From positions 3,067,001 through 3,131,000 of the forward strand of contig NZ_CP015109.1 of the NCBI RefSeq assembly GCF_002082015.1: DNA of 64,000 nucleotides. The letters are read 5' to 3'. Positions 1-64,000 of the stretch are shown piece after piece. How positions within the stretch are numbered: the stretch's first letter is position 1; each line of letters opens with the position of its first letter. Position numbers and translations under genes: made by a program. Under the pieces are notes generated by a model. It was not told where the DNA came from. It saw only the letters and a program-made list of their open reading frames with translations, and searched no databases. This DNA comes from Sporosarcina ureae (GTDB taxonomy: Bacteria > Bacillota > Bacilli > Bacillales_A > Planococcaceae).

Positions 1-22
1 CGGAGAGGAAGAGGAATCTTGA
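1..22 (+). CDS. plsX: Possible 3' end of plsX (phosphate acyltransferase), partial
   Basis: In frame 2 a short reading frame enters from the left edge, encodes a few mostly acidic residues and stops at TGA 20-22, overlapping the TTG start of fabD. In Bacillales plsX (phospholipid synthesis) lies directly before fabD, so this is probably its C-terminus. Only about six codons are visible, so the product cannot be identified from sequence; the call rests on gene order. Confidence 0.35.
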
Positions 23-963
23 GTAAACTGGCATTTGTTTTCCCGGGACAAGGCTCACAAGCAGTAGGGATGGGGAAAGTATTCACAGAGAAGAACGAAA
101 CGTGTAATGAATTCATGCAAAAAGCCGATAAAGCTCTTGGTTTTGAACTGAGCACTTTGATGCTCGAAGGCCCTCAAGATGAATTGACGTTAACTTATAA
201 TGCTCAACCAGCTCTACTTACAGTGGGTGCGATGATCGCAGCACGTTTGGAAGAAGAAGGCATTACGCCAGACTATACAGCAGGACATAGTCTAGGCGAG
301 TATACAGCTCTAGTTGAATCCAAAGTTCTTTCATTCGAAGATGCGGTAGTGGCTGTTCATAAAAGAGGTCTGTACATGAATGATGCCGTACCAGCAGGTA
401 AAGGTGCCATGGCGGCCATACTAGGAATGGATCGTGACGTATTGGAGTCGATTACAGCGAACATTACAGAGTCGGGACATCCTGTACAACCAGCCAACTT
501 AAACTGCCCTGGCCAAATCGTTATTTCGGGTGCAAAAGAAGGTGTGGACAAAGCATGTACTGCCTTGAAGGAGGCGGGTGCGAAACGTGCATTGCCATTG
601 AATGTAAGTGGACCTTTCCATTCTGTTCTCATGCAACCAGCAGCAGGAGAATTACAAAAGACGCTTGAAGGCATTGATATGAAAGATGCGAAAATCCCTG
701 TTATTGCAAACGTCACAGCAGACGAAGTAACAAAGCAGGACGAAATAAAGAAATTACTAGTTGAACAATTGTACTCACCCGTACGCTGGGAAGAGTCTAT
801 TGAAAAACTACTTGAATTGGGTGTTACTCGTTTCATAGAATGTGGACCTGGAAAGGTATTGAGCGGATTAATCCGTAAAATAGACCGTACAGCTAAAGTG
901 TACCCAGTATACGATGAAGAAACACTTGAGAAGTTGCTTGAAGAAGCGAAAGGATGGTCATGA
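19..963 (+). CDS. fabD: Malonyl-CoA:ACP transacylase FabD
   Basis: FabD moves the malonyl group from CoA to acyl carrier protein, supplying the extender unit for type II fatty acid synthesis in the cytoplasm. The 314-residue protein starts with the family motif FPGQGSQ, carries GHSLGEY at residues 89-95 with Ser91 as the expected nucleophile, and has the partner His201 in GPFHS. The start is TTG with a purine-rich GGAAGAGGAA site just upstream; no better ATG matches the conserved N-terminus. It sits between the plsX tail and fabG, overlapping both by a few bases, and two further genes of the same pathway follow, so co-transcription is likely. Confidence 0.96.
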
Positions 964-1709
964 TGGGAAGATTCGATGGAAAAACGGCAGTAGTTACAGG
1001 AGCATCCAGAGGGATTGGGCGCACTGTTGCTTTACGCTTAGCTTCAGAAGGTGCTAAGGTAGTCGTTAATTATAGCGGTAGCCAAGATCGAGCAGAAACG
1101 GTCGCAGAGGAAATTCGATCTGCGGGTGGAGAAGCACTCGTCTTTCAAGCGAATGTTTCTGACGCTGATCAAGTGAAAGCTATGATGGATGAGACAATTA
1201 AACAATTTGGTAGTATTGACATCCTCGTGAATAACGCTGGCATCACACGAGATAATTTATTGATGCGCATGAAGGAAGACGAGTGGGATGATGTATTATC
1301 GATTAACTTAAAAGGTGTATTCCTATGCACAAAAGCTGTTACGCGCCAAATGATGCGTCAGCGTGCAGGAAGAATCGTGAATATGGCTTCGGTTGTAGGT
1401 GTTGCAGGAAATGCAGGGCAAGCAAATTATGTGGCAGCAAAAGCGGGCGTTATTGGTTTGACAAAAACAACTGCAAAAGAATTGGCAGCGCGTAATATTT
1501 TAGTGAATGCTGTTGCTCCAGGATTCATTACAACTGATATGACGGATGAATTGGGCGATGATATGAAAGAGCAATTATTGTCAACGATTCCTTTAGGCAA
1601 GCTTGGAAGTGCGGAAGATGTAGCGAGCGTCGTCGCATTCTTACTATCCGATGAAGCGAAATATATTACCGGTCAGACTATCAATGTAGACGGCGGTATG
1701 GTGATGTAA
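960..1709 (+). CDS. fabG: 3-oxoacyl-ACP reductase FabG
   Basis: FabG reduces 3-oxoacyl-ACP with NADPH in each elongation round of fatty acid synthesis. It is a short-chain dehydrogenase/reductase: TGASRGIG near the N-terminus binds the cofactor, NNAG follows, and the catalytic Ser-Tyr-Lys set is seen as SVVG and YVAAK. The C-terminus ends in GGMVM, as usual for the family. Candidate starts are ATG at 954, 960 and 963; the AAGGA site at 950-954 and homolog N-termini favour 960 or 963. The start overlaps the fabD stop, suggesting translational coupling. Confidence 0.96.
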
Positions 1710-1741
1710 ATGTACTACTTCTTTTAAAGCGCCGTTTATGG

Positions 1742-1771
1742 TTGCGTAACGAGGGGACTACCCTCTATAAT
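1742..1771 (+). promoter_or_regulatory. Likely sigma-A promoter for acpP, with a hairpin in the spacer
   Basis: TTGCGT (1742-1747) and a perfect TATAAT (1766-1771) are separated by 18 bases in the fabG-acpP gap. The spacer holds a short inverted repeat, GAGGG (1751-1755) and CCCTC (1761-1765). A separate promoter would let acpP be made at higher levels than the upstream fab genes. Inferred from sequence only. Confidence 0.55.
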
Positions 1772-1820
1772 TCAATAGTAGCTAATGAGCTGACTTTGGC
1801 CTTGAGAGGAGGTGACTATG

Positions 1821-2060
1821 TTGTCAACAGTACTTGAGCGCGTAACAAAAGTAGTTGTCGACCGTCTAGGTGTCGATGAAAGCGAAGTAAAACCTGAAGC
1901 TTCTTTCCGTGAGGATCTTGGAGCTGATTCACTAGATGTAGTAGAACTTGTTATGGAATTTGAAGATGAGTTTGAAACGGAAATTTCTGATGACGATGCA
2001 GAGAAAATTGCAACTGTCGGAGATGCAGTAACGTACATTACAGAAAAAGTAGGCGAATGA
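1821..2060 (+). CDS. acpP: Acyl carrier protein
   Basis: The 79-residue acyl carrier protein carries growing acyl chains on a phosphopantetheine arm. The attachment site is Ser37 in GADSLDVVE, and the protein is strongly acidic with the usual four-helix length. Three in-frame starts exist: GTG 1812, ATG 1818 and TTG 1821. The AGGAGG at 1807-1812 lies 8 bases from TTG 1821 but only 5 from the ATG and on top of the GTG, and the TTG start gives the same N-terminal length as B. subtilis AcpP, so TTG is preferred. It has its own promoter and is followed by a terminator hairpin. Confidence 0.95.
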
Positions 2061-2070
2061 CCTTATTGGT

Positions 2071-2118
2071 GAGACACTTTCTTCCTTTCGTCTGAAAAGG
2101 AGAAAGCGTCTCTTTTCG
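2071..2118 (+). terminator. Terminator after acpP
   Basis: An inverted repeat pairs GAGAC (2071-2075) with GTCTC (2108-2112), and inside it CTTTC with GAAAG and TCCTTT with AAAGGA. A TTTT tract follows. This is a long imperfect stem with a U-run, consistent with an intrinsic terminator that partly separates acpP from rnc. Confidence 0.75.
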
Positions 2119-2166
2119 CTTTACACGTGTGTACAGACTATTAATAGATGAGAGGCAGAGTAGTTT

Positions 2167-2934
2167 ATGAAAAATAAAAGAAATTCGAAAGAAACCGCAT
2201 CACACCCTACATTGCCACAAGCTGTACGCGAGAAATTCACCAAGCTCCAGCAGGAATTAGGCGTTCAATTCCAGGATGAGAAATTATTGTATAATGCATT
2301 TACCCATTCATCCTATGTCAATGAACATCGCCGAAAGAAGTTTTCTGATAATGAACGATTAGAATTCCTAGGAGACGCTGTATTGGAACTTGGAGTATCT
2401 AAATTTTTATTCCGTACAGAACCGGCAAAAAGCGAAGGGGAACTGACGAAACTTCGTGCAGCGATTGTTTGTGAGCCATCACTTGTTAAGTTTTCGAATG
2501 AATTGAACTTTGGAGATTATATTCTTCTGGGTAAGGGTGAAGAACTAACTGGTGGAAGAATGCGTCCTGCATTACTGGCGGATGTATTTGAAGCGTATAT
2601 CGGTGCGTTGTACTTGGATCAGGGCATGGAAGTTGTTGAAGAGTTTCTAAAACGAATCGTTTTTCCGAAAATTAGTATCGGAGCTTTTTCGCATGTGACA
2701 GATTATAAGAGTCGTCTGCAAGAATTGGTGCAGCAAAAAAATAACGGACCCCTTCACTATGAAGTTATTGAAGAAAAAGGTCCTGCACATGCGAAAAAGT
2801 TTGTTACCGTAGTTAATCTCAATGAACAACAACTTGGAAAAGGAATTGGGAAATCCAAGAAAGAAGCGGAACAGGAAGCTGCCCGTCGTGCGATAGAACA
2901 TTTATTGATGCAGACAACCGAAGGGGAGAACTAA
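2167..2934 (+). CDS. rnc: Ribonuclease III
   Basis: RNase III cuts double-stranded RNA in rRNA precursors, the scRNA of SRP and antisense-paired transcripts. The signature [13 protein letters not shown] holds the metal-binding acidic residues of the nuclease domain; a second acidic patch lies in [15 protein letters not shown]. The C-terminal third is a double-stranded RNA-binding domain ending in the [13 protein letters not shown] helix. At 255 residues it has normal length. The start ATG 2167 has only a modest AGAGG-type site. Two bases separate its stop from the smc start, the usual rnc-smc-ftsY order of Bacillales. Confidence 0.96.
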
Positions 2935-2936
2935 TC

Positions 2937-5900
2937 GTGTTTTTGAAAAGGCTGGAAATCGCAGGCTTTAAATCTTTCGCGGAAAAGATTCATGTTGATT
3001 TCGTACCAGGAGTAACGGCCATTGTAGGACCTAACGGAAGCGGAAAAAGTAATATTATCGATGCGATTCGCTGGGTGCTCGGTGAACAATCCGCAAAATC
3101 ATTGCGCGGTAGTAAAATGGAAGATGTCATTTTTGCAGGCAGTGATTCCCGCAAAGCAGTTAATTTTGCAGAAGTCACACTCATATTGGATAATACACAA
3201 AATCTATTTCCGCTTGACTACACTGAAATCAGTGTAACTAGAAGAGTTTTTCGATCCGGAGATAGTGCATATCTGCTAAACGGTCAGACTTGCAGGTTAA
3301 AAGATATCACCACGCTATTTATGGATTCAGGGTTAGGAAAAGAGGCTTTCTCCATTATTTCGCAAGGTCGGGTTGATGAAATATTGAATAGTCGTGCTGA
3401 TGAAAGACGCAATGTCTTTGACGAAGCAGCAGGTGTCTTGAAATATAAAACACATAAACTGCAAGCAGAGCATAAATTATTTGAGACGACCGATAATTTG
3501 GATCGTGTACTGGATATATTAAAAGAAATCGATGATCGACTCATTCCTCTTCAAAAAGAAGCAAGTTTGGCGCGTAAAGCTTCTGATCTGCGTTCAGAAC
3601 TTCGGGAAGCTGATGTTCGTCTACTTCATCACGACGCCTCTGCTTTACAACAGCAAATTTCTGAAAAGACGGCAGTTGTAAAAAATGATGAATTAGAATT
3701 GCGAAAGACTTCCGATGACCTTACACAATATGAACAAGAATTGGACTTTGACAAAAAAGGCCTTAAGAAAGTAGAGCATCAACTGGATGAATATCAAAAC
3801 GAATTGATCAAACAGGCAGCAGAAGCTGAAAAGTGGGAAGGCAGAAGATTGCTATCCGTTGAAAAGACCCGCAATACGAAGCAACAAGTGGAGCGCATTG
3901 AAAAAGAGTTGCTTACTGCAGAACAAGCACAACAAATGGCTAAAGATAAACTTCATTCTATGCAGATGAAGCAGAAAACTGCTCAGCATGAACTTGAAGA
4001 AGCGACGAAAGAAAGTAAGCAAGTCACGGCCATGTTAAACAGTTCATTAAAAGAAACCGAACAGCAAATTGAACAATTGAAATCCGTCTACATTGAGCGT
4101 CTCAATGAAGAGGCGACTGTACGAAGTGAAATCAAGCATGTAGAAGAGCGACTTCAGGGAGAGAAATCTTCCACAGAGAAGATCACGGTTCAAACTACCT
4201 TGCTTTCCGAACGCAAACAACAACTTGCGAAAGAACAGCAGGAAAAGATTAAAGAAAAAAATAGTGTTCAGCAACAGCTTGACGAGCTAGAGAAGTCAGC
4301 TAGAGCTTGTCATCAACAACTTACAGAAGAAGAGCAACGTCTATCTACCCAACAGCAGTTTCTGCAAAAAGCATTGCGTAAACAATCCGAAATGCAAGGA
4401 AGACTTCGTGCTCTGGAAAGTCTTGAAAAGGACTTTTCAGGGTTCTATTCAGGTGTCAAAGAAGTACTTCATGCGAAGCAGCAACAACGGATACAGGGCA
4501 TCGAAGGAGCTGTAGTGGAACTCATTACAACAGAACCAGCCTACACAAAAGCAATCGAAACAGCACTTGGTGGTGCCATGCAGCATATTATTACCACGAC
4601 TGAGCGTGATGCAAGACGAGCTATCGGTTATTTAAAAACGAAAAATTTCGGTCGCGCTACGTTTCTTCCAATGGATATTTTAAAGCCGCGTGAACTTCCT
4701 ATGAATAGCCGGCAAGTGCTCACGCAACAGCAAGGTTTTATCGGAACAGCATTTGAACTCATTCAGACATCTGCGGCATATGAGTCGGTTGCTAAAAATT
4801 TACTAGGTCAAACGATTATCGCCAGTGATTTAGAGGCTGCATCAGGTTTAGCGAAAACAATAGGACACCGCTATCGCATAGTGACGCTGGACGGAGATAT
4901 AATAAATGCAGGCGGTTCATTGACAGGTGGCGGGGCGAAAGGCCAATCCACGCTTTTTTCACGTAAGGCGGAGCTAGAGACTCTCGCAAATCAATTGCAG
5001 CAAATGGATGAGTCTATTCAACAGGCTACTGCACAGACGTCTGAAACGCGTAATCTCGTTGGAGCGAGTTTACATCTTCGTGATCAATTACGCGTAAAAT
5101 TAGAAGAAATCCAACAGAAAAAGTCTCTTATTCAGTCATCTTTACAAGAAACGGAAATGGAAATGCGTTCTGTTGAAATGGAAATATCCACAATTGAAAT
5201 CGGACACACAGATACAGTTTCTGCCGAAAAACAGTTATCGACTAAAAAACAAGAGCTACAAACTCGTCATGAAGCATTAAAAATCGAACTTCAAGAGATG
5301 TTGGAAAAGTTGGAAGGTTTGGAAAGACTAGTAGAGAACCGACGAGAAGAACAACAATCTCTACAGAAGAGATTGCATGACTTACAACAAAAAAGCGCCG
5401 TATTGAAAGAGCAAAATGCCTATCATACAAGCGGTATGTTGGAAACCGTCACCCAATTAGATGAATTGGAACGGACAATAAGCCAATTGCGAGAAGAACA
5501 GCAATATGTGCAAGAAGTTGTAATAGGTAAGGAATTAACGCCTGAGGAAATAGATAAGCAAAGTCAACAAGCGAATGAAGCAAAACAAACATTGCAAAAA
5601 ACGATCGAGACGGAAAAAGCTAAGCGTGTTCAGCAAGCAAAGCATGTTCACGATCAAGAACAACGTATTAAAACGATTAGACAACAAGTAAGTACTATTT
5701 CTGAGCGACTGAACACATTGAGGATTCAGTTATCCAGACTCGAAACACAGTATGAAACGGTTAGAGATCGTTTGGATGAAGAATACGGCTTGCGACCGAA
5801 TGAACTGCAGATTGAGCCGGTGGATATTCCGCTACTTCGCAAAACAGTGGAAGATTGTAAGCGACAACTAGCCACGATAGGACCTGTCAATCCGAATGCG

Positions 5901-6494
5901 ATTCAAGAATTTGAAGAAGTTTCAGAACGTCATGAGTTTTTACAATCACAGCGTAATGATTTAGTCGAAGCTAAAAATACGTTACAAGAAGCCATGGCAG
6001 AAATGGATCAGGAAATGAAGAGCCGGTTCGAGACAACATTTGAAGCAATTCGTAGTCATTTTCGTCGCGTGTTTAAGGATATGTTTGGTGGTGGGGAAGC
6101 GGATCTTGTATTAACGGATCCAAACAACTTACTTACGACTGGAATTGATATCATGGCACGACCTCCGGGGAAAAAATTACAGAATTTGCGTCTGTTATCA
6201 GGAGGGGAACGTGCATTAACGGTTATTTCTTTGTTGTTCTCTATTTTAGAAGTTCGTCCTGTGCCTTTTTGCATTCTCGATGAAGTAGAAGCGGCACTGG
6301 ATGAAGCGAATGTCGTACGATATAGTAATTATTTGAGGAAGGTTTCGGATCAGACACAATTCATTGTGATCACGCATCGAAAAGGCACGATGGAAGGTGC
6401 GGACGTCTTATATGGCATTACGATGCAAGAGTCGGGTGTCTCGAAATTACTTTCTGTTAAACTATCTGAAGTGCCAGAGGAAATCAGTAGCTAA
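2937..6494 (+). CDS. smc: Chromosome segregation ATPase SMC
   Basis: SMC forms the condensin ring with ScpA and ScpB and organises the chromosome. The 1185-residue protein has the full layout: Walker A GPNGSGKS at residues 31-38, a long coiled coil, a central hinge (about residues 500-660, beginning FSGFYSGVKEVL), a returning coiled coil, the ABC signature LLSGGERAL and Walker B CILDEVEAALDEANV close to the C-terminus. The start is GTG 2937 preceded by a GGGGAGAA site inside the end of rnc. The coiled coil is rich in Gln and Glu. No frame break is visible. Confidence 0.97.
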   Translation: MFLKRLEIAGFKSFAEKIHVDFVPGVTAIVGPNGSGKSNIIDAIRWVLGEQSAKSLRGSKMEDVIFAGSDSRKAVNFAEVTLILDNTQNLFPLDYTEISVTRRVFRSGDSAYLLNGQTCRLKDITTLFMDSGLGKEAFSIISQGRVDEILNSRADERRNVFDEAAGVLKYKTHKLQAEHKLFETTDNLDRVLDILKEIDDRLIPLQKEASLARKASDLRSELREADVRLLHHDASALQQQISEKTAVVKNDELELRKTSDDLTQYEQELDFDKKGLKKVEHQLDEYQNELIKQAAEAEKWEGRRLLSVEKTRNTKQQVERIEKELLTAEQAQQMAKDKLHSMQMKQKTAQHELEEATKESKQVTAMLNSSLKETEQQIEQLKSVYIERLNEEATVRSEIKHVEERLQGEKSSTEKITVQTTLLSERKQQLAKEQQEKIKEKNSVQQQLDELEKSARACHQQLTEEEQRLSTQQQFLQKALRKQSEMQGRLRALESLEKDFSGFYSGVKEVLHAKQQQRIQGIEGAVVELITTEPAYTKAIETALGGAMQHIITTTERDARRAIGYLKTKNFGRATFLPMDILKPRELPMNSRQVLTQQQGFIGTAFELIQTSAAYESVAKNLLGQTIIASDLEAASGLAKTIGHRYRIVTLDGDIINAGGSLTGGGAKGQSTLFSRKAELETLANQLQQMDESIQQATAQTSETRNLVGASLHLRDQLRVKLEEIQQKKSLIQSSLQETEMEMRSVEMEISTIEIGHTDTVSAEKQLSTKKQELQTRHEALKIELQEMLEKLEGLERLVENRREEQQSLQKRLHDLQQKSAVLKEQNAYHTSGMLETVTQLDELERTISQLREEQQYVQEVVIGKELTPEEIDKQSQQANEAKQTLQKTIETEKAKRVQQAKHVHDQEQRIKTIRQQVSTISERLNTLRIQLSRLETQYETVRDRLDEEYGLRPNELQIEPVDIPLLRKTVEDCKRQLATIGPVNPNAIQEFEEVSERHEFLQSQRNDLVEAKNTLQEAMAEMDQEMKSRFETTFEAIRSHFRRVFKDMFGGGEADLVLTDPNNLLTTGIDIMARPPGKKLQNLRLLSGGERALTVISLLFSILEVRPVPFCILDEVEAALDEANVVRYSNYLRKVSDQTQFIVITHRKGTMEGADVLYGITMQESGVSKLLSVKLSEVPEEISS

Positions 6495-6506
6495 GGAGTG
6501 AAGTGA

Positions 6507-7529
6507 ATGTCTTTCTTTAAGAAGATAAAAGATAAAATATCAGGAACAAACGAAGTGGTAGCAGAGAAGTTCAAAGATGGACTGACAAAGACACGCGATT
6601 CATTTACATCGAAAGTTAATGATTTAGTATTTAGGTTCCGTGTCGTCGATGAAGAATTCTTCGAAGAATTGGAAGAATTATTACTCCAAGCAGACGTAGG
6701 CTTCGAAACGGTTATGGAATTGATTGATTTGCTGAAAGAAGAAGTGCAACGTAAAAATATCAAGGACACTTCAGGTATGCAATCATTAATATCTGAGAAG
6801 CTTGTAGAAATTTACAATACAGGTGAAGAAGTTTCTAGTGAACTGAATATCGAAGAAGGAAGACTAAACGTAATTTTAATGGTCGGTGTGAACGGTGTGG
6901 GGAAAACAACAACGATCGGAAAAATGGCTGCCCGCCTTACGAAAGAGGGAAAAACTGTTATGCTAGCTGCCGGTGATACATTCCGCGCAGGCGCCATTGA
7001 ACAGCTTGTTGTCTGGGGAGAACGTACGGGTGTAGAGGTTGTACGTCAGGCAGAAGGTTCGGATCCAGCTGCAGTTATCTTTGATGCTGTGAAGGCGGCT
7101 AAGAAGCGTAATGTTGATGTGTTAATCTGTGATACAGCAGGTCGCTTACAAAACAAAGTGAACTTGATGAATGAGCTAGAAAAAGTACACCGCGTCATTG
7201 GCCGAGAAATTGAAGACGCTCCACATGAAGTATTATTGGCGTTAGATGCGACGACTGGACAGAACGCGTTAATCCAAGCGCAGACATTTAACGACGCGAC
7301 GAATGTCACAGGGATTGTATTGACCAAGCTAGATGGTACAGCGAAAGGCGGTATTGTATTAGCTATTCGTAATAAGCTCGATATTCCAGTGAAATATGTA
7401 GGTCTCGGTGAAGGCATCGATGATTTACAACCTTTCGATCCGGTGAAATATGTTTATGGATTGTTTGCGAACGGATTGGAAATGGAAGAAACTGAAGACG
7501 ATGAAAACGAAGTTGAAGAAGACAAGTAA
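6507..7529 (+). CDS. ftsY: Signal recognition particle receptor FtsY
   Basis: FtsY is the membrane-associated SRP receptor; it pairs with Ffh through matching GTPase domains and hands ribosomes to the Sec channel. The 340-residue protein has a short charged N-terminus, an N domain helical bundle, and GTPase motifs GVNGVGKTTT (P-loop), DTAGR, and TKLDGTAKGG. The long acidic membrane-binding A domain of E. coli FtsY is missing, as usual in Gram-positives; instead the C-terminus ends in an acidic tail. The start ATG has a GGAGTG site 12 bases after the smc stop. Confidence 0.97.
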   Translation: MSFFKKIKDKISGTNEVVAEKFKDGLTKTRDSFTSKVNDLVFRFRVVDEEFFEELEELLLQADVGFETVMELIDLLKEEVQRKNIKDTSGMQSLISEKLVEIYNTGEEVSSELNIEEGRLNVILMVGVNGVGKTTTIGKMAARLTKEGKTVMLAAGDTFRAGAIEQLVVWGERTGVEVVRQAEGSDPAAVIFDAVKAAKKRNVDVLICDTAGRLQNKVNLMNELEKVHRVIGREIEDAPHEVLLALDATTGQNALIQAQTFNDATNVTGIVLTKLDGTAKGGIVLAIRNKLDIPVKYVGLGEGIDDLQPFDPVKYVYGLFANGLEMEETEDDENEVEEDK

Positions 7530-7592
7530 AATCACTTGACGGCATTACAAGCGCACGATAGTATAGAATAGTGGCTGAAGGAGGTCGTGATC

Positions 7593-7919
7593 TTGCTTGA
7601 AAAAACGACAAGAGTGAACTTCCTCTTTGATTTTTATCAATCATTATTAACTGACAAACAACGTTTATATATGCAATTATATTATTTGGATGATCTTTCT
7701 CTCGGTGAAATCGCTGAGCAGTATGGCGTATCGAGACAGGCTGTGTATGACAATGTGAGACGGACTGAGGCTATGCTCGAAGATTACGAGAAGAAACTCA
7801 ATCTGTTTGAAAAGCATGAAGGTCGACTTGAAATTATAGAGCTACTGGAAGAAATGGCTCCTAGTCAAAACTCCAGTCACTTCATGAAATTGCTACATAC
7901 CTTAAAGGATTTTGAATAG
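7593..7919 (+). CDS. ylxM: YlxM, SRP-associated helix-turn-helix protein
   Basis: YlxM is a small HTH protein, known in streptococci and bacilli as a partner that modulates the SRP GTPases; it is always next to ffh. The 108-residue protein shows a sigma-70 region 4-like [26 protein letters not shown] 7587 also opens the frame, but AAGGAGG (7578-7584) lies only 2 bases from it and 8 bases from TTG 7593, and the TTG start gives the conserved LEKTTR N-terminus. Its stop lies 12 bases before the ffh start, so the two are probably coupled. Confidence 0.9.
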
Positions 7920-7931
7920 GGGGGATTGTCT

Positions 7932-9287
7932 ATGGCATTTGAAGGTCTAGCCGAACGCCTGCAAGGAACTATGAATAAAATTACAGGCAAAGGTAAAATT
8001 AACGAAGCTGACGTAAAAGAAATGATGCGTGAAGTGCGTTTTGCACTAATTGAAGCAGACGTTAACTTGAAAGTCGTTAAACAATTTGTCAAGACGGTCA
8101 GCGAGCGCTCAGTGGGTCAGGACGTAATGAAAAGTTTGACACCTGGTCAGCAGGTAGTGAAAATCGTAAAAGACGAATTAACGAATTTGATGGGTGGAGA
8201 ACAAAATCCTATTCAATTCGCACGTAAATCGCCTACAGTCATCATGATGGTAGGTTTGCAAGGTGCTGGTAAAACAACGTCTACTGGTAAATTAGCCACA
8301 GTTCTACGTAAAAAGCATAATAAGAAACCTTTGCTTGTGGCTGCGGATGTATATCGCCCAGCAGCGATTCAACAACTTGAAACATTAGGGAAACAGATTA
8401 CAGTACCCGTGTTTTCTATGGGAACCGATCAATCGCCTGTTGAAATTGCCAAACAAGCAATGGTAGAGGCAGAACGTGAGCATAATGATGTTGTAATCAT
8501 TGATACTGCAGGTCGACTCCATGTGGATGAAGCACTTATGCAGGAACTGAAAGATATTCGTGAACTGACTAATCCTGATGAAATATTCCTCGTAGTGGAT
8601 GCGATGACAGGTCAAGATGCAGTCAATGTCGCGAAAAGTTTCGATGATACACTTGGAATCACTGGCGTCATCTTGACAAAACTTGATGGGGACACACGTG
8701 GGGGTGCGGCATTATCTATTCGTACCGTTACAGAAAAACCAATCAAATTTGTCGGTATGGGTGAAAAGATGGATGCGCTTGAACCATTCCATCCAGAACG
8801 TATGGCGTCACGAATTTTAGGTATGGGCGATGTCATGTCATTGATTGAAAAAGCGCAGGAAAACGTCGATGAAAATAAAGCGAAAGAGTTAGAGCAGAAA
8901 TTGCGTACTCAAAGCTTTACGCTAGATGACTTTCTTGATCAAATGCAACAAGTAAAGAAAATGGGGCCACTCGACGAAATTCTGAAAATGATGCCGGGTG
9001 CGAACAAAATCAAAGGACTTGACAATGCTAAAGTGGATGAGAGTCAGATGGGTCGTGTGGAAGCAGTCATTTACTCTATGACGCTTGCTGAACGGGAAAA
9101 CCCGGAAATTATTAATGCGAGCCGCAAAAAAAGAATTGCTACAGGTTCTGGAACTTCCACTCAAGAAGTCAACCGTTTGCTGAAGCAGTTTGAGGAAATG
9201 AAGAAAATGGTTAAGCAAATGACCAATATGCAACAAAAAGGTAAGAAGAAAGGTAAAATGCCTGGTTTTGATGCGTTTTTTAAATAA
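7932..9287 (+). CDS. ffh: Signal recognition particle protein Ffh
   Basis: Ffh is the protein subunit of SRP; it binds signal sequences emerging from the ribosome. The N domain starts MAFEGLAERLQ, the G domain has GLQGAGKTTSTGK, DTAGRLHVDE and TKLDGDTRGG, and the C-terminal M domain is rich in methionine (for example MKKMVKQMTNM) with a SGTSTQEVNRLL RNA-binding helix. Length is 451 residues from ATG 7932, which has a GGGGG site at 7919-7924; an in-frame TTG at 7926 is too close to that site. The partner receptor gene ftsY is two genes upstream. Confidence 0.97.
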   Translation: MAFEGLAERLQGTMNKITGKGKINEADVKEMMREVRFALIEADVNLKVVKQFVKTVSERSVGQDVMKSLTPGQQVVKIVKDELTNLMGGEQNPIQFARKSPTVIMMVGLQGAGKTTSTGKLATVLRKKHNKKPLLVAADVYRPAAIQQLETLGKQITVPVFSMGTDQSPVEIAKQAMVEAEREHNDVVIIDTAGRLHVDEALMQELKDIRELTNPDEIFLVVDAMTGQDAVNVAKSFDDTLGITGVILTKLDGDTRGGAALSIRTVTEKPIKFVGMGEKMDALEPFHPERMASRILGMGDVMSLIEKAQENVDENKAKELEQKLRTQSFTLDDFLDQMQQVKKMGPLDEILKMMPGANKIKGLDNAKVDESQMGRVEAVIYSMTLAERENPEIINASRKKRIATGSGTSTQEVNRLLKQFEEMKKMVKQMTNMQQKGKKKGKMPGFDAFFK

Positions 9288-9312
9288 AATAGAAGGTGTT
9301 AAGAAAAAACAC

Positions 9313-9341
9313 TTTACAAACAAATAAAACCTTGGTAATAT
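9313..9341 (+). promoter_or_regulatory. Likely sigma-A promoter for rpsP
   Basis: TTTACA (9313-9318) and TAATAT (9336-9341) are spaced by 17 bases in the 92-base ffh-rpsP gap. This fits a vegetative promoter driving the ribosomal cluster rpsP-khpA-rimM-trmD. Confidence 0.6.
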
Positions 9342-9379
9342 ACTATCTTGTGTGAAACTATTCGGAGGTGTAGATAATA

Positions 9380-9652
9380 ATGGCAGTTAAAATTCGTCTA
9401 AAACGTATGGGAGCTAAGAGATCTCCTTTTTATCGTATTGTAGTAGCTGATGCACGTGCACCACGTGACGGCCGTCAAATCGATCAGGTTGGTACATACA
9501 ACCCGCTTACAAAGCCAGCAACAGTTGAAATCAACGAAGAATTGGCTTTGAAATGGCTTCAAGATGGAGCTAAACCATCTGATACAGTTCGTAACTTGTT
9601 CTCTGAGCAAGGTATCATGGAAAAATTCCATAACGCTAAATACAGCAAGTAA
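9380..9652 (+). CDS. rpsP: 30S ribosomal protein S16
   Basis: S16 is a small-subunit assembly protein binding the 5' domain of 16S rRNA. The 90-residue sequence begins with the family pattern [12 protein letters not shown] and has [10 protein letters not shown] and the GTYNPL segment. The GGAGGTG site 9365-9371 precedes ATG 9380. It heads the conserved rpsP-khpA-rimM-trmD-rplS ribosome-biogenesis cluster. Confidence 0.97.
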
Positions 9653-9667
9653 TTTGGAGGGGTGGAC

Positions 9668-9901
9668 ATGAAGCAGCTGATTGAAACAATTGTAAAACCG
9701 TTAGTCGATTACCCGGACGACGTGAAAGTGGTAGCTGAAGAACAGTCTCAACGAGTTGTTTATCAGTTATCAGTGAATGCGGAAGATATGGGTAAAGTGA
9801 TCGGGAAGCAAGGTCGTGTGGCAAAAGCGATCCGTACGATTGTTTACTCAGCAGCAGGCGGCCACCACGGCAAAAAAGTGTATTTGGATATCTTGGATTG
9901 A
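9668..9901 (+). CDS. khpA: KH-domain RNA-binding protein KhpA (YlqC)
   Basis: KhpA is a single KH-domain protein that binds RNA with its partner KhpB (Jag) and affects cell division and translation in Gram-positives. The 77-residue protein is almost entirely one KH fold with the GxxG loop in [18 protein letters not shown] 9662 opens the same frame, but GGAGG (9656-9660) is 7 bases from ATG 9668 and only 1 from the GTG, so ATG is used. Sixteen bases separate it from rpsP, and a terminator follows. Confidence 0.92.
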
Positions 9902-9904
9902 TCC

Positions 9905-9936
9905 AAAAGGAAGGAGCCCCGGTTCCTTCCTTTTTT
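9905..9936 (+). terminator. Terminator or attenuator between khpA and rimM
   Basis: AAAAGGAAGGA (9905-9915) pairs with TCCTTCCTTTT (9924-9934) around a short loop, and the T-run reaches 9936. It is a near-perfect 11-bp stem and should reduce transcription into rimM unless read through. Confidence 0.85.
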
Positions 9937-9977
9937 GCACATATAAATACTTTTATTTATATAACGGAGGCGAAATA

Positions 9978-10493
9978 ATGGAATGGTTTAATGTAGGCAC
10001 GATTGTGAATACGCATGGTATTAAAGGTGAAGTTCGTGTGATGTCCAAAACAGATTTCCCGGATGAGCGATATGAAGTGGGAAGTGAGCTTGCGATCTTC
10101 ATGCCAAAAAGCAAGGCACCTACGTTTGTGAAAGTGATTAGTCACCGTAAGCATAAAAATTTCGATTTACTTATGTTTGAAGGCTATCCAAATATCAATG
10201 ATGTCGAGAAGTTCCGCGACGGTGTAATCAAAGTATCGGAGAAAGAATTGACAGAACTCGAAGAAAATGAATTTTATTATCATGAAATCATCGGCTGCCG
10301 CGTGGTTACTGAAACAGGTGAAGAAATCGGTACGGTTACAGAAATTATTGAAACAGGTGCCAATGACGTATGGGAGGTAACGCCTGCTGAAGGCAAGCCG
10401 CATTATATCCCATATATCGAAGATGTGGTAAAGGATATCGATATTGACGAGCAAATCATTAAAATTGAATTGATGGACGGATTGCTTTCATGA
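9978..10493 (+). CDS. rimM: 16S rRNA processing protein RimM
   Basis: RimM helps 30S assembly by binding S19 and the 16S head. The 171-residue protein has the N-terminal RimM beta-barrel, with [16 protein letters not shown], and a C-terminal PRC-barrel ending [21 protein letters not shown]. The open frame extends upstream to 9816 through khpA and its terminator, but only ATG 9978 has a ribosome site (GGAGG 9966-9970) and the family N-terminus. Its stop overlaps the trmD start. Confidence 0.95.
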
Positions 10494-11230
10494 TGAAAAT
10501 CGACGTTCTTTCATTGTTTCCAGAAATGTTTGAAGGTGTACTTCAATCTTCCATCATGAAAAAAGCGCAAGAACAGCAAGCCGCATCGTTTACAGTCACG
10601 GATTTTCGTGACTACTCAACAAACAAACATAAAAAAGTGGATGATTATCCGTACGGTGGCGGTGCAGGAATGGTACTGAAACCTGAACCTCTCTTTGCGG
10701 CTGTAGAAGCCGTCACGAACACAAGTAACAGTAAGCCCCGCGTGATCTTAATGTGTCCACAAGGCGAACGATTCACGCAGAAGAAAGCAGAAGAACTTGC
10801 GAAAGAGCAACATCTAGTTTTTATCTGTGGACATTACGAAGGATATGATGAGAGAATTCGTGAACATTTGGTTACGGATGAAATATCACTAGGTGACTTC
10901 GTGTTGACGGGCGGGGAAGTTGCTTCTATGGCGATCATTGATAGTGTAGTGCGGTTACTCCCTGACGTTCTAGGCAATGATCAATCGGCTGTCCACGACT
11001 CGTTTTCAACGGGTATGTTAGAACATCCGCAATACACTCGGCCAGCAACGTTCAACGGCCTTGAAGTGCCTCCTGTGCTGTTGTCGGGCAATCATGCCGA
11101 GATTGAAAAGTGGAGAGAAGAGCAAGCATTCATTCGAACGGCACAACGGCGTCCTGAATTATTACAAGAAGCACCGTTAACAGATCATCAAAAAAAACTT
11201 TATCAGCAATGGGTACAAAAAAGAGGCTAA
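10493..11230 (+). CDS. trmD: tRNA (guanine-N1)-methyltransferase TrmD
   Basis: TrmD methylates G37 of tRNAs reading CNN codons with S-adenosylmethionine, preventing frameshifts. The protein begins [15 protein letters not shown], has [12 protein letters not shown], and the trefoil-knot cofactor segment [11 protein letters not shown] with [10 protein letters not shown] after it. Length is about 245 residues. Two adjacent ATG codons (10490, 10493) overlap the rimM stop; homologs begin MKID, so the second is chosen. The order rimM-trmD-rplS is widely conserved. Confidence 0.96.
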
Positions 11231-11236
11231 ATTAGC

Positions 11237-11265
11237 TTGATTCGTTAACAAGCGTGTGCTATGAT
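11237..11265 (+). promoter_or_regulatory. Likely sigma-A promoter for rplS
   Basis: TTGATT (11237-11242) and TATGAT (11260-11265) are 17 bases apart, just after the trmD stop. It would give a transcript with a leader of about 85 bases before rplS. Confidence 0.6.
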
Positions 11266-11270
11266 TTATA

Positions 11271-11356
11271 AAGCGCTTTTTAAGAGCGCCTATTTTACTG
11301 TTGTTCCGCTGCAAAGCAAAACGTGCAAGAGCATCAGAAAAGAAGGAGAGAAAAAC
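11271..11356 (+). promoter_or_regulatory. rplS 5' leader with hairpin, candidate L19 leader
   Basis: Between the promoter and rplS lies a leader with a clear stem, GCGCT (11273-11277) pairing with AGCGC (11285-11289), then further short complementary segments and the AAGGAG site. Bacilli are known to carry an L19 leader RNA at this position, thought to sense excess L19. I recognise position and a hairpin, not the full consensus. Confidence 0.45.
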
Positions 11357-11701
11357 ATGCAAAAACTAATTGCAGATATTACAAAAGATCAGTTACGCAC
11401 TGAACACCCTTCATTCCGTCCTGGCGATACACTTCGCTTGCACGTGAAGATCATTGAGGGAACTCGTGAGCGTATCCAGTTGTTCGAAGGTATTGTTATC
11501 AAACGTCGCGGTGGCGGAATCAGCGAGACTTTCACTGTACGTAAAATTTCAAATGGTGTTGGCGTAGAGCGTACATTCCCATTACACACACCTAAGCTAG
11601 CTAAAATTGAAGTAACTCGTCGCGGTAAAGTTCGTCGTGCGAAGTTGTACTACCTACGTAAACTACGTGGTAAAGCAGCACGTATTAAAGAACTCCGCTA
11701 A
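11357..11701 (+). CDS. rplS: 50S ribosomal protein L19
   Basis: L19 sits at the 30S-50S interface. The 114-residue protein has the family segments [23 protein letters not shown] and [16 protein letters not shown], with a basic C-terminus [17 protein letters not shown]. An open frame extends upstream to 11261 through the leader, but ATG 11357 has an AAGGAG site and matches the family start. A strong terminator follows. Confidence 0.97.
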
Positions 11702-11718
11702 TAAGATAAACAGAAACG

Positions 11719-11751
11719 AAGGAGGCCTTGTACTTGGCCTCCTTTCTTTTT
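11719..11751 (+). terminator. Terminator after rplS
   Basis: AAGGAGGCC (11719-11727) pairs perfectly with GGCCTCCTT (11736-11744) around an 8-base loop; TCTTTTT follows. A textbook intrinsic terminator. Confidence 0.9.
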
Positions 11752-11778
11752 GCTCAGAAAGACAATTGGCTGTACAAT
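11750..11778 (+). promoter_or_regulatory. Likely sigma-A promoter for lepB, abutting the rplS terminator
   Basis: TTGCTC (11750-11755) and TACAAT (11773-11778) are 17 bases apart. The -35 box begins in the last bases of the terminator U-run, so lepB-rbgA would be restarted directly where rplS transcription stops. Confidence 0.5.
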
Positions 11779-11807
11779 AATAACAGACAGGGCAGGAGGC
11801 TAGATTG

Positions 11808-12371
11808 ATGGAAGAGAAAAAAACGAGAAGTGAAGGACTGGAATGGATTAAAGCATTGTTAATAGCGTTTGGATTAGCCGCCATTATTCGTATCTTTTTA
11901 TTCACACCAATCGTCGTTGACGGTATATCCATGATGCCAACGTTGGAACATGGGGACCGTATGATCGTTAATAAAATCGGTTATACGATTGGTGAACCAA
12001 ATCGTTTTGATATCGTAGTATTCCATGCGCCTGAGCAGAAAGATTATATTAAACGTGTGATTGGTCTGCCAGGAGATACAGTGGAGTACAGAGATGATGT
12101 ACTGTATGTAAATGATGAACCATATGAAGAGCCGTACCTTGATCAATACAAAGCGGAAGTGCAAGATGGTACGCTAACGGAAGACTTTACACTGCAGGAC
12201 ATACCACAAATCGAGGCAGAAACAGTGCCTGAAGATCACATATTTGTAATGGGTGATAACCGTCGGAAAAGTAAAGATTCCAGACATATTGGTGCAGTTT
12301 CAATCGATGAAGTCGTCGGCAGTACCAGTGTAGTATTCTGGCCGATTAAAGACTTCGGTATTGTGAAATAA
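11808..12371 (+). CDS. lepB: Type I signal peptidase
   Basis: This membrane protease removes signal peptides from exported proteins outside the membrane. A single N-terminal membrane segment (IKALLIAFGLAAIIRIFLF) is followed by the catalytic Ser in GISMMPTL and the catalytic Lys in YIKRVIGLPGD; GDNRRKSKDSR is the conserved box near the C-terminus. At 187 residues it resembles the short B. subtilis Sip enzymes. ATG 11808 has GGCAGGAGG eight bases upstream; an in-frame TTG at 11805 is less likely. It lies between rplS and rbgA. Confidence 0.93.
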   Translation: MEEKKTRSEGLEWIKALLIAFGLAAIIRIFLFTPIVVDGISMMPTLEHGDRMIVNKIGYTIGEPNRFDIVVFHAPEQKDYIKRVIGLPGDTVEYRDDVLYVNDEPYEEPYLDQYKAEVQDGTLTEDFTLQDIPQIEAETVPEDHIFVMGDNRRKSKDSRHIGAVSIDEVVGSTSVVFWPIKDFGIVK

Positions 12372-12389
12372 CGAAAGGAGACGATTCGA

Positions 12390-13244
12390 ATGGCTATTCA
12401 ATGGTTTCCGGGCCATATGGCGAAAGCGAGACGTGAAGTCACAGAAAAACTAAAGTTAGTGGATATAGTATTTGAGTTAATTGATGCTAGGCTGCCGCTT
12501 TCATCACGTAACCCTATGATAGACGAAGTGACACAGCAGAAACCAAGATTGCTTATTTTGAATAAGATGGATTTAGCGGACGAAGTGCAAACTAAACGTT
12601 GGATTGCCTACTTTGAACAGCGAGGCTTACGTACTGTGGCAATCAACTCATTTGAAGGTAAAGGTATTCAAACAGTTACCAAAGCGGCTAAAGAAATCTT
12701 GCAACCAAAATTTGATCGCATGAAGCAGCGAGGAATACGTCCGGGAGCAATTCGCGCAATGATAGTCGGTATTCCAAACGTTGGAAAATCTACGTTGATT
12801 AACCGATTAGCGAAGAAAAACATCGCGAAAACAGGAAACAAACCGGGTGTAACCAAAGCGCAACAATGGATTAAATTCGAGAAAGAATTAGAACTTTTGG
12901 ATACACCGGGAGTGCTGTGGCCGAAGTTTGAAGACCAGCAAGTTGGTTATAAGTTGGCGTTAACTGGTGCAATCAAGGACTCCATATTAAATATGGAGGA
13001 ACTTGCAGTATATGGACTTCGGTTTTTAGAAACGCATTATCCTGAAAGATTGGCGCAACGCTATGAAATGACCACAGTGGGTGATCATATTCAATCATTG
13101 TTCGATGCAATCGGTGAACGTCGAAAAGTATATACTGTAGGTGGAGAAATTGATTATGACAAAGTAGCAGAAATGATCGTACAAGACATCCGCGACCAGC
13201 AAGTAGGTAAATTAACATTCGATTTCCCAGAGGAATTCGAATGA
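12390..13244 (+). CDS. rbgA: Ribosome biogenesis GTPase RbgA (YlqF)
   Basis: RbgA acts late in 50S assembly. It is a circularly permuted GTPase: the G4 motif LNKMD comes before the P-loop GIPNVGKST and then DTPGVLWP. The protein starts with the family segment [14 protein letters not shown] and is 284 residues long, with the C-terminal helical RNA-binding domain. A GAAAGGAG site precedes ATG 12390. It follows lepB by 18 bases and is closed by a terminator. Confidence 0.96.
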
Positions 13245-13250
13245 CTAGAC

Positions 13251-13290
13251 GCAACGGCTTGGAACTCTGATTCCGAACCGTTGCTTTTTT
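13251..13290 (+). terminator. Terminator after rbgA
   Basis: GCAACGG (13251-13257) pairs with CCGTTGC (13278-13284), with an inner GGAA/TTCC stem; TTTTTT follows. A clear intrinsic terminator. Confidence 0.88.
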
Positions 13291-13359
13291 GTCGAAAAAA
13301 TCATGTAGGAACCGATATAATACATAGACAATCATATTGAAGATGGACAGGTGAAGAAA

Positions 13360-14133
13360 TTGACAACTATACAGCAAATAAAAGATCAATTACAAGAGTT
13401 ACACGAACCGAATGAGTGGCTTACGAAACTAGAAGCCGACACTAGAAAAGGTGTTCAACAAGCGATTATTCAGTGGCGCGCTCGATATGATAAAAAACAA
13501 GCACTTATTCAAGAATTTCAAAAGAAAATAGCTTTTGATGATTCGTATAGATCTTCACGAATTTCATTAGTGGCGGGAATTGACGAAGCGGGAAGAGGAC
13601 CTTTGGCGGGACCGGTAGTTACAGCTGCGGTTGTACTACCTGAGGATTGCTCAGCTTTAATCGGACTGGACGATTCAAAGAAAGTGTCCAAAGAGAAAAG
13701 GCAAGAATTTGCTAGATTAATTAAAGAACAAGCCGTGGCGTACGCCATACATGTGCAACCTGCTAAAATAATAGATGAATTGAACATATATCAAGCAACA
13801 AAACAATCGATGGAAATGGCTGTTAATGAACTGGACGTAGCGCCTCATGTAGTGGTAGCAGATGCAATGAATCTTCACACAGCATGCCCGTGTTATTCCA
13901 TTGTAAAAGGAGATGAAAAAAGCCTATCTATTGCAGCGGCCTCTATATTAGCTAAAACAACCCGTGATGCGCTGATGAATGAATTGCATGAGGAGTTTCC
14001 TTGGTATGCATTTAATGAGAATGCGGGATATGGAACAGCGAAACATTTACAAGGACTTGAAACACATGGATTTTGTGAGCATCATCGTAAATCATTCGAA
14101 CCGATCAAAACGATGTGGAGGGATCGACAATGA
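13360..14133 (+). CDS. rnhB: Ribonuclease HII
   Basis: RNase HII removes ribonucleotides from DNA and RNA primers. The catalytic motif GIDEAGRGPLAGPVV carries the first Asp-Glu pair; LDDSKKVS and VVADAMN hold further active-site residues. The long N-terminal extension before the catalytic core is typical of bacillar RnhB. GTG 13351 opens the same frame but lies on the AGGTGA site (13349-13354); TTG 13360 lies at proper spacing, giving 257 residues. The stop overlaps the start of ylqG. Confidence 0.94.
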   Translation: MTTIQQIKDQLQELHEPNEWLTKLEADTRKGVQQAIIQWRARYDKKQALIQEFQKKIAFDDSYRSSRISLVAGIDEAGRGPLAGPVVTAAVVLPEDCSALIGLDDSKKVSKEKRQEFARLIKEQAVAYAIHVQPAKIIDELNIYQATKQSMEMAVNELDVAPHVVVADAMNLHTACPCYSIVKGDEKSLSIAAASILAKTTRDALMNELHEEFPWYAFNENAGYGTAKHLQGLETHGFCEHHRKSFEPIKTMWRDRQ

Positions 14134-16133
14134 ACTTACATTCATTATCCGCTTCATCTGCAAGAGCTACTACGACGGAAACTCAACCACTGTCACTGAA
14201 GGAAGGACAAATGATACATGGCAAGATCACGCAATTATTTTCTGGTCAAATGGCGCAAGTGCAAGTTGGGAATCAGCAGTTGTATGCAAAATTGGAAGTG
14301 CCTATGCAGGCAGGAGATAATTATTACTTTAAGGTCAATGGCACTGAACCTGAATTACGGTTACAGGTTATTTCCGGTCCGATGCGTGGAGAAGGTCAGT
14401 CAGTTCAACTCAGCCAGTTAATAGAATCGTTAAGTTTACCTAAAACCAAAGAAATGAAAGATGTACTCGCGACAATCGTCAAGCAAAAAATTCCTATGAC
14501 AAAAGAAAATATGCTTGAAGCTGTCAACCTTCTGAAAACATTGCCTGAAGGAATGAAAGCAGAGGCGCTCGCAACGCTTGGAAAAATGGCTGAAGCAAGG
14601 CTACCTTTTACGCCTGCTATATTTCAATCGCTTCTACAAGCTCACACGGGCACGATTGCGCAACAATTCACAACACTGCAAACTACCATCCAAAGTGAGC
14701 CTAACCTGCCTCCAGCAATGCGTGAACAGCTTCTGGTGACGATGCAAGCTCTGTCTTCTCCTTTAAGCCAAGCGGTAGGGAAGGAACTGCTTAATCAAAC
14801 TGTATCCCAATTGCTTAACTCCCAAGCTAGTCAAGCAGACCGGTTTGCTGCACTACAATTATTAAAAAGCGCTGATATACTGCCAGCTCGAACGTCGTTG
14901 GCAAACTTGCCTCAAGTATTGGCTGAGCAGACCACCAAAGCGGATACGCTACCTGCAAATGTTACTAGCGTCATGACGAATCAAACAGAGGCCAATAAGG
15001 CTATACAGTCTTTAATAACTCAGTTGAGTCAGACACCTGTTGCAAATCAACAAACAATGAAAGCTGTTGTTCAAAATATTACGCAGCAGCTACCCAACAC
15101 TACACTTCCGGAATCCGTAAAAAACGCATTGCAGACTGTGATGAATCAGATAACCCAACAACCCATGACAGATCGTGCTAAAGCTATTGTCGTTGAGCAA
15201 TTTAGTAATGTATTTACACAAGTTACAGCAACACAAACAGTCGCACCGTCAGCACCCTCTAACACAGCGTTAATAGACCAACTTCAACAGGCAACGGCAC
15301 AACAAGCGAGCAGACAGGAAACAGCCGCTATTTCATCACGGCAACCAACTATGATGAAGGAAGAACAACAGTCGGTACTTTCGCTTTTAGTACCACAAAA
15401 TAAAGAAAATGAGGCAATTCGGGCATTAATGCAAACGGCTGAAAAGTCAGGGAGTAGTCAAGTGAAACAATTAATTCAGCATGCTGAAACTCAAGTATCA
15501 CAGACGGTAAATGGACCAGTCATGAAGGAAGCCATACAACAAGTGTTGAGTACATTAGGTGTGAATTATGAAGCGATGCTTGGTGGAAAAGAACCTGACG
15601 TAGCCAATTTGGCAAGCACATTAAAACCACAATTGCTAGCCATGCTGCAAGATCCATCGCTTTCACCAGCACTGCGTGAGGCAGCGGAGACCATGGTACT
15701 TCGCATGAATGGAACTTTACTCCAGTCAGGAGAGACAGGCACGCAACAACAGCTGATTATGCAACTGCCACTTGAAATGTTTGGTAAGAAAATTGATGCT
15801 ACGTTGCAATGGAATAGCCGTATGAAAGAAAATGGGAAAATTGACCCAGCCTTTGCACGGATATTATTTTATTTAGAATTAGAATCACTAGCAACAACAT
15901 TAGTCGATATGCACGTGCAAAATAAAGTGGTAAATTTAACAATTTATAATGATGAATCTTCATTGAAGACAACGGGTGCAACTTTCCAAGATGTCTTGAA
16001 AGAAGGCCTTGAAGGAGTAGGTTATAAACTGTCAGGCGTTATGTTTAAAGCGTTCACAGAAAAACAGCAAAACATCAAAAAAGCGGCTAACACCTTCCAG
16101 TTGGATGAGGGAGGAGTAGATTACAGGATATGA
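14130..16133 (+). CDS. ylqG: YlqG-like protein with FliK-type C-terminal domain
   Basis: A 667-residue protein of unknown role at the ylqG position (between rnhB and ylqH). The long middle is low-complexity, rich in Gln, Thr, Ala and Ser, without membrane segments. The last roughly 130 residues resemble the flagellar hook-length control domain: LPLEMFGKKIDATLQW, then FYLELESLATTLVDMHVQNK and a final LEGVGYKLSGVMF. This is the same architecture as FliK: a flexible ruler-like segment plus a compact switch domain. GTG 14115 also opens the frame, but GGAGG (14117-14121) fits ATG 14130. It overlaps both rnhB and ylqH by four bases. It is considerably longer than the B. subtilis homolog as I remember it (about 520). 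Confidence 0.75.
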   Translation: MNLHSLSASSARATTTETQPLSLKEGQMIHGKITQLFSGQMAQVQVGNQQLYAKLEVPMQAGDNYYFKVNGTEPELRLQVISGPMRGEGQSVQLSQLIESLSLPKTKEMKDVLATIVKQKIPMTKENMLEAVNLLKTLPEGMKAEALATLGKMAEARLPFTPAIFQSLLQAHTGTIAQQFTTLQTTIQSEPNLPPAMREQLLVTMQALSSPLSQAVGKELLNQTVSQLLNSQASQADRFAALQLLKSADILPARTSLANLPQVLAEQTTKADTLPANVTSVMTNQTEANKAIQSLITQLSQTPVANQQTMKAVVQNITQQLPNTTLPESVKNALQTVMNQITQQPMTDRAKAIVVEQFSNVFTQVTATQTVAPSAPSNTALIDQLQQATAQQASRQETAAISSRQPTMMKEEQQSVLSLLVPQNKENEAIRALMQTAEKSGSSQVKQLIQHAETQVSQTVNGPVMKEAIQQVLSTLGVNYEAMLGGKEPDVANLASTLKPQLLAMLQDPSLSPALREAAETMVLRMNGTLLQSGETGTQQQLIMQLPLEMFGKKIDATLQWNSRMKENGKIDPAFARILFYLELESLATTLVDMHVQNKVVNLTIYNDESSLKTTGATFQDVLKEGLEGVGYKLSGVMFKAFTEKQQNIKKAANTFQLDEGGVDYRI

Positions 16134-16417
16134 AAAATGAACAACGTTTTACAAGAAAAGAAGCCGTTGCATTGTCCTATGATCCTGAAGTATCAGATGC
16201 TCCGAAAGTAATAGCGAAAGGAAAAGGGAAAATTGCTGAAAATATTCTTGAACGCGCGCAAGAACATGCTATTCCCGTTCAGGAAGATCCAAGTCTGCTG
16301 GAATTACTTGGTCAATTAAATGTCAACGATACGATACCTGAAGAACTCTATCAGGCCGTATCGGAAGTATTCGCGTATATTTATCGTTTAGATCGTGAAA
16401 AAAGCAATATCAGATAA
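16130..16417 (+). CDS. ylqH: YlqH, free-standing FlhB C-terminal-like domain
   Basis: This 95-residue protein aligns with the cytoplasmic C-terminal fragment of FlhB encoded later in this window: AVALSYDPEVSDAPKVIAKG corresponds to AIALKYDEDQMDSPVVVGKG, and IPEELYQAVSEVFAYIYRL to IPEQFFKAIAEVLAYVYRI. It has no membrane segments and lacks the NPTH self-cleavage site, beginning almost where cleaved FlhB begins. It overlaps ylqG by ATGA, so a FliK-like and an FlhB-like protein are made together. Its function is not established; a role in export substrate choice is an inference. Confidence 0.85.
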   Translation: MKNEQRFTRKEAVALSYDPEVSDAPKVIAKGKGKIAENILERAQEHAIPVQEDPSLLELLGQLNVNDTIPEELYQAVSEVFAYIYRLDREKSNIR

Positions 16418-16470
16418 GATGCTTTTAAATTGTGGGAAATTAAAGAATTTTGTTTTACAATAGCGATTCA

Positions 16471-16499
16471 TGGACAATGTGTGACGGTTTGATTACAAT
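16471..16499 (+). promoter_or_regulatory. Likely sigma-A promoter for sucCD
   Basis: TGGACA (16471-16476) and TACAAT (16494-16499) are 17 bases apart in the 133-base gap before sucC. A second TACAAT at 16456-16461 has a poorly spaced TTGTGG upstream (20 bases). Confidence 0.5.
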
Positions 16500-16550
16500 A
16501 AAACAGTAGTTGAACTTCAAGCAATTGTAAATCGAATGGAGGCAGTACGT

Positions 16551-17711
16551 ATGAACATCCATGAATATCAAGGGAAGCAGCTATTGAGAGATTATGGAGT
16601 GGCTGTTTCGAAAGGCCGTGTCGCATTTTCACCAAAAGAAGCAATGGCAATCGCGAAAGAAATCGGTACAGAGCCTATTGTGGTAAAAGCGCAAATACAC
16701 GCGGGTGGACGCGGTAAAGCAGGCGGAGTCAAGATTGTGAAAACGCTTGATGAAGTGCGTTCAGTAGCAGCTGATTTAATCGGTACGCAACTTGTAACAC
16801 ACCAGACTGGTCCTAAAGGGCAAGAAGTAAAACGTCTTCTTGTTGAAGAAGGAATCGATATTGACAAAGAATTCTATATCGGCCTTGTCGTGGACCGAGC
16901 AACAGATCGTGTAACATTGATGGGTTCAGCAGAAGGTGGCGTAGAAATCGAAGAGGTGGCAGAACATAGCCCTGAAAAGATTTTCTATGAAGTAATAGAT
17001 CCGGTAGTTGGTTTGGTTCCTTTCCAGGCACGTCGTATGGCGTTCAACATGGAGATCCCAAGCAATCTTATCAATAAAGCAGTTAGCTTTTTCTTAGGAT
17101 TATATAAAGTATTCAGTGAAAAAGATGCATCAATCGTGGAGATTAATCCACTGGTCGTAACAAAAGATAATCGTGTACTTGCATTGGACGCGAAATTCAA
17201 CTTTGACGATAACGCGACATTCCGTCATAAAGACATTATGGAATTACGTGACTATGATGAAGAGGATCCGAAAGAAATTGAAGCATCCAAGTATGACTTG
17301 AGCTATATTTCTCTAGACGGAAATATCGGTTGCATGGTTAACGGAGCCGGTTTAGCGATGGCTACAATGGACACGATTCATTTCTATGGCGGAGAACCCG
17401 CTAACTTCTTGGATGTTGGGGGCGGCGCGAAGAAAGAAAAAGTAGCGGCTGCTTTCAAAATTATTTTATCTGATCCAAAAGTAAAAGGTATTTTTGTTAA
17501 TATCTTTGGCGGAATCATGAAATGTGACGTAATTGCTGAAGGTGTAATTGAAGCTGCTAAAGAAGTAGGGCTTCAAGTACCACTTGTCGTACGTCTTGAA
17601 GGTACGAATGTAGAACGCGGGAAAGCCTTGCTGAAAGAGTCCGGCATCAATATTGTTGCAGCGGATTCCATGGCAGAAGGCGCGGAAAAAATCGTCGAGT
17701 TGATAGGATAA
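16551..17711 (+). CDS. sucC: Succinate-CoA ligase, ADP-forming, beta subunit
   Basis: SucC with SucD converts succinyl-CoA to succinate with formation of ATP in the TCA cycle. The 386-residue beta subunit starts [12 protein letters not shown], has an ATP-grasp fold ([16 protein letters not shown]) and the metal-binding IVEINPLVV, and ends with the CoA-ligase domain ([12 protein letters not shown]). ATG 16551 has GGAGG eight bases upstream; the frame is open further up but without a fitting site. sucD follows after 18 bases. Confidence 0.97.
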
Positions 17712-17729
17712 GAAAGGCAGGTACAAATC

Positions 17730-18632
17730 ATGAGTATTTATGTAAATAAAGATACAAAAGTCATTGTACAAGGAATTACAGGTTCCACTGCCCTGTTCCA
17801 TACACAGCAAATGTTGGAATATGGTACTAAAATTGTCGCTGGCGTAACGCCTGGTAAAGGCGGTCAGACAGTGGAAGGCGTGCCGGTATTTGATACTGTG
17901 GAAGAAGCAGTTAAAGAAACAGGCGCAACTGTTTCCATTATCTATGTTCCTGCACCATTTGCAGCGGATGCAATTATGGAAGGCGTAGATGCTGAACTGG
18001 AAATGACAATCTGTATTACAGAGCATATTCCTGTTCTAGATATGATTAAAGTGAAGCGTTATATGGAAGGCAAAAATACTCGCTTGGTCGGTCCAAACTG
18101 TCCAGGTGTCATCACTGCAGATGAGACGAAGATCGGTATTATGCCAGGCTATATTCATACAAAAGGGCATGTGGGCGTAGTTTCTCGTTCAGGTACACTA
18201 ACGTATGAAGCGGTTCATCAGTTGACACAAGAAGGAATCGGTCAAACTACGGCTGTCGGAATTGGTGGAGACCCGGTAAACGGCACGAACTTTATCGACG
18301 TCTTGAAAGCATTCAATGAAGATCCAGAGACATATGCAGTAGTCATGATCGGTGAAATTGGTGGTACTGCAGAAGAAGAAGCAGCCACTTGGATTAAAGA
18401 AAATATGACGAAGCCTGTAGTTGGATTTATCGGCGGTCAAACAGCACCTGAAGGGAAGCGTATGGGACATGCAGGCGCTATAATTTCCGGAGGTAAAGGT
18501 ACAGCTGCTGATAAAATCAAAGCTTTACAAGCAGCTGACGTTCAAGTCGCAGAAACACCTTCTGTCATAGGTGAAACATTAATCAAAGTCCTGAAAGAAA
18601 AAGGACTATACGAGAAATGTAAAACGAAGTAA
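17730..18632 (+). CDS. sucD: Succinate-CoA ligase, ADP-forming, alpha subunit
   Basis: The alpha subunit binds CoA in an N-terminal Rossmann-type domain ([13 protein letters not shown]) and carries the phosphorylated histidine in GHAGAI near residue 246. GPNCPGVI is another family mark. At 300 residues it has normal length. It forms an operon with sucC and ends in a strong terminator, so the pair is a self-contained unit between ylqH and dprA. Confidence 0.97.
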
Positions 18633-18636
18633 ACTG

Positions 18637-18667
18637 AAAGGAGTAGCTTAATTGCTACTCCTTTTTT
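18637..18667 (+). terminator. Terminator after sucD
   Basis: AAGGAGTAGC (18638-18647) pairs with GCTACTCCTT (18654-18663) around a 6-base loop, followed by a T-run to 18667. Perfect stem, very likely an intrinsic terminator. Confidence 0.92.
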
Positions 18668-18705
18668 CGTGCTCATGCTTGTAGTGTCGAACAGAGGAGA
18701 ATTCG

Positions 18706-19584
18706 ATGCTATATACTAATCAACAACTCCGTTTATTATACGTACATTATATCCATCCAGTACCTTTTAATCGCTTTACGAATCTATTACAAGAGAACCC
18801 TTCATTAGAAGATTTACACTCTTACTCCGCTCTTCAGTGGTCGTATGTTTTAAATTTACCCCTTGAAAAAACGGAACAATTTCCAATGAAATATAAAGAA
18901 ATATCTTGTCTTCCTATAGTGGAAATGTTAAAGAAAAACGATTGTATTCCCATCACGTATTTTCATTCCAATTATCCCGAGGAGTTAAAACGATTATGTG
19001 ATCCACCTGCTATTCTTTATACTAAAGGGAATACTCTTTTATTGAAAAAACATCCTTGTGTTGGCATCATTGGTTCTCGCAAAGCGACGAGCTATTCCAA
19101 AAAGGCATTGGAATTTATTGTGCCGCCACTCGTCGATCATCATATCCCAATTGTCTCAGGCTTAGCAGATGGAGCAGATACGATGGCCCATCAAGCTGCT
19201 ATCGCGTATGGCGGAAAGACAATTGGCGTTTTAGGACATGGGTTTTCTCATATGTATCCGAAAAAGAATCAAAAAATTGCTGAAGAAATAGCGAAAAATC
19301 ATTTACTTATGACGGAATATCCACCGTACTTTCCACCGGCAAAATGGACATTTCCTATGCGTAATCGGATTATTAGTGGTTTATCCAGCGCGTTAGTCAT
19401 TACAGAATCTGTCGAAAAAAGTGGAACGATGAGTACAGTCGAGCATGCGCTTGATCATGGAAAAGAAATATTTGCAGTGCCTGGCTCGATAGATTCTGCT
19501 CTATCCGCGGGTCCAAATAAGCTGTTGGATGAAGGGGCCAAGCCGTTATGGAGTGGTTATCAGATTATTGACTCTTTACTATAA
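18706..19584 (+). CDS. dprA: DNA processing protein DprA (Smf)
   Basis: DprA loads RecA onto single-stranded DNA taken up during natural transformation. The Rossmann-like core shows GSRKATSYSKKAL, GLADGADTMAHQAA, GVLGHGF and a C-terminal part with NRIISGLSSALVITE and FAVPGSID. At 292 residues it matches bacillar DprA lacking an added C-terminal winged helix. The N-terminal 80 residues are variable, as usual. The start ATG 18706 has an AGAGGAGA site. It lies after the sucD terminator and before topA. Confidence 0.95.
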   Translation: MLYTNQQLRLLYVHYIHPVPFNRFTNLLQENPSLEDLHSYSALQWSYVLNLPLEKTEQFPMKYKEISCLPIVEMLKKNDCIPITYFHSNYPEELKRLCDPPAILYTKGNTLLLKKHPCVGIIGSRKATSYSKKALEFIVPPLVDHHIPIVSGLADGADTMAHQAAIAYGGKTIGVLGHGFSHMYPKKNQKIAEEIAKNHLLMTEYPPYFPPAKWTFPMRNRIISGLSSALVITESVEKSGTMSTVEHALDHGKEIFAVPGSIDSALSAGPNKLLDEGAKPLWSGYQIIDSLL

Positions 19585-19620
19585 ATTGGCCTATCCTCTT
19601 TTTGGCAGATGTTTAAAAGG

Positions 19621-19649
19621 TTGCTTTATTTCAAAAACTGTTATACATT
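19621..19649 (+). promoter_or_regulatory. Possible promoter before topA
   Basis: TTGCTT (19621-19626) and TACATT (19644-19649) have a 17-base spacer in the 125-base dprA-topA gap. No terminator-like hairpin is evident in this gap, so read-through from dprA is also possible. Confidence 0.35.
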
Positions 19650-19709
19650 TTGCAACAGATATTCTTTTGCTGAATAAATATAAAGAAATCTCTCTGAGGA
19701 GGGAACGAT

Positions 19710-21785
19710 ATGGCAGATTACTTAGTAATAGTGGAATCGCCTGCTAAAGCGAAAACGATTGAACGTTACTTAGGAAAGAAGTATAAAGTTAGTGCATCAC
19801 TTGGTCATTTACGTGATTTACCCCGCAGTCAAATGGGTGTAGATACCGAAAATAATTATGAACCGAAGTATATTACGATCCGAGGAAAAGGACCAATTCT
19901 TCAAGACTTAAAAAAAGAAGCAAAAAAAGCGAAGAAAATTTTTCTGGCGGCTGACCCGGATCGTGAAGGGGAAGCGATAGCTTGGCATTTATCACATCAA
20001 TTAGGTGTAGATATCGAATCTGATTGCCGCGTGGTCTTCAATGAAATCACAAAAGAAGCAATCAAAGAATCATTTAAACACCCTCGTCCTATTAACATGG
20101 ATTTAGTGGACGCACAGCAAGCGAGAAGGATATTGGATAGATTGGTAGGCTATAACATTAGCCCGATCCTTTGGAAGAAAGTAAAAAAAGGATTATCCGC
20201 AGGACGCGTCCAATCAGTTGCTTTGCGTTTAATCATTGACCGAGAAAATGAAATCAATGCATTTGAACCAGAAGAGTACTGGTCCATTACTTCACAATTC
20301 ACTAAAGATAATAAAACTTTTGAAGCACAATTTTATGGCGATGCTGCAGAAAAAGTGAAACTGACGAATCAAGAGCAAGTAGAAAAAATCGTCAATTCAA
20401 TAAAGCCAGACGAATTCGAAGTATCAAAAGTAGTGAAAAAAGAACGTAAACGTAACCCAGCGTTGCCGTTCACAACCTCATCCCTTCAACAAGAGGCAGC
20501 ACGTAAGCTGAATTTCCGTGCGAGAAAAACGATGATGCTAGCGCAACAATTATATGAAGGGATTGCGATCGGAAAAGAAGGTACAGTTGGTTTGATTACG
20601 TATATGCGTACCGACTCGACGAGAATCTCTGATACTGCAAAGGAAGAAGTGAAGTCATTCATCCATACTATGTATGGGGAAGAATTTATTTCAACTAGTA
20701 CGAAGAAGACGAAAGCTAAAGCAAAAACACAGGATGCACACGAAGCAGTGAGGCCAACTTCAGCTATGCGGCCACCAGACGCGATGAAAGCGTTCTTAAC
20801 AAGAGACCAACATCGTCTATATAAATTGATATGGGAACGTCTCATCGCAAGTCAAATGGCTCCAGCTGTTTTGGATACAGTGACTGCTGATTTCTTAAAT
20901 GGCGATGTTCGCTTCAGAGCATCAGGCTCTCAAGTGAAATTTCCGGGTTTTATGAAAGTGTATATCGAAGGCAATGATGATCAACAAGAAGAAAAGGAAA
21001 ATATTTTACCGCCTCTTGAAGAAGGCGAGCGTATTAAATATGCAGAAGTGGATCCGAAACAGCATTTCACGCAGCCGCCGCCAAGATATTCGGAGGCACG
21101 TTTAGTGAAGACGCTTGAAGAGCTAGGTATAGGTAGACCTTCTACGTACGCACCAACACTTGATACTATTCAAAAACGTGGATACGTCACACTGGATGCC
21201 AAACGATTTATTCCAACAGAACTCGGGGGAATCGTCCATCAAGCGGTGGATCAATACTTCCCTAATATCATCGATATCGAATTTACCAGACAAATGGAAC
21301 AACGTCTCGACCATGTAGAAGAAGGCACAATCGAATGGCGCACTGTGATCGATGATTTCTATCGTGATTTCGAAAAACACGTAGAAGTAGCCGATGCCGA
21401 AATGGAAAAAATAGAAATAAAAGATGAACCAGCGGGCGAAGATTGTGAGAAATGTGGTTCTCCGATGGTTTACAAAATGGGACGTTACGGAAAATTCATG
21501 GCTTGCTCCAACTTCCCTGATTGTCGTAATACGAAGGCTATTATCAAACCAATTGGTGTGAAATGTCCGAAGTGTAAAGAAGGCGAAGTAGTCGAACGTA
21601 AAAGTAAGACAAAAAGAATCTTCTTCGGTTGTGATCAATATCCTGAATGTGACTATGTTTCATGGGATAAACCGATCGCAAGACCTTGTCCGAAATGTCA
21701 GCATACAATGGTTGAGAAACGCTTGAAAAAAGGCGTTCAAATCCAATGTACTGAATGTGATTATAAAGAAGAACCGCAAGGCTAG
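19710..21785 (+). CDS. topA: DNA topoisomerase I
   Basis: A type IA topoisomerase that relaxes negative supercoils. The N-terminal TOPRIM domain has [13 protein letters not shown] and [15 protein letters not shown]; the active-site tyrosine is in [12 protein letters not shown]. The C-terminus carries three four-cysteine zinc-binding modules, starting CEKCGSP, CPKCKEG and CPKCQHT. The length, 691 residues, equals that of bacillar enzymes. GAGGAGGGA precedes ATG 19710. trmFO follows after 43 bases, as in B. subtilis. Confidence 0.97.
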
Positions 21786-21828
21786 TATGTAAAAAATAAT
21801 TAATTATAATGAGAAAGAGGTAGTTGTA

Positions 21829-23139
21829 ATGACGCAAATTGTAAACGTGGTCGGAGCAGGGTTAGCCGGAAGTGAGGCTGCTTGGCAATTAGCTAATAGG
21901 GGAATTCAAGTAAAACTATTTGAAATGCGTCCTGTGAAGCAAACCCCCGCCCATCATACAGATAAATTTGCGGAGTTAGTATGTAGCAACTCGTTACGTG
22001 CCAATAACCTGACGAATGCTGTCGGAGTGATCAAAGAAGAGATGCGTCAATTGAATTCATTGATTATCCAAGCCGCGGATGATTGTGCGGTACCTGCTGG
22101 CGGTGCGCTTGCAGTAGATCGTCACGAATTCGCAGGCAACGTCACTGAAAAGATCCGAAATCATCCGAATATAGAAGTGATCAATGAAGAAGTAGTGAAA
22201 GTACCGGAAGGAATTACAGTAATTGCCTCTGGTCCACTCACTTCACCAGTATTAGCTGAAGAAATACGGCAGCTGACTGGAGAAGATTACTTATACTTCT
22301 ATGATGCGGCAGCCCCAATCGTAGAAGCCGATTCCATCGATATGGATAAAGTGTATTTGAAGTCACGTTATGATAAAGGTGAAGCAGCATATTTAAATTG
22401 CCCTATGAATAACGAAGAATTCGAACGATTTTATGAAGCTTTAACCTCAGCTGAAGTTGCACCTTTAAAGGATTTTGAAAAAGAACTTTACTTTGAAGGA
22501 TGTATGCCAATCGAAGAGATGGCGAAGCGCGGTGTCAAGACGATGTTATTCGGTCCGTTAAAACCGGTTGGACTTGAAGATCCTAAGACAGGAAAAGAGC
22601 CAAAAGCGGTTATTCAGTTACGACAGGATAACGCGGCGGGCACATTATATAACCTAGTAGGATTTCAGACACATCTAAAATGGGGAGCGCAAAAAGAAGT
22701 ATTAAAATTGATACCTGGATTGGAAAATGTGGATATCGTGCGCTATGGTGTGATGCATCGTAATACATTTATCAACTCACCTAGAGTATTGAACTGCACA
22801 TATCAACTTAAAACACAGCCAACCATCCTATTTGCGGGTCAAGTAACAGGTGTAGAAGGCTATGTTGAATCAGCAGGATCAGGATTGATTGCAGGTATTA
22901 ATGCGGCGCAGCTGGCAAAGGGCGAGAAGCCAGTCCGTTTTCCGAGAGAAACAGCTCTTGGCAGCATGGCGCGTTATATTACCGAAGCCGACCCAACGAA
23001 TTTCCAGCCGATTAACATCAATTTTGGATTATTCCCTGAGCTAAATAGGCGGTATAGAACAAAAGCCGAACGAGCAAACAAACATGCGACGCGCGCATTG
23101 GATGCATTGCAAGAATTTAAATTAATGACAAACATATAA
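21829..23139 (+). CDS. trmFO: tRNA (uracil-5-)-methyltransferase TrmFO
   Basis: TrmFO makes m5U54 in tRNA using methylene-tetrahydrofolate and FADH2. The FAD-binding N-terminus is [18 protein letters not shown]. The conserved cysteines are present in [13 protein letters not shown] and [11 protein letters not shown]. Length is 436 residues, normal. AAAGAGG precedes ATG 21829. A strong terminator begins within its stop codon, closing the topA-trmFO unit. Confidence 0.96.
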
Positions 23140-23185
23140 CTGAAGATCGAACTCCACGTAATCGGAGTTCTGTCTTCAGTTTTTT
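23138..23185 (+). terminator. Strong terminator after trmFO
   Basis: AACTGAAGA (23138-23146) pairs with TCTTCAGTT (23173-23181), and GAACTCC pairs with GGAGTTC inside it. TTTTT follows. The stem uses the last bases of the trmFO stop codon. Confidence 0.93.
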
Positions 23186-23217
23186 AGTTGTACTAGCCAT
23201 GTGCAACTTCTTACTAG

Positions 23218-23231
23218 ATATGACGTCATAT
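23218..23231. repeat. Perfect 14-bp palindrome, possible operator
   Basis: The sequence ATATGACGTCATAT is fully self-complementary. It lies about 120 bases before the candidate promoter of xerC. The binding protein is unknown. Confidence 0.5.
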
Positions 23232-23350
23232 ATTTCGGGAGAATTAATCGCGGATATGAAGAAAATTCCTTAGCTGTTAAAGTAATTTGACTGTTATGTG
23301 ACGAAAATAGTTCTTATATTTAAAAATGATCAAGAATCAGTTTTTCAAAG

Positions 23351-23379
23351 TTGCCCTAAATTCCTTGCTAATGTATAGT
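23351..23379 (+). promoter_or_regulatory. Candidate sigma-A promoter for xerC-hslVU(-codY)
   Basis: TTGCCC and TATAGT with a 17-base spacer, about 115 bases before the xerC start. It is the best-spaced pair in the gap; a TTGACT at 23287 has no -10 box at proper distance. Confidence 0.45.
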
Positions 23380-23493
23380 GTTTTATGGACAACATTCGAC
23401 TTTGGCAGTTTATTTCGAACTGTATGTAATCAATAACCTTTCAAATCTTCAGGTGCACGTTGTACGATGATAAATTCGTATCGAGGTGATCAA

Positions 23494-24393
23494 ATGATTC
23501 CTGAAATAAAACAATTGGCAGACGAATATGTATCTTATATTCGACTAGAGAAAAACTACTCGTCCTACACCGTCGCGGAGTATGAAAACGATCTTCGGGA
23601 TTTTTTATTGTTCCTGCAAGAAGAGGGAATCGAGAAATTAGAAGAAGTCGATTACCCTGTGGCTAGGCTGTATATAACACGATTATATGATCGTTCTTAT
23701 GCAAAAACTAGCATTTCCAGGAAAATATCAGCCATCCGCTCATTTTACACATTCATGAATGCTCGATACGGGATTGAAGATCAAGCATTTAGATTATTGT
23801 ATCATCCGAAGCAAGAAGAACGCCTTCCTGCTTTTTTCTATCAGCAAGAGTTGGAAAAGCTTTTTGAAGTCACGATGGGAGAAGATTTTCGCTCTTTGCG
23901 AGACCGTGCTTTACTCGAGTTGCTATATGCAACGGGGATCCGTGTCGGTGAATTAGTAGAAATCGAAGTGCAAGATGTGGATCATTATTTAAGCATTGTG
24001 AAAGTAATGGGTAAAGGACGAAAAGAACGATTTGTGCCATTCGGAAGTTTTGCAGAGGAAGCGTTGCAAAACTATATAGAGAGTAGTCGCCCACAATTGA
24101 TGAAGCAAAAGAAGCATGCAAAATTGTTCGTCAATCTGCGTGGTGACCCTCTGACGGATCGCGGTGTGCGCTATGTATTAGATGGTTTAATGGAGAAAGC
24201 ATCTCTGCATACAAATATTACACCACATATGATCCGGCATACGTTTGCGACACATTTGCTTGGGGCTGGAGCAGATCTTCGGTCAGTACAAGAATTGCTG
24301 GGACATAGCCATCTATCTTCAACTCAGGTCTATACCCATATCACAAATGAACACTTACGTCAGACTTATTTACAAACGCACCCTCGTGCTTAG
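23494..24393 (+). CDS. xerC: Tyrosine recombinase XerC (CodV)
   Basis: XerC with XerD resolves chromosome dimers at dif. The 299-residue protein has the N-terminal SAM-like DNA-binding domain and a C-terminal catalytic domain with Arg in [26 protein letters not shown] (HxxR), [13 protein letters not shown] with the tyrosine nucleophile in VYTH. The frame opens at ATG 23467, but only ATG 23494 follows a GAGGTGA site and gives the usual N-terminus. This is the first gene of the codV-hslV-hslU-codY order. Confidence 0.94.
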
Positions 24394-24404
24394 GAGGAAC
24401 TATA

Positions 24405-24941
24405 ATGAAATTTCATGCAACAACGATATTTGCTATTCATCATGATGGGCAATGTGCTATGTCAGGTGATGGGCAAGTGACGATGGGCGAGTCGGTCGTC
24501 ATGAAGCACACAGCGAAGAAAGTCCGTAGATTATTTAACGGTAAAGTCTTAGCTGGTTTTGCTGGTTCTGTAGCAGATGCTTTTACGCTATTCGATTTAT
24601 TTGAAGCTAAACTCAATGAATATGATGGAAATCTTCAGCGAGCGGCAGTTGAACTTGCTAAAGAATGGCGTGGAGATCGTATACTGCGCAAATTAGAAGC
24701 GTTGTTACTTGTTATGGACGAAAATACGCTATTACTCGTATCAGGTACTGGTGAAGTAATAGAGCCAGATGACGGGGTATTGGCCATTGGTTCCGGGGGT
24801 AATTACGCACTAGCGGCCGGACGTGCATTGAAGAAGCATAGCAGTGAATTGACAGCGAAAGAAATTGCTGAAATTTCACTTGAGACAGCAGCTGATATTT
24901 GTGTGTTCACCAATCATAATATTATCGTGGAGGTGCTTTAA
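24405..24941 (+). CDS. hslV: HslV (ClpQ/CodW) protease subunit
   Basis: HslV is the proteasome-like peptidase that forms a ring complex with HslU. Family segments are clear: [46 protein letters not shown] and [16 protein letters not shown]. The start ATG 24405 follows TAGGAGG at proper distance, and the N-terminus is MKFHATTIF. The usual catalytic Thr of HslV would therefore be residue 6 or 7, and the Ser present at the start of B. subtilis CodW is absent here. Five residues would have to be removed to expose a Thr. Length 178, normal. Confidence 0.95.
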
Positions 24942-26333
24942 GTGATGAAGCAAGAGATGACTCCTAAAGCGCTCACAGCGTATTTAAATCGTTATATTAT
25001 TGGGCAAGAAAAAGCTAAGAAGGCAGTTGCTGTTGCTATGCGTAATCGTTATCGTCGTATGCAGTTGACTGCTGAAGAACAAGAAGAGGTCATTCCCAAA
25101 AACATTTTGATGATTGGACCTACAGGTGTTGGAAAAACAGAGATTGCCCGAAGAATTGCCAAGTTGATTCATGCACCTTTCGTAAAAGTCGAAGCGACAA
25201 AGTTTACGGAAGTCGGATATGTAGGACGAGATGTTGAGTCCATGATTCGCGATTTAACTGAAGTTGGAGTACGCATGGTGAAAGAAGATATGCGCGAAGC
25301 GGTTAAAAAGCAGTCTCAAAAGTTAGCGGAAGAACGGTTAGTAAAGTTGCTAGTCCCTGAGGCGAAAAAAAATACAGAAGGTCAAAATCCTTTTGAAATG
25401 TTTTTCGGTCAAAAGACACAGCCAGAGCCCGAACAAACAGAAGATCAATCTGAGATTAGACGCAAGCGTTCAGAGATCGCTGCGCAACTTGCAAGTGGTC
25501 TAATCGAAGAGAAAATGGTGACGGTAGACGTGCAAGCGCAACACCCCTCTTTATTCGATGCATTGCAAGGGTCTGGTATGGATCAAATGTCGGGTATGCA
25601 AGACGCTTTATCTTCACTTATGCCGAAAAAGAAAGTTCAGCGTCGCATGAAAGTCAAAGATGCAAGAGTTGTACTGGAAGCGGAAGAAGCGGATAAGTTA
25701 ATTGATCAAGATGAAGTAGCGCGTAAAGGGATTGAGTTAACGGAACAAGCGGGAATTATTTTCCTTGATGAAATGGATAAAATCGCAAGTAGCAATCAAA
25801 AATCATCAGGTGAAGTGTCTCGTGAAGGTGTACAACGTGATATTTTGCCAATCGTCGAAGGTTCTACGGTTACAACCAAATATGGTGCTGTTAAGACCGA
25901 TTATATTTTGTTCATTGCCGCAGGAGCATTCCATATGTCGAAACCGTCTGATATTATTCCGGAGTTGCAAGGTAGATTCCCGATTCGTGTAGAATTAGAT
26001 AAATTGACAAAAGGTGATTTTGAGCGCATACTGCGAGAACCAGATTTTTCTTTATTAAAACAATATGAACGACTTCTTGCGACAGAAGATGTCGAAATTG
26101 AATTTACAGATGAAGCAATTAGCAAGCTGGCTGAAATTGCGTTTGAGGTAAATAATGAAACAGAAAATATTGGTGCAAGAAGATTGCATACGATTTTGGA
26201 GAAGTTGCTAGAAGATTTATCATTTGAAGCGGCAGAAATCGGTCCTGCATCTATCAAGATTACACCAGCATATGTAGATGAAAAGCTGGATGGAATTGTA
26301 AAGAACAAAGATTTGTCACAATTTATTCTATAA
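24942..26333 (+). CDS. hslU: HslU (ClpY/CodX) ATPase subunit
   Basis: HslU is the AAA+ unfoldase that feeds HslV. Motifs: Walker [10 protein letters not shown], the pore-loop segment [14 protein letters not shown], Walker [11 protein letters not shown], sensor-type segments and a C-terminus ending KDLSQFIL that inserts into HslV. The I domain (about residues 110-250) is rich in Gln, Met and Lys, as in bacilli. GTG 24942 follows the hslV stop directly and is 8 bases from GGAGG (24929-24933); ATG 24945 is the alternative. Length 463. Confidence 0.96.
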
Positions 26334-26351
26334 GGAAGTCGTAATAGTTTA

Positions 26352-26386
26352 TTTAATGATTTAAAACCTTTAGAATATTCATTAAA
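26352..26386. repeat. Inverted repeat before codY
   Basis: TTTAATGA (26352-26359) and TCATTAAA (26379-26386) form 8-bp arms around 19 bases in the 86-base hslU-codY gap, ending about 19 bases before the codY ribosome site. It could be an RNA stem or operator; no T-run follows. Confidence 0.4.
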
Positions 26387-26419
26387 GTCTGAAGAGAACC
26401 TTAAGGAGGAACAACAAAG

Positions 26420-27196
26420 ATGAGTTTATTAGTTAAAACAAGAAAAATTAATGCGATGTTACAAGAAGGTGCAGGCGGTCCTGTAAACTTTAAAGAGATG
26501 GCAGAAGAACTAAGTGAGGTAATTGATTGTAACGCGTTTATCGTAAGTAGAAGAGGTAAATTACTTGGTTTAGAAATCCATCATCAAATTGACAATGAAC
26601 GCATGAAGAAAATGTTCGAAGATCGTAAATTCCCTGAAGAGTATACGAATCGCTTATTCCAAATTAATGAAACATCTCCAAATATCGATATCGAGAGTGA
26701 ACATACTGTATTCCCTATCGAAAACAAAGAACTATTCCAAGAAGGTTTAACTACTATCGTCCCAATTATCGGTGGTGGCGAACGCTTAGGTACTTTAATT
26801 CTTGCGCGACTAAAAGAGGGATTTACAGAAGATGATCTAATCCTTGCTGAATATGGTGCAACAGTAGTAGGCATGGAAATTTTACGTGAAAAATCAGAGG
26901 AAATTGAACATGAAGCGCGCAGTAAAGCAGTTGTGCAAATGGCGATTAACTCATTGTCTTACAGTGAACATGAAGCAATCGAGCATATCTTTAAAGAGTT
27001 AGACGGTAATGAAGGGTTGCTTGTAGCCTCTAAAATCGCTGATCGTGTTGGAATTACACGTTCAGTAATTGTTAACGCACTTCGTAAACTTGAAAGTGCT
27101 GGGGTTATTGAATCACGTTCTCTAGGAATGAAAGGGACGTATATTAAAGTATTGAATGATAAATTCCTAGCAGAGCTTGAGAAACACAATTCATAA
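26420..27196 (+). CDS. codY: Global transcriptional regulator CodY
   Basis: CodY represses starvation genes when GTP and branched-chain amino acids are plentiful; flagellar genes are among its B. subtilis targets. The N-terminal GAF domain binds isoleucine or valine, and the C-terminal winged helix-turn-helix is visible in [20 protein letters not shown] followed by [13 protein letters not shown]. Length 258 residues. AAGGAGGAACA precedes ATG 26420. A terminator follows, then a long control region for the fla/che operon, so CodY is encoded beside a likely target. Confidence 0.97.
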
Positions 27197-27230
27197 AATT
27201 AAATACTGTTTCAAAAGTAAATTGTTTAGA

Positions 27231-27274
27231 AACTGAAGAAACTTCCGTTATTACGGATTTTCTTCGGTTTTTTT
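27231..27274 (+). terminator. Terminator after codY
   Basis: CTGAAGAAA pairs with TTTCTTCGG-side bases, and an inner TCCG/CGGA stem closes a TTATTA-type loop; a run of seven T follows. Imperfect but convincing. Confidence 0.82.
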
Positions 27275-27475
27275 ATTGAAATCTTCCTATTTTGACGAGC
27301 TGGATTAATCTTATGTCTCAGATATATGAAATAGGAAATATCAATTACATTAGGCTTAGTGCGTTAGAATTGAATGTAACTGAAAGAATATAGTAGCAAG
27401 TCATTTACACTATATAGTAATTGGTGATTAAATAACTTATGTTAAGATAAAAGCAATTTTTGTTCAATACATAAA

Positions 27476-27489
27476 ATACAAATTTGTAT
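27476..27489. repeat. Perfect 14-bp palindrome before flgB
   Basis: ATACAAATTTGTAT is fully self-complementary and lies about 100 bases before the best promoter candidate of the fla/che operon. It does not match the CodY consensus AATTTTCWGAAAATT. The binding factor is unknown. Confidence 0.5.
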
Positions 27490-27575
27490 GATACGAAGTA
27501 ATTAGTAGCAATATGTAGACTACTCTGAATCCTTTTCAATAGTTATTTTATACTATAATTCTGTTTAGAAAACAT

Positions 27576-27605
27576 TGGACAAAAATCATTAGTCTCAGCT
27601 ACAAT
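27576..27605 (+). promoter_or_regulatory. Best sigma-A promoter candidate for the fla/che operon
   Basis: TGGACA (27576-27581) and TACAAT (27600-27605) are 18 bases apart, 122 bases before flgB. The intervening leader to flgB is A-rich. Confidence 0.5.
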
Positions 27606-27727
27606 AGAGTAATAGTATAATAAAAAATGACCTATTTAGACAAAGATAGAATATAAGAGTAGTATAATATGGATTTTTTTGAGGAAACCGCGAAAAATGT
27701 GATAAATGAGGGAAAGGTGGGGAAACG

Positions 27728-28117
27728 ATGGAGATTTATGGTGGTACCATCAACCTGCTTGAAAAAGGTTTAGATTATTCATCTGCAAAAGGGAAAGCAA
27801 TTTCGCAAAATATAGCGAATGTAGACACACCTAACTATAAAACTAAAAATGTTAATTTTAAAGAAGTGTTCTCGAATGAGAAAAGTAAGAGTCTAGAAGC
27901 GTACAAGACTGACTCGAGACATTTAGACTTTATCCATTCAACGACAAGTAAAACATGGGATTTATCAAATTTACGTTATCGACAAGACCGCAATGGTGTA
28001 GATATGGATAAAGAGCAAGCAGACTTAGCTGCCAATCAAATATATAACTCTGCTTTAATAGAACGATTAAATGGGAAATTCAATTCATTACAAAGTGTTA
28101 TAAAAGGAGGCCGTTGA
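27728..28117 (+). CDS. flgB: Flagellar basal-body rod protein FlgB
   Basis: FlgB is a proximal rod subunit exported through the flagellar type III system. The 129-residue protein has the rod/hook family N-terminal motif KAISQNIANVDTPNYK and a C-terminal helix for polymerisation. GGTGGGGA precedes ATG 27728. It is the first gene of the fla/che operon; flgC follows within two bases. Confidence 0.96.
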   Translation: MEIYGGTINLLEKGLDYSSAKGKAISQNIANVDTPNYKTKNVNFKEVFSNEKSKSLEAYKTDSRHLDFIHSTTSKTWDLSNLRYRQDRNGVDMDKEQADLAANQIYNSALIERLNGKFNSLQSVIKGGR

Positions 28118-28119
28118 TC

Positions 28120-28581
28120 ATGAGTATATTTCATAGTCTGAACTCGTCGTCTTCTGCATTAACCGCTCAACGTCTTCGCATGGATGTCATATCATCCAAT
28201 ATGGCGAATGTCGATTCGACTCGAGCAAAGCAAGTTGATGGCGAGTGGCAACCGTATAGAAGGAAAACTGTCACATTACAACCGAAAGATGGACAGTTTT
28301 CTTCATTCTTGCAAGTTGCAAAAGGCGTCCACTCACACGGTAATGCAGGAAATGGTGTGGTCGTATCACGCGTGAAAGAAGATCGGGAGACACCTTTCAA
28401 ATTGGTTTTTGACCCCACTCATCCAGATGCGAATGAAGAAGGTTATGTAGAAATGCCAAATATCGACCCTTTACGTGAAATGATTGATTTAATGTCCGCA
28501 ACCAGATCGTATGAAGCGAATGTAACCGCATTGAATGCAAATAAATCTATGTTAATGAAAGCATTAGAGATAGGAAGATAA
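28120..28581 (+). CDS. flgC: Flagellar basal-body rod protein FlgC
   Basis: FlgC is another proximal rod subunit. The N-terminus MSIFHSLNSSSSAL leads into RMDVISSNMANVDST, and the C-terminus has MIDLMSATRSYEANVTALNA, both standard for FlgC. AAAGGAGG (28103-28110) is nine bases from ATG 28120; an upstream TTG 28114 is less well placed. Length 153. Confidence 0.96.
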   Translation: MSIFHSLNSSSSALTAQRLRMDVISSNMANVDSTRAKQVDGEWQPYRRKTVTLQPKDGQFSSFLQVAKGVHSHGNAGNGVVVSRVKEDRETPFKLVFDPTHPDANEEGYVEMPNIDPLREMIDLMSATRSYEANVTALNANKSMLMKALEIGR

Positions 28582-28597
28582 AATAGGAGTGAACTAG

Positions 28598-28906
28598 ATG
28601 GCCATACAATCAATTACAGGTGCTATGCCTACCACGTCGATTCAGCAACCTGAAGTTAAAACACAAAGAACGCCTTTTGAAGCCCAGCAGAACTTCTCAG
28701 CAATGTTAAACGACGCGATTCATCAAGTAAACCAAACACAAAAAGTCTCGGATTCTATGACGACAAAACTTGTTAAAGGTGAAGATGTCGATTTACATAA
28801 TGTGATGATCTCAGCACAAAAAGCGAGTATTGCATTCAATGCAACAATGGAAGTGCGCAATAAAGTGGTAGAAGCATACCAAGAAATCATTAGAATGCCT
28901 GTCTAA
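28598..28906 (+). CDS. fliE: Flagellar hook-basal body protein FliE
   Basis: FliE joins the MS ring to the rod. The 102-residue protein is helical, with the conserved end DVDLHNVMISAQKASIAFN and VRNKVVEAYQEIIRMPV. A TAGGAGTGA site precedes ATG 28598. A 62-base gap with a weak CTAGG/CCTAG stem separates it from fliF. Confidence 0.95.
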   Translation: MAIQSITGAMPTTSIQQPEVKTQRTPFEAQQNFSAMLNDAIHQVNQTQKVSDSMTTKLVKGEDVDLHNVMISAQKASIAFNATMEVRNKVVEAYQEIIRMPV

Positions 28907-28968
28907 CAGATAGAAAGCGCTAGGCGAAAGAGTGGATCTAACCTAGTGAGGCTGACCGGGGGATTAGA

Positions 28969-30570
28969 ATGAAAGAAAGATTGACAAAACTCAAAGCGGA
29001 TCTCAAAGCTTTCTGGGAAAGTCGAACAAAAAATCAAAAAATTATATATATAACGACAGCCGCCAGCATAATTGCGTTGGCAGTTTTTTTAACAGTGGCT
29101 ATGTCACGTACTACATATGTAACGCTTTATTCAGAAGTATCACCATCTGAAATTGGGCGAATAAAAGAAGTACTTGAGGGACAAGGGGTACCTTATCAAG
29201 TAGAGCCCGGGGGTACTGCAATATCAGTACCTGAAAAACAATTAGATAATCTACGCGTATCGCTCGCAGCTGAAGGTTTCCCAGATTCCGGTCTGATCGA
29301 TTATTCGTTCTTCTCGGATAATGCTGGGTTCGGTACTACAGACAATGAATTTAATATGATTAAGCTTGCTGCGATGCAAACAGAATTAGCTAATCTAATA
29401 AAGGGTATAGAAGGTATTAAGGACGCAAAAGTGATGCTTACCTTACCGACAGAAGGTATTTTTGTAAACGACACGACATCAGAAGCTAGTGCAGCGATTA
29501 TGTTGAAGACGAATCCGGGACAAAACTTTTCTGAACAACAAATCACGTCCCTTTATAATCTAGTCTCAAAAAGCTTACCTAATCTATCTAATGAAAATAT
29601 CGTCATCCAGAACCAATACTTTGAGTATTTCGATCTGAAAGATTCAGGAAATTCTTATGGAGCCAGTGTGACTGATCAAATGGGCGTGAAAAAGACCATT
29701 GAGCGCGACTTACAACGGCAAGTTCAAATGATGCTCGGTACGTTGATGGGACAAGACAAAGTAGTTGTTTCCGTTACGACAGATATTGATTTTAAGAAGG
29801 AAAAACGTGAAGAGAATCTGGTTACACCCGTAGATCCGGAGAATATGGAAGGCATTGCGTTGAGCGTGCAACGGATAACTGAGTCATTTTCAGGTACGAA
29901 TCCAGCAGTAGGGGGTACACCTGAAGGAGAAGATCCGACTGATAATCGCACTACCTATGTTGAAGGTGAAGGCGGAGACGGAGATTACGAACGTCTCGAA
30001 GAAACGATTAATAATGAAGTAAATAGAATTAGAAAAGATATAGTGGAGAGTCCATACAAAATTAGTAATATCGGAATACAAGTGATGATTGAACCACCTA
30101 CTGCGGATGATCCAACTTCATTGGCACCCGAAGTACGGCAAGATGTTGAACGTATTCTAGAAACCATTGTACGTACCTCATTGGATACAGAAGTAGCTGG
30201 AGAATTAACAGAAGAGATATTAGCTGAGAAAATAGCGGTTTCCGTTCAGCCGTTAAAGGGGAAAAATGTGGTCTTTGAAGATACTAAGACAATCATCCCT
30301 TGGTGGATATATTTGATTGGCGGTGTCTTGTTACTTGCAATTATTGTTCTTGTTATCTTGTTCTTGAGAAAGAGACGTAATGAAGCAGAAATAGAAGAAG
30401 AGTTAGCTGAAGAACAAGCTCAGACTCAATTAGATTCAGTACAAGTCGATGATATCAACTTGGAACAAGAGACGGAAGCGACAGCACGCAGAAAACAGCT
30501 AGAAAAAATGGCTAAAGATAAACCAGAAGAATTTGCGAAATTATTACGAACATGGATCACCAAGGAGTAA
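28969..30570 (+). CDS. fliF: Flagellar MS-ring protein FliF
   Basis: FliF forms the membrane ring on which the flagellum is built. The 533-residue protein has two membrane segments, near residues 25-45 (IIYITTAASIIALAVFLTVA) and near 445-467 (WWIYLIGGVLLLAIIVLVIL), flanking a periplasm-side ring-building domain. The C-terminus, PEEFAKLLRTWITKE, is the FliG-binding helix. A GGGGGATTAG site precedes ATG 28969. Genes for its partners fliE and fliG lie on either side. Confidence 0.96.
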   Translation: MKERLTKLKADLKAFWESRTKNQKIIYITTAASIIALAVFLTVAMSRTTYVTLYSEVSPSEIGRIKEVLEGQGVPYQVEPGGTAISVPEKQLDNLRVSLAAEGFPDSGLIDYSFFSDNAGFGTTDNEFNMIKLAAMQTELANLIKGIEGIKDAKVMLTLPTEGIFVNDTTSEASAAIMLKTNPGQNFSEQQITSLYNLVSKSLPNLSNENIVIQNQYFEYFDLKDSGNSYGASVTDQMGVKKTIERDLQRQVQMMLGTLMGQDKVVVSVTTDIDFKKEKREENLVTPVDPENMEGIALSVQRITESFSGTNPAVGGTPEGEDPTDNRTTYVEGEGGDGDYERLEETINNEVNRIRKDIVESPYKISNIGIQVMIEPPTADDPTSLAPEVRQDVERILETIVRTSLDTEVAGELTEEILAEKIAVSVQPLKGKNVVFEDTKTIIPWWIYLIGGVLLLAIIVLVILFLRKRRNEAEIEEELAEEQAQTQLDSVQVDDINLEQETEATARRKQLEKMAKDKPEEFAKLLRTWITKE

Positions 30571-30583
30571 CGGAGGGGTTTAG

Positions 30584-31597
30584 TTGGTTAAGAAAGATAA
30601 AGACATGTCAGGAAAACAAAAAGCTGCTCTTTTGCTTATCTCTTTGGGTCCAGAGGTTTCGGCTTCTATCTATAAGCATTTGAATGAAGAAGAGATTGAG
30701 CAACTGACATTAGAGATTTCGGGTGTGAAAAAAGTAGAATCCTCTGTAAAAGAAGAGATTATTGAGGAATTTCACAATATTGCCCTTGCGCAGGATTACA
30801 TTTCTCAAGGTGGTATTGGCTATGCCAAGACAGTGCTTGAAAAAGCATTGGGAAAAGACCATGCCCAAGCAATTATTAACCGTTTAACATCTTCACTCCA
30901 AGTGCGACCGTTTGATTTTGCAAGGCGTGCAGAACCATCACAAATATTAAATTTCATCCAAAATGAACACCCACAGACGATTGCATTGATTTTGTCATAT
31001 CTGGAAGCGGAGCAGGCGGGTTTAATCCTGTCACAGCTTCCGCAAGAAATGCAAGCTGATATTGCAAAGCGAATTGCTACAATGGAATCGACTTCACCTG
31101 AAGTAATCAGTGAGATAGAAGCTGTACTTGAACGAAAATTATCGTCTACTGTAACTCAAGACTTTACTGAAACTGGCGGAGTAGATGCAGTCGTTGAAGT
31201 GCTAAATGGAGTAGATCGTTCGACGGAGAAAACGATTCTCGATGCTCTTGAAATACAAGATCCTGAGCTCGCTGAAGAGATTCGCAAAAGAATGTTTGTG
31301 TTCGAAGATATTATTACATTGGATAACCGTTCAATTCAGCGTGTCATCCGTGACTGTGAAAATGAAGATTTGATTTTAGCGATGAAAGTATCTAGTGAAG
31401 AAGTAAAAGATATCTTATTCAAGAACATGTCACAACGTATGGCAGAGTCGTTCAGGGAAGAGATGGATGTAATGGGGCCTGTGCGACTGCGCGACGTGGA
31501 AGAAGCACAATCCCGTATCGTAGGAATTATCCGAAGACTTGAAGATGCAGGCGAAATCATCATAGCGCGTGGTGGAGGAGATGACATCATTGTCTAA
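30584..31597 (+). CDS. fliG: Flagellar motor switch protein FliG
   Basis: FliG is the rotor component that touches the stator. N-terminal FliF-binding, middle FliM-binding (EHPQTIALILSYLEAEQAG, with the EHPQ motif) and C-terminal charged torque helix (RSIQRVIRDCENEDLILAMK) are all present. The protein ends in GGGDDIIV as in B. subtilis. The start is TTG 30584, with GGAGGGG (30572-30578) upstream and an N-terminus of conserved length. Length 337. Its 3' end overlaps fliH. Confidence 0.96.
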   Translation: MVKKDKDMSGKQKAALLLISLGPEVSASIYKHLNEEEIEQLTLEISGVKKVESSVKEEIIEEFHNIALAQDYISQGGIGYAKTVLEKALGKDHAQAIINRLTSSLQVRPFDFARRAEPSQILNFIQNEHPQTIALILSYLEAEQAGLILSQLPQEMQADIAKRIATMESTSPEVISEIEAVLERKLSSTVTQDFTETGGVDAVVEVLNGVDRSTEKTILDALEIQDPELAEEIRKRMFVFEDIITLDNRSIQRVIRDCENEDLILAMKVSSEEVKDILFKNMSQRMAESFREEMDVMGPVRLRDVEEAQSRIVGIIRRLEDAGEIIIARGGGDDIIV

Positions 31598-32363
31598 TTT
31601 GTTTCGTTCCGAGCGAACTGTCATGAATCAACATCCAACAAAAGCAATATCGATACGTAATTTGCAATCATTGGAACCAGACGAAAAAGTGGAAGAGCCC
31701 GTCGATACAGGCATGATGTTCATGGAACGTAATCGCCTATTACAAGAGATGGAGCAACGTAAAAACATTGTAGATGCTGAAATAAAACAGCGATTAGAGC
31801 AAGCAGCAGCGGATATCGAATCAATGCATGTAGCTTGGGCACGAGAAAAAGAAGAATTACAGCAACAAGCATATGACGAGGGATTTCAAGTTGGATTCGA
31901 TGATGGACGCAATAAAGCGATGGCTGAAATGCGTGAAATGGTAAATGCTGCGAACGAAACTACTACATTATCTTACGAGAATGCGACACAATATTTAATC
32001 AATCAAGAACGAGTAATTTTGGACATCGGAATGAAGTCGGCGGAACGGATTATTAATAAAGTGATAGAAGAAGACGATGAGACGTATTTATCCATCGTGC
32101 GAAAAGGAATTAAAGAAGCGCAAGAAAGCAAGGAAATAAAACTGTTCGTCCCAACTGAACAGTTTAAAATGGTCACGATGCATCGCGCTGAGCTCGCATC
32201 AATTTTTCCGCCAGAAACGCCATTCCTTATTTTCGTCAATGAAGATTTCAATGCAACAGATTGCTTTATCGAAACGAACCATGGCCGAATCGTAGTGAGT
32301 GTAGATGAGCAACTGAATGAACTGAAAGAACAATTGGTGAAAATCATGGAGGATGGTGTGTGA
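31581..32363 (+). CDS. fliH: Flagellar assembly protein FliH
   Basis: FliH holds the export ATPase FliI as an inhibitor and docking factor. The protein is long, charged and helical, with a coiled-coil middle and a C-terminal globular domain (VNEDFNATDCFIETNHGRIV). The start is not certain: ATG 31581 gives MTSLSNLF, like the B. subtilis start as I recall it, but the GGAGGAG site lies only about one base upstream; TTG 31590 is the alternative. It overlaps fliG by 17 bases and fliI by four. Confidence 0.9.
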   Translation: MTSLSNLFRSERTVMNQHPTKAISIRNLQSLEPDEKVEEPVDTGMMFMERNRLLQEMEQRKNIVDAEIKQRLEQAAADIESMHVAWAREKEELQQQAYDEGFQVGFDDGRNKAMAEMREMVNAANETTTLSYENATQYLINQERVILDIGMKSAERIINKVIEEDDETYLSIVRKGIKEAQESKEIKLFVPTEQFKMVTMHRAELASIFPPETPFLIFVNEDFNATDCFIETNHGRIVVSVDEQLNELKEQLVKIMEDGV

Positions 32364-33700
32364 ATTTGAAAAAAGCCGAAGATTTAATTCCGATTATCCC
32401 AAATATCAATACAATGAAAAAGTATGGTCGAGTAATACGAGTTGTTGGGTTGCTTATAGAATCGGAAGGTCCTGAATCATCGATCGGAGACGTATGTTTC
32501 ATCCATTTGAACATTCCGGAAGGAGGACGATCCTTAATTCAAGCGGAAGTCGTAGGTTTTAGAGAAGATATTGTCATGCTGATGCCTTACACGGATATAC
32601 GCAATATTTCAAGTGGCTGTCTAGTCGAAACATTGGGCAAACCACTCGAAGTAAAAGTCGGTATGAATCTATTAGGACAAGTCCTGGATTCTTTAGGAAG
32701 ACCTATTGACTCAAGCCCATTACCTAAAGGCTTGGCAACTGTGCGTACGGAAAACAGTCCACCAAACGTTTTAACACGTCCTACTATTAATGACAAGTTA
32801 GCTGTAGGAGTGAAAGCAATCGATGGGATGTTAACGGTAGGCAGCGGTCAACGTGTAGGGATTTTTGCGGGTTCTGGTGTCGGCAAAAGTACATTGCTCG
32901 GGATGATTGCACGTAATACGGAAGCGGATATCAACGTGATCGCACTTATAGGTGAACGTGGCCGTGAAGTTCGTGAGTTCATCGACAGAGACCTAGGTCC
33001 AGAGGGCTTAAAGAAAACAATTGTAGTCGCCGCCACTTCAGATCAGCCAGCGCTGATGCGAATCAAAGGTGCCATGACAGCGACAGCGATTGCAGAATAC
33101 TTCCGAGATAAAGGTCTGAACGTCATGCTGATGATGGACTCAGTCACACGTGTAGCTATGGCGCAGCGTGAGATTGGTCTAGCGGTCGGAGAACCACCTG
33201 CAACCCGAGGATACACCCCTTCTGTTTTCGCTATTTTACCTAAGCTTTTGGAACGAAGTGGTACAAATGAAAAAGGTGCTATCACTGCATTTTACACCGT
33301 GCTGGTAGATGGTGACGATATGAATGAGCCGATAGCAGATGCTGTTCGAGGAATTCTCGACGGTCATATAGTCTTAGACCGAACGCTTGCCAATAAAGGT
33401 CAATACCCTGCAATCAATGTTTTGAAAAGTGTTAGTCGTCTGATGAATCATATAGCAGACCCTGAGCATTTGAAAGCAGCCGCAAAACTACGCGAACTGT
33501 ATTATGCCTATGATAAATCCGAAGATTTGATTAATATTGGTGCATATAAAAAAGGGACGTCACGAGAAATAGACGAAGCGATTGAATATGAACCGATCAT
33601 TACCGATTTTCTAAAACAAAAATTTAACGAGAATATACAATTGGAAGATACGGTAAATGAAATGATCGCGTTAGCTTCTGGAGGAGGAGAGCGCAGATGA
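32360..33700 (+). CDS. fliI: Flagellum-specific ATPase FliI
   Basis: FliI powers and organises substrate entry to flagellar export and resembles the F1 beta subunit. Motifs: Walker A GSGVGKST within VGIFAGSGVGKSTLLGMIAR, ALIGERGREVREF, Walker B VMLMMDSVTRVAMAQRE. GTG 32360 overlaps the fliH stop and has GGAGGA seven bases before. Length 446, ending in the helical C-terminal domain that contacts FliJ. fliJ overlaps its stop by four bases. Confidence 0.97.
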   Translation: MNLKKAEDLIPIIPNINTMKKYGRVIRVVGLLIESEGPESSIGDVCFIHLNIPEGGRSLIQAEVVGFREDIVMLMPYTDIRNISSGCLVETLGKPLEVKVGMNLLGQVLDSLGRPIDSSPLPKGLATVRTENSPPNVLTRPTINDKLAVGVKAIDGMLTVGSGQRVGIFAGSGVGKSTLLGMIARNTEADINVIALIGERGREVREFIDRDLGPEGLKKTIVVAATSDQPALMRIKGAMTATAIAEYFRDKGLNVMLMMDSVTRVAMAQREIGLAVGEPPATRGYTPSVFAILPKLLERSGTNEKGAITAFYTVLVDGDDMNEPIADAVRGILDGHIVLDRTLANKGQYPAINVLKSVSRLMNHIADPEHLKAAAKLRELYYAYDKSEDLINIGAYKKGTSREIDEAIEYEPIITDFLKQKFNENIQLEDTVNEMIALASGGGERR

Positions 33701-34149
33701 CTTCTTTCTATTATCGTTTTGACAAAGTACTAAATTTACGTGAACAAGAACGCGATGAAACGGAAATGGCATATAAAGAAGCGATTGAAGAATTTGAAAA
33801 AATTGCAACGCAACTGTATCACCAAATGAAAAAGAAAGAAAATGTCTTGGAAGAGCAACGACAACGAATGAACACAGGTTTTTCTATTGATGACTTGCAC
33901 AGCTACTCCCGATTTATTAACACATTAGACTTATCGATTGATCATATTCAGCAAGAGGTAATGAAGTCTCGTTCGAAAATGAATTGGTATGAGTCTCAAT
34001 TGCTGGAGAAAAATATCGAAGTGAAGAAGTTTGAAAAAATGAAAGAGATTGGGAAAGAACAATATGATGTCGAAATGGAACACATAGAGACAAATCGGAT
34101 TGACGAACTATCAACAATGAAATTTCGTTCAAGAGAAGACGGGTGGTAA
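33697..34149 (+). CDS. fliJ: Flagellar export chaperone FliJ
   Basis: FliJ is a coiled-coil rod that sits in the FliI ring and activates FlhA. The 150-residue protein is almost wholly helical and charged, with FYYRFDKVLNLREQERDE at the start, as in the family. GGAGGAGAG precedes ATG 33697 inside fliI. Sequence conservation of FliJ is low, so the call rests on composition plus position. Confidence 0.9.
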   Translation: MTSFYYRFDKVLNLREQERDETEMAYKEAIEEFEKIATQLYHQMKKKENVLEEQRQRMNTGFSIDDLHSYSRFINTLDLSIDHIQQEVMKSRSKMNWYESQLLEKNIEVKKFEKMKEIGKEQYDVEMEHIETNRIDELSTMKFRSREDGW

Positions 34150-34150
34150 A

Positions 34151-34762
34151 GTGGCTAAGTTAAAAAAGAAAAAGGAAGTTGGAAAACCAATAGAGGGACA
34201 AAGTAAAAAGTCTATTGGCTTTTTCCAAATATTGCTCGCATGGATTATCATCCCTCTTATGTTCACGACGGCAGTCGTTTTGATCATAGCTAAAGTAGCT
34301 GATGTAAACGTTTTTGATCAGGCGAAAGAGTGGACAGCAAAAGTTCCGTTCCTAGAACAAAAAACACCTGATGAAAAGGTCGAGGGTGATTTAATACTAG
34401 AAGAACGTGTCATATCTCTTCAAGCGGAGATTCAAGAAAAAGAAGCACAACTATTTGAAGTTCAAGATGAGCTAACGCAAGTAAAAGATTCAAATGAAAC
34501 ACTTGTGATAGAGAAAGAAAAGCTGAATGAAGAAATCGAGAAACTAAAACTCGCGCAAAGTGAAGCGAAGCGTGATTTTAAAGAAATTATCACGACGTAT
34601 GAGCAAATGTCGGCCAAATCATCAGCTCCTGTCATTACAAAAATGGGAGACGCAGAAGCTGTACAAATATTATCTAGTCTAAAGCCCGCTACTTTAGCGG
34701 CTATACTAGAGAAAATGTCCCCTGAAGATGCTGCTAAATATACATCTATGCTTACAAAGTAG
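34151..34762 (+). CDS. ylxF: YlxF, MotE-like flagellar protein
   Basis: The 203-residue protein has a Lys-rich N-terminus, one membrane segment (FFQILLAWIIIPLMFTTAVVLII), a long coiled coil, and a small C-terminal domain (GDAEAVQILSSLKPATLAAI, MSPEDAAKYTSML) like the N domain of MgtE magnesium transporters. This layout is that of MotE-type proteins that help stator insertion in other bacteria. In B. subtilis the gene at this place is ylxF. GTG 34151 starts one base after the fliJ stop. Its role here is inferred. Confidence 0.82.
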   Translation: MAKLKKKKEVGKPIEGQSKKSIGFFQILLAWIIIPLMFTTAVVLIIAKVADVNVFDQAKEWTAKVPFLEQKTPDEKVEGDLILEERVISLQAEIQEKEAQLFEVQDELTQVKDSNETLVIEKEKLNEEIEKLKLAQSEAKRDFKEIITTYEQMSAKSSAPVITKMGDAEAVQILSSLKPATLAAILEKMSPEDAAKYTSMLTK

Positions 34763-34790
34763 TATAATAGTAATTGAGGGAGGTGGAAAA

Positions 34791-36128
34791 GTGAATGTAG
34801 GACTATTAACGGGTGTAGGTTCTCCGAGCATTCCTGTAAACTCATCCGCTACTAAAGCAAATATTAAAGGCGAAGGATTTGGGAGTGTATTTCAAAGTCT
34901 GATGTCTGCAACAGCTATACCTGCTAAACAGCAGACGCTGGGTACCGATCGAGAGTTAACGAAATTACTTGACGATGTACTTAACGCTGATTCGTTGGAA
35001 GAGTTAAAGGGGCTTCTTGAAGAGTTAAAGCAGTCTGATAAATCTCCAACTATTGCCCAGTTATTAAAAGAGACAGGAATGCTTCACAGTACTTCAGTTA
35101 AGCTTAATGAAGATATTAAGGGAGAGTTAATGGATCTATCAAACTTTGATAAGTTACCTAGTCTGCAACAATTAGCACATCTCATTAGTGAAAAACCTGA
35201 TAGACTAATAGAATCAATTACAAACGTACTAGAAGATGCTGGTATGTCCAAAGAACAACTGGATCAGATAGCCGCAACAGGAGATATTTGGTTCGTGCTT
35301 GATGTATTACAAGAATTACCTACTGAAAAAGTTCAAGCCGCTATACAGAACATAACACCTAAAGAATCAGTAGAATTGACAGCGTTGCTTAAATCAATTG
35401 AACTAGTTGCACCTAAAATGGATTTATATACAAAACAAATAGATCTCGTAAAAACGATTCAGCCGATTCTTTCACAATTTGCTAGTCAACTGGAACAAAA
35501 GACTATACAACCCGAAGTGAAACAACCTGTACATATTCCGACAGCTATGCAACAGGTCATTCGATTCACAACGGAACAATCTGCCGCAGACACAAAGCAA
35601 CAAGATCAACAATCTAAACCTGGTGAAACAGTTACTCCGGTTATAACCGCTTCACCGACTGAAACAAGGCCAGTATTCCAAATGAGCGCTACAGAAAAAA
35701 CACCGGAAAGTCGAAGTGAAGCTTTGATGCGCGAATTCCAGGCAGTGCTAAACCGAGCAAACTTTGGTCAGACGAATGGAATGAATCGTATTTCAATCAA
35801 ACTATACCCGGAACATCTCGGGCAAGTCCGAATTGAGTTGCTAGAGGTGAACGGTGTCATGACTGCAAGAATCTTAGCATCTACTGCGATGGCACGTGAA
35901 ATGCTCGACAGCCAAATGCATCAGTTGCGTCATGCGTTTAATCAACAGAATTTGCAAGTAGATCGAATTGATTTATCGCAAACCCTACAAGATCCGTCAA
36001 AGAGCGATCGAGAACAAGCTTTTAACAAGCAAAACCAGCAACAAAAAGAACAGGCCACTGATCATAATGAAACTCAAGAAGAACAGCAACAAACATTCCA
36101 AGAATTCATGATTGAACTGGAGGCGTAA
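34791..36128 (+). CDS. fliK: Flagellar hook-length control protein FliK
   Basis: FliK measures hook length and then switches FlhB from hook to filament export. The 445-residue protein has a flexible, Gln/Thr-rich middle and the C-terminal Flg_hook domain: RISIKLYPEHLGQVRIELLE, then MTARILASTAMAREML. The open frame reaches back to 34728 through the end of ylxF, but GGGAGGTGG (34778-34786) selects GTG 34791. It lies directly before flgD, as in B. subtilis. A second, larger FliK-like gene is at 14130. Confidence 0.93.
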   Translation: MNVGLLTGVGSPSIPVNSSATKANIKGEGFGSVFQSLMSATAIPAKQQTLGTDRELTKLLDDVLNADSLEELKGLLEELKQSDKSPTIAQLLKETGMLHSTSVKLNEDIKGELMDLSNFDKLPSLQQLAHLISEKPDRLIESITNVLEDAGMSKEQLDQIAATGDIWFVLDVLQELPTEKVQAAIQNITPKESVELTALLKSIELVAPKMDLYTKQIDLVKTIQPILSQFASQLEQKTIQPEVKQPVHIPTAMQQVIRFTTEQSAADTKQQDQQSKPGETVTPVITASPTETRPVFQMSATEKTPESRSEALMREFQAVLNRANFGQTNGMNRISIKLYPEHLGQVRIELLEVNGVMTARILASTAMAREMLDSQMHQLRHAFNQQNLQVDRIDLSQTLQDPSKSDREQAFNKQNQQQKEQATDHNETQEEQQQTFQEFMIELEA

Positions 36129-36131
36129 CCA

Positions 36132-36821
36132 TTGCCGGAAGGAACAAATTCCACAACAACTAATAGTGCGATTACAGATTCCATGTATTTAGTCAATAAG
36201 CAACGCGATCAGCGAAAAACTGGGCCCGATACAATGGGAAAAGACGCATTCATGAAAATATTGATCGCACAGATGGCGAATCAAGATCCAACGAACCCGA
36301 TGAAAGATACAGAGTTTGTCGCGCAAATGGCGCAGTTTTCATCATTGGAACAAACGATGAACTTAGCAAAGGCATTTGAGAAGTTTGCAGATTCACAAAA
36401 TCAAAGTCAGTTAATCCAGTACAACAGTTTTGTAGGGAAAGAAATACGCTGGCATGAAGTATCAGATAAACAAGGTGAAGATAACCAGCCGATCATCAAT
36501 GAAGGGACTGGCATCATTCAGTCGATTAAGTATATCGATGGTTCGGTGATTTTCACGATGGCGGACGGCAAGGAACTGTCACCAGGAAACATTTCCGAAG
36601 TAATGGGGAACGGTTCTAATTCAAGCCCAGGAGCAGTCGGTCAACCAAACAGTCTAGTACAAGCTAGTATGCTAATTGGTAAGACAGTAGGCTACATGGA
36701 AGGTGAAGAAGAACGTACAGGGAAAGTCGTATCGGTTACAAATAAAGAAGGTAGTCTCCACTATGTATTGCAGGACGGTACGAAAATTGAAGGCAATCAA
36801 TTTGCAACAATCAGTGAATAA
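36132..36821 (+). CDS. flgD: Hook-capping protein FlgD
   Basis: FlgD forms the scaffold under which hook subunits assemble. The conserved N-terminal part has MGKDAFMKILIAQMANQDPT, NPMKDTEFVAQMAQFSSLEQ, and the C-terminal part is a beta-rich domain. The start is TTG 36132, with GGAGGCG (36119-36125) upstream and three bases after the fliK stop. Length 229, longer than the B. subtilis protein as I remember it. Confidence 0.94.
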   Translation: MPEGTNSTTTNSAITDSMYLVNKQRDQRKTGPDTMGKDAFMKILIAQMANQDPTNPMKDTEFVAQMAQFSSLEQTMNLAKAFEKFADSQNQSQLIQYNSFVGKEIRWHEVSDKQGEDNQPIINEGTGIIQSIKYIDGSVIFTMADGKELSPGNISEVMGNGSNSSPGAVGQPNSLVQASMLIGKTVGYMEGEEERTGKVVSVTNKEGSLHYVLQDGTKIEGNQFATISE

Positions 36822-36838
36822 TTGAATGGAGCGATGTC

Positions 36839-37210
36839 ATGAACAAGATCAATGCCCATCGCGTTCCATCACCGCCACTCATACACCAAGGACAGATACA
36901 AGCGCAATCTAAGCAGTCATTTCTTGAACACTTACAGCAAGCAACGCAGCCAGAGAAATTAAAAATTAGTAAACATGCGAATGACCGGTTGCAAGAACGT
37001 GGCATTCAAATGACCGATGCAGAATGGGCGCGTATTACAGAAAAAATAGACGAGGCGAAGAGGAAAGGAATCCGTGATTCACTCGTGTTAACTGATCAAG
37101 CCGCACTCATTGTCAGTGCGAAGAACTCAACCGTGATCACCGCGATGAACCGCATGGAAGCGAAAGATCAACTATTTACGAATATTGACGGCACGATACT
37201 ACTCAGCTAA
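36839..37210 (+). CDS. Conserved flagellar-operon protein of unknown role (TIGR02530-like)
   Basis: A 123-residue protein between flgD and flgE. I recognise the pattern LKISKHANDRLQERGIQM and AALIVSAKNSTVITAMNR of a small family always found in flagellar operons of Firmicutes and some other phyla, listed as flagellar operon protein. It has no membrane segment or signal peptide. GGAGCGATGTC precedes ATG 36839. The tight link to hook genes suggests a job in hook or rod assembly or export, but none has been shown that I know of. B. subtilis 168 seems to lack it. Confidence 0.75.
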   Translation: MNKINAHRVPSPPLIHQGQIQAQSKQSFLEHLQQATQPEKLKISKHANDRLQERGIQMTDAEWARITEKIDEAKRKGIRDSLVLTDQAALIVSAKNSTVITAMNRMEAKDQLFTNIDGTILLS

Positions 37211-37295
37211 ACACGGCAGGACCTTAACAGGATGCCAACTGCACCGCCGACTGATTGACGTGGTGCACTCTAAAACCGAGAGGGGAAACTGTACT
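37211..37295 (+). promoter_or_regulatory. Structured 85-base leader before flgE
   Basis: This gap is visibly richer in G and C than the surrounding operon. It has TGCACC (37240-37245) pairing with GGTGCA (37262-37267) and a nested GGCA-CCT/AGG-TGCC arrangement around 37214-37236. No T-run follows either stem. The flgE ribosome site GAGAGGGGA lies after the stems. Confidence 0.45.
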
Positions 37296-38105
37296 ATGAT
37301 TCGCTCAATGTACTCAGGAATTTCTGGACTAAAGAACTTCCAAACGAAATTAGATGTAATTGGTAACAATATTGCTAACGTGAATACTTATGGATTTAAG
37401 AAGGGGCGTACGGTTTTTAAGGATTTGTATTCGCAGACTGTTGCGGGTGCATCGGAACCTGGTGCAAATCGTGGTGGTGTGAATCCGAAACAGGTTGGTT
37501 TAGGATCTCAATTAGCTACCATTGATACTATTCATTCTGGTGGGTCTATGCAGACTACTGGAAATACATTAGATTTGGCTATTGAAGGTGATGGTTTCTT
37601 TGTAGTTGAAGATGGAACGCAAAAATTTTATACCAGAGCAGGAAACTTTTATTTAGACGCTGGAGACGGTACAGGAGAAGCCTCTTTGGTAGACGGTGAT
37701 GGGAGATACGTCTTAAACAGCGATGAAAGTCATATTACAATTCCAATAACGGCTACTTCACTTTCAATTGGTCAAGATGGGAAGGTAGTATTTGTTAATG
37801 CTGATGGCGAACTAGATGAACGTGGCCAAGTAGCTGTCGCTAAATTTAACAACTCAGGTGGTCTGACAAAGATTGGCGGTAATCTATATCAGGAATCAGC
37901 GAACTCAGGTGCGCCATCTGATCTATTAACTCCTCTTGAAGAAGGAAGAGGAGCGATAAGATCTGGCTCCCTAGAAATGTCCAACGTAGACCTCTCAGAA
38001 GAGTTCACAGAAATGATCGTTGCACAACGTGGATTCCAAGCCAACACGCGAATCATCACCACATCAGATGAAATCTTACAAGAACTAGTAAACTTGAAAC
38101 GATAA
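37296..38105 (+). CDS. flgE: Flagellar hook protein FlgE
   Basis: FlgE builds the hook. The 269-residue protein is of the short bacillar type. It starts MIRSMYSGISGL, has LDVIGNNIANVNTYGFK at the N-terminus, LDLAIEGDGFFVV in the core, and the C-terminal VDLSEEFTEMIVAQRGFQAN coiled-coil region. The open frame extends back to 37185, but the family start and a GAGGGG site fix ATG 37296. The first half uses many T-ending codons (GGT, GTT, ACT, GCT), unlike neighbouring genes. FlgG is a related alternative, but position before swrD favours FlgE. Confidence 0.9.
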   Translation: MIRSMYSGISGLKNFQTKLDVIGNNIANVNTYGFKKGRTVFKDLYSQTVAGASEPGANRGGVNPKQVGLGSQLATIDTIHSGGSMQTTGNTLDLAIEGDGFFVVEDGTQKFYTRAGNFYLDAGDGTGEASLVDGDGRYVLNSDESHITIPITATSLSIGQDGKVVFVNADGELDERGQVAVAKFNNSGGLTKIGGNLYQESANSGAPSDLLTPLEEGRGAIRSGSLEMSNVDLSEEFTEMIVAQRGFQANTRIITTSDEILQELVNLKR

Positions 38106-38120
38106 CATAGCATAGTTTGA

Positions 38121-38159
38121 AAAGGAGGGTCGGGCCGGCCTTGGCCTGGCCCCTTACAT
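38121..38159 (+). promoter_or_regulatory. Ribosome site separated from the swrD start by a GC-rich hairpin
   Basis: A strong AAAGGAGGG (38121-38129) is followed by a 21-base GC-rich inverted repeat (38132-38152): GGGCC pairs with GGCCC, and an inner GGCC pairs with GGCC across a very small loop with one bulged T. The swrD ATG is at 38160, 30 bases after the Shine-Dalgarno sequence. With the hairpin folded, the effective gap is about 9 bases. No other Shine-Dalgarno match lies near the ATG and no T-run follows, so it is not a typical terminator. Confidence 0.65.
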
Positions 38160-38384
38160 ATGATTAAAGTGACAAGATTGAATCGAACGACTTTCACACT
38201 CAACGCACTGTACATAGAGAGAGTCGAGTCGTTTCCAGATACGACGATTACGTTGACGACTGGATCAAAGTACGTCGTTCTGGATTCAGCCGAAGAAGTA
38301 AACAGCCGGATCATTGAGTTTTATCGTGCAGTCCAGCTACTATCCAATCCGCATATTCGGGGTGATGAAGAAGATGAAGAATAA
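38160..38384 (+). CDS. swrD: Swarming motility protein SwrD (YlzI, FlbD family)
   Basis: SwrD is a small protein that raises flagellar motor power in B. subtilis and is needed for swarming. The 74-residue product begins MIKVTRLNRTTFTLNALYIE and continues VESFPDTTITLTTGSKYVV, matching the FlbD/YlzI family; the tail is acidic. The ATG has no adjacent ribosome site; the strong one is 30 bases upstream beyond a hairpin. The 3' end overlaps fliL. Confidence 0.92.
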   Translation: MIKVTRLNRTTFTLNALYIERVESFPDTTITLTTGSKYVVLDSAEEVNSRIIEFYRAVQLLSNPHIRGDEEDEE

Positions 38385-38805
38385 ATTATTGACGATTTCA
38401 TTGATCATTTTAGTGAGTATTACGTTGATCGGTGTCGTGGCGGTCGTATTGATATTGAATTTCAACAAAGACAGTGACGGAGAAGAAAAAGCACCGTCAA
38501 TTGATGAAATTATTGAGTCATCAGTGGATATGGAAGAAATTACAACAAACTTATCTGGCCGTAATTTTGTCCGTATCTCTCTGAAAATCCAGACAGACAG
38601 TAAAAAGGCAGCAGAAGAATTAACGAAACGCGATTTTCAAGTGAAGAACCTAGCTATTCAAGAACTATCGGAAATGACCACAAAAGATCTTGAAGGGAAA
38701 GCGGGAAAACAACAATTTGAAGATACTATTAAAGCGAAGTTAAACGAGCTGATGCAAGATGGTGAAATACAAAAGGTGTATATTGTCTCATATATCATCC
38801 AGTGA
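38374..38805 (+). CDS. fliL: Flagellar basal body-associated protein FliL
   Basis: FliL is a single-pass membrane protein near the stator. A short basic N-terminus (MKNK) is followed by the membrane segment LLTISLIILVSITLIGVVAV, and the outer domain includes SVDMEEITTNLSG, KRDFQVKNLAIQEL and ELMQDGEIQKVYIVSYIIQ at the end. GTG 38362 and ATG 38365 are also in frame; GGGGTGA (38359-38365) favours ATG 38374, which overlaps swrD by 11 bases. Length 143. Confidence 0.93.
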   Translation: MKNKLLTISLIILVSITLIGVVAVVLILNFNKDSDGEEKAPSIDEIIESSVDMEEITTNLSGRNFVRISLKIQTDSKKAAEELTKRDFQVKNLAIQELSEMTTKDLEGKAGKQQFEDTIKAKLNELMQDGEIQKVYIVSYIIQ

Positions 38806-38853
38806 CGGCTGGAGTAATCTACGAGAGAAGTGTGCGCGATGGGAGGTGGACCT

Positions 38854-39855
38854 ATGTCAGCAGATGTACTGTCCCAAAATGAAATAGATGCGCTGCTGTC
38901 TGCTTTATCGACGGGTGAAATGTCAGCAGAGGAAATGAAAAAAGAAGAAGAAACTAGAAAAGTACGTGTTTATGACTTTAAACGTGCTCTTCGTTTCTCA
39001 AAAGACCAAATTCGTAGTCTGACAAGAATTCATGAAAACTTCGCTAGACTGCTCACGACGTACTTTTCGGCCCAATTGCGTACGTATGTCCAAATCAATG
39101 TGATGTCGGTAGATCAGATCCCGTTTGAAGAATTTATTAGCTCGATACCGAATATGACATTAATCAATATCTTCGATGTATCACCGCTCGAAGGGAATAT
39201 TTTGATGGAAGTCAATCCGAATGTTGCGTATTCGATGTTGGAGCGACTGATGGGTGGTTTTGGATCGAGTTCGGGAAAAGCAGAAAATATGACAGAGATT
39301 GAAACGAAGATTTTGACCAATTTATTTGAACGTTCATTTGACAGCTTACGGGAAGCTTGGTCAGGGCTAATTGACATTGATCCGTATCTGACGGAGATGG
39401 AAGTCAATCCGCAATTTCTCCAAATGATTTCACCGAACGAAACGGTAATCGTTATTTCATTTAATATTATGATTGGAGAATCGAGTGGCATGATCAACAT
39501 GTGTATTCCACACGTTGTGTTGGAGCCAATTATTCCGAACCTTTCTGTGCAGTATTGGATGCAGACGAATAAAAAAGAACCTACTGCTGAACAAAGCATA
39601 GAATTGGAAAGACGTATTAAAAATGCAACACTCCCTATAGTAGCTGACCTTGGGAAAGGACAAATTTCTATCGAAGATTTCTTGCATCTGCAGCTTGGCG
39701 ATGTCATTTCACTGGACACAAGCATTGAGGAACCTCTAACGATAAGAATAGGGGAAAGACCTAAATTCACAGCGCAGCCTGGAAAGCTACGTAATCGTAT
39801 GGCTGTTCAAATACTGGAAATTTTGAATACGGGAGAGGATGACGATGATGAGTGA
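38854..39855 (+). CDS. fliM: Flagellar motor switch protein FliM
   Basis: FliM binds phosphorylated CheY and turns the rotor switch. The N-terminal CheY-binding motif LSQNEIDALLSAL is intact, the middle CheC-like domain includes FEEFISSIPNMTLINIF and LMGGFGSSSGK, and a C-terminal SpoA domain follows. Frame-open bases extend to 38830, but GGGAGGTGG selects ATG 38854, giving 333 residues as in B. subtilis. The stop overlaps fliY. Confidence 0.96.
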   Translation: MSADVLSQNEIDALLSALSTGEMSAEEMKKEEETRKVRVYDFKRALRFSKDQIRSLTRIHENFARLLTTYFSAQLRTYVQINVMSVDQIPFEEFISSIPNMTLINIFDVSPLEGNILMEVNPNVAYSMLERLMGGFGSSSGKAENMTEIETKILTNLFERSFDSLREAWSGLIDIDPYLTEMEVNPQFLQMISPNETVIVISFNIMIGESSGMINMCIPHVVLEPIIPNLSVQYWMQTNKKEPTAEQSIELERRIKNATLPIVADLGKGQISIEDFLHLQLGDVISLDTSIEEPLTIRIGERPKFTAQPGKLRNRMAVQILEILNTGEDDDDE

Positions 39856-41029
39856 TAATATTCTCTCACAGGAAGAGATTGAAGCGTTGTTACGGGGTGA
39901 AACATTAGAACCTACAGAAGCAACTGAACCTGAACCCGAAGTTATCAATATTAGCGATTATTTGACCGAAATGGAGCAAGATGCATTAGGTGAAGTGGGG
40001 AATATCTCATTCGGAAGTTCGGCAACTGCACTTTCCGCTTTGCTCGGACAAAAAGTAGAAATTACCACACCACAAATTACATTAATCCAACGTGATAATT
40101 TGGAAGATGATTTCGTCCATCCATATGTAGCTATCAAGGTTGAATATACAGAGGGATTAAGCGGAGTCAACTTGTTGGTGATTAAACAAAGTGATGCGGC
40201 AATCATTGCAGACCTCATGTTAGGCGGAGATGGGACGGCACCGAATCAAGAACTAAGTGAAATTCACTTGAGCGCAGTGCAAGAAGCGATGAATCAAATG
40301 ATGGGATCATCAGCGACTTCGATGTCTACTATCTTCAACAAAAAAGTAGATATTTCACCTCCTACTATTGATTTGATGAATATTCAAATAGATCAAGGGA
40401 CAGAAATTATTCCTGCACATAATTTATTGATTCGTGTGTCCTTCAATTTAAAAGTTGGCGAGTTGATTGATTCTGATATTATGCAATTATTTCCGTTGGA
40501 GTTTGGTAAAAAGCTAGTATCTTCACTAATGGGAGAAGAAGAAGCGGCAACTGTGACGGAAGTACCACCTAGTCCGCAAGCACCTCCATACTCTGAACCG
40601 GAGCCTGCATATGCACCAGAACCTGCACCTGTACAACCACAATCGCAATCGCAATATCAAGCACCGCCTGTTCAGGAGCCTTCTGCACCTCGACAAACTC
40701 AAGCACCAGTGCATGTTCAACAAGCGGAGTTCGCTAGTTTCCAAGCTCCTTCTTTGAATAAGGAAGAATCAAATAATTTAAATTTACTACTTGATATACC
40801 CCTTCAAGTAACAGTAGAATTAGGACGTACGAAGCGTTCCGTGAAGGAAATTCTCGAAATGTCTGGAGGTTCAATTATTGAACTAGATAAATTGGCAGGG
40901 GAGCCTGTCGATATATTAGTCAATAATCGCTATATTGCAAAAGGGGAAGTAGTCGTCATTGACGAAAACTTTGGAGTCCGCATTACAGATATTTTAAGTC
41001 AGATGGATCGGTTAAACAATTTACGATAG
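39845..41029 (+). CDS. fliY: Flagellar switch protein and CheY-P phosphatase FliY
   Basis: FliY is a switch protein of Gram-positives that also dephosphorylates CheY. It has a CheY-binding N-terminus LSQEEIEALLRGE; two phosphatase motifs, DALGEVGN and SAVQEAMN, matching the (D/S)xxxExxN pattern; a long Pro/Gln-rich linker; and a C-terminal FliN-like SpoA domain (RTKRSVKEILEMSGGSIIEL). Starts at 39839, 39845 and 39848 are possible; GGGAGAGG upstream favours one of the last two. Length about 394. Confidence 0.95.
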   Translation: MMSDNILSQEEIEALLRGETLEPTEATEPEPEVINISDYLTEMEQDALGEVGNISFGSSATALSALLGQKVEITTPQITLIQRDNLEDDFVHPYVAIKVEYTEGLSGVNLLVIKQSDAAIIADLMLGGDGTAPNQELSEIHLSAVQEAMNQMMGSSATSMSTIFNKKVDISPPTIDLMNIQIDQGTEIIPAHNLLIRVSFNLKVGELIDSDIMQLFPLEFGKKLVSSLMGEEEAATVTEVPPSPQAPPYSEPEPAYAPEPAPVQPQSQSQYQAPPVQEPSAPRQTQAPVHVQQAEFASFQAPSLNKEESNNLNLLLDIPLQVTVELGRTKRSVKEILEMSGGSIIELDKLAGEPVDILVNNRYIAKGEVVVIDENFGVRITDILSQMDRLNNLR

Positions 41030-41051
41030 AAGATACTTGGAGGGATTAGGA

Positions 41052-41414
41052 ATGGGAAAACGAATTTTGGTAGTAGATGACGCGGCATTTATGCGCATGA
41101 TGATTAAGGATATCTTAACAAAGAATGATTACGAAGTAGTAGGAGAGGCAGCGGACGGTGCACAAGCTGTCGAAAAGTATAATGAACTGAAGCCCGACTT
41201 GGTAACAATGGATATTACGATGCCTGAAATGGACGGCATTGCTGCTCTGAAAGCAATTAAAAGTACGAATCCATCTGCAACTATCATTATGTGTTCCGCA
41301 ATGGGACAACAAGCAATGGTAATCGATGCAATTCAAGCCGGAGCCAAAGACTTTATCGTTAAACCATTCCAGGCAGACCGTGTGATTGAAGCGATCGACA
41401 AAGCGTTGAGCTAA
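41052..41414 (+). CDS. cheY: Chemotaxis response regulator CheY
   Basis: CheY is a single receiver domain that carries the signal from CheA to FliM/FliY. The acidic pair Asp9-Asp10, the phosphorylation site Asp54 in TMDITMPEMDG, Ser/Thr in MCSAMGQ and Lys in DFIVKPF are all present. GGAGGG (41039-41044) precedes ATG 41052; the frame also opens at TTG 41037 on the ribosome site itself. Length 120. Confidence 0.97.
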   Translation: MGKRILVVDDAAFMRMMIKDILTKNDYEVVGEAADGAQAVEKYNELKPDLVTMDITMPEMDGIAALKAIKSTNPSATIIMCSAMGQQAMVIDAIQAGAKDFIVKPFQADRVIEAIDKALS

Positions 41415-41423
41415 CTGTCAATT

Positions 41424-42092
41424 ATGAATGTAAAACGAATAATCCAATGTGTACTACTACTCATTCTGTGTTTTGCCATCATGCCATTTGCTTATGCAGA
41501 AACAGATCCTGACGTCAGTGTATCAGACTGTATTGGAAAGAATAAAGACTGCGAAGAAAAAGCACCAGCTGCAGAGAATGATAATCAAAAAGAAGTAACG
41601 AATAAGGAATTGGACGAGCCTAAAGGCCTTACAGCAAAAGATTATATTCGAACTCTTTTTGCATTCGTATTTGTAATCGGCTTGCTCGTGTGGTTACTAC
41701 GTTTCATGAACAAACGTAATAGAAATTTTGACTCCAATCGACTGATGACAAATATGGGCGGAGTTCCGTTGGGTCAAAATAAATCTATTCAACTAGTGAA
41801 AATGGGTAATCATTATTTTGTAGTCGGTGTTGGAGAAAATGTACAGCTACTAAGGGAAATTGAAGATCCTGATGAAATTGCTGAGTTGCTCGCACGTTAT
41901 GATCAAGGCAATGATGTTCAGAAGGGCATATTTTCACAATTATACTCACGGTTTTTCTCAAAAGCCGAGCATCCTCCTTCAGAAGAAGCTACATTCAGTC
42001 AATTGTTTTCTTCCAAAATGGATGAAATCAAAGCTGATCGTAAAGAACAATTACAACGTTTAAATAGGAAGGAGAGCGACCGCGATGGTTGA
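41424..42092 (+). CDS. fliO: Flagellar biosynthetic protein FliO (FliZ)
   Basis: FliO stabilises FliP during export-gate assembly. A signal peptide (MNVKRIIQCVLLLILCFAIM, cut near AYA-ET) is followed by a soluble outer segment with two Cys (SDCIGKNKDC), a membrane segment (LFAFVFVIGLLVWLLRFM) and a cytoplasmic tail. The long bacillar form is 222 residues. No recognisable ribosome site precedes ATG 41424; it lies nine bases after cheY, so coupling is likely. Its end overlaps fliP by eight bases. Confidence 0.88.
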   Translation: MNVKRIIQCVLLLILCFAIMPFAYAETDPDVSVSDCIGKNKDCEEKAPAAENDNQKEVTNKELDEPKGLTAKDYIRTLFAFVFVIGLLVWLLRFMNKRNRNFDSNRLMTNMGGVPLGQNKSIQLVKMGNHYFVVGVGENVQLLREIEDPDEIAELLARYDQGNDVQKGIFSQLYSRFFSKAEHPPSEEATFSQLFSSKMDEIKADRKEQLQRLNRKESDRDG

Positions 42093-42750
42093 TTTTCTGG
42101 GCACATTTTCTGACAGTGATCCCACCAATGTCTCTACTTCCATTAAGATGTTGCTATTACTTACGGTGTTGTCACTTGCACCTGCGATTTTAATCCTGAT
42201 GACTTCGTTTGCCAGGATTATTATTGTTTTATCATTTGTACGGACGGCGCTAGCTACGCAACAAATGCCTCCTAACCAAGTGTTGGTTGGATTAGCATTA
42301 TTCCTGACATTTTTCATCATGTCGCCTGTGTTATCTCAAGTGAACGAAGAGGCGTTAACACCGTTGTTTGATGAGGAAATCAGTTTAGATGAAGCATATG
42401 AACGGGCCAGCGTACCATTTAAAGAATTTATGAGTCAACATACAAGGCAGAAAGATTTAGAATTATTCATGCGTTATAACCAAATGGAGCGACCAGATAC
42501 GATTGAAGATATCCCGCTTACTATGATGGTACCTGCGTTTGCTCTCAGTGAAATTAAGACCGCATTTCAAATGGGCTTTATGATTTTCATTCCTTTTCTT
42601 GTAATTGATATGATTGTTGCCAGTGTGCTCATGTCTATGGGTATGATGATGCTTCCGCCGGTAATGATTTCCTTGCCGTTCAAGATATTATTATTTGTTC
42701 TAGTTGACGGTTGGTATCTCATTATCCAGTCATTGCTACAAAGCTTTTAG
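42085..42750 (+). CDS. fliP: Flagellar export gate protein FliP
   Basis: FliP is the main subunit of the export gate. The 221-residue protein has four hydrophobic stretches and the family signatures FARIIIVLSFVRTALATQQMPPNQVL (quoted here only in part: SFVRTALATQQMPPNQ), ERPDTIEDIPLTMMVPAF and MGMMMLPPVMISLPFKI. GGAAGGAGA precedes ATG 42085. It has no obvious cleaved signal peptide, unlike the E. coli protein. Confidence 0.96.
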   Translation: MVDFLGTFSDSDPTNVSTSIKMLLLLTVLSLAPAILILMTSFARIIIVLSFVRTALATQQMPPNQVLVGLALFLTFFIMSPVLSQVNEEALTPLFDEEISLDEAYERASVPFKEFMSQHTRQKDLELFMRYNQMERPDTIEDIPLTMMVPAFALSEIKTAFQMGFMIFIPFLVIDMIVASVLMSMGMMMLPPVMISLPFKILLFVLVDGWYLIIQSLLQSF

Positions 42751-42762
42751 GGAGGAATTTGA

Positions 42763-43032
42763 ATGACGAGTGAATTTGTTATATCCATTGCAGAACGTTC
42801 AGTTTGGGTTATTCTCCTTGCATCAGGACCTCTCCTAATCGTAGCTTTAGTGACAGGACTTGCCGTAAGTATTTTCCAGGCAACTACACAAATTCAAGAG
42901 CAAACTTTGGCATTCGTACCGAAAATCGTAGCGGTCATGGTTGCCATCATATTTTTTGGACCTTGGATGTTATCGTACGTAACCAATTATGCGAGCGAAA
43001 TTTTTTCTAATCTTTCCAGGTATATCGGGTGA
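42763..43032 (+). CDS. fliQ: Flagellar export gate protein FliQ
   Basis: FliQ is an 89-residue protein with two membrane helices that packs around FliP and FliR. The conserved ATTQIQEQTLAFVPKI segment joins the helices. GGGAGGAA precedes ATG 42763. It lies between fliP and fliR in the standard order. Confidence 0.96.
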   Translation: MTSEFVISIAERSVWVILLASGPLLIVALVTGLAVSIFQATTQIQEQTLAFVPKIVAVMVAIIFFGPWMLSYVTNYASEIFSNLSRYIG

Positions 43033-43036
43033 TTAA

Positions 43037-43813
43037 ATGAATGAACTGATTCCGTCCTTACCTGCATTTTTGCTTATACTAACTCGTGTTACATCTTTTT
43101 TTGTAACACTGCCACTATTCTCTTACAAGACCATACCAGCTACGCAACGGTTACTGTTCGGGGCAATATTAGCCTGGATGATGTCATATTCCATCACGAT
43201 GCCTGAACTGGACATCGATGGTCAATACATATTACTTGTACTTAAAGAAGCGGTAGTCGGCTTATCGATCGGCATTGCCGCTTTTATTATTATGTCGGCT
43301 ATTCAAGTGGCAGGTGGATTTATTGACTTTCAGATGGGATTTGCCATTGCGAACGTTATTGATCCACAAACAGGCGCACAGTCTCCGTTACTTGGACAGT
43401 TTCTTAATTCATTGGCGATGTTGTTGTTACTAGTAGTTAATGGTCATCACTTGCTATTGGATGGAATATTTTACAGTTATGAGTTTGTACCAATCACCGC
43501 TATGTGGCCACCTTTTGGCAGTCCTAACATGGCAGAATTTATTGTCTTGACCTTTGCAAAATCATTTGCAATTGCGTTTCAAATGGCGATTCCAGTCGTA
43601 GCCACATTATTCCTAGTTGATTTAGCGCTCGGTATAACGGCACGTGCTGTACCACAACTAAATATTTTTGTAGTTGGGTTCCCAATTAAAATTGGTGTCA
43701 GTTTCTTGGTAATCGTGACAATGGCCAGTGTATTCATCGTCGTAATGAAGAAAATTTTTGAAGTCATGATTATGACGATGAGAAGTCTCATGATTCTGCT
43801 CGGAGGTGGCTGA
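43037..43813 (+). CDS. fliR: Flagellar export gate protein FliR
   Basis: FliR completes the FliPQR gate. The 258-residue protein is highly hydrophobic with several membrane helices; QMGFAIANVIDPQTGAQSP and the FVVGFPIKIGVSF segment are typical. ATG 43037 starts four bases after fliQ; the GGGTGA site overlaps the fliQ stop. Its end overlaps the flhB ribosome site. Confidence 0.95.
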   Translation: MNELIPSLPAFLLILTRVTSFFVTLPLFSYKTIPATQRLLFGAILAWMMSYSITMPELDIDGQYILLVLKEAVVGLSIGIAAFIIMSAIQVAGGFIDFQMGFAIANVIDPQTGAQSPLLGQFLNSLAMLLLLVVNGHHLLLDGIFYSYEFVPITAMWPPFGSPNMAEFIVLTFAKSFAIAFQMAIPVVATLFLVDLALGITARAVPQLNIFVVGFPIKIGVSFLVIVTMASVFIVVMKKIFEVMIMTMRSLMILLGGG

Positions 43814-43814
43814 C

Positions 43815-44897
43815 TTGTTCTTAAGGCTAGATCTGCAATTCTTCGCCGGTGAGAAGACGGAAAAAGCTACTCCGAAAAAGCGAGAAGATTCCAGAAAGAA
43901 AGGACAAGTACTAAAGAGTCAAGACGTAACGGCTGCGATTGTACTTCTATCTATTTTTATATTTATGTTCTTTGCCGCAGGTTTTATACGGGATCATTTC
44001 TTTGTCTTTTTTCGAGAATCCTTTACACACTTTATTCCCATAAAATCGTTAGATGAAGAACAAGTCATGTTAGTATACATAAGCATTATTAAACAAATGG
44101 CGATCATTTTATTGCCAATTATGTTGATAGCAGTTATTGCAAGTATCGTAGCAAACTTGCTACAGTTCGGTCTCTTATTCACTGCTGAAACATTAAAGTT
44201 TGATTTGAAGAAAATTGATCCAATTAAAGGATTAAAACGAATTTTTTCTATTCGTGCCATAGTAGAGTTATTGAAATCCATATTGAAAATTTCTTTTATT
44301 GGAACCGCTACAACACTTATTGTATGGGGTAACTTGGGGCAAGTGCTCGACTTGGCATTTCGAACACCGCAAGTAACACTAGTGACTGTGGCGAAATTAG
44401 TCGGAATGATGGGGATTATTGCCTCATTGGTGTTATTGTTCATTTCTATTTTGGATTTTCTATATCAGAAATTTGATTATGAAAAAAATCTTAAAATGTC
44501 TAAGCAAGATATTAAGGATGAAAGTAAAAATATGGACGGTGATCCGCTGATCAAATCGCGTATTAGGCAGCGTCAGCGTGAAATGGCAATGCGTCGAATG
44601 ATGCAAGAGATACCGGAAGCGGATGTAGTCATCACCAATCCTACCCATTTTGCCATTGCGTTAAAGTACGATGAAGATCAAATGGATTCTCCAGTTGTTG
44701 TTGGAAAAGGTGCAGATTTTGTCGCACAAAAAATTAAAATGATCGCGGCCGAGCACGATATTGTCATGGTAGAAAATCGACCTCTAGCACGTGCTATGTA
44801 TGACGAAGTAGAGATTGGTGATCGAATACCTGAGCAGTTCTTTAAAGCAATTGCAGAAGTTTTAGCGTATGTATATCGAATTCAAAAGAAAATTTAG
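43815..44897 (+). CDS. flhB: Flagellar export switch protein FlhB
   Basis: FlhB switches export from rod/hook to filament substrates after cleaving itself. Four membrane helices are followed by a cytoplasmic domain with the NPTH cleavage site (VVITNPTHFAIALKYDED). The start RLDLQFFAGEKTEKATPKKR is that of the family. GTG 43806 opens the frame inside the GGAGGTGG site; TTG 43815 is 8 bases from GGAGG, gives 360 residues like B. subtilis FlhB, and is chosen. YlqH at 16130 is a separate copy of its C-terminal part. Confidence 0.96.
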   Translation: MFLRLDLQFFAGEKTEKATPKKREDSRKKGQVLKSQDVTAAIVLLSIFIFMFFAAGFIRDHFFVFFRESFTHFIPIKSLDEEQVMLVYISIIKQMAIILLPIMLIAVIASIVANLLQFGLLFTAETLKFDLKKIDPIKGLKRIFSIRAIVELLKSILKISFIGTATTLIVWGNLGQVLDLAFRTPQVTLVTVAKLVGMMGIIASLVLLFISILDFLYQKFDYEKNLKMSKQDIKDESKNMDGDPLIKSRIRQRQREMAMRRMMQEIPEADVVITNPTHFAIALKYDEDQMDSPVVVGKGADFVAQKIKMIAAEHDIVMVENRPLARAMYDEVEIGDRIPEQFFKAIAEVLAYVYRIQKKI

Positions 44898-44921
44898 GTT
44901 AGATAAGAAAGTAGGGATGGC

Positions 44922-46952
44922 ATGCAGTTTAAAGATATAGGAGTACTCGCGGCGGTTATTATGATCATTGCGATGCTTGTCATCCCGTTACCACCTTGGT
45001 TATTAAGTTTCTTGATTATTATTAACATCACACTTGGGTTAATGGTTTTACTAACTTCCATGAATATGCAGGAAGCACTACAATTCTCTATATTTCCATC
45101 GCTATTATTATTACTCACTTTATTTCGTCTAGGATTGAACGTTTCTACAACGCGTGCAATTCTGTCGGAAGGTAACGCAGGTGGAGTGGTTGATACATTT
45201 GGTACATTCGTTACCGGTGGAAATATTATTGTAGGACTTGTAGTTTTTGTTATTTTGATCATCATTCAATTTATTGTCATAACAAAAGGATCGGAGCGTG
45301 TTTCCGAAGTTGCAGCCCGTTTTACGCTTGATGCTATGCCGGGTAAGCAAATGAGTATTGATGCCGATTTAAACGCAGGAATGATATCCGATATTGAAGC
45401 CCGCACACGTCGTGAAAAAGTAAGTAACGAAGCCGATTTCTATGGTGCAATGGATGGTGCAACGAAATTCGTAAAAGGTGATGCTATTGCCGGAATTATC
45501 ATCGTTATAATCAATTTATTGGTCGGTATGATCATTGGTGTCGTGCAGATGGGATTGCCATTTGCGGAAGCAGCACTTCAATTCTCTACACTTACTGTCG
45601 GCGATGGGATTGTTTCTCAAATACCAGCACTGTTGATTTCAACAGCGACAGGTATCGTAGTGACACGTGCTGCATCAGAAGGAAACTTAGGTACAGATAT
45701 AACGAATCAGTTATTAGGACAGCCTAAATTACTTTATGTAGCATCTATTACCATTCTATTACTAGGTCTCGCTACACCGATTAATGATGTATTAACCATT
45801 CCAATTGCGGGTGCATTAGCAATTAGTGCGTTTATGATGTCACGTAAGGAAGACGAAGATCCAGATGAATTATTAGAGATGGAAGAAAATGTAGAGACTG
45901 AAGGATTAAAAAAGCCTGAAAATGTCGTAGATCTCTTGAACGTTGATCCCATTGAGTTTGAATTCGGTTATGGACTCATACCACTTGTAGATGCAACACA
46001 GGGTGGAGATTTACTGGATCGTGTCGTGATGATTCGTCGTCAGTTGGCGATCGAACTTGGACTTGTCATTCCGGTTGTTCGTATCCGGGATAATATCCAA
46101 TTACAACCTAACGAATATCGTATCAAAATTAAAGGGAATGAAATGGCTAGAGGAGAATTATTGTTAGATCATTATTTAGCTATGAGTCCTGGGGGCGAGG
46201 ATTTAATAGAAGGAATAGATACTGTAGAGCCTTCGTTTGGATTGCCAGCAAAATGGATTACGGAAGAAGCGAAAGAAGATGCGGAAATCATGGGCTACAC
46301 AGTCGTGGATCCACCAAGTGTCGTATCAACACATTTGACTGAAGTCATTCGTGCCAATGCATCCGATTTACTCGGACGTCAGGAAACCAAGCAATTAGTA
46401 GATCACGTACATGAAACCTATCCAATTTTGGTTGACGAACTTACGCCCACTCCATTATCTATTGGCGAGATACAAAAAGTACTTGCTAAATTATTGAATG
46501 AACAAGTATCTGTCCGCAATTTGCCGATCATTTTTGAGACGCTTGCAGATTATTCAAAGTACACGTCCGATGTCGATGTACTGACAGAATACGTCAGGCA
46601 ATCATTGGCGCGTCAGATCACGGGCCAATTTGTAGTAGGCAATGGGGTGTTAAAAGTATTAACAGTCTCTGGGAAAGTAGAGAAACTAATTGCTGATAGT
46701 ATCCAACAGACCGAACAGGGAAACTTCCTTTCCATTGATCCTTCGCAATCTCAAATGATACTGGAGCGGATTGCGCAAGAAGTCGAACGGGTAGCGATGT
46801 TGGATCAATCACCTGTTATCTTATGTTCACCTGCTATTCGTATGTACTTACGTCAAATTACGGAGCGGTATTTCCCGCAAATACCTATACTGTCTTATAA
46901 TGAATTGGAAGCATCAGTGGAAGTCCAAAGTGTAGGGGTGGTGGATATTTAA
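44922..46952 (+). CDS. flhA: Flagellar export platform protein FlhA
   Basis: FlhA forms the nine-subunit export ring and uses the proton motive force. The N-terminal half has about eight membrane helices (SIFPSLLLLLTLFRLGLNVS), the conserved FHIPEP region (RVSEVAARFTLDAMPGKQMS, with DADLNAGMI), and the C-terminal half is the cytoplasmic chaperone-binding domain ending ASVEVQSVGVVDI. Length 676. The site before ATG 44922 (GTAGGGATGG) is only moderate. The stop TAA overlaps the flhF ATG by one base. Confidence 0.97.
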   Translation: MQFKDIGVLAAVIMIIAMLVIPLPPWLLSFLIIINITLGLMVLLTSMNMQEALQFSIFPSLLLLLTLFRLGLNVSTTRAILSEGNAGGVVDTFGTFVTGGNIIVGLVVFVILIIIQFIVITKGSERVSEVAARFTLDAMPGKQMSIDADLNAGMISDIEARTRREKVSNEADFYGAMDGATKFVKGDAIAGIIIVIINLLVGMIIGVVQMGLPFAEAALQFSTLTVGDGIVSQIPALLISTATGIVVTRAASEGNLGTDITNQLLGQPKLLYVASITILLLGLATPINDVLTIPIAGALAISAFMMSRKEDEDPDELLEMEENVETEGLKKPENVVDLLNVDPIEFEFGYGLIPLVDATQGGDLLDRVVMIRRQLAIELGLVIPVVRIRDNIQLQPNEYRIKIKGNEMARGELLLDHYLAMSPGGEDLIEGIDTVEPSFGLPAKWITEEAKEDAEIMGYTVVDPPSVVSTHLTEVIRANASDLLGRQETKQLVDHVHETYPILVDELTPTPLSIGEIQKVLAKLLNEQVSVRNLPIIFETLADYSKYTSDVDVLTEYVRQSLARQITGQFVVGNGVLKVLTVSGKVEKLIADSIQQTEQGNFLSIDPSQSQMILERIAQEVERVAMLDQSPVILCSPAIRMYLRQITERYFPQIPILSYNELEASVEVQSVGVVDI

Positions 46953-48064
46953 TGAAAATGAAAAAGTATACAGCATCTACTATGGTCGAAGCTATGGCAA
47001 AAGTTCGTGAAGATTTTGGAGACGATGCGGTCATTCTAAGCTCAAACGTTACAAAAACAAAAGGCTTTTTGGGTCTGTTTCGTAAACGTTTAGTAGAAGT
47101 GGTCGCAAGCCATGATAAAACAAGTCTTCAACGTTCCTATGAATCTCCAGTAGGTTCTGTGCAACCTGTTGCGGAACCTAAAACTGTTGAACGCATGCGA
47201 GACGAAATGCGTGAGATTAAACAAATATTGAAAGATATACAGCAAGTAGATCATACATTTGAGAAATATCCTGATGAACTATTACCCATATTGAAGAAAT
47301 TACAGATGCAAGGTCTAAGTAATGAATATATCTCAGAGATTGGCAATCTAGTGTTCAATCGAATGAAGCAAGATAAGATCGACTTTACTGAAGAGCAACA
47401 GATGGAATTGATTAAAACGTGGTTCAGTGATCGCTTTCACAATATACCATTCGGTGGGATCTCTTATCAGAAAAAATTTATAAATGTACTTGGTCCGACG
47501 GGTGTAGGGAAAACAACGACTATTGCGAAAATCGCTGCACGCGCATTATTAGAAGAAAAAAAGAAGGTCGGTTTTATCACGACCGATACGTATCGAATTG
47601 CGGCAATTGAACAGTTACGAACATACGCCAATTTACTTCAAGCGCCGGTCGAAATTGCCTATAACGAAGAAGATTTCCGCACCGCAATCGAAAAATTAAA
47701 AGATCGTGATCTCATATTTATCGATACAGCAGGAAGAAACTACAAAGAAGCAAAATACGTCGATGATTTATCGAGTCTCATTGATTTTTCATTAGATATG
47801 GAAACGTTTCTTGTGTTATCTACTACATCAAAAGAACAAGATATGGACACGATCATTAGACAATTTGATAAGTTTCCAATCACCAAAATCATATTTACGA
47901 AAACCGATGAAACCAATTCAGTTGGGTCGATTATTAATTTGATGCTGAAATACAGTTTAGGAATGGCATACTTCACTGATGGACAAGAAGTACCTGAGGA
48001 TTTGACAGAAGCCAGTTTGGAAAAGGTATTGGATCTTCTATTGGCGGGTGATACACGTGCATGA
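46952..48064 (+). CDS. flhF: Flagellar placement GTPase FlhF
   Basis: FlhF is the third SRP-family GTPase and sets where flagella are built. N-terminal basic B domain, then N and G domains: [35 protein letters not shown] and FTKTDETNSVGS. Length 370. ATG 46952 overlaps the flhA stop; ATG 46958 is also possible. GTGGTGG lies upstream. Its partner and regulator FlhG follows, overlapping by eight bases. Confidence 0.95.
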   Translation: MKMKKYTASTMVEAMAKVREDFGDDAVILSSNVTKTKGFLGLFRKRLVEVVASHDKTSLQRSYESPVGSVQPVAEPKTVERMRDEMREIKQILKDIQQVDHTFEKYPDELLPILKKLQMQGLSNEYISEIGNLVFNRMKQDKIDFTEEQQMELIKTWFSDRFHNIPFGGISYQKKFINVLGPTGVGKTTTIAKIAARALLEEKKKVGFITTDTYRIAAIEQLRTYANLLQAPVEIAYNEEDFRTAIEKLKDRDLIFIDTAGRNYKEAKYVDDLSSLIDFSLDMETFLVLSTTSKEQDMDTIIRQFDKFPITKIIFTKTDETNSVGSIINLMLKYSLGMAYFTDGQEVPEDLTEASLEKVLDLLLAGDTRA

Positions 48065-48923
48065 TCAGGCGGAAGAATTGCGACTAAAAATGATGAAAAG
48101 TCAAAGACCGATGGCTCGCTCAATTGCCATCGTCAGTGGTAAAGGCGGGGTAGGTAAATCGAACTTCACTGCTAATTTCTCATATGCACTCGTAGCAAAA
48201 GGCAAAAAAGTATTAATTATGGACATGGATATCGGAATGGGTAATATTCATATATTATTTGGGGCTACACCAACGTATCATCTAAAAGATTATTTGACTG
48301 ATCAGCAACCATTACAGAATGTCGTGACACCAATTGAAGAAAATCTTGCATTTATCGCGGGTGGATCGGGACTGGAAAATGTGGTGGAGTGGTCGGATAA
48401 GATGTTCGAACGATTAATAGAAGCTTTCTCTGTTTTACAGATGGATTATGATGTCATATTGTTCGATATGGGTGCAGGAGCCACGAAGAGTTCAATCGAC
48501 TTGATTTTGGCGATGGATGAAATTATTTTAATCGCGACACCGGAGCCTACTTCTGTTACAGATGCATATTCGATGATCAAATTCATCTGTCTTCAAGATG
48601 CGACCAAAGCTATTCACATAGTGAGTAACCGGGTTTTAAAGGAGACAGATGGACGTGATTCCGTGGCGCGCCTTCAACTAGCTATGCGAAAATTTCTATT
48701 CGTAGATACTAATGTTTTAGGGTTTTTACCGGACGACATCCATGTTCGTAATGCAGTAATCGCTCAGATCCCTTTCGTTAAATTGTATCCTAATGCAAAA
48801 GTTAGCAAGCGAATGCTAGCGATTACGGACACATTTATACACGGCAACAAACCATTCACATCTATTGAAACCTCTGGATTCTTAGATAAAATTAAAGGTG
48901 TTTTTTTGAAGGGGCGTGTGTAA
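48057..48923 (+). CDS. flhG: Flagellar number regulator ATPase FlhG (YlxH)
   Basis: FlhG is a MinD-type ATPase that controls flagellar number and stimulates FlhF. The start DQAEELRLKM is the activator motif that inserts into FlhF. P-loop SGKGGVGKSN, then MDMDIGMGN and DMGAGAT. A C-terminal amphipathic end (LDKIKGVFLKGRV) fits membrane attachment. GTG 48048 and GTG 48057 are both in frame; the second matches homologs and lies beyond the GGCGGGTG site. Length 288. Confidence 0.93.
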   Translation: MHDQAEELRLKMMKSQRPMARSIAIVSGKGGVGKSNFTANFSYALVAKGKKVLIMDMDIGMGNIHILFGATPTYHLKDYLTDQQPLQNVVTPIEENLAFIAGGSGLENVVEWSDKMFERLIEAFSVLQMDYDVILFDMGAGATKSSIDLILAMDEIILIATPEPTSVTDAYSMIKFICLQDATKAIHIVSNRVLKETDGRDSVARLQLAMRKFLFVDTNVLGFLPDDIHVRNAVIAQIPFVKLYPNAKVSKRMLAITDTFIHGNKPFTSIETSGFLDKIKGVFLKGRV

Positions 48924-48924
48924 T

Positions 48925-50055
48925 TTGATCATCACAAAGAAAAAACGAATTCTCGTTGTAGATGACTCGGCTTTTATGCGGAAGTTAATTTCTGATATGT
49001 TGAATAAACATCCCATGATGGAAGTGATCGGCATTGCTAGAAATGGCAAAGACGCAGTGGAAAAAGTACGTGATCTTCAGCCGGACGTTATTACGATGGA
49101 CATTGAAATGCCTATAATGAATGGGCTGGAAGCGTTAAAGTTCATTATGAATCAAATGCCGACCCCTGTAGTGATATTATCAAGTACGACCAAACATAAT
49201 ACAGAAAATGCAGTGTTGGCGATAGAATACGGAGCTGTCGATGTGATAGCCAAACCAGGTGGTGCTATTTCACTAAATCTTCATGAAATTGAAAAAGAAA
49301 TTGTGGAGAAAGTATTTGCAGCATCAAGTGTAGTCATCCAAACATTGACGCGGCAAATAACGCCGACACAAAAACGTCAAGCAGCTACAACAAGCAAACC
49401 AAACTTCGAGAATGAAGACAGTACCATTCCAATATTATCTGAGCACGCAGTAAAAATACCTGAAAAAAAGACACTTATTGCTAAGAAGTTTGTTATAATA
49501 GGTACATCGACTGGTGGACCAAGGGCCTTGCAAGAAGTTATTACAAAGTTTCCAACAGATTTTCCATATCCGATTCTAATTGTCCAGCATATGCCACCTG
49601 GATTCACTAAATCTTTAGCTGAACGACTAAATGGTCTGAGTGAGATAACAGTTAAAGAAGCTGAACACGGCGAACCGATTGAAAATGGTACAGCTTATAT
49701 CGCGCCAGGCGGCTTACATTTGAAGTTTGAGAAATCTAGAACAGGTTATCAAATTGTTTTAGACAGAGATGAGGCACCTCGTTCTGGACATCGCCCCGCA
49801 GTAAACGTGTTATTAGAATCAGCATCAACACACAAAGAACTACAATATGTTACAGCGATCATGACAGGCATGGGTTATGACGGCAAAGAAGGTATGGAAT
49901 TATTACGTGCTTCATGTAAGACGATTACTATAGCGGAATCCAAAAACACGTCCGTTGTATATGGAATGCCTAAAGCTATAATTGATGCAGGTCTCAGCGA
50001 CGAAATTAAAGACGTACAACAGATCGCCAAAGCAATAATAGGAAATTTGAAGTAA
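48925..50055 (+). CDS. cheB: Chemotaxis methylesterase CheB
   Basis: CheB removes methyl groups from receptors for adaptation. The receiver domain has the acidic pair Asp13-Asp14 and the phosphorylation site Asp59 (TMDIEMPIMNG); a linker of about 60 residues follows; the esterase domain has GTSTGGPRAL with the Ser, QHMPPGFTKSLAERL with the His and MTGMGYDGKEG with the Asp. AAGGGG (48909-48914) favours TTG 48925 over GTG 48916, giving 376 residues. Confidence 0.95.
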   Translation: MIITKKKRILVVDDSAFMRKLISDMLNKHPMMEVIGIARNGKDAVEKVRDLQPDVITMDIEMPIMNGLEALKFIMNQMPTPVVILSSTTKHNTENAVLAIEYGAVDVIAKPGGAISLNLHEIEKEIVEKVFAASSVVIQTLTRQITPTQKRQAATTSKPNFENEDSTIPILSEHAVKIPEKKTLIAKKFVIIGTSTGGPRALQEVITKFPTDFPYPILIVQHMPPGFTKSLAERLNGLSEITVKEAEHGEPIENGTAYIAPGGLHLKFEKSRTGYQIVLDRDEAPRSGHRPAVNVLLESASTHKELQYVTAIMTGMGYDGKEGMELLRASCKTITIAESKNTSVVYGMPKAIIDAGLSDEIKDVQQIAKAIIGNLK

Positions 50056-50070
50056 TTAGGGGGCTTTACA

Positions 50071-52146
50071 ATGGATGTAAGTCAGTATTTGGATATGTTC
50101 ATCGAAGAGAGTAAAGAACACTTGCAAGCTTGTAGTGAACAGTTGCTGGCGCTAGAGAATAATCCGGATGACCTGGCAATTGTCAATGAAGTCTTTAGAG
50201 CGGCACATACGCTTAAGGGAATGTCAGCAACAATGGGATACGAAGACATTGCAAATTTGACACATAAAATGGAGAATGTCCTGGATGCAATTCGAAACTC
50301 GAAGATCCGTGTTACAACAGAAATTTTAGATGTGGTATTTGAAGCTGTCGATGATCTCGAACTAATGGTACAAGACATCGAATCAGGTGGTGACGGAAAA
50401 AAAGACGTCAGCAAGTTAGTAGACACTCTTAATCGAATTGAAGCCGGACAACCACTTGATTTAACCACTGAGCCTGCAGCAACCACTGAGGAGGCAACGA
50501 CTGAAGTCGTAACTACGACAGGAATTCATTACGATGAGTTTGAGTTGACGGTTATTTCTCAATCTGCTGAGCAAGGTTTTAATGCATTAGAAATCACAGT
50601 CACACTGCGTGATGATTGCTTATTGAAAGTAGCCCGGGTATTCATGACATTTGAAATTTTGGAAAAGTCAGGCGAAGTGATCAAAACGATTCCTACAGTA
50701 GAACAATTAGAAAATGAAGATTTTGATCAGAAATTTACGATTGTGTTATTGACTCAAGAAGACGCTGAAGATCTAAAGGCTAAAGTACTGAAAGTTTCTG
50801 AAATAGAAGATGTACATATTACACACATCACAGACGAATATGTGCGGAAATATAAGCAAGCTTTATTGAATGAAAGTGATATTGATACCGAACCAGAAGT
50901 TATAGATACTACAATTACGCCTATGGTTCAAGATATGATAACGAAAGAAGCACCAAAAGAAGCAATAAAAACCAAAAAGACGGCATCTTCCAATTCCAAT
51001 AAAACCATCCGGGTAAATATCGATCGACTCGATATTTTGATGAACTTATTTGAAGAGCTTGTCATTGACCGTGGTCGACTTCAATCGATTGCTAGTGAAT
51101 TGCATAATCCTGAATTGAATGAATCCGTAGAAAGAATGACACGAGTATCTGGTGACTTGCAAAACATCATTTTAAATATGCGAATGGTACCTGTCGAAAC
51201 AGTCTTCAATAGATTCCCTAAAATGGTTAGGCAATTAGCACGTGACCTCAATAAGAAAATCGATTTGGAAATTATCGGTGCTGAAACAGAGCTGGACCGT
51301 ACCGTAATAGATGAAATTGGAGATCCGCTCGTTCATTTAATACGGAATGCACTAGATCATGGTATCGAAACGCCAGAAGAACGGATTGCGAATGGCAAGC
51401 CAGAGATTGGCACTGTCACATTACGTGCCTATCATTCGGGTAACCATGTATTTATCGAGCTCGAAGATGATGGAGCCGGTGTAAATCGTGAACGCGTCGT
51501 AGGTAAAGCGATTGAACGTGGTATTGTCAGTCCGGAAGCTGCCGATTCATTGACGAATAAACAAGTAGCAGAATTGATATTAGCTTCAGGGTTTTCTACT
51601 GCAGCTTCCATTACAGATGTGTCAGGTCGAGGTGTGGGTCTGGATGTAGTGAAAAACACGATTGAATCACTAGGTGGACATATTTCTATTGATTCCACTG
51701 AAGGAAAAGGTTCGTTATTCCAAGTGCAGTTACCTCTCACTCTATCTATTATTTCGGTAATGTTAGTAGAGTTAGATGAAGAAGTGTATGCTATCCCTTT
51801 GTCTTCTATAATCGAAACTGCCATTATTCAAAAGGCAGATATTTTAAATGCTCACAATCAACCAGTGATCGACTTCCGTGGAACAATTGTGCCGTTGGTG
51901 GACTTAAAGGATATATTTGAAATGAAGAATAGAAGTAATGAAGAAGATGAGTTCCAATCGATCGTAATTGTTCGTAAAGGTGAAAATTTAGCTGGGTTAG
52001 TAGTAGATTCATTTATTGGCCAACAGGAAATTGTACTGAAATCACTCGGAGAATATTTACAGAGTGTCTTTGCGATATCAGGTGCTACGATTTTAGGAAA
52101 TGGTCAAGTAGCATTAATCGTGGACTGTAATGCATTGATTAAATAA
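50071..52146 (+). CDS. cheA: Chemotaxis histidine kinase CheA
   Basis: CheA receives the receptor signal and phosphorylates CheY and CheB. Domains in order: P1 with His46 in AAHTLKGMSATMGY; P2-like domain; dimerisation P3; ATP-binding P4 with HLIRNALDHGIE, DDGAGV and GRGVGLDVVK; CheW-like P5 at the C-terminus. The linker near residues 130-150 is rich in Thr and Glu. AGGGGG precedes ATG 50071. Length 691. Neighbours cheB and cheW act with it. Confidence 0.97.
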   Translation: MDVSQYLDMFIEESKEHLQACSEQLLALENNPDDLAIVNEVFRAAHTLKGMSATMGYEDIANLTHKMENVLDAIRNSKIRVTTEILDVVFEAVDDLELMVQDIESGGDGKKDVSKLVDTLNRIEAGQPLDLTTEPAATTEEATTEVVTTTGIHYDEFELTVISQSAEQGFNALEITVTLRDDCLLKVARVFMTFEILEKSGEVIKTIPTVEQLENEDFDQKFTIVLLTQEDAEDLKAKVLKVSEIEDVHITHITDEYVRKYKQALLNESDIDTEPEVIDTTITPMVQDMITKEAPKEAIKTKKTASSNSNKTIRVNIDRLDILMNLFEELVIDRGRLQSIASELHNPELNESVERMTRVSGDLQNIILNMRMVPVETVFNRFPKMVRQLARDLNKKIDLEIIGAETELDRTVIDEIGDPLVHLIRNALDHGIETPEERIANGKPEIGTVTLRAYHSGNHVFIELEDDGAGVNRERVVGKAIERGIVSPEAADSLTNKQVAELILASGFSTAASITDVSGRGVGLDVVKNTIESLGGHISIDSTEGKGSLFQVQLPLTLSIISVMLVELDEEVYAIPLSSIIETAIIQKADILNAHNQPVIDFRGTIVPLVDLKDIFEMKNRSNEEDEFQSIVIVRKGENLAGLVVDSFIGQQEIVLKSLGEYLQSVFAISGATILGNGQVALIVDCNALIK

Positions 52147-52159
52147 TCGAGGTGAAGAC

Positions 52160-52627
52160 ATGACAAAAGCAACAGAAGTAAGCGACATGAAAGTGATCGT
52201 CTTCCAGTTGATGAATAAAGAATATGCAATTGGCCTTGACGTAGTAGAATCCATCGAGAAATCACTATCGATTACACGTGTACCCCGTATGCCTTCGTAT
52301 GTTAAAGGAGTGTTAAATTTACGTGGAGTAGTGACACCGGTAGTGGACTTACGTGAACGGTTTGATATGGAGTATAAAGAGTTTGATGAAACGAGTTGTA
52401 TTATTATCGTTTCGCATGCAGGTTCAGAAGTCGGATTAATTGTAGATGATGCGAATGACGTGATGGATGTTCCAACCAGTGCAATAGGCCCTCAACCCGA
52501 AGTAGTGGGATCTGTGGAATCCGAATTCATTTCAGGTGTGGCGAAAGTTGGGAAGCGATTGCTGGTCATGCTGAATTTGGAAAAAGTCCTTCAACCGATA
52601 AAGAAGGGGAATTCGGATGAATTCTAA
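52160..52627 (+). CDS. cheW: Chemotaxis coupling protein CheW
   Basis: CheW links CheA to receptors. The 155-residue SH3-like protein has FQLMNKEYAIGLDVVESI, VPRMPSYVKGVLNLRGVVTP and VVDLRERF, all diagnostic. GAGGTGAAG precedes ATG 52160. The end overlaps cheC by 11 bases. Confidence 0.96.
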   Translation: MTKATEVSDMKVIVFQLMNKEYAIGLDVVESIEKSLSITRVPRMPSYVKGVLNLRGVVTPVVDLRERFDMEYKEFDETSCIIIVSHAGSEVGLIVDDANDVMDVPTSAIGPQPEVVGSVESEFISGVAKVGKRLLVMLNLEKVLQPIKKGNSDEF

Positions 52628-53249
52628 AAACGACATTACAGAAATGCACCTTGATGTCTTAAAAGAAATCGGGAATATTGGAGCAGCACATGCTGCAACA
52701 TCACTATCCCAGTTGCTAGGTCAGAAAATAGATATGCGGGTACCTAAAGTTGAATTGGTTACATTTGATGAAATGTTTGATTTAGCAGGTGGTACTGAGA
52801 AAGTAGTGGCAGGTATTTTTCTCCGTATCGAAGGAGATTTGACTGGCACAATGTTTTTTGTACTGACCATTGAATCGGCTACACAATTTATTCGCAAATT
52901 AACAGGGGACGTAGCGTTTACATTCACCGACGTAGAGGATTTGGGAATGGGTGCTTCTGCGCTTCAAGAGTTGGGAAACATACTGTCTGGTTCTTATCTA
53001 TCAGCGCTTTCTGATTTCACTTCATTAAATATCTATCCAACTGTACCTTCATTAAGTATAGATATGGTGGGGGCTATTGTTAGCTTTGGCCTAATTGAAG
53101 TATCTCAATACAGTGATGAAGTCATCGTCATTGAGACGGAAATATTACAGGAGGGGAAACAAGGTGTTTCGAGTTTAGCGGGCCACTTCTTCTTGTTACC
53201 TGATCCACCGTCTTATCGCACGATCTTCAGTTCGTTGGGTGTCTTATAG
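52617..53249 (+). CDS. cheC: CheY-P phosphatase CheC
   Basis: CheC dephosphorylates CheY and is stimulated by CheD. Two motifs of the (D/S)xxxExxN type are present: DVLKEIGN near the N-terminus and SALQELGN in the middle, so both active sites look intact. There is no CheY-binding N-terminal peptide or SpoA domain, unlike FliY. AAGAAGGGG precedes ATG 52617. Length 210; cheD begins directly at the next base after its stop. Confidence 0.95.
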   Translation: MNSKNDITEMHLDVLKEIGNIGAAHAATSLSQLLGQKIDMRVPKVELVTFDEMFDLAGGTEKVVAGIFLRIEGDLTGTMFFVLTIESATQFIRKLTGDVAFTFTDVEDLGMGASALQELGNILSGSYLSALSDFTSLNIYPTVPSLSIDMVGAIVSFGLIEVSQYSDEVIVIETEILQEGKQGVSSLAGHFFLLPDPPSYRTIFSSLGVL

Positions 53250-53744
53250 ATGGTCAGCGTTCAAACAGTAGTGCGTGTAGGGATTGCGGATATGAACATC
53301 GCAAAATCTCCTCAAACGATTCGCACATCAGGGCTGGGATCTTGTGTTGGTGTAGTACTATATGATTCTTCGAAGAAAATAGCAGGTATGGTACATGTCA
53401 TGTTACCTGACAGTGAGTTGGGCAAATCAACAAAACTGAACGTGGCGAAATTCGCAGATACGGGCATCCATGCTATGTTGGAGTTATTGAAAGCAGAAGG
53501 GGTTAGGCCTTTCAGTATTAAAGCAAAAATTGCTGGCGGTGCACAAATGTTTCAGTTCGGTTCAAATGATACGATACGTATCGGTCCGCGTAATGTAGAA
53601 GCAGTAAAAAAAGAATTAAAGAGATATTCGATCCCGATTATTGCAGAAGATACAGGTGGATCGAGCGGACGCACAATTGAATTTGATCCAGATACGAACA
53701 TCCTGTATGTTCGTACCGTCAATGCTGGAACACAGGAAATTTAA
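53250..53744 (+). CDS. cheD: Chemoreceptor glutamine deamidase CheD
   Basis: CheD deamidates receptor glutamines and binds CheC. The catalytic set is Thr26, Cys32 (GLGSCVGVVLYD) and His49 (MVHVMLPDS); the spacing equals that of the Thermotoga enzyme. GGAQMF and IGPRNVEAVKKEL are further family marks. ATG 53250 follows the cheC stop with no gap. Length 164. A hairpin follows before sigD. Confidence 0.96.
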   Translation: MVSVQTVVRVGIADMNIAKSPQTIRTSGLGSCVGVVLYDSSKKIAGMVHVMLPDSELGKSTKLNVAKFADTGIHAMLELLKAEGVRPFSIKAKIAGGAQMFQFGSNDTIRIGPRNVEAVKKELKRYSIPIIAEDTGGSSGRTIEFDPDTNILYVRTVNAGTQEI

Positions 53745-53755
53745 CAGTATGAACG

Positions 53756-53788
53756 AAGGCGGCTAATACATTAGTCGCCTTTATCTAT
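53756..53788 (+). terminator. Hairpin between cheD and sigD, weak terminator
   Basis: AAGGCG (53756-53761) and CTAA (53763-53766) pair with TTAG (53771-53774) and CGCCTT (53776-53781), with one mismatch. The following TTATCTATT is a poor U-run, so it may only reduce sigD transcription at the far end of the operon. Confidence 0.5.
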
Positions 53789-53851
53789 TGTAATTTGTTA
53801 TACTTATACATAAAGAGACAAAATCGGTAGAAAGAACCTGAGGGGAAAGGC

Positions 53852-54637
53852 GTGAATTCGATGACAAATCAAGATGTAACCGAACGGCATCAGTGGAAGT
53901 TATGGATTGAAAATCGTGATCCTGATGCAGGTGATACGTTAGTTCGAATGTATACACCGCTTGTGAATTATCATGTTCAACGAATCAGTGCTGGACTGCC
54001 GAAAAACGTATCACGTGATGAAATCAAATCTCTTGGCTATCAAGGGCTTTTCGATGCACTAACAAAATTCGATCCATCCCGTGACTTGAAATTTGACACA
54101 TATGCCTCATTTCGGATTCGGGGTACCATTATAGATGGTTTGCGAAAAGAAGATTGGTTATCACGCTCTTCGAGAGAAAAAACTAAAAAAATGGATGAAG
54201 AAATTAGTAAGCTCGAACAAACCTACTTGCGAACTGTGACGCCTGAAGAAGTAGCAGACCACTTAGGCATTACAACAGATCAAGTCTACCAAACTGTCCA
54301 TGAACAGTATTTTGCCAATGTACTATCCATTGATGAAAAAATGAATGATGACGATGACCAAGATCAAACTTTTGTATTGCAAGACGAACAAGCGAAAACA
54401 CCCGAACAACAAGCCGTCAAAGGTGAATTAATTGAAGAGTTAATAGTAAAGATCAAAGAACTGAATGAAAATGAACAATTAGTACTTAGTTTGTTTTATC
54501 AAGAAGATATGACGCTGACGGAAATCGGAGAAATATTAAGTTTGTCTACATCTAGGATCTCTCAAATACATTCAAAAGCATTATTTAAGCTCCGGTCGCT
54601 GCTAGCGGCTGAAATTACGGATGGAGGGATTTTATGA
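53852..54637 (+). CDS. sigD: RNA polymerase sigma factor SigD (FliA)
   Basis: SigD directs late flagellar, motility and autolysin genes. Regions 2, 3 and 4 are visible: RDEIKSLGYQGLFDALTKFD, FDTYASFRIRGTIIDGLRKE, and LTEIGEILSLSTSRISQIHS as the -35-binding HTH. GTG 53852 (six bases after GAGGGG) gives the same N-terminal length as B. subtilis SigD; ATG 53861 is the alternative. Length 261. The stop overlaps the next gene by ATGA. Confidence 0.96.
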   Translation: MNSMTNQDVTERHQWKLWIENRDPDAGDTLVRMYTPLVNYHVQRISAGLPKNVSRDEIKSLGYQGLFDALTKFDPSRDLKFDTYASFRIRGTIIDGLRKEDWLSRSSREKTKKMDEEISKLEQTYLRTVTPEEVADHLGITTDQVYQTVHEQYFANVLSIDEKMNDDDDQDQTFVLQDEQAKTPEQQAVKGELIEELIVKIKELNENEQLVLSLFYQEDMTLTEIGEILSLSTSRISQIHSKALFKLRSLLAAEITDGGIL

Positions 54638-54930
54638 GTTTGAAAGCGATTGAACTTCAAATAGCGATCCCGAAAACATTTGAAGCAGGTAAAATAGCTG
54701 AGCAAAAGCAGCAACAGTCTCAACTTGCTCAAGATAATGCTAATATGCAAACAGAAAAGCAAACGCTAAAAAGCCGAGAAATGGTTTTGGAATCTGAACC
54801 ATATGCAAAGTTAGATGGGGACGATCAGCAACCTGATGAACAGTCTCAACGACAACTAGAAAAAATAGAGAAAGAACAACAGCAAGCCAAGCATCCATTT
54901 AAAGGTTCGTTTGTTGATTACAGCGGGTAA
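54634..54930 (+). CDS. Small conserved-looking protein after sigD, unknown role
   Basis: A 98-residue, highly charged and Gln-rich protein translated by ATGA overlap from sigD. It starts with an amphipathic stretch, LKAIELQIAIPKTFEAGKI, then a helical Gln/Lys/Glu region, and ends HPFKGSFVDYSG. It has no membrane segment, signal peptide or enzyme motif. From memory, short proteins with an IP(K/R)T-(x)-E-x-x-K-I start are found directly after sigD/fliA in other Firmicutes, so it is probably real and conserved. B. subtilis 168 has no such gene between sigD and swrB. Function unknown. Confidence 0.75.
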   Translation: MSLKAIELQIAIPKTFEAGKIAEQKQQQSQLAQDNANMQTEKQTLKSREMVLESEPYAKLDGDDQQPDEQSQRQLEKIEKEQQQAKHPFKGSFVDYSG

Positions 54931-54934
54931 TGTC

Positions 54935-55447
54935 ATGGGGATTTTATTAGCTCTTTTATTCATTCTACAAATCATTGGTTTTCTGGTCATGACATTGCTG
55001 TATGTAAAAATATCAAAATTCAATAATTTGGAAAAGAAACAACAACAGCTCATGAAAGAAATGGATCAGTCCATACTGGCTTATTTAGAAGAAATCAAAG
55101 AAGAAAACGACCGTTTGATTCATCAATTGAATCAGCGAACGGAAGATCAAATGAAGCACACTTCAAATTTAGCGCCAAGAGAGCAGTCAACATCAAAAAG
55201 TGTTGAAGTACCTGAACCACAACCGAAGCCGCATCCGGTTCCTGTACATTTTGCTTTACGTTCCTATCAAAAGATGGCGGAAATTGAAAAGGGTGAAATA
55301 GAAACGAAGCCAGACTCAAACCTTAAACCACTTAGTGACAGACAGAAAGCGAAACAGCTTTATGCAGAAGGTACACCCATAGTAGATATAGCAAGAGAGT
55401 TGAAAAAAGGTAAGACAGAAATCGAATTGTTGTTAAAGTTTGACTGA
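54935..55447 (+). CDS. swrB: SwrB-like flagellar assembly protein
   Basis: In B. subtilis SwrB promotes flagellar type III export and SigD activity. This protein has one N-terminal membrane segment (ILLALLFILQIIGFLVMTLL), a coiled coil, a Pro-rich linker (PEPQPKPHPVPVHF) and a C-terminal HTH-like part with KAKQLYAEGTPIVDIARELK and the family end KGKTEIELLLKF. Start uncertain: ATG 54935 has only a weak GCGGG; TTG 54911 or 54914 follow AAAGG and overlap the upstream gene. Length 170 from the ATG. It is the last gene of the fla/che operon. Confidence 0.82.
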   Translation: MGILLALLFILQIIGFLVMTLLYVKISKFNNLEKKQQQLMKEMDQSILAYLEEIKEENDRLIHQLNQRTEDQMKHTSNLAPREQSTSKSVEVPEPQPKPHPVPVHFALRSYQKMAEIEKGEIETKPDSNLKPLSDRQKAKQLYAEGTPIVDIARELKKGKTEIELLLKFD

Positions 55448-55462
55448 AATTAAACACAGGAG

Positions 55463-55491
55463 TTGCAAACAACGTAGAATTGTGTTAATTT
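55463..55491 (+). promoter_or_regulatory. Sigma-A promoter for rpsB with extended -10
   Basis: TTGCAA (55463-55468) and TAATTT (55486-55491) are 17 bases apart and the -10 is preceded by TGT, an extended -10 element. It gives a leader of roughly 100 bases before rpsB. Confidence 0.55.
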
Positions 55492-55512
55492 AATAGATGG
55501 TATTACTACACA

Positions 55513-55569
55513 CGCGTGCGGATGAATGAGTGGGTGCCATTATGGTCACTTATTCGCTGGAAGTACGCG
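55513..55569 (+). promoter_or_regulatory. Structured rpsB leader
   Basis: An outer stem CGCGT (55513-55517) with ACGCG (55565-55569) encloses a 9-bp stem GAATGAGTG (55524-55532) with CACTTATTC (55547-55555, one G-U pair) and a 14-base loop. It ends before the rpsB ribosome site. This looks like an autoregulatory ribosomal-protein leader, but I do not recognise a named family. Confidence 0.5.
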
Positions 55570-55601
55570 GAGGATAAAAAAACCAATAGGAGGAATTAAA
55601 C

Positions 55602-56339
55602 ATGTCAGTAATCTCAATGAAACAATTGCTAGAAGCTGGTGTACATTTCGGACACCAAACACGTCGTTGGAACCCAAAAATGAAGAAGTATATCTTCGTG
55701 GAGCGTAACGGCATTTACATTATCGACCTTCAAAAAACGGTCAAAAAATTAGAGGAAGCTTACAACTTCATGCGCCAAGTCGGTGCTGATGGTGGTAAAG
55801 TTCTTTTCGTAGGTACGAAGAAACAAGCACAAGAAGCAATCAAAGAAGAAGCAGAGCGTGCTGGAATGTACTACATCAACCAACGTTGGTTGGGTGGAAC
55901 ATTGACTAACTTCGGTACTATTCAAAAGCGTGTAGCACGTATGAAAGCTATTGAGAAAATGGAAGAGGATGGCACGTTTGACGTACTTCCTAAAAAAGAA
56001 GTTTCTCAATTAAATAAAGAACACGAACGTCTTGTGAAATTCCTAGGCGGTATCCGTGACATGAAAGGCTTGCCGGATGTAATCTTTATCGTAGATCCAC
56101 GTAAAGAGCGTATCGCGGTAGCTGAAGCAATCAAATTAAATATTCCACTCGTTGGAATCGTTGATACTAACTGTGATCCGGACGAAATCGACTATGTCAT
56201 TCCTGCGAACGACGATGCAATCCGCGCAGTACGTTTACTTACAAGCAAAATGGCAGATGCTTTGATTGAATCCCGTCAAGGTGAAGACGACGAAGTAGCT
56301 GAAACAGTAAACGAAACAGCAACTGTTACTGCAGACTGA
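55602..56339 (+). CDS. rpsB: 30S ribosomal protein S2
   Basis: S2 joins the small subunit late and is needed for mRNA start-site binding. Family segments: [40 protein letters not shown] and [20 protein letters not shown]. Length 245 with an acidic tail. TAGGAGGAATT precedes ATG 55602. A terminator-type hairpin separates it from tsf. Confidence 0.97.
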
Positions 56340-56353
56340 AATGAGTAAATGAT

Positions 56354-56390
56354 GAGACGATAAGTGGCGTACCCCTTATCGTCTCTTTTT
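56354..56390 (+). terminator. Terminator or attenuator between rpsB and tsf
   Basis: GAGACGATAAG (56354-56364) pairs perfectly with CTTATCGTCTC (56375-56385) around 10 bases; TTTTT follows. Since no strong promoter is evident before tsf, it likely lowers tsf output relative to rpsB. Confidence 0.88.
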
Positions 56391-56436
56391 AAAGCAATAA
56401 GCAACTTCAAATGATACTAATAGGAGGAATTTTCAA

Positions 56437-57324
56437 ATGGCGACAATTACAGCCCAAATGGTTAAAGAACTTCGTGAAAAAACAGGCGCAGGTATGATGG
56501 ACTGCAAAAAAGCATTGACAAAAGTAGATGGAGATATGGACGCAGCAATGGAATATATGCGTGAAAAAGGTCTTTCAAGTGCAGCGAAAAAAGCTGACCG
56601 TATTGCAGCTGAAGGTGTTGCAAACATTTTAATTCAAGGTAACGAAGCAGTTATTCTTGAAGTGAATGCTGAGACAGACTTCGTAGCGAAAAACGAAGGT
56701 TTCCAAACACTTGTTAAAGAAATTTCTGAGTTCTTACTTGCTACAAAACCTGCTTCAGTTGAAGAAGCTAACGTGGCGAAGTTAGATAATGGTTTAACTG
56801 TGTCTGAACATATTTCAAACGCAGTAGCTAAAATCGGAGAAAAAATTACTCTTCGTCGTTTTGAAATCCGTGAGAAGACAGATCAAGATGCTTTCGGTCC
56901 TTACCTGCACATGGGTGGCCGCATCGCAGTATTGACTGTTCTTGAAGGTTCAACAGATTCTGATGCAGCGAAAGATGTAGCAATGCATATCGCAGCAATG
57001 AACCCGAAATACATTTCACGCGATGAAGTATCTGCTGAAGAAGTGGAAAAAGAACGTAACATATTGACTGAGCAAGCTTTGAATGAAGGCAAGCCAGAAA
57101 ACATCGTAGCGAAAATGGTAGAAGGACGCCTAGGTAAATACTTCGAGGAAATCTGTGTCTTGGATCAAGCTTTCGTTAAGAATTCTGATCAAAAGGTTCG
57201 TGATTTCGTAAAGTCTACTGGCGGAACACTAGTAGAGTTTATTCGTTATGAAGTAGGCGAAGGTATTGAAAAGCGTGAAGACAACTTTGCTGACGAAGTA
57301 ATGAGCCAAGTAAAAGGTAACTAA
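56437..57324 (+). CDS. tsf: Elongation factor Ts
   Basis: EF-Ts exchanges GDP for GTP on EF-Tu. The start has [16 protein letters not shown], and the core [15 protein letters not shown] contacts EF-Tu. Length 295. TAGGAGGAATT precedes ATG 56437, the same ribosome-site block as at rpsB. It is followed by another terminator hairpin. Confidence 0.97.
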
Positions 57325-57342
57325 GTATAATCCAATCGTACA

Positions 57343-57375
57343 GAGGGGCACATCCATCATGTGTTCCTCTTTTTT
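57343..57375 (+). terminator. Terminator or attenuator between tsf and pyrH
   Basis: GAGGGGCACAT (57343-57353) pairs with ATGTGTTCCTC (57359-57369) through two G-U pairs and a 5-base loop; TTTTTT follows. Confidence 0.87.
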
Positions 57376-57403
57376 GAGAATAGGAAATTGCAGGAGGGCC
57401 AAC

Positions 57404-58132
57404 ATGAGTATTCCAATATATAAACGTATCGTGTTAAAATTGAGTGGAGAAGCATTAGCTGGAGACCAAGGCTACGGTTTGTCTCCGGAAGTTGTTAAAT
57501 CGGTTGCAAGCCAAGTGAAAGAGTTGGTAGATCTTGGCGTAGAAGTTGCAGTAGTAGTAGGTGGCGGAAACATTTGGCGAGGGAAAGTCGGAAGTGAAAT
57601 GGGAATGGACCGTACAACAGCTGACTACATGGGAATGCTTGCAACGGTTATGAACTCTCTTGCTCTTCAGGATGCTCTTGAGAAGCTAGGACCAGAAACT
57701 CGAGTCATGTCTTCCATTGATATGAGACAAGTTGCTGAACCTTACATACGCCGGAAAGCAATTCGTCATCTAGAAAAAAAGCGTGTTGTAATATTTGCAG
57801 CAGGGACTGGCAACCCTTATTTTTCTACAGATACCACAGCCGCTTTACGTGCTGCTGAAATCGAAGCGGACGTCATTTTAATGGCAAAGAATAACGTAGA
57901 TGGTGTCTATTCGGCTGATCCGATGAAAGACTCAACAGCTACAAAATATTTAGAACTGTCCTATCTTGAAGTAATTAGTCAAGGGCTTGAAGTGATGGAT
58001 TCTACTGCTTCGACTCTATGTATGGACAATGATATCCCACTCGTAGTATTCTCAATTATGGAAAATGGTAATATTAAAAAAGCCGTACTTGGTGATAAAA
58101 TCGGGACGGTCGTCAGGAGGAATAAGCAATGA
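57404..58132 (+). CDS. pyrH: UMP kinase
   Basis: PyrH phosphorylates UMP to UDP, feeding pyrimidine nucleotide supply. Amino-acid-kinase fold: [44 protein letters not shown] (nucleotide and UMP binding). Length 242 from ATG 57404, which has AGGAGGG; the frame opens earlier inside the terminator. It overlaps frr by four bases. Confidence 0.97.
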
Positions 58133-58686
58133 CAAAAGAAGTAATGGATCAGACGAAAGAACGTATGGATAAAGCGCATGGTGCCTATTCAAGACAATTA
58201 GCATCTATCCGTGCTGGAAGAGCTAACGCGAGCTTGTTAGACAGAATTTCTGTTATCTATTACGGAGCTCCTACGCCATTAAATCAAATGGCTGGCATCT
58301 CCGTGCCCGAGCCGCGTTTGTTAGTCGTTCAACCATATGATAAGACTACAATCGGCGAAATCGAAAAGGCTATCATGAAATCGGATATCGGTATTACGCC
58401 TTCTAACGATGGGTCAGTTATTCGTCTTGCTGTACCTGCACTCACAGAAGAACGCCGTAAAGAATTGGTGAAAGATGTTAAGCGTGAAGCGGAAGATGCA
58501 AAAGTAGCAATTCGAAATGTCCGCCGCGACAGCAACGAAGACCTAAAGAAACTTGAAAAAGATGCGGAAATTACTGAAGATGAATTACGTCGGTATAATG
58601 AACAAGTACAAAAGCTGACGGATGAGTTTATCGAAAAAATTGATCAAACAGCAAAAGATAAAGAAAACGAAATTTTGGAAATCTGA
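58129..58686 (+). CDS. frr: Ribosome recycling factor
   Basis: RRF splits ribosomes after termination together with EF-G. The family segments are [29 protein letters not shown], and [20 protein letters not shown]. Length 185. AGGAGGA precedes ATG 58129 inside pyrH. A terminator hairpin follows. Confidence 0.97.
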
Positions 58687-58708
58687 GTACAGAACTTTCT
58701 ATAAGGAG

Positions 58709-58738
58709 GAGCGTCCTACTTTTAGGACGCTCTTTTCT
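58709..58738 (+). terminator. Terminator between frr and uppS
   Basis: GAGCGTCCTA (58709-58718) pairs perfectly with TAGGACGCTC (58723-58732) around a 4-base loop; TTTTCTT follows. The left arm is preceded by AAGGAGG, though no gene starts there. Confidence 0.9.
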
Positions 58739-58818
58739 TGCTTTTGCATGCTATTTACCATGCAATTTGGTAGGATAGTCAGTAGGAGTATCCGAATAGA
58801 GCCAAGTGGGGGAACGCT

Positions 58819-59610
58819 ATGCTTAGAAAACTAATGCGAAAGAAAACGGCAGACATTCAGTTGTTAGACGAACGGATTGAAGCTGTTAAAAATAGACAAA
58901 TTCCTAACCATGTGGCGATTATCATGGATGGAAACGGAAGATGGGCGAAGCAACGTAAAATGCCACGAATTGCTGGTCACCACGAAGGTATGAAGACCGT
59001 TCGTCAAATCACCAATTTTGCAAATGCTATGGGTGTGAAAGCACTCACTCTTTACGCATTTTCTACTGAAAACTGGAAGAGACCTAGGATGGAAATTGAC
59101 TTTTTGATGAATCTTCCCGGTGAGTTTCTCAATACGTATTTACCTGAGTTAATGGAAAAAGGTATCAAAGTAGAGATGATTGGGGATATGGATGCGCTTC
59201 CGAGTCATACAGAAAAGGCGATTAAGAAAGCAATAGAACAAACTAAAAATAACAAAGGGTTGGTATTGAATTTTGCAATGAATTATGGAAGTAGAGTGGA
59301 ACTAGTTCATGTAATGAAAGAATTGGCAGGGGAAGTGGCTGCTGGAACATTACAGGTGGATGAAGTGGACGAAAGTTCAATTGAGTCCAAGCTAATGACT
59401 GCGCACTTACCTGAACCTGATCTACTGATTCGCACAAGCGGCGAAGTGCGTCTTTCTAATTTTATGCTATGGCAATTAGCCTATGCAGAATTCATATTTA
59501 CGGATGTATTATGGCCAGATTACGATGAAGATTGCTTTTTACAAGCAATTGAAGATTTCCAAAAAAGGGATCGACGCTTTGGAAGCTTGGAAGGGGATCA
59601 GAACAGATGA
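58819..59610 (+). CDS. uppS: Undecaprenyl (isoprenyl) diphosphate synthase UppS
   Basis: UppS makes the C55 lipid carrier used for cell-wall synthesis. Asp37 in IIMDGNGRWAK is the catalytic residue; further marks are RIAGHHEGM, LTLYAFSTENWKRP and LLIRTSGEVRLSNFMLWQ. Length 263. GTGGGGGAA precedes ATG 58819; ATG 58834 is a less likely start. cdsA overlaps its stop. Confidence 0.96.
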   Translation: MLRKLMRKKTADIQLLDERIEAVKNRQIPNHVAIIMDGNGRWAKQRKMPRIAGHHEGMKTVRQITNFANAMGVKALTLYAFSTENWKRPRMEIDFLMNLPGEFLNTYLPELMEKGIKVEMIGDMDALPSHTEKAIKKAIEQTKNNKGLVLNFAMNYGSRVELVHVMKELAGEVAAGTLQVDEVDESSIESKLMTAHLPEPDLLIRTSGEVRLSNFMLWQLAYAEFIFTDVLWPDYDEDCFLQAIEDFQKRDRRFGSLEGDQNR

Positions 59611-60401
59611 AGCAAAGAATCATCACCGCAATTGTAGCTCTTGCACTTTTCGTGCCGTTGATTATCGTCGGTGGATTGCCGTTTATTATGATGATTTTTG
59701 CGATATCTACGATTGGCTTATACGAATTACTACGTATGCGTAATATGTCCCTTTTTTCTATAGGTGGATTTATCTCATGGTTACTACTACTCGTCATTTT
59801 ACTTCCATTTAGATGGACAGGACAGGTAGTAAGTGTCTTAGGATTAGAGAAGCTTGAAATGATCTATGTATTGATATTATTATTATTGGTTTATACTGTA
59901 GTAATGAAAAATAAGTGGACATTCGAAGATATTGCTTTCAGTGCAATTAGTGCGCTGTATGTTGGTATCGGATTCTATTATTTAATTGAAACACGTTTAT
60001 TCGGTTTGGAGTACATAGGCTATGCGTTACTTATTATCTGGTCAACAGATTCGGGTGCGTATTTTGTTGGACGTAAAATTGGTAAACGAAAGCTCTGGCC
60101 GGATATTTCACCGAATAAAACGATTGAAGGGTTTGTTGGGGGAATAATTTCTGCGATTGTGATTACGCTGATTTACAATATGTTTTACCCTATCGCTACG
60201 TCATACGTATCGTTTATTATTATAACAATAGTGGCATCAATTGTAGGTCAAATGGGAGACCTAGTGGAATCTGCATTGAAACGTTTTTACAACGTAAAAG
60301 ATTCAGGGAAATTGTTGCCTGGGCATGGGGGCATTATGGACCGATTTGACAGCTTACTATTTGTACTCCCACTGCTTCATTTTGTTCAATTCATAGGATA
60401 A
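59607..60401 (+). CDS. cdsA: Phosphatidate cytidylyltransferase
   Basis: CdsA makes CDP-diacylglycerol for phospholipids. It is a multi-pass membrane protein with the C-terminal signature [15 protein letters not shown] preceded by [12 protein letters not shown]. Length 264. It overlaps uppS by ATGA. The uppS-cdsA-dxr-rseP-proS order is shared with B. subtilis. Confidence 0.96.
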
Positions 60402-60420
60402 TGGAAAGGAAGTTCATAAT

Positions 60421-61575
60421 ATGAAGAAAATCAACTTGCTTGGTGCTACGGGTTCTATAGGGACTCAAACATTAAGCATTATTGCAGCTCATCCTGATCG
60501 CTTTGAATTAACTGCGATGTCGGCTGGGAGAAACATTCAAAAAGTAAGTGAGATCATTACAAGATTTCATCCTAAGTTGGTATCTGTTTTGCAAGAAGCC
60601 GACGCGGTACGCTTACAAAATGAATTTCCTGAAGTTCAATTTGTTCATGGCGATGAAGGACTAATTGAAGCAGCAGTAGGAATGGAAGCTGATATCTTAC
60701 TGAACTCAGTCATCGGTAGTGTAGGATTGAGACCAACACTCGCTGCGATAAAAGCCGGCATGACGATTGCTATTGCTAATAAAGAAACGCTAGTAGCAGC
60801 TGGTGATGTAGTTGTAGAAGCGGCACAACGTTACAATGTTCCACTTGTTCCAGTGGACAGTGAACACTCTGCATTATTCCAGTCATTAAATGGTGAGAAT
60901 CCAAAACGTATCACAAACTTAATTTTAACAGCATCCGGTGGGAGTTTTAGAGACTTAACACGAGATCAACTTCAGAACGTTACGGTAGAACAAGCACTTG
61001 CACATCCAAACTGGTCGATGGGTAATAAATTAACTATTGATTCGGCAACGATGATGAACAAAGGGTTAGAAGTGATAGAAGCGCATCATTTATTTGCAAT
61101 GCCATATGATCAAATTGAATGTTTACTACATAAAGAAAGTATTATCCACTCGATGGTGGAATTTGAAGATACAAGCGTCATGGCACAATTAGGTTCACCC
61201 GATATGCGAGTTCCGATTCAATACGCACTGACATATCCAGACCGTATTCCGATGGCTGATGCTAAACGTCTTCGTCTCGATGAAATCGGTAAATTACATT
61301 TTGAAAAAATGGATTATGAGCGATTTAAAGCCTTGTCACTTGCATATGATGCAGGTAGGGAAGGAGGCACTATGCCTACAGCGATGAATGCGGCCAATGA
61401 AGTGGCGGTTCAATTGTTCATGGAAGGTTATATTTCTTTCATGCAAATTGAAGAAATTATTGAACGAATGATGCAGCAACATCAAACTATTCAAAATCCT
61501 AACTTGGAAGAAATTTTGGAGACAGATCGCGATACGCGAAAAAGAGTCTATGGTATAGTTAAGTATAAAGATTAA
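60421..61575 (+). CDS. dxr: 1-deoxy-D-xylulose-5-phosphate reductoisomerase
   Basis: Dxr makes MEP, the first committed step of the non-mevalonate isoprenoid route that supplies UppS. NADPH-binding [12 protein letters not shown] at the start, [22 protein letters not shown] and [20 protein letters not shown]-type active-site segment are present. Length 384. GGAAAGGAAG precedes ATG 60421. Confidence 0.96.
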
Positions 61576-61610
61576 TTCAGGCTGTTAGAGCCGGTGAAGG
61601 TGGTTACTGA

Positions 61611-62870
61611 ATGGAAACGGTTATTGCGTTTATAGTAATATTCGGGACACTTGTAGCATTTCATGAGTTTGGCCATTTCTTGTTTGCTAAGAAGGCTGGC
61701 ATCATGGTTCGAGAGTTCGCTATCGGAATGGGACCTAAAATTTTAGCCGTTCGTAAAGGTGAAACACAATACACAATCCGCTTGTTGCCTTTAGGGGGAT
61801 ATGTACGGATGGCTGGTGAAGATTTCGATACCGTCGAATTACAACCAGGCTACCGCGTAGGTTTATTATTGAATGCACAAGATGAAATAGAAAAAGTTTA
61901 CTTAAATCGAAATGTTTCCAATCCGAATATTTTAAACGTGGAAGTAGAGAAGTCGGATCTGGACAAAGAATTATATATTGAAGGATATGATGAAGATGGA
62001 CAATTGGTTCATCTGAAAATCTCCAGAACAGCTATGATTATCGAAAAAGGTCAAGAAACATTAATTGCTCCCTACGATCGTCAGTTTGAATCTAAGTCAT
62101 TGGGTAGCAGAGCGTTGGCAATATTTGCGGGACCGCTTTTCAATTTCATCTTGGCATTCTTCATATTCCTAGCTCTTGGGTTAATGAATGGCGTACCCAC
62201 CAATGAACCGATTATCTCAGAAGTGAAGCCAGATACGCCTGCAGAGATGGCTGGTATGAAAAAAGATGACTTAATTACAGCAGTAGACGGTAAGTCAATA
62301 GATTCTTGGCCGGAATTTTCCGAAGCGATTCAAAAAAGCGCGGGAGTTCCTATGTCTATAGAAGTTGATCGGGCAGGCAAACAAGTAATTTTAGACGTAG
62401 TACCCGATACAGTAGAAGATGCTGGACAGGAATTCGGTCAAATTGGGGTTATGTATTCAAGCCCATTGGAAAAAGGATTTATTAAGTCTATAGTGTTTGG
62501 TGCTGAACAGACATACACGTGGACTGTGAAGATCTTTGAATTATTAGGTATGCTAGTCACGGGTCAGTTCACAATAGACGCGTTGTCCGGCCCTGTAGGT
62601 ATCTATAAAGCAACAGAAGAGGTTGCTCAACACGGTATCTTCAATTTGATGAATTGGGGCGCTGTACTAAGTATTAATTTAGGGATTATGAACTTACTAC
62701 CATTACCTGCGTTAGACGGTGGAAGACTATTGTTCTTCCTATTTGAAGGCTTGCGAGGTAAACCGATTGATAAACAAAAAGAAGGCATGGTGCATTTTGT
62801 AGGTATCATGTTATTAATGGTTTTGATGCTTGTTGTGACATGGAATGATATACAACGATTTTTCTTCTAA
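61611..62870 (+). CDS. rseP: Site-2 membrane protease RseP (RasP)
   Basis: RasP cuts membrane-bound anti-sigma factors and leftover signal peptides. HEFGH at residues 18-22 in the first membrane helix binds zinc; the second zinc motif is LLPLPALDGGRL near the C-terminus. A PDZ domain (about residues 200-275, EVKPDTPAEMAGMKKDDLIT) lies between. Length 419. AAGGTGGT lies before ATG 61611. Confidence 0.95.
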   Translation: METVIAFIVIFGTLVAFHEFGHFLFAKKAGIMVREFAIGMGPKILAVRKGETQYTIRLLPLGGYVRMAGEDFDTVELQPGYRVGLLLNAQDEIEKVYLNRNVSNPNILNVEVEKSDLDKELYIEGYDEDGQLVHLKISRTAMIIEKGQETLIAPYDRQFESKSLGSRALAIFAGPLFNFILAFFIFLALGLMNGVPTNEPIISEVKPDTPAEMAGMKKDDLITAVDGKSIDSWPEFSEAIQKSAGVPMSIEVDRAGKQVILDVVPDTVEDAGQEFGQIGVMYSSPLEKGFIKSIVFGAEQTYTWTVKIFELLGMLVTGQFTIDALSGPVGIYKATEEVAQHGIFNLMNWGAVLSINLGIMNLLPLPALDGGRLLFFLFEGLRGKPIDKQKEGMVHFVGIMLLMVLMLVVTWNDIQRFFF

Positions 62871-62885
62871 AAAAGGTGGATGTAT

Positions 62886-64000
62886 ATGATGAAACAATCG
62901 AAAACATTTATACCCACAATGCGTGAAAATCCATCCGATATAGAGATGCGTTCGCATCAATTATTATTGCGAGCAGGTTATATCCGACAGAATGCCAATG
63001 GTGTTTACACATATTTAACTCTTGCACAAAGAGTATTCAGAAAAATTGAAGCGATAATTCGTCAAGAAATGGAAGCCATAGAAGGAATTGAAATTTCTTT
63101 ACCGGCGCTGCAGAGCTCGAGTATTTTAAAAGAAACTGAACGGTGGGATTCATACGGTAAGGAAATGTTTCACGTCGCTGATAGACAAACCAATCAATTA
63201 GCATTGAGTTCCAGTGATGAAGAAGCGATTATTGACTTATTGCGTGATGAAGTTCGGTCGTATAAGAAATTACCATTAACAATTTTTCAAATCAAAACAA
63301 AATTCCGTGACGAAATTAAACCGCGTGCTGGCTTACTTCATAGCAGAGAATTCATAAGAAAAGACGCCTACTCATTCCATTCAACACAAGAAAGTTTAGA
63401 TGAAAAGTATTTGGAAGTAATGCAGGCATACACTAATATGTTAACCCGTCTCGGTATGCATTTCCGGATGGTGATATCAGATGGCGGAACAGGTTCTCAT
63501 GAGTTCATAGCATTGACCGAAAACGGAGAAGATCGAATTGCATATAGCGATAGCTCTTCTTACGCTGCCAATATGGAGTTTGCTGAAGTTCATGTAGATT
63601 ACGAAACACCAGACGAAAAGCAAGTAGAGATGATAAAAATCTCCACTCCGAATCAACGTACCATTGAAGATCTCGCTTCATTTTTGTCAGTTAATCCTGA
63701 GCGTATAATCAAATCATTGGTGTATAAAGTGGACAGTGAATTTGTCATGGTGGTATGTCGAGGCGATCATTGTGTTAATGAATATAAATTAAAGCGTTTT
63801 TTAAACGTAAAACATATGGAGTTGGCAACAGAACAACAGATTGAAGAATTACTAGGTTGTCATACCGGTTCGGTCGGCCCAGTGAAATTACCGATCGGTG
63901 TAAGGGTGTATGCAGATCATGCAGTCAAAGCAATGGTCAACGTAGTAGCAGGTGCGAACATTGACGACTATCACTTATTAAACGTCAATCCGGAACGTGA
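62886..64000 (+). CDS. proS: Prolyl-tRNA synthetase, bacterial type, partial at right edge, divergent motifs
   Basis: ProS charges tRNA-Pro. The frame runs from ATG 62886 (or 62889) off the window, 371 codons visible. N-terminal class II core: LLLRAGYIRQNANGVYTYL, motif 2 FRDEIKPRAGLLHSREF, KDAYSF. The inserted YbaK-type editing domain begins near residue 230 (IKISTPNQRTIEDLASFL) and includes GSVGPVKLPIG. Unusual points: where bacterial ProRS has THEE, this has SDEE (LALSSSDEEAI), the Gly-rich loop before HEF is about four residues shorter (SDGGTGSHEF), and motif 2 has KPRAG for the usual RPRFG. It sits in the canonical place after rseP. AAAGGTGGA precedes the start. Confidence 0.88.
   Translation, partial: MMKQSKTFIPTMRENPSDIEMRSHQLLLRAGYIRQNANGVYTYLTLAQRVFRKIEAIIRQEMEAIEGIEISLPALQSSSILKETERWDSYGKEMFHVADRQTNQLALSSSDEEAIIDLLRDEVRSYKKLPLTIFQIKTKFRDEIKPRAGLLHSREFIRKDAYSFHSTQESLDEKYLEVMQAYTNMLTRLGMHFRMVISDGGTGSHEFIALTENGEDRIAYSDSSSYAANMEFAEVHVDYETPDEKQVEMIKISTPNQRTIEDLASFLSVNPERIIKSLVYKVDSEFVMVVCRGDHCVNEYKLKRFLNVKHMELATEQQIEELLGCHTGSVGPVKLPIGVRVYADHAVKAMVNVVAGANIDDYHLLNVNPER

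Follow-up and report, generated by a model that had tools for sequence, protein, structure and literature searches.

A conserved hairpin between a distant Shine-Dalgarno sequence and the start codon of swrD in Sporosarcina ureae and its relatives: a probable split ribosome binding site

Introduction

The flagellar gene swrD of Sporosarcina ureae raises a simple question, namely how ribosomes find its start codon, as the only strong Shine-Dalgarno (SD) sequence lies 30 nt upstream and a GC-rich inverted repeat occupies most of the interval. An initial annotation of this DNA, made from its letters alone, proposed that the repeat folds into a hairpin across which the ribosome initiates, an arrangement known in a few phage genes.

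The published precedents considered here for initiation across a folded helix are single cases, found in phage T4 and in the thrS gene of Escherichia coli. In thrS, a hairpin separates the SD from the AUG, and the gene product binds its own leader hairpin and blocks the ribosome, which constitutes an autoregulation. In excerpts of PMC3936740, the ribosome binding site of thrS is called split, and its leader is said to contain large RNA structures. The clear phage precedent is that of T4 genes 38 and 25, in which structure shortens the SD-AUG distance from 22 to 5 nt and from 27 to 11 nt, respectively, and destabilising mutations lower translation; for gene 25, the split site was tested by reporters and DMS probing (PMC3014915, section 29). 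Split sites were also sought among 58 genes without a canonical motif, with no convincing case in the excerpted text of PMC1805508, where Bacillus subtilis is described as poorly tolerant of structure near start codons. The main text of a study on initiation in S. aureus never mentions a hairpin or stem-loop (PMC13009471). According to excerpts of PMC9195833 and PMC6878767, Hall et al. (2018) reported that SwrD raises the power of the B. subtilis flagellar motor, and swarming cells of Paenibacillus polymyxa contained about 6 times as much of their SwrD homologue (PMC6878767). The element studied here is not described among the matches listed for swrD (ylzI), split sites and flagellar hairpins, a literature that these matches cover in part.

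Results

Layout of the swrD start

The window, i.e., the whole 64,000-nt stretch of the S. ureae chromosome that was analysed, contains swrD between flgE and fliL (Table 1). The distant SD is followed by the inverted repeat GGGCCGGCCTTGGCCTGGCCC (38132-38152), in which 18 of 21 nucleotides are G or C. Of the 30 nt that separate the end of the SD from the ATG, 2 + 7 = 9 nt lie outside the hairpin; the coordinates originally annotated for the SD, the repeat and the ATG, as well as the 30-base gap, all hold in the window sequence. The predicted duplex with the anti-SD amounts to -12.1 kcal/mol for the distant SD vs -2.5 for the best near SD, that is, the strong site is too far and none of the near ones is usable. 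Folded without the SD, the interval reaches -15.1 kcal/mol, and the hairpin of the window species folded alone displays 8 bp, with U38147 bulged.

The swrD start is fixed at 38160, in agreement with the annotation, because its reading frame is closed upstream by an in-frame TGA (38118-38120), 38160 is the first ATG, GTG or TTG afterwards, and the SwrD N-terminus is conserved, with L7 and N8 invariant across 35 aligned proteins. The in-frame stop at 38118 rules out an upstream alternative start. The hairpin was also considered as a dispersed GC-rich repeat or mobile element, which was discarded, since a search tolerating up to 3 mismatches finds a single copy, both in the window and genome-wide; the next model match has an E value of 0.75. 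An Rfam search of 37900-38500 gave 5 matches, every one under its family's gathering score.

Table 1. Features of the swrD start region (positions in the window).
Feature	Position	Strand	Basis and remarks
flgE, upstream gene	37296..38105	+	Pfam Flg_bbr_C, LlgE_F_G_D1, Flg_bb_rod; stop codon 38103-38105
Distant SD sequence, AAAGGAGGG	38121..38129	+	Anti-SD duplex -12.1 kcal/mol; conserved among relatives
Putative bridging stem, 5' arm, GGGCCGG	38132..38138	+	Two-sided changes at 6/7 pairs, 70 distinct family sequences
Loop	38139..38145	+	Length and sequence vary among relatives; expanded in L046 and L063
Putative bridging stem, 3' arm, CTGGCCC	38146..38152	+	Fold and family covariation
Unpaired 7-nt spacer ahead of the start codon	38153..38159	+	Sequence; outside-stem median 9 in samples
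swrD (FlbD family), 74 aa	38160..38384	+	ATG 38160-38162; PF06289, 92 bits
Alternative slipped fold hiding the SD	38127..38152	+	Energy-favoured; family register without covariation
fliL, overlapping the swrD end	38365..38805	+	Start 38365 or 38374; PF03748

Conservation and covariation in the family

The family set comprised the best 80 of 523 relatives in a named genome collection, and all 80 upstream regions were inspected; the nearest named relatives, S. ureae and its kin (L001-L005), share 96-99% SwrD identity. The SD, hairpin, short spacer and start were recognised by eye in 78 of these 80 loci. In Sporosarcina sp. HYO08 (L061) the hairpin is absent and the SD weak, and in the Kurthia loci L040, L042 and L048 the stem sequence is unlike that of the family (most so in L042 and L048) yet still pairs. 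An automatic call was positive in 77 of the 80 loci; it misses L007 and L071, in which the arrangement is present by eye, as well as L061, and its call of L063 rests on a spurious site, because the true SD is located beyond the 90-nt scan. In another set of 235 matches, the 30 loci returned and those reached otherwise were read. Among 30 further loci of the genus, the automatic call misses L091 and L096, both positive by eye.

The initial annotation had advised comparing the same gap in related species for paired base changes, and such compensatory changes were found, both here and in the order sample described below. A MAFFT alignment (A1) comprised 75 rows, 70 of them distinct, without L003-L005, L046, L061 and L063. 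Pairing holds in 96.7% of the cells of its 7-bp stem, vs at most 67.8% in slid registers. Two-sided changes affect 6 of the 7 pairs (1.5 in shuffles) and 14 cells (1.8 in shuffles), and none of 500 shuffles matched either observed count. Furthermore, RNAalifold recovered 6 of the 7 stem pairs unaided from the family alignment, and the intervals of 97% of 64 distinct family loci fold better than their mononucleotide shuffles (p<=0.05).

Spread across the order

We also sampled the order of genome G370, by inference Bacillales (120 genomes, 112 with swrD). The arrangement, in which a hairpin separates a strong distant SD from the start and the near SD is much weaker, was called in 105 of 112 loci and 42 of 44 families, an automatic figure in which a wrong, farther SD was picked in L278, L288 and L295, with L289 doubtful (near duplex -7.4), so that some long gaps are overstated. 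Seven loci were not called positive (L252, L254, L256, L291, L292, L298 and L309). Among the 104 distinct positives, the near SD is weaker than -5 kcal/mol in 101, and 96% of the intervals fold better than mononucleotide shuffles (p<=0.05). Stem sequences are diverse across this sample.

Alignment A3 gathered 90 of these 104 positives, the 14 with gaps >45 being dropped. Selection of its rows for the presence of a hairpin biases it towards pairing; 80.7% of cells pair vs 69.5% in shuffles, at a mean column identity of 38%. Two-sided cells amount to 114 vs 40 ± 10 in shuffles, with a covariation score of 0.428 vs 0.251 ± 0.013. One measure, the count of pairs altered on both sides (8 vs 7.3 in shuffles), shows no excess, and 35 of the 90 rows leave pair 18-43 open.

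Distance held outside the stem

Among positives, the linear gap from SD to start has a median of 36 nt in the order and 35 nt in the family, and the nucleotides outside the stem have a median of 9 in both samples. The standard deviation of this outside length is 2.1 (family) and 3.1 (order), vs 5.7 and 6.3, respectively, in shuffled intervals; once five mis-picked or doubtful loci are removed, it is 2.1 and 2.9, compared to 10.5 and 8.3 for the gap itself. Gaps are mostly of 30-40 nt and exceed 45 nt in 10 of 100 order and 4 of 63 family loci, hence few loci can tell whether long gaps are bridged. Psychrobacillus psychrodurans (L046) retains the stem across a gap of 76-77 nt, and L273 closes its 87-nt gap with a stem of at least 15 bp. 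In the one draft genome of Ureibacillus manganicus (L063), 201 nt separate the SD from the AUG, and both stem arms are intact; the loop of about 177 nt is highly folded, the seven closing pairs have a predicted probability of 0.87-0.92, and 10 nt remain outside. The loop segment L063:2790-3000 looks like a small palindromic insertion, three fragments of which had no match in the other fetched loci.

Neighbouring genes served as controls, using the same test on the distinct starts of flgE, fliL, fliM and fliY in the same 157 loci (the fliL query takes 38374 as start). No control was positive (flgE 0/146, fliL 0/49, fliM 0/108, fliY 0/88; 0/391 in total), vs 125 of 148 distinct swrD starts. A near SD of -7 kcal/mol or stronger is present in all flgE, fliL and fliM starts and in 86 of the 88 of fliY. 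The annotated proposal that folding shortens the SD-ATG gap to about 9 nt is thus well supported by the compensatory changes, the near-constant outside length, the absence of the arrangement in controls and the intact arms of L063.

Distribution in the class and phylum

A sample of the class Bacilli (151 genomes, 110 matches, all 110 read) included 28 positives. The window's family contributed 8 (of 9 loci), the order of G370 contributed 10 (of 10), and families f8, f19 and f32 together 7 (of 7); the remaining 3 are spread over 84 loci from 19 other families. The near SDs of these last three are -6.8 (L347), -2.7 (L342) and -10.3 kcal/mol (L182). The swrD ribosome site is ordinary in most other Bacilli families, with a near SD of -7 kcal/mol or stronger in 69 of their 84 loci. 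Among Bacillota outside the class, 30 of 79 matches were read, and the three positives (L366, L371 and L377) still have a near SD, at -8.6 to -8.9 kcal/mol.

Relatives that keep the swrD start, lack any stem and have another site, named by the initial annotation as counter-evidence, do exist (L061, 12 of 24 loci in genus g13 and 7 of 112 in the order), but near the window they are a minority. Together with the ordinary site of most other Bacilli families, these negatives indicate that the hairpin-bridged site is dispensable. Genus g13 gave 24 matches in 30 genomes, 12 of them called positive; half have the hairpin, and half have lost it and have another SD (L116-L118, L123, L124, L126, L128, L129, L132-L135), so gains and losses of the hairpin could be dated there. 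In L189, L203, L214 and L218 the swrD start overlaps the flgE stop (TGATG) and an SD is absent; swrD is probably translated by coupling in these loci.

An intercistronic role, in mRNA stability, processing or transcription pausing, would account for a hairpin whose place between SD and AUG is incidental. By eye, a GC-rich hairpin is found just upstream of an ordinary swrD SD in other Bacilli families (L174-L176, L179, L181, L186, L190, L195, L196, L205 and L209) and in many Bacillota outside the class (30 of 79 matches read), and upstream folds of -10 kcal/mol or below occur in 70 of the 84 other-Bacilli swrD loci. This count is unspecific, however, as 114 of 146 flgE and 25 of 108 fliM starts display such folds, and since it is not separable from flgE upstream regions, no conclusion was drawn on an ancient junction hairpin elsewhere. 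An incidental position also leaves unexplained the loss of the near SD in 101 of 104 order positives, the near-constant outside length and the intact arms of L063. We regard this explanation as unlikely; a second, intercistronic role alongside bridging is compatible with our results.

A slipped fold that hides the SD

The initial annotation had proposed folding 38100-38200, and the outcome was divided: the stem forms when the SD is excluded, but with the SD included a slipped register is the minimum-energy fold. In this fold and in the ensemble, SD bases pair with the 3' arm and the spacer (38127-38137 with 38142-38152, extended by 38123-38125 with 38153-38155). The slipped, SD-hiding fold is energy-favoured in the window and in most of its family, where the free mRNA is predicted to be mostly closed (SD mostly unpaired in only 10% of 71 loci), the partner of the SD is inside the interval in 62 of 71 loci, and the slipped register is able to pair in 95.3% of cells.

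These features would suit a translational off-switch, with the slipped fold hiding the SD until something opens it. Nevertheless, the slipped register has 1 two-sided cell vs 1.6 in shuffles and a covariation score equal to shuffles, so it was rejected as a conserved fold; likewise, SD-spacer complementarity showed no excess over shuffles in 37 family and 90 order loci and was rejected as a selected closed state. The predicted cost of exposing the SD is 7.1-8.2 kcal/mol in the window, depending on context, with medians of 6.7 in 71 family loci and only 2.4 in 98 order loci, and the SD-ribosome duplex exceeds it in 68 of 71 and 98 of 98 loci, respectively. With covariation on the bridging stem and none on the slipped register, selection is visible on the stem and not on the occluding fold, and a dedicated off-switch seems to us very unlikely; the occluding fold may still lower swrD expression. 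A pseudoknot between SD and loop was also rejected (longest complementary run 2.90 vs 2.80 in shuffled loops, n=168).

Heat, flgE and the SwrD protein

Temperature, an RNA-binding protein or a ribosome stopping on flgE had been suggested as possible ways of tuning SwrD. For temperature we found little support: the predicted energy of the isolated stem is -15.1 kcal/mol at 37 C and remains as low as -9.7 at 60 C, which makes melting by heat unlikely. An RNA thermometer was rejected on this prediction, and the hairpin looks constitutive rather than temperature-sensitive in the folding model.

Tuning by ribosomes that stop on flgE fared no better, as the window's 54 nt between flgE stop and swrD ATG become anything from 16 to 446 nt elsewhere in the family (stop located in 78 of the 80 loci). 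Translation of swrD mainly by ribosomes finishing flgE, through coupling or reinitiation with the hairpin only modulating, can appeal to the order sample, in which the stop has a median position 13 nt before the SD end and is within 25 nt in 88% of 105 loci (rough values, because a loose stop pattern was used and some are negative), but is most improbable given a family median of 72 nt, with distances >100 nt in 21 of 78 loci and up to 446 nt, and the hairpin retained.

Regarding a protein factor, the SwrD structural model (mean pLDDT 88.5) has five strands and a C-terminal helix, and Foldseek found no match to it at E<=0.001. With VIA-align, the best match was RemA (Z 5.5, rmsd 1.4 A over 48 residues), and the LytTR domain of AgrA reached Z 4.5, both weak matches under the level that VIA-align calls telling. 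SwrD as a known RNA-binding fold was rejected given the empty Foldseek result and the weak RemA match; on the predicted model, the resemblance to the DNA-binding RemA and LytTR may bear on the role of SwrD. A rather unlikely extension of bridging is that motor power is governed through the hairpin as an ancient translational operator. The hairpin would then remain exposed during 30S binding, and a trans-acting factor, possibly SwrD itself, would set SwrD level by binding it or by shifting it between the bridged and SD-hiding registers.

Discussion

Our comparisons make it quite probable that the ribosome binding site of swrD is split and bridged by a hairpin. A strong SD too far from the start, with no usable SD near it, a stable and covarying hairpin wholly between SD and AUG, and 9 nt left after folding (5 and 11 nt in the T4 genes) all point in this direction. 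In the proposed mechanism, the 30S subunit would pair with the strong distant SD while the stable hairpin absorbs 21 nt (about 190 in one relative), and the approximately 9 nt that remain outside the helix would allow the AUG to reach the P site. Judging from sequence, ribosomes would use the site with the hairpin folded, and the bridged site would set the amount of SwrD made, which suggests that SwrD level is set at initiation.

The likeness to T4 genes 38 and 25 is close, since in them too the SD is too distant from the AUG and intervening structure brings both closer. The T4 cases are phage genes, and according to PMC3014915 (section 29) the gene 25 arrangement is found only in close T-even phages, whereas swrD is a bacterial flagellar gene with an order-wide arrangement, including one gap of about 200 nt, known here from sequence comparison. 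Our best reading is that the swrD site is of the same kind as the T4 and thrS split sites, and of unusual breadth and age. A difference to thrS is that the latter is autoregulated by its own product, while the swrD hairpin has no known ligand. The slipped fold of the window resembles the SD-sequestering structures at the initiation regions of T4 gene e and I-TevI (PMC3014915, section 29); in swrD, by contrast, covariation backs the SD-free stem and not the occluding register.

Relatives across the order differ in stem sequence, in loop length and in the flanks, yet share the fold and the net distance. A hairpin kept order-wide appears to hold a split start signal at working distance, representing a long-lived, RNA-shape-dependent mode of ribosome binding, and swrD offers a natural system for the study of initiation across a folded helix. 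Methods that score near SDs alone will misjudge this gene.

Other reading frames in the window

The remaining reading frames of the window were also scanned for an SD-hairpin arrangement; the scan was too lax at internal start candidates and was set aside. One observation concerns the reading frame at 41414-42089 (+), which follows another ending near 41411: its early start candidates show no good SD (best -2.0 kcal/mol), and it is possibly coupled to the preceding gene.
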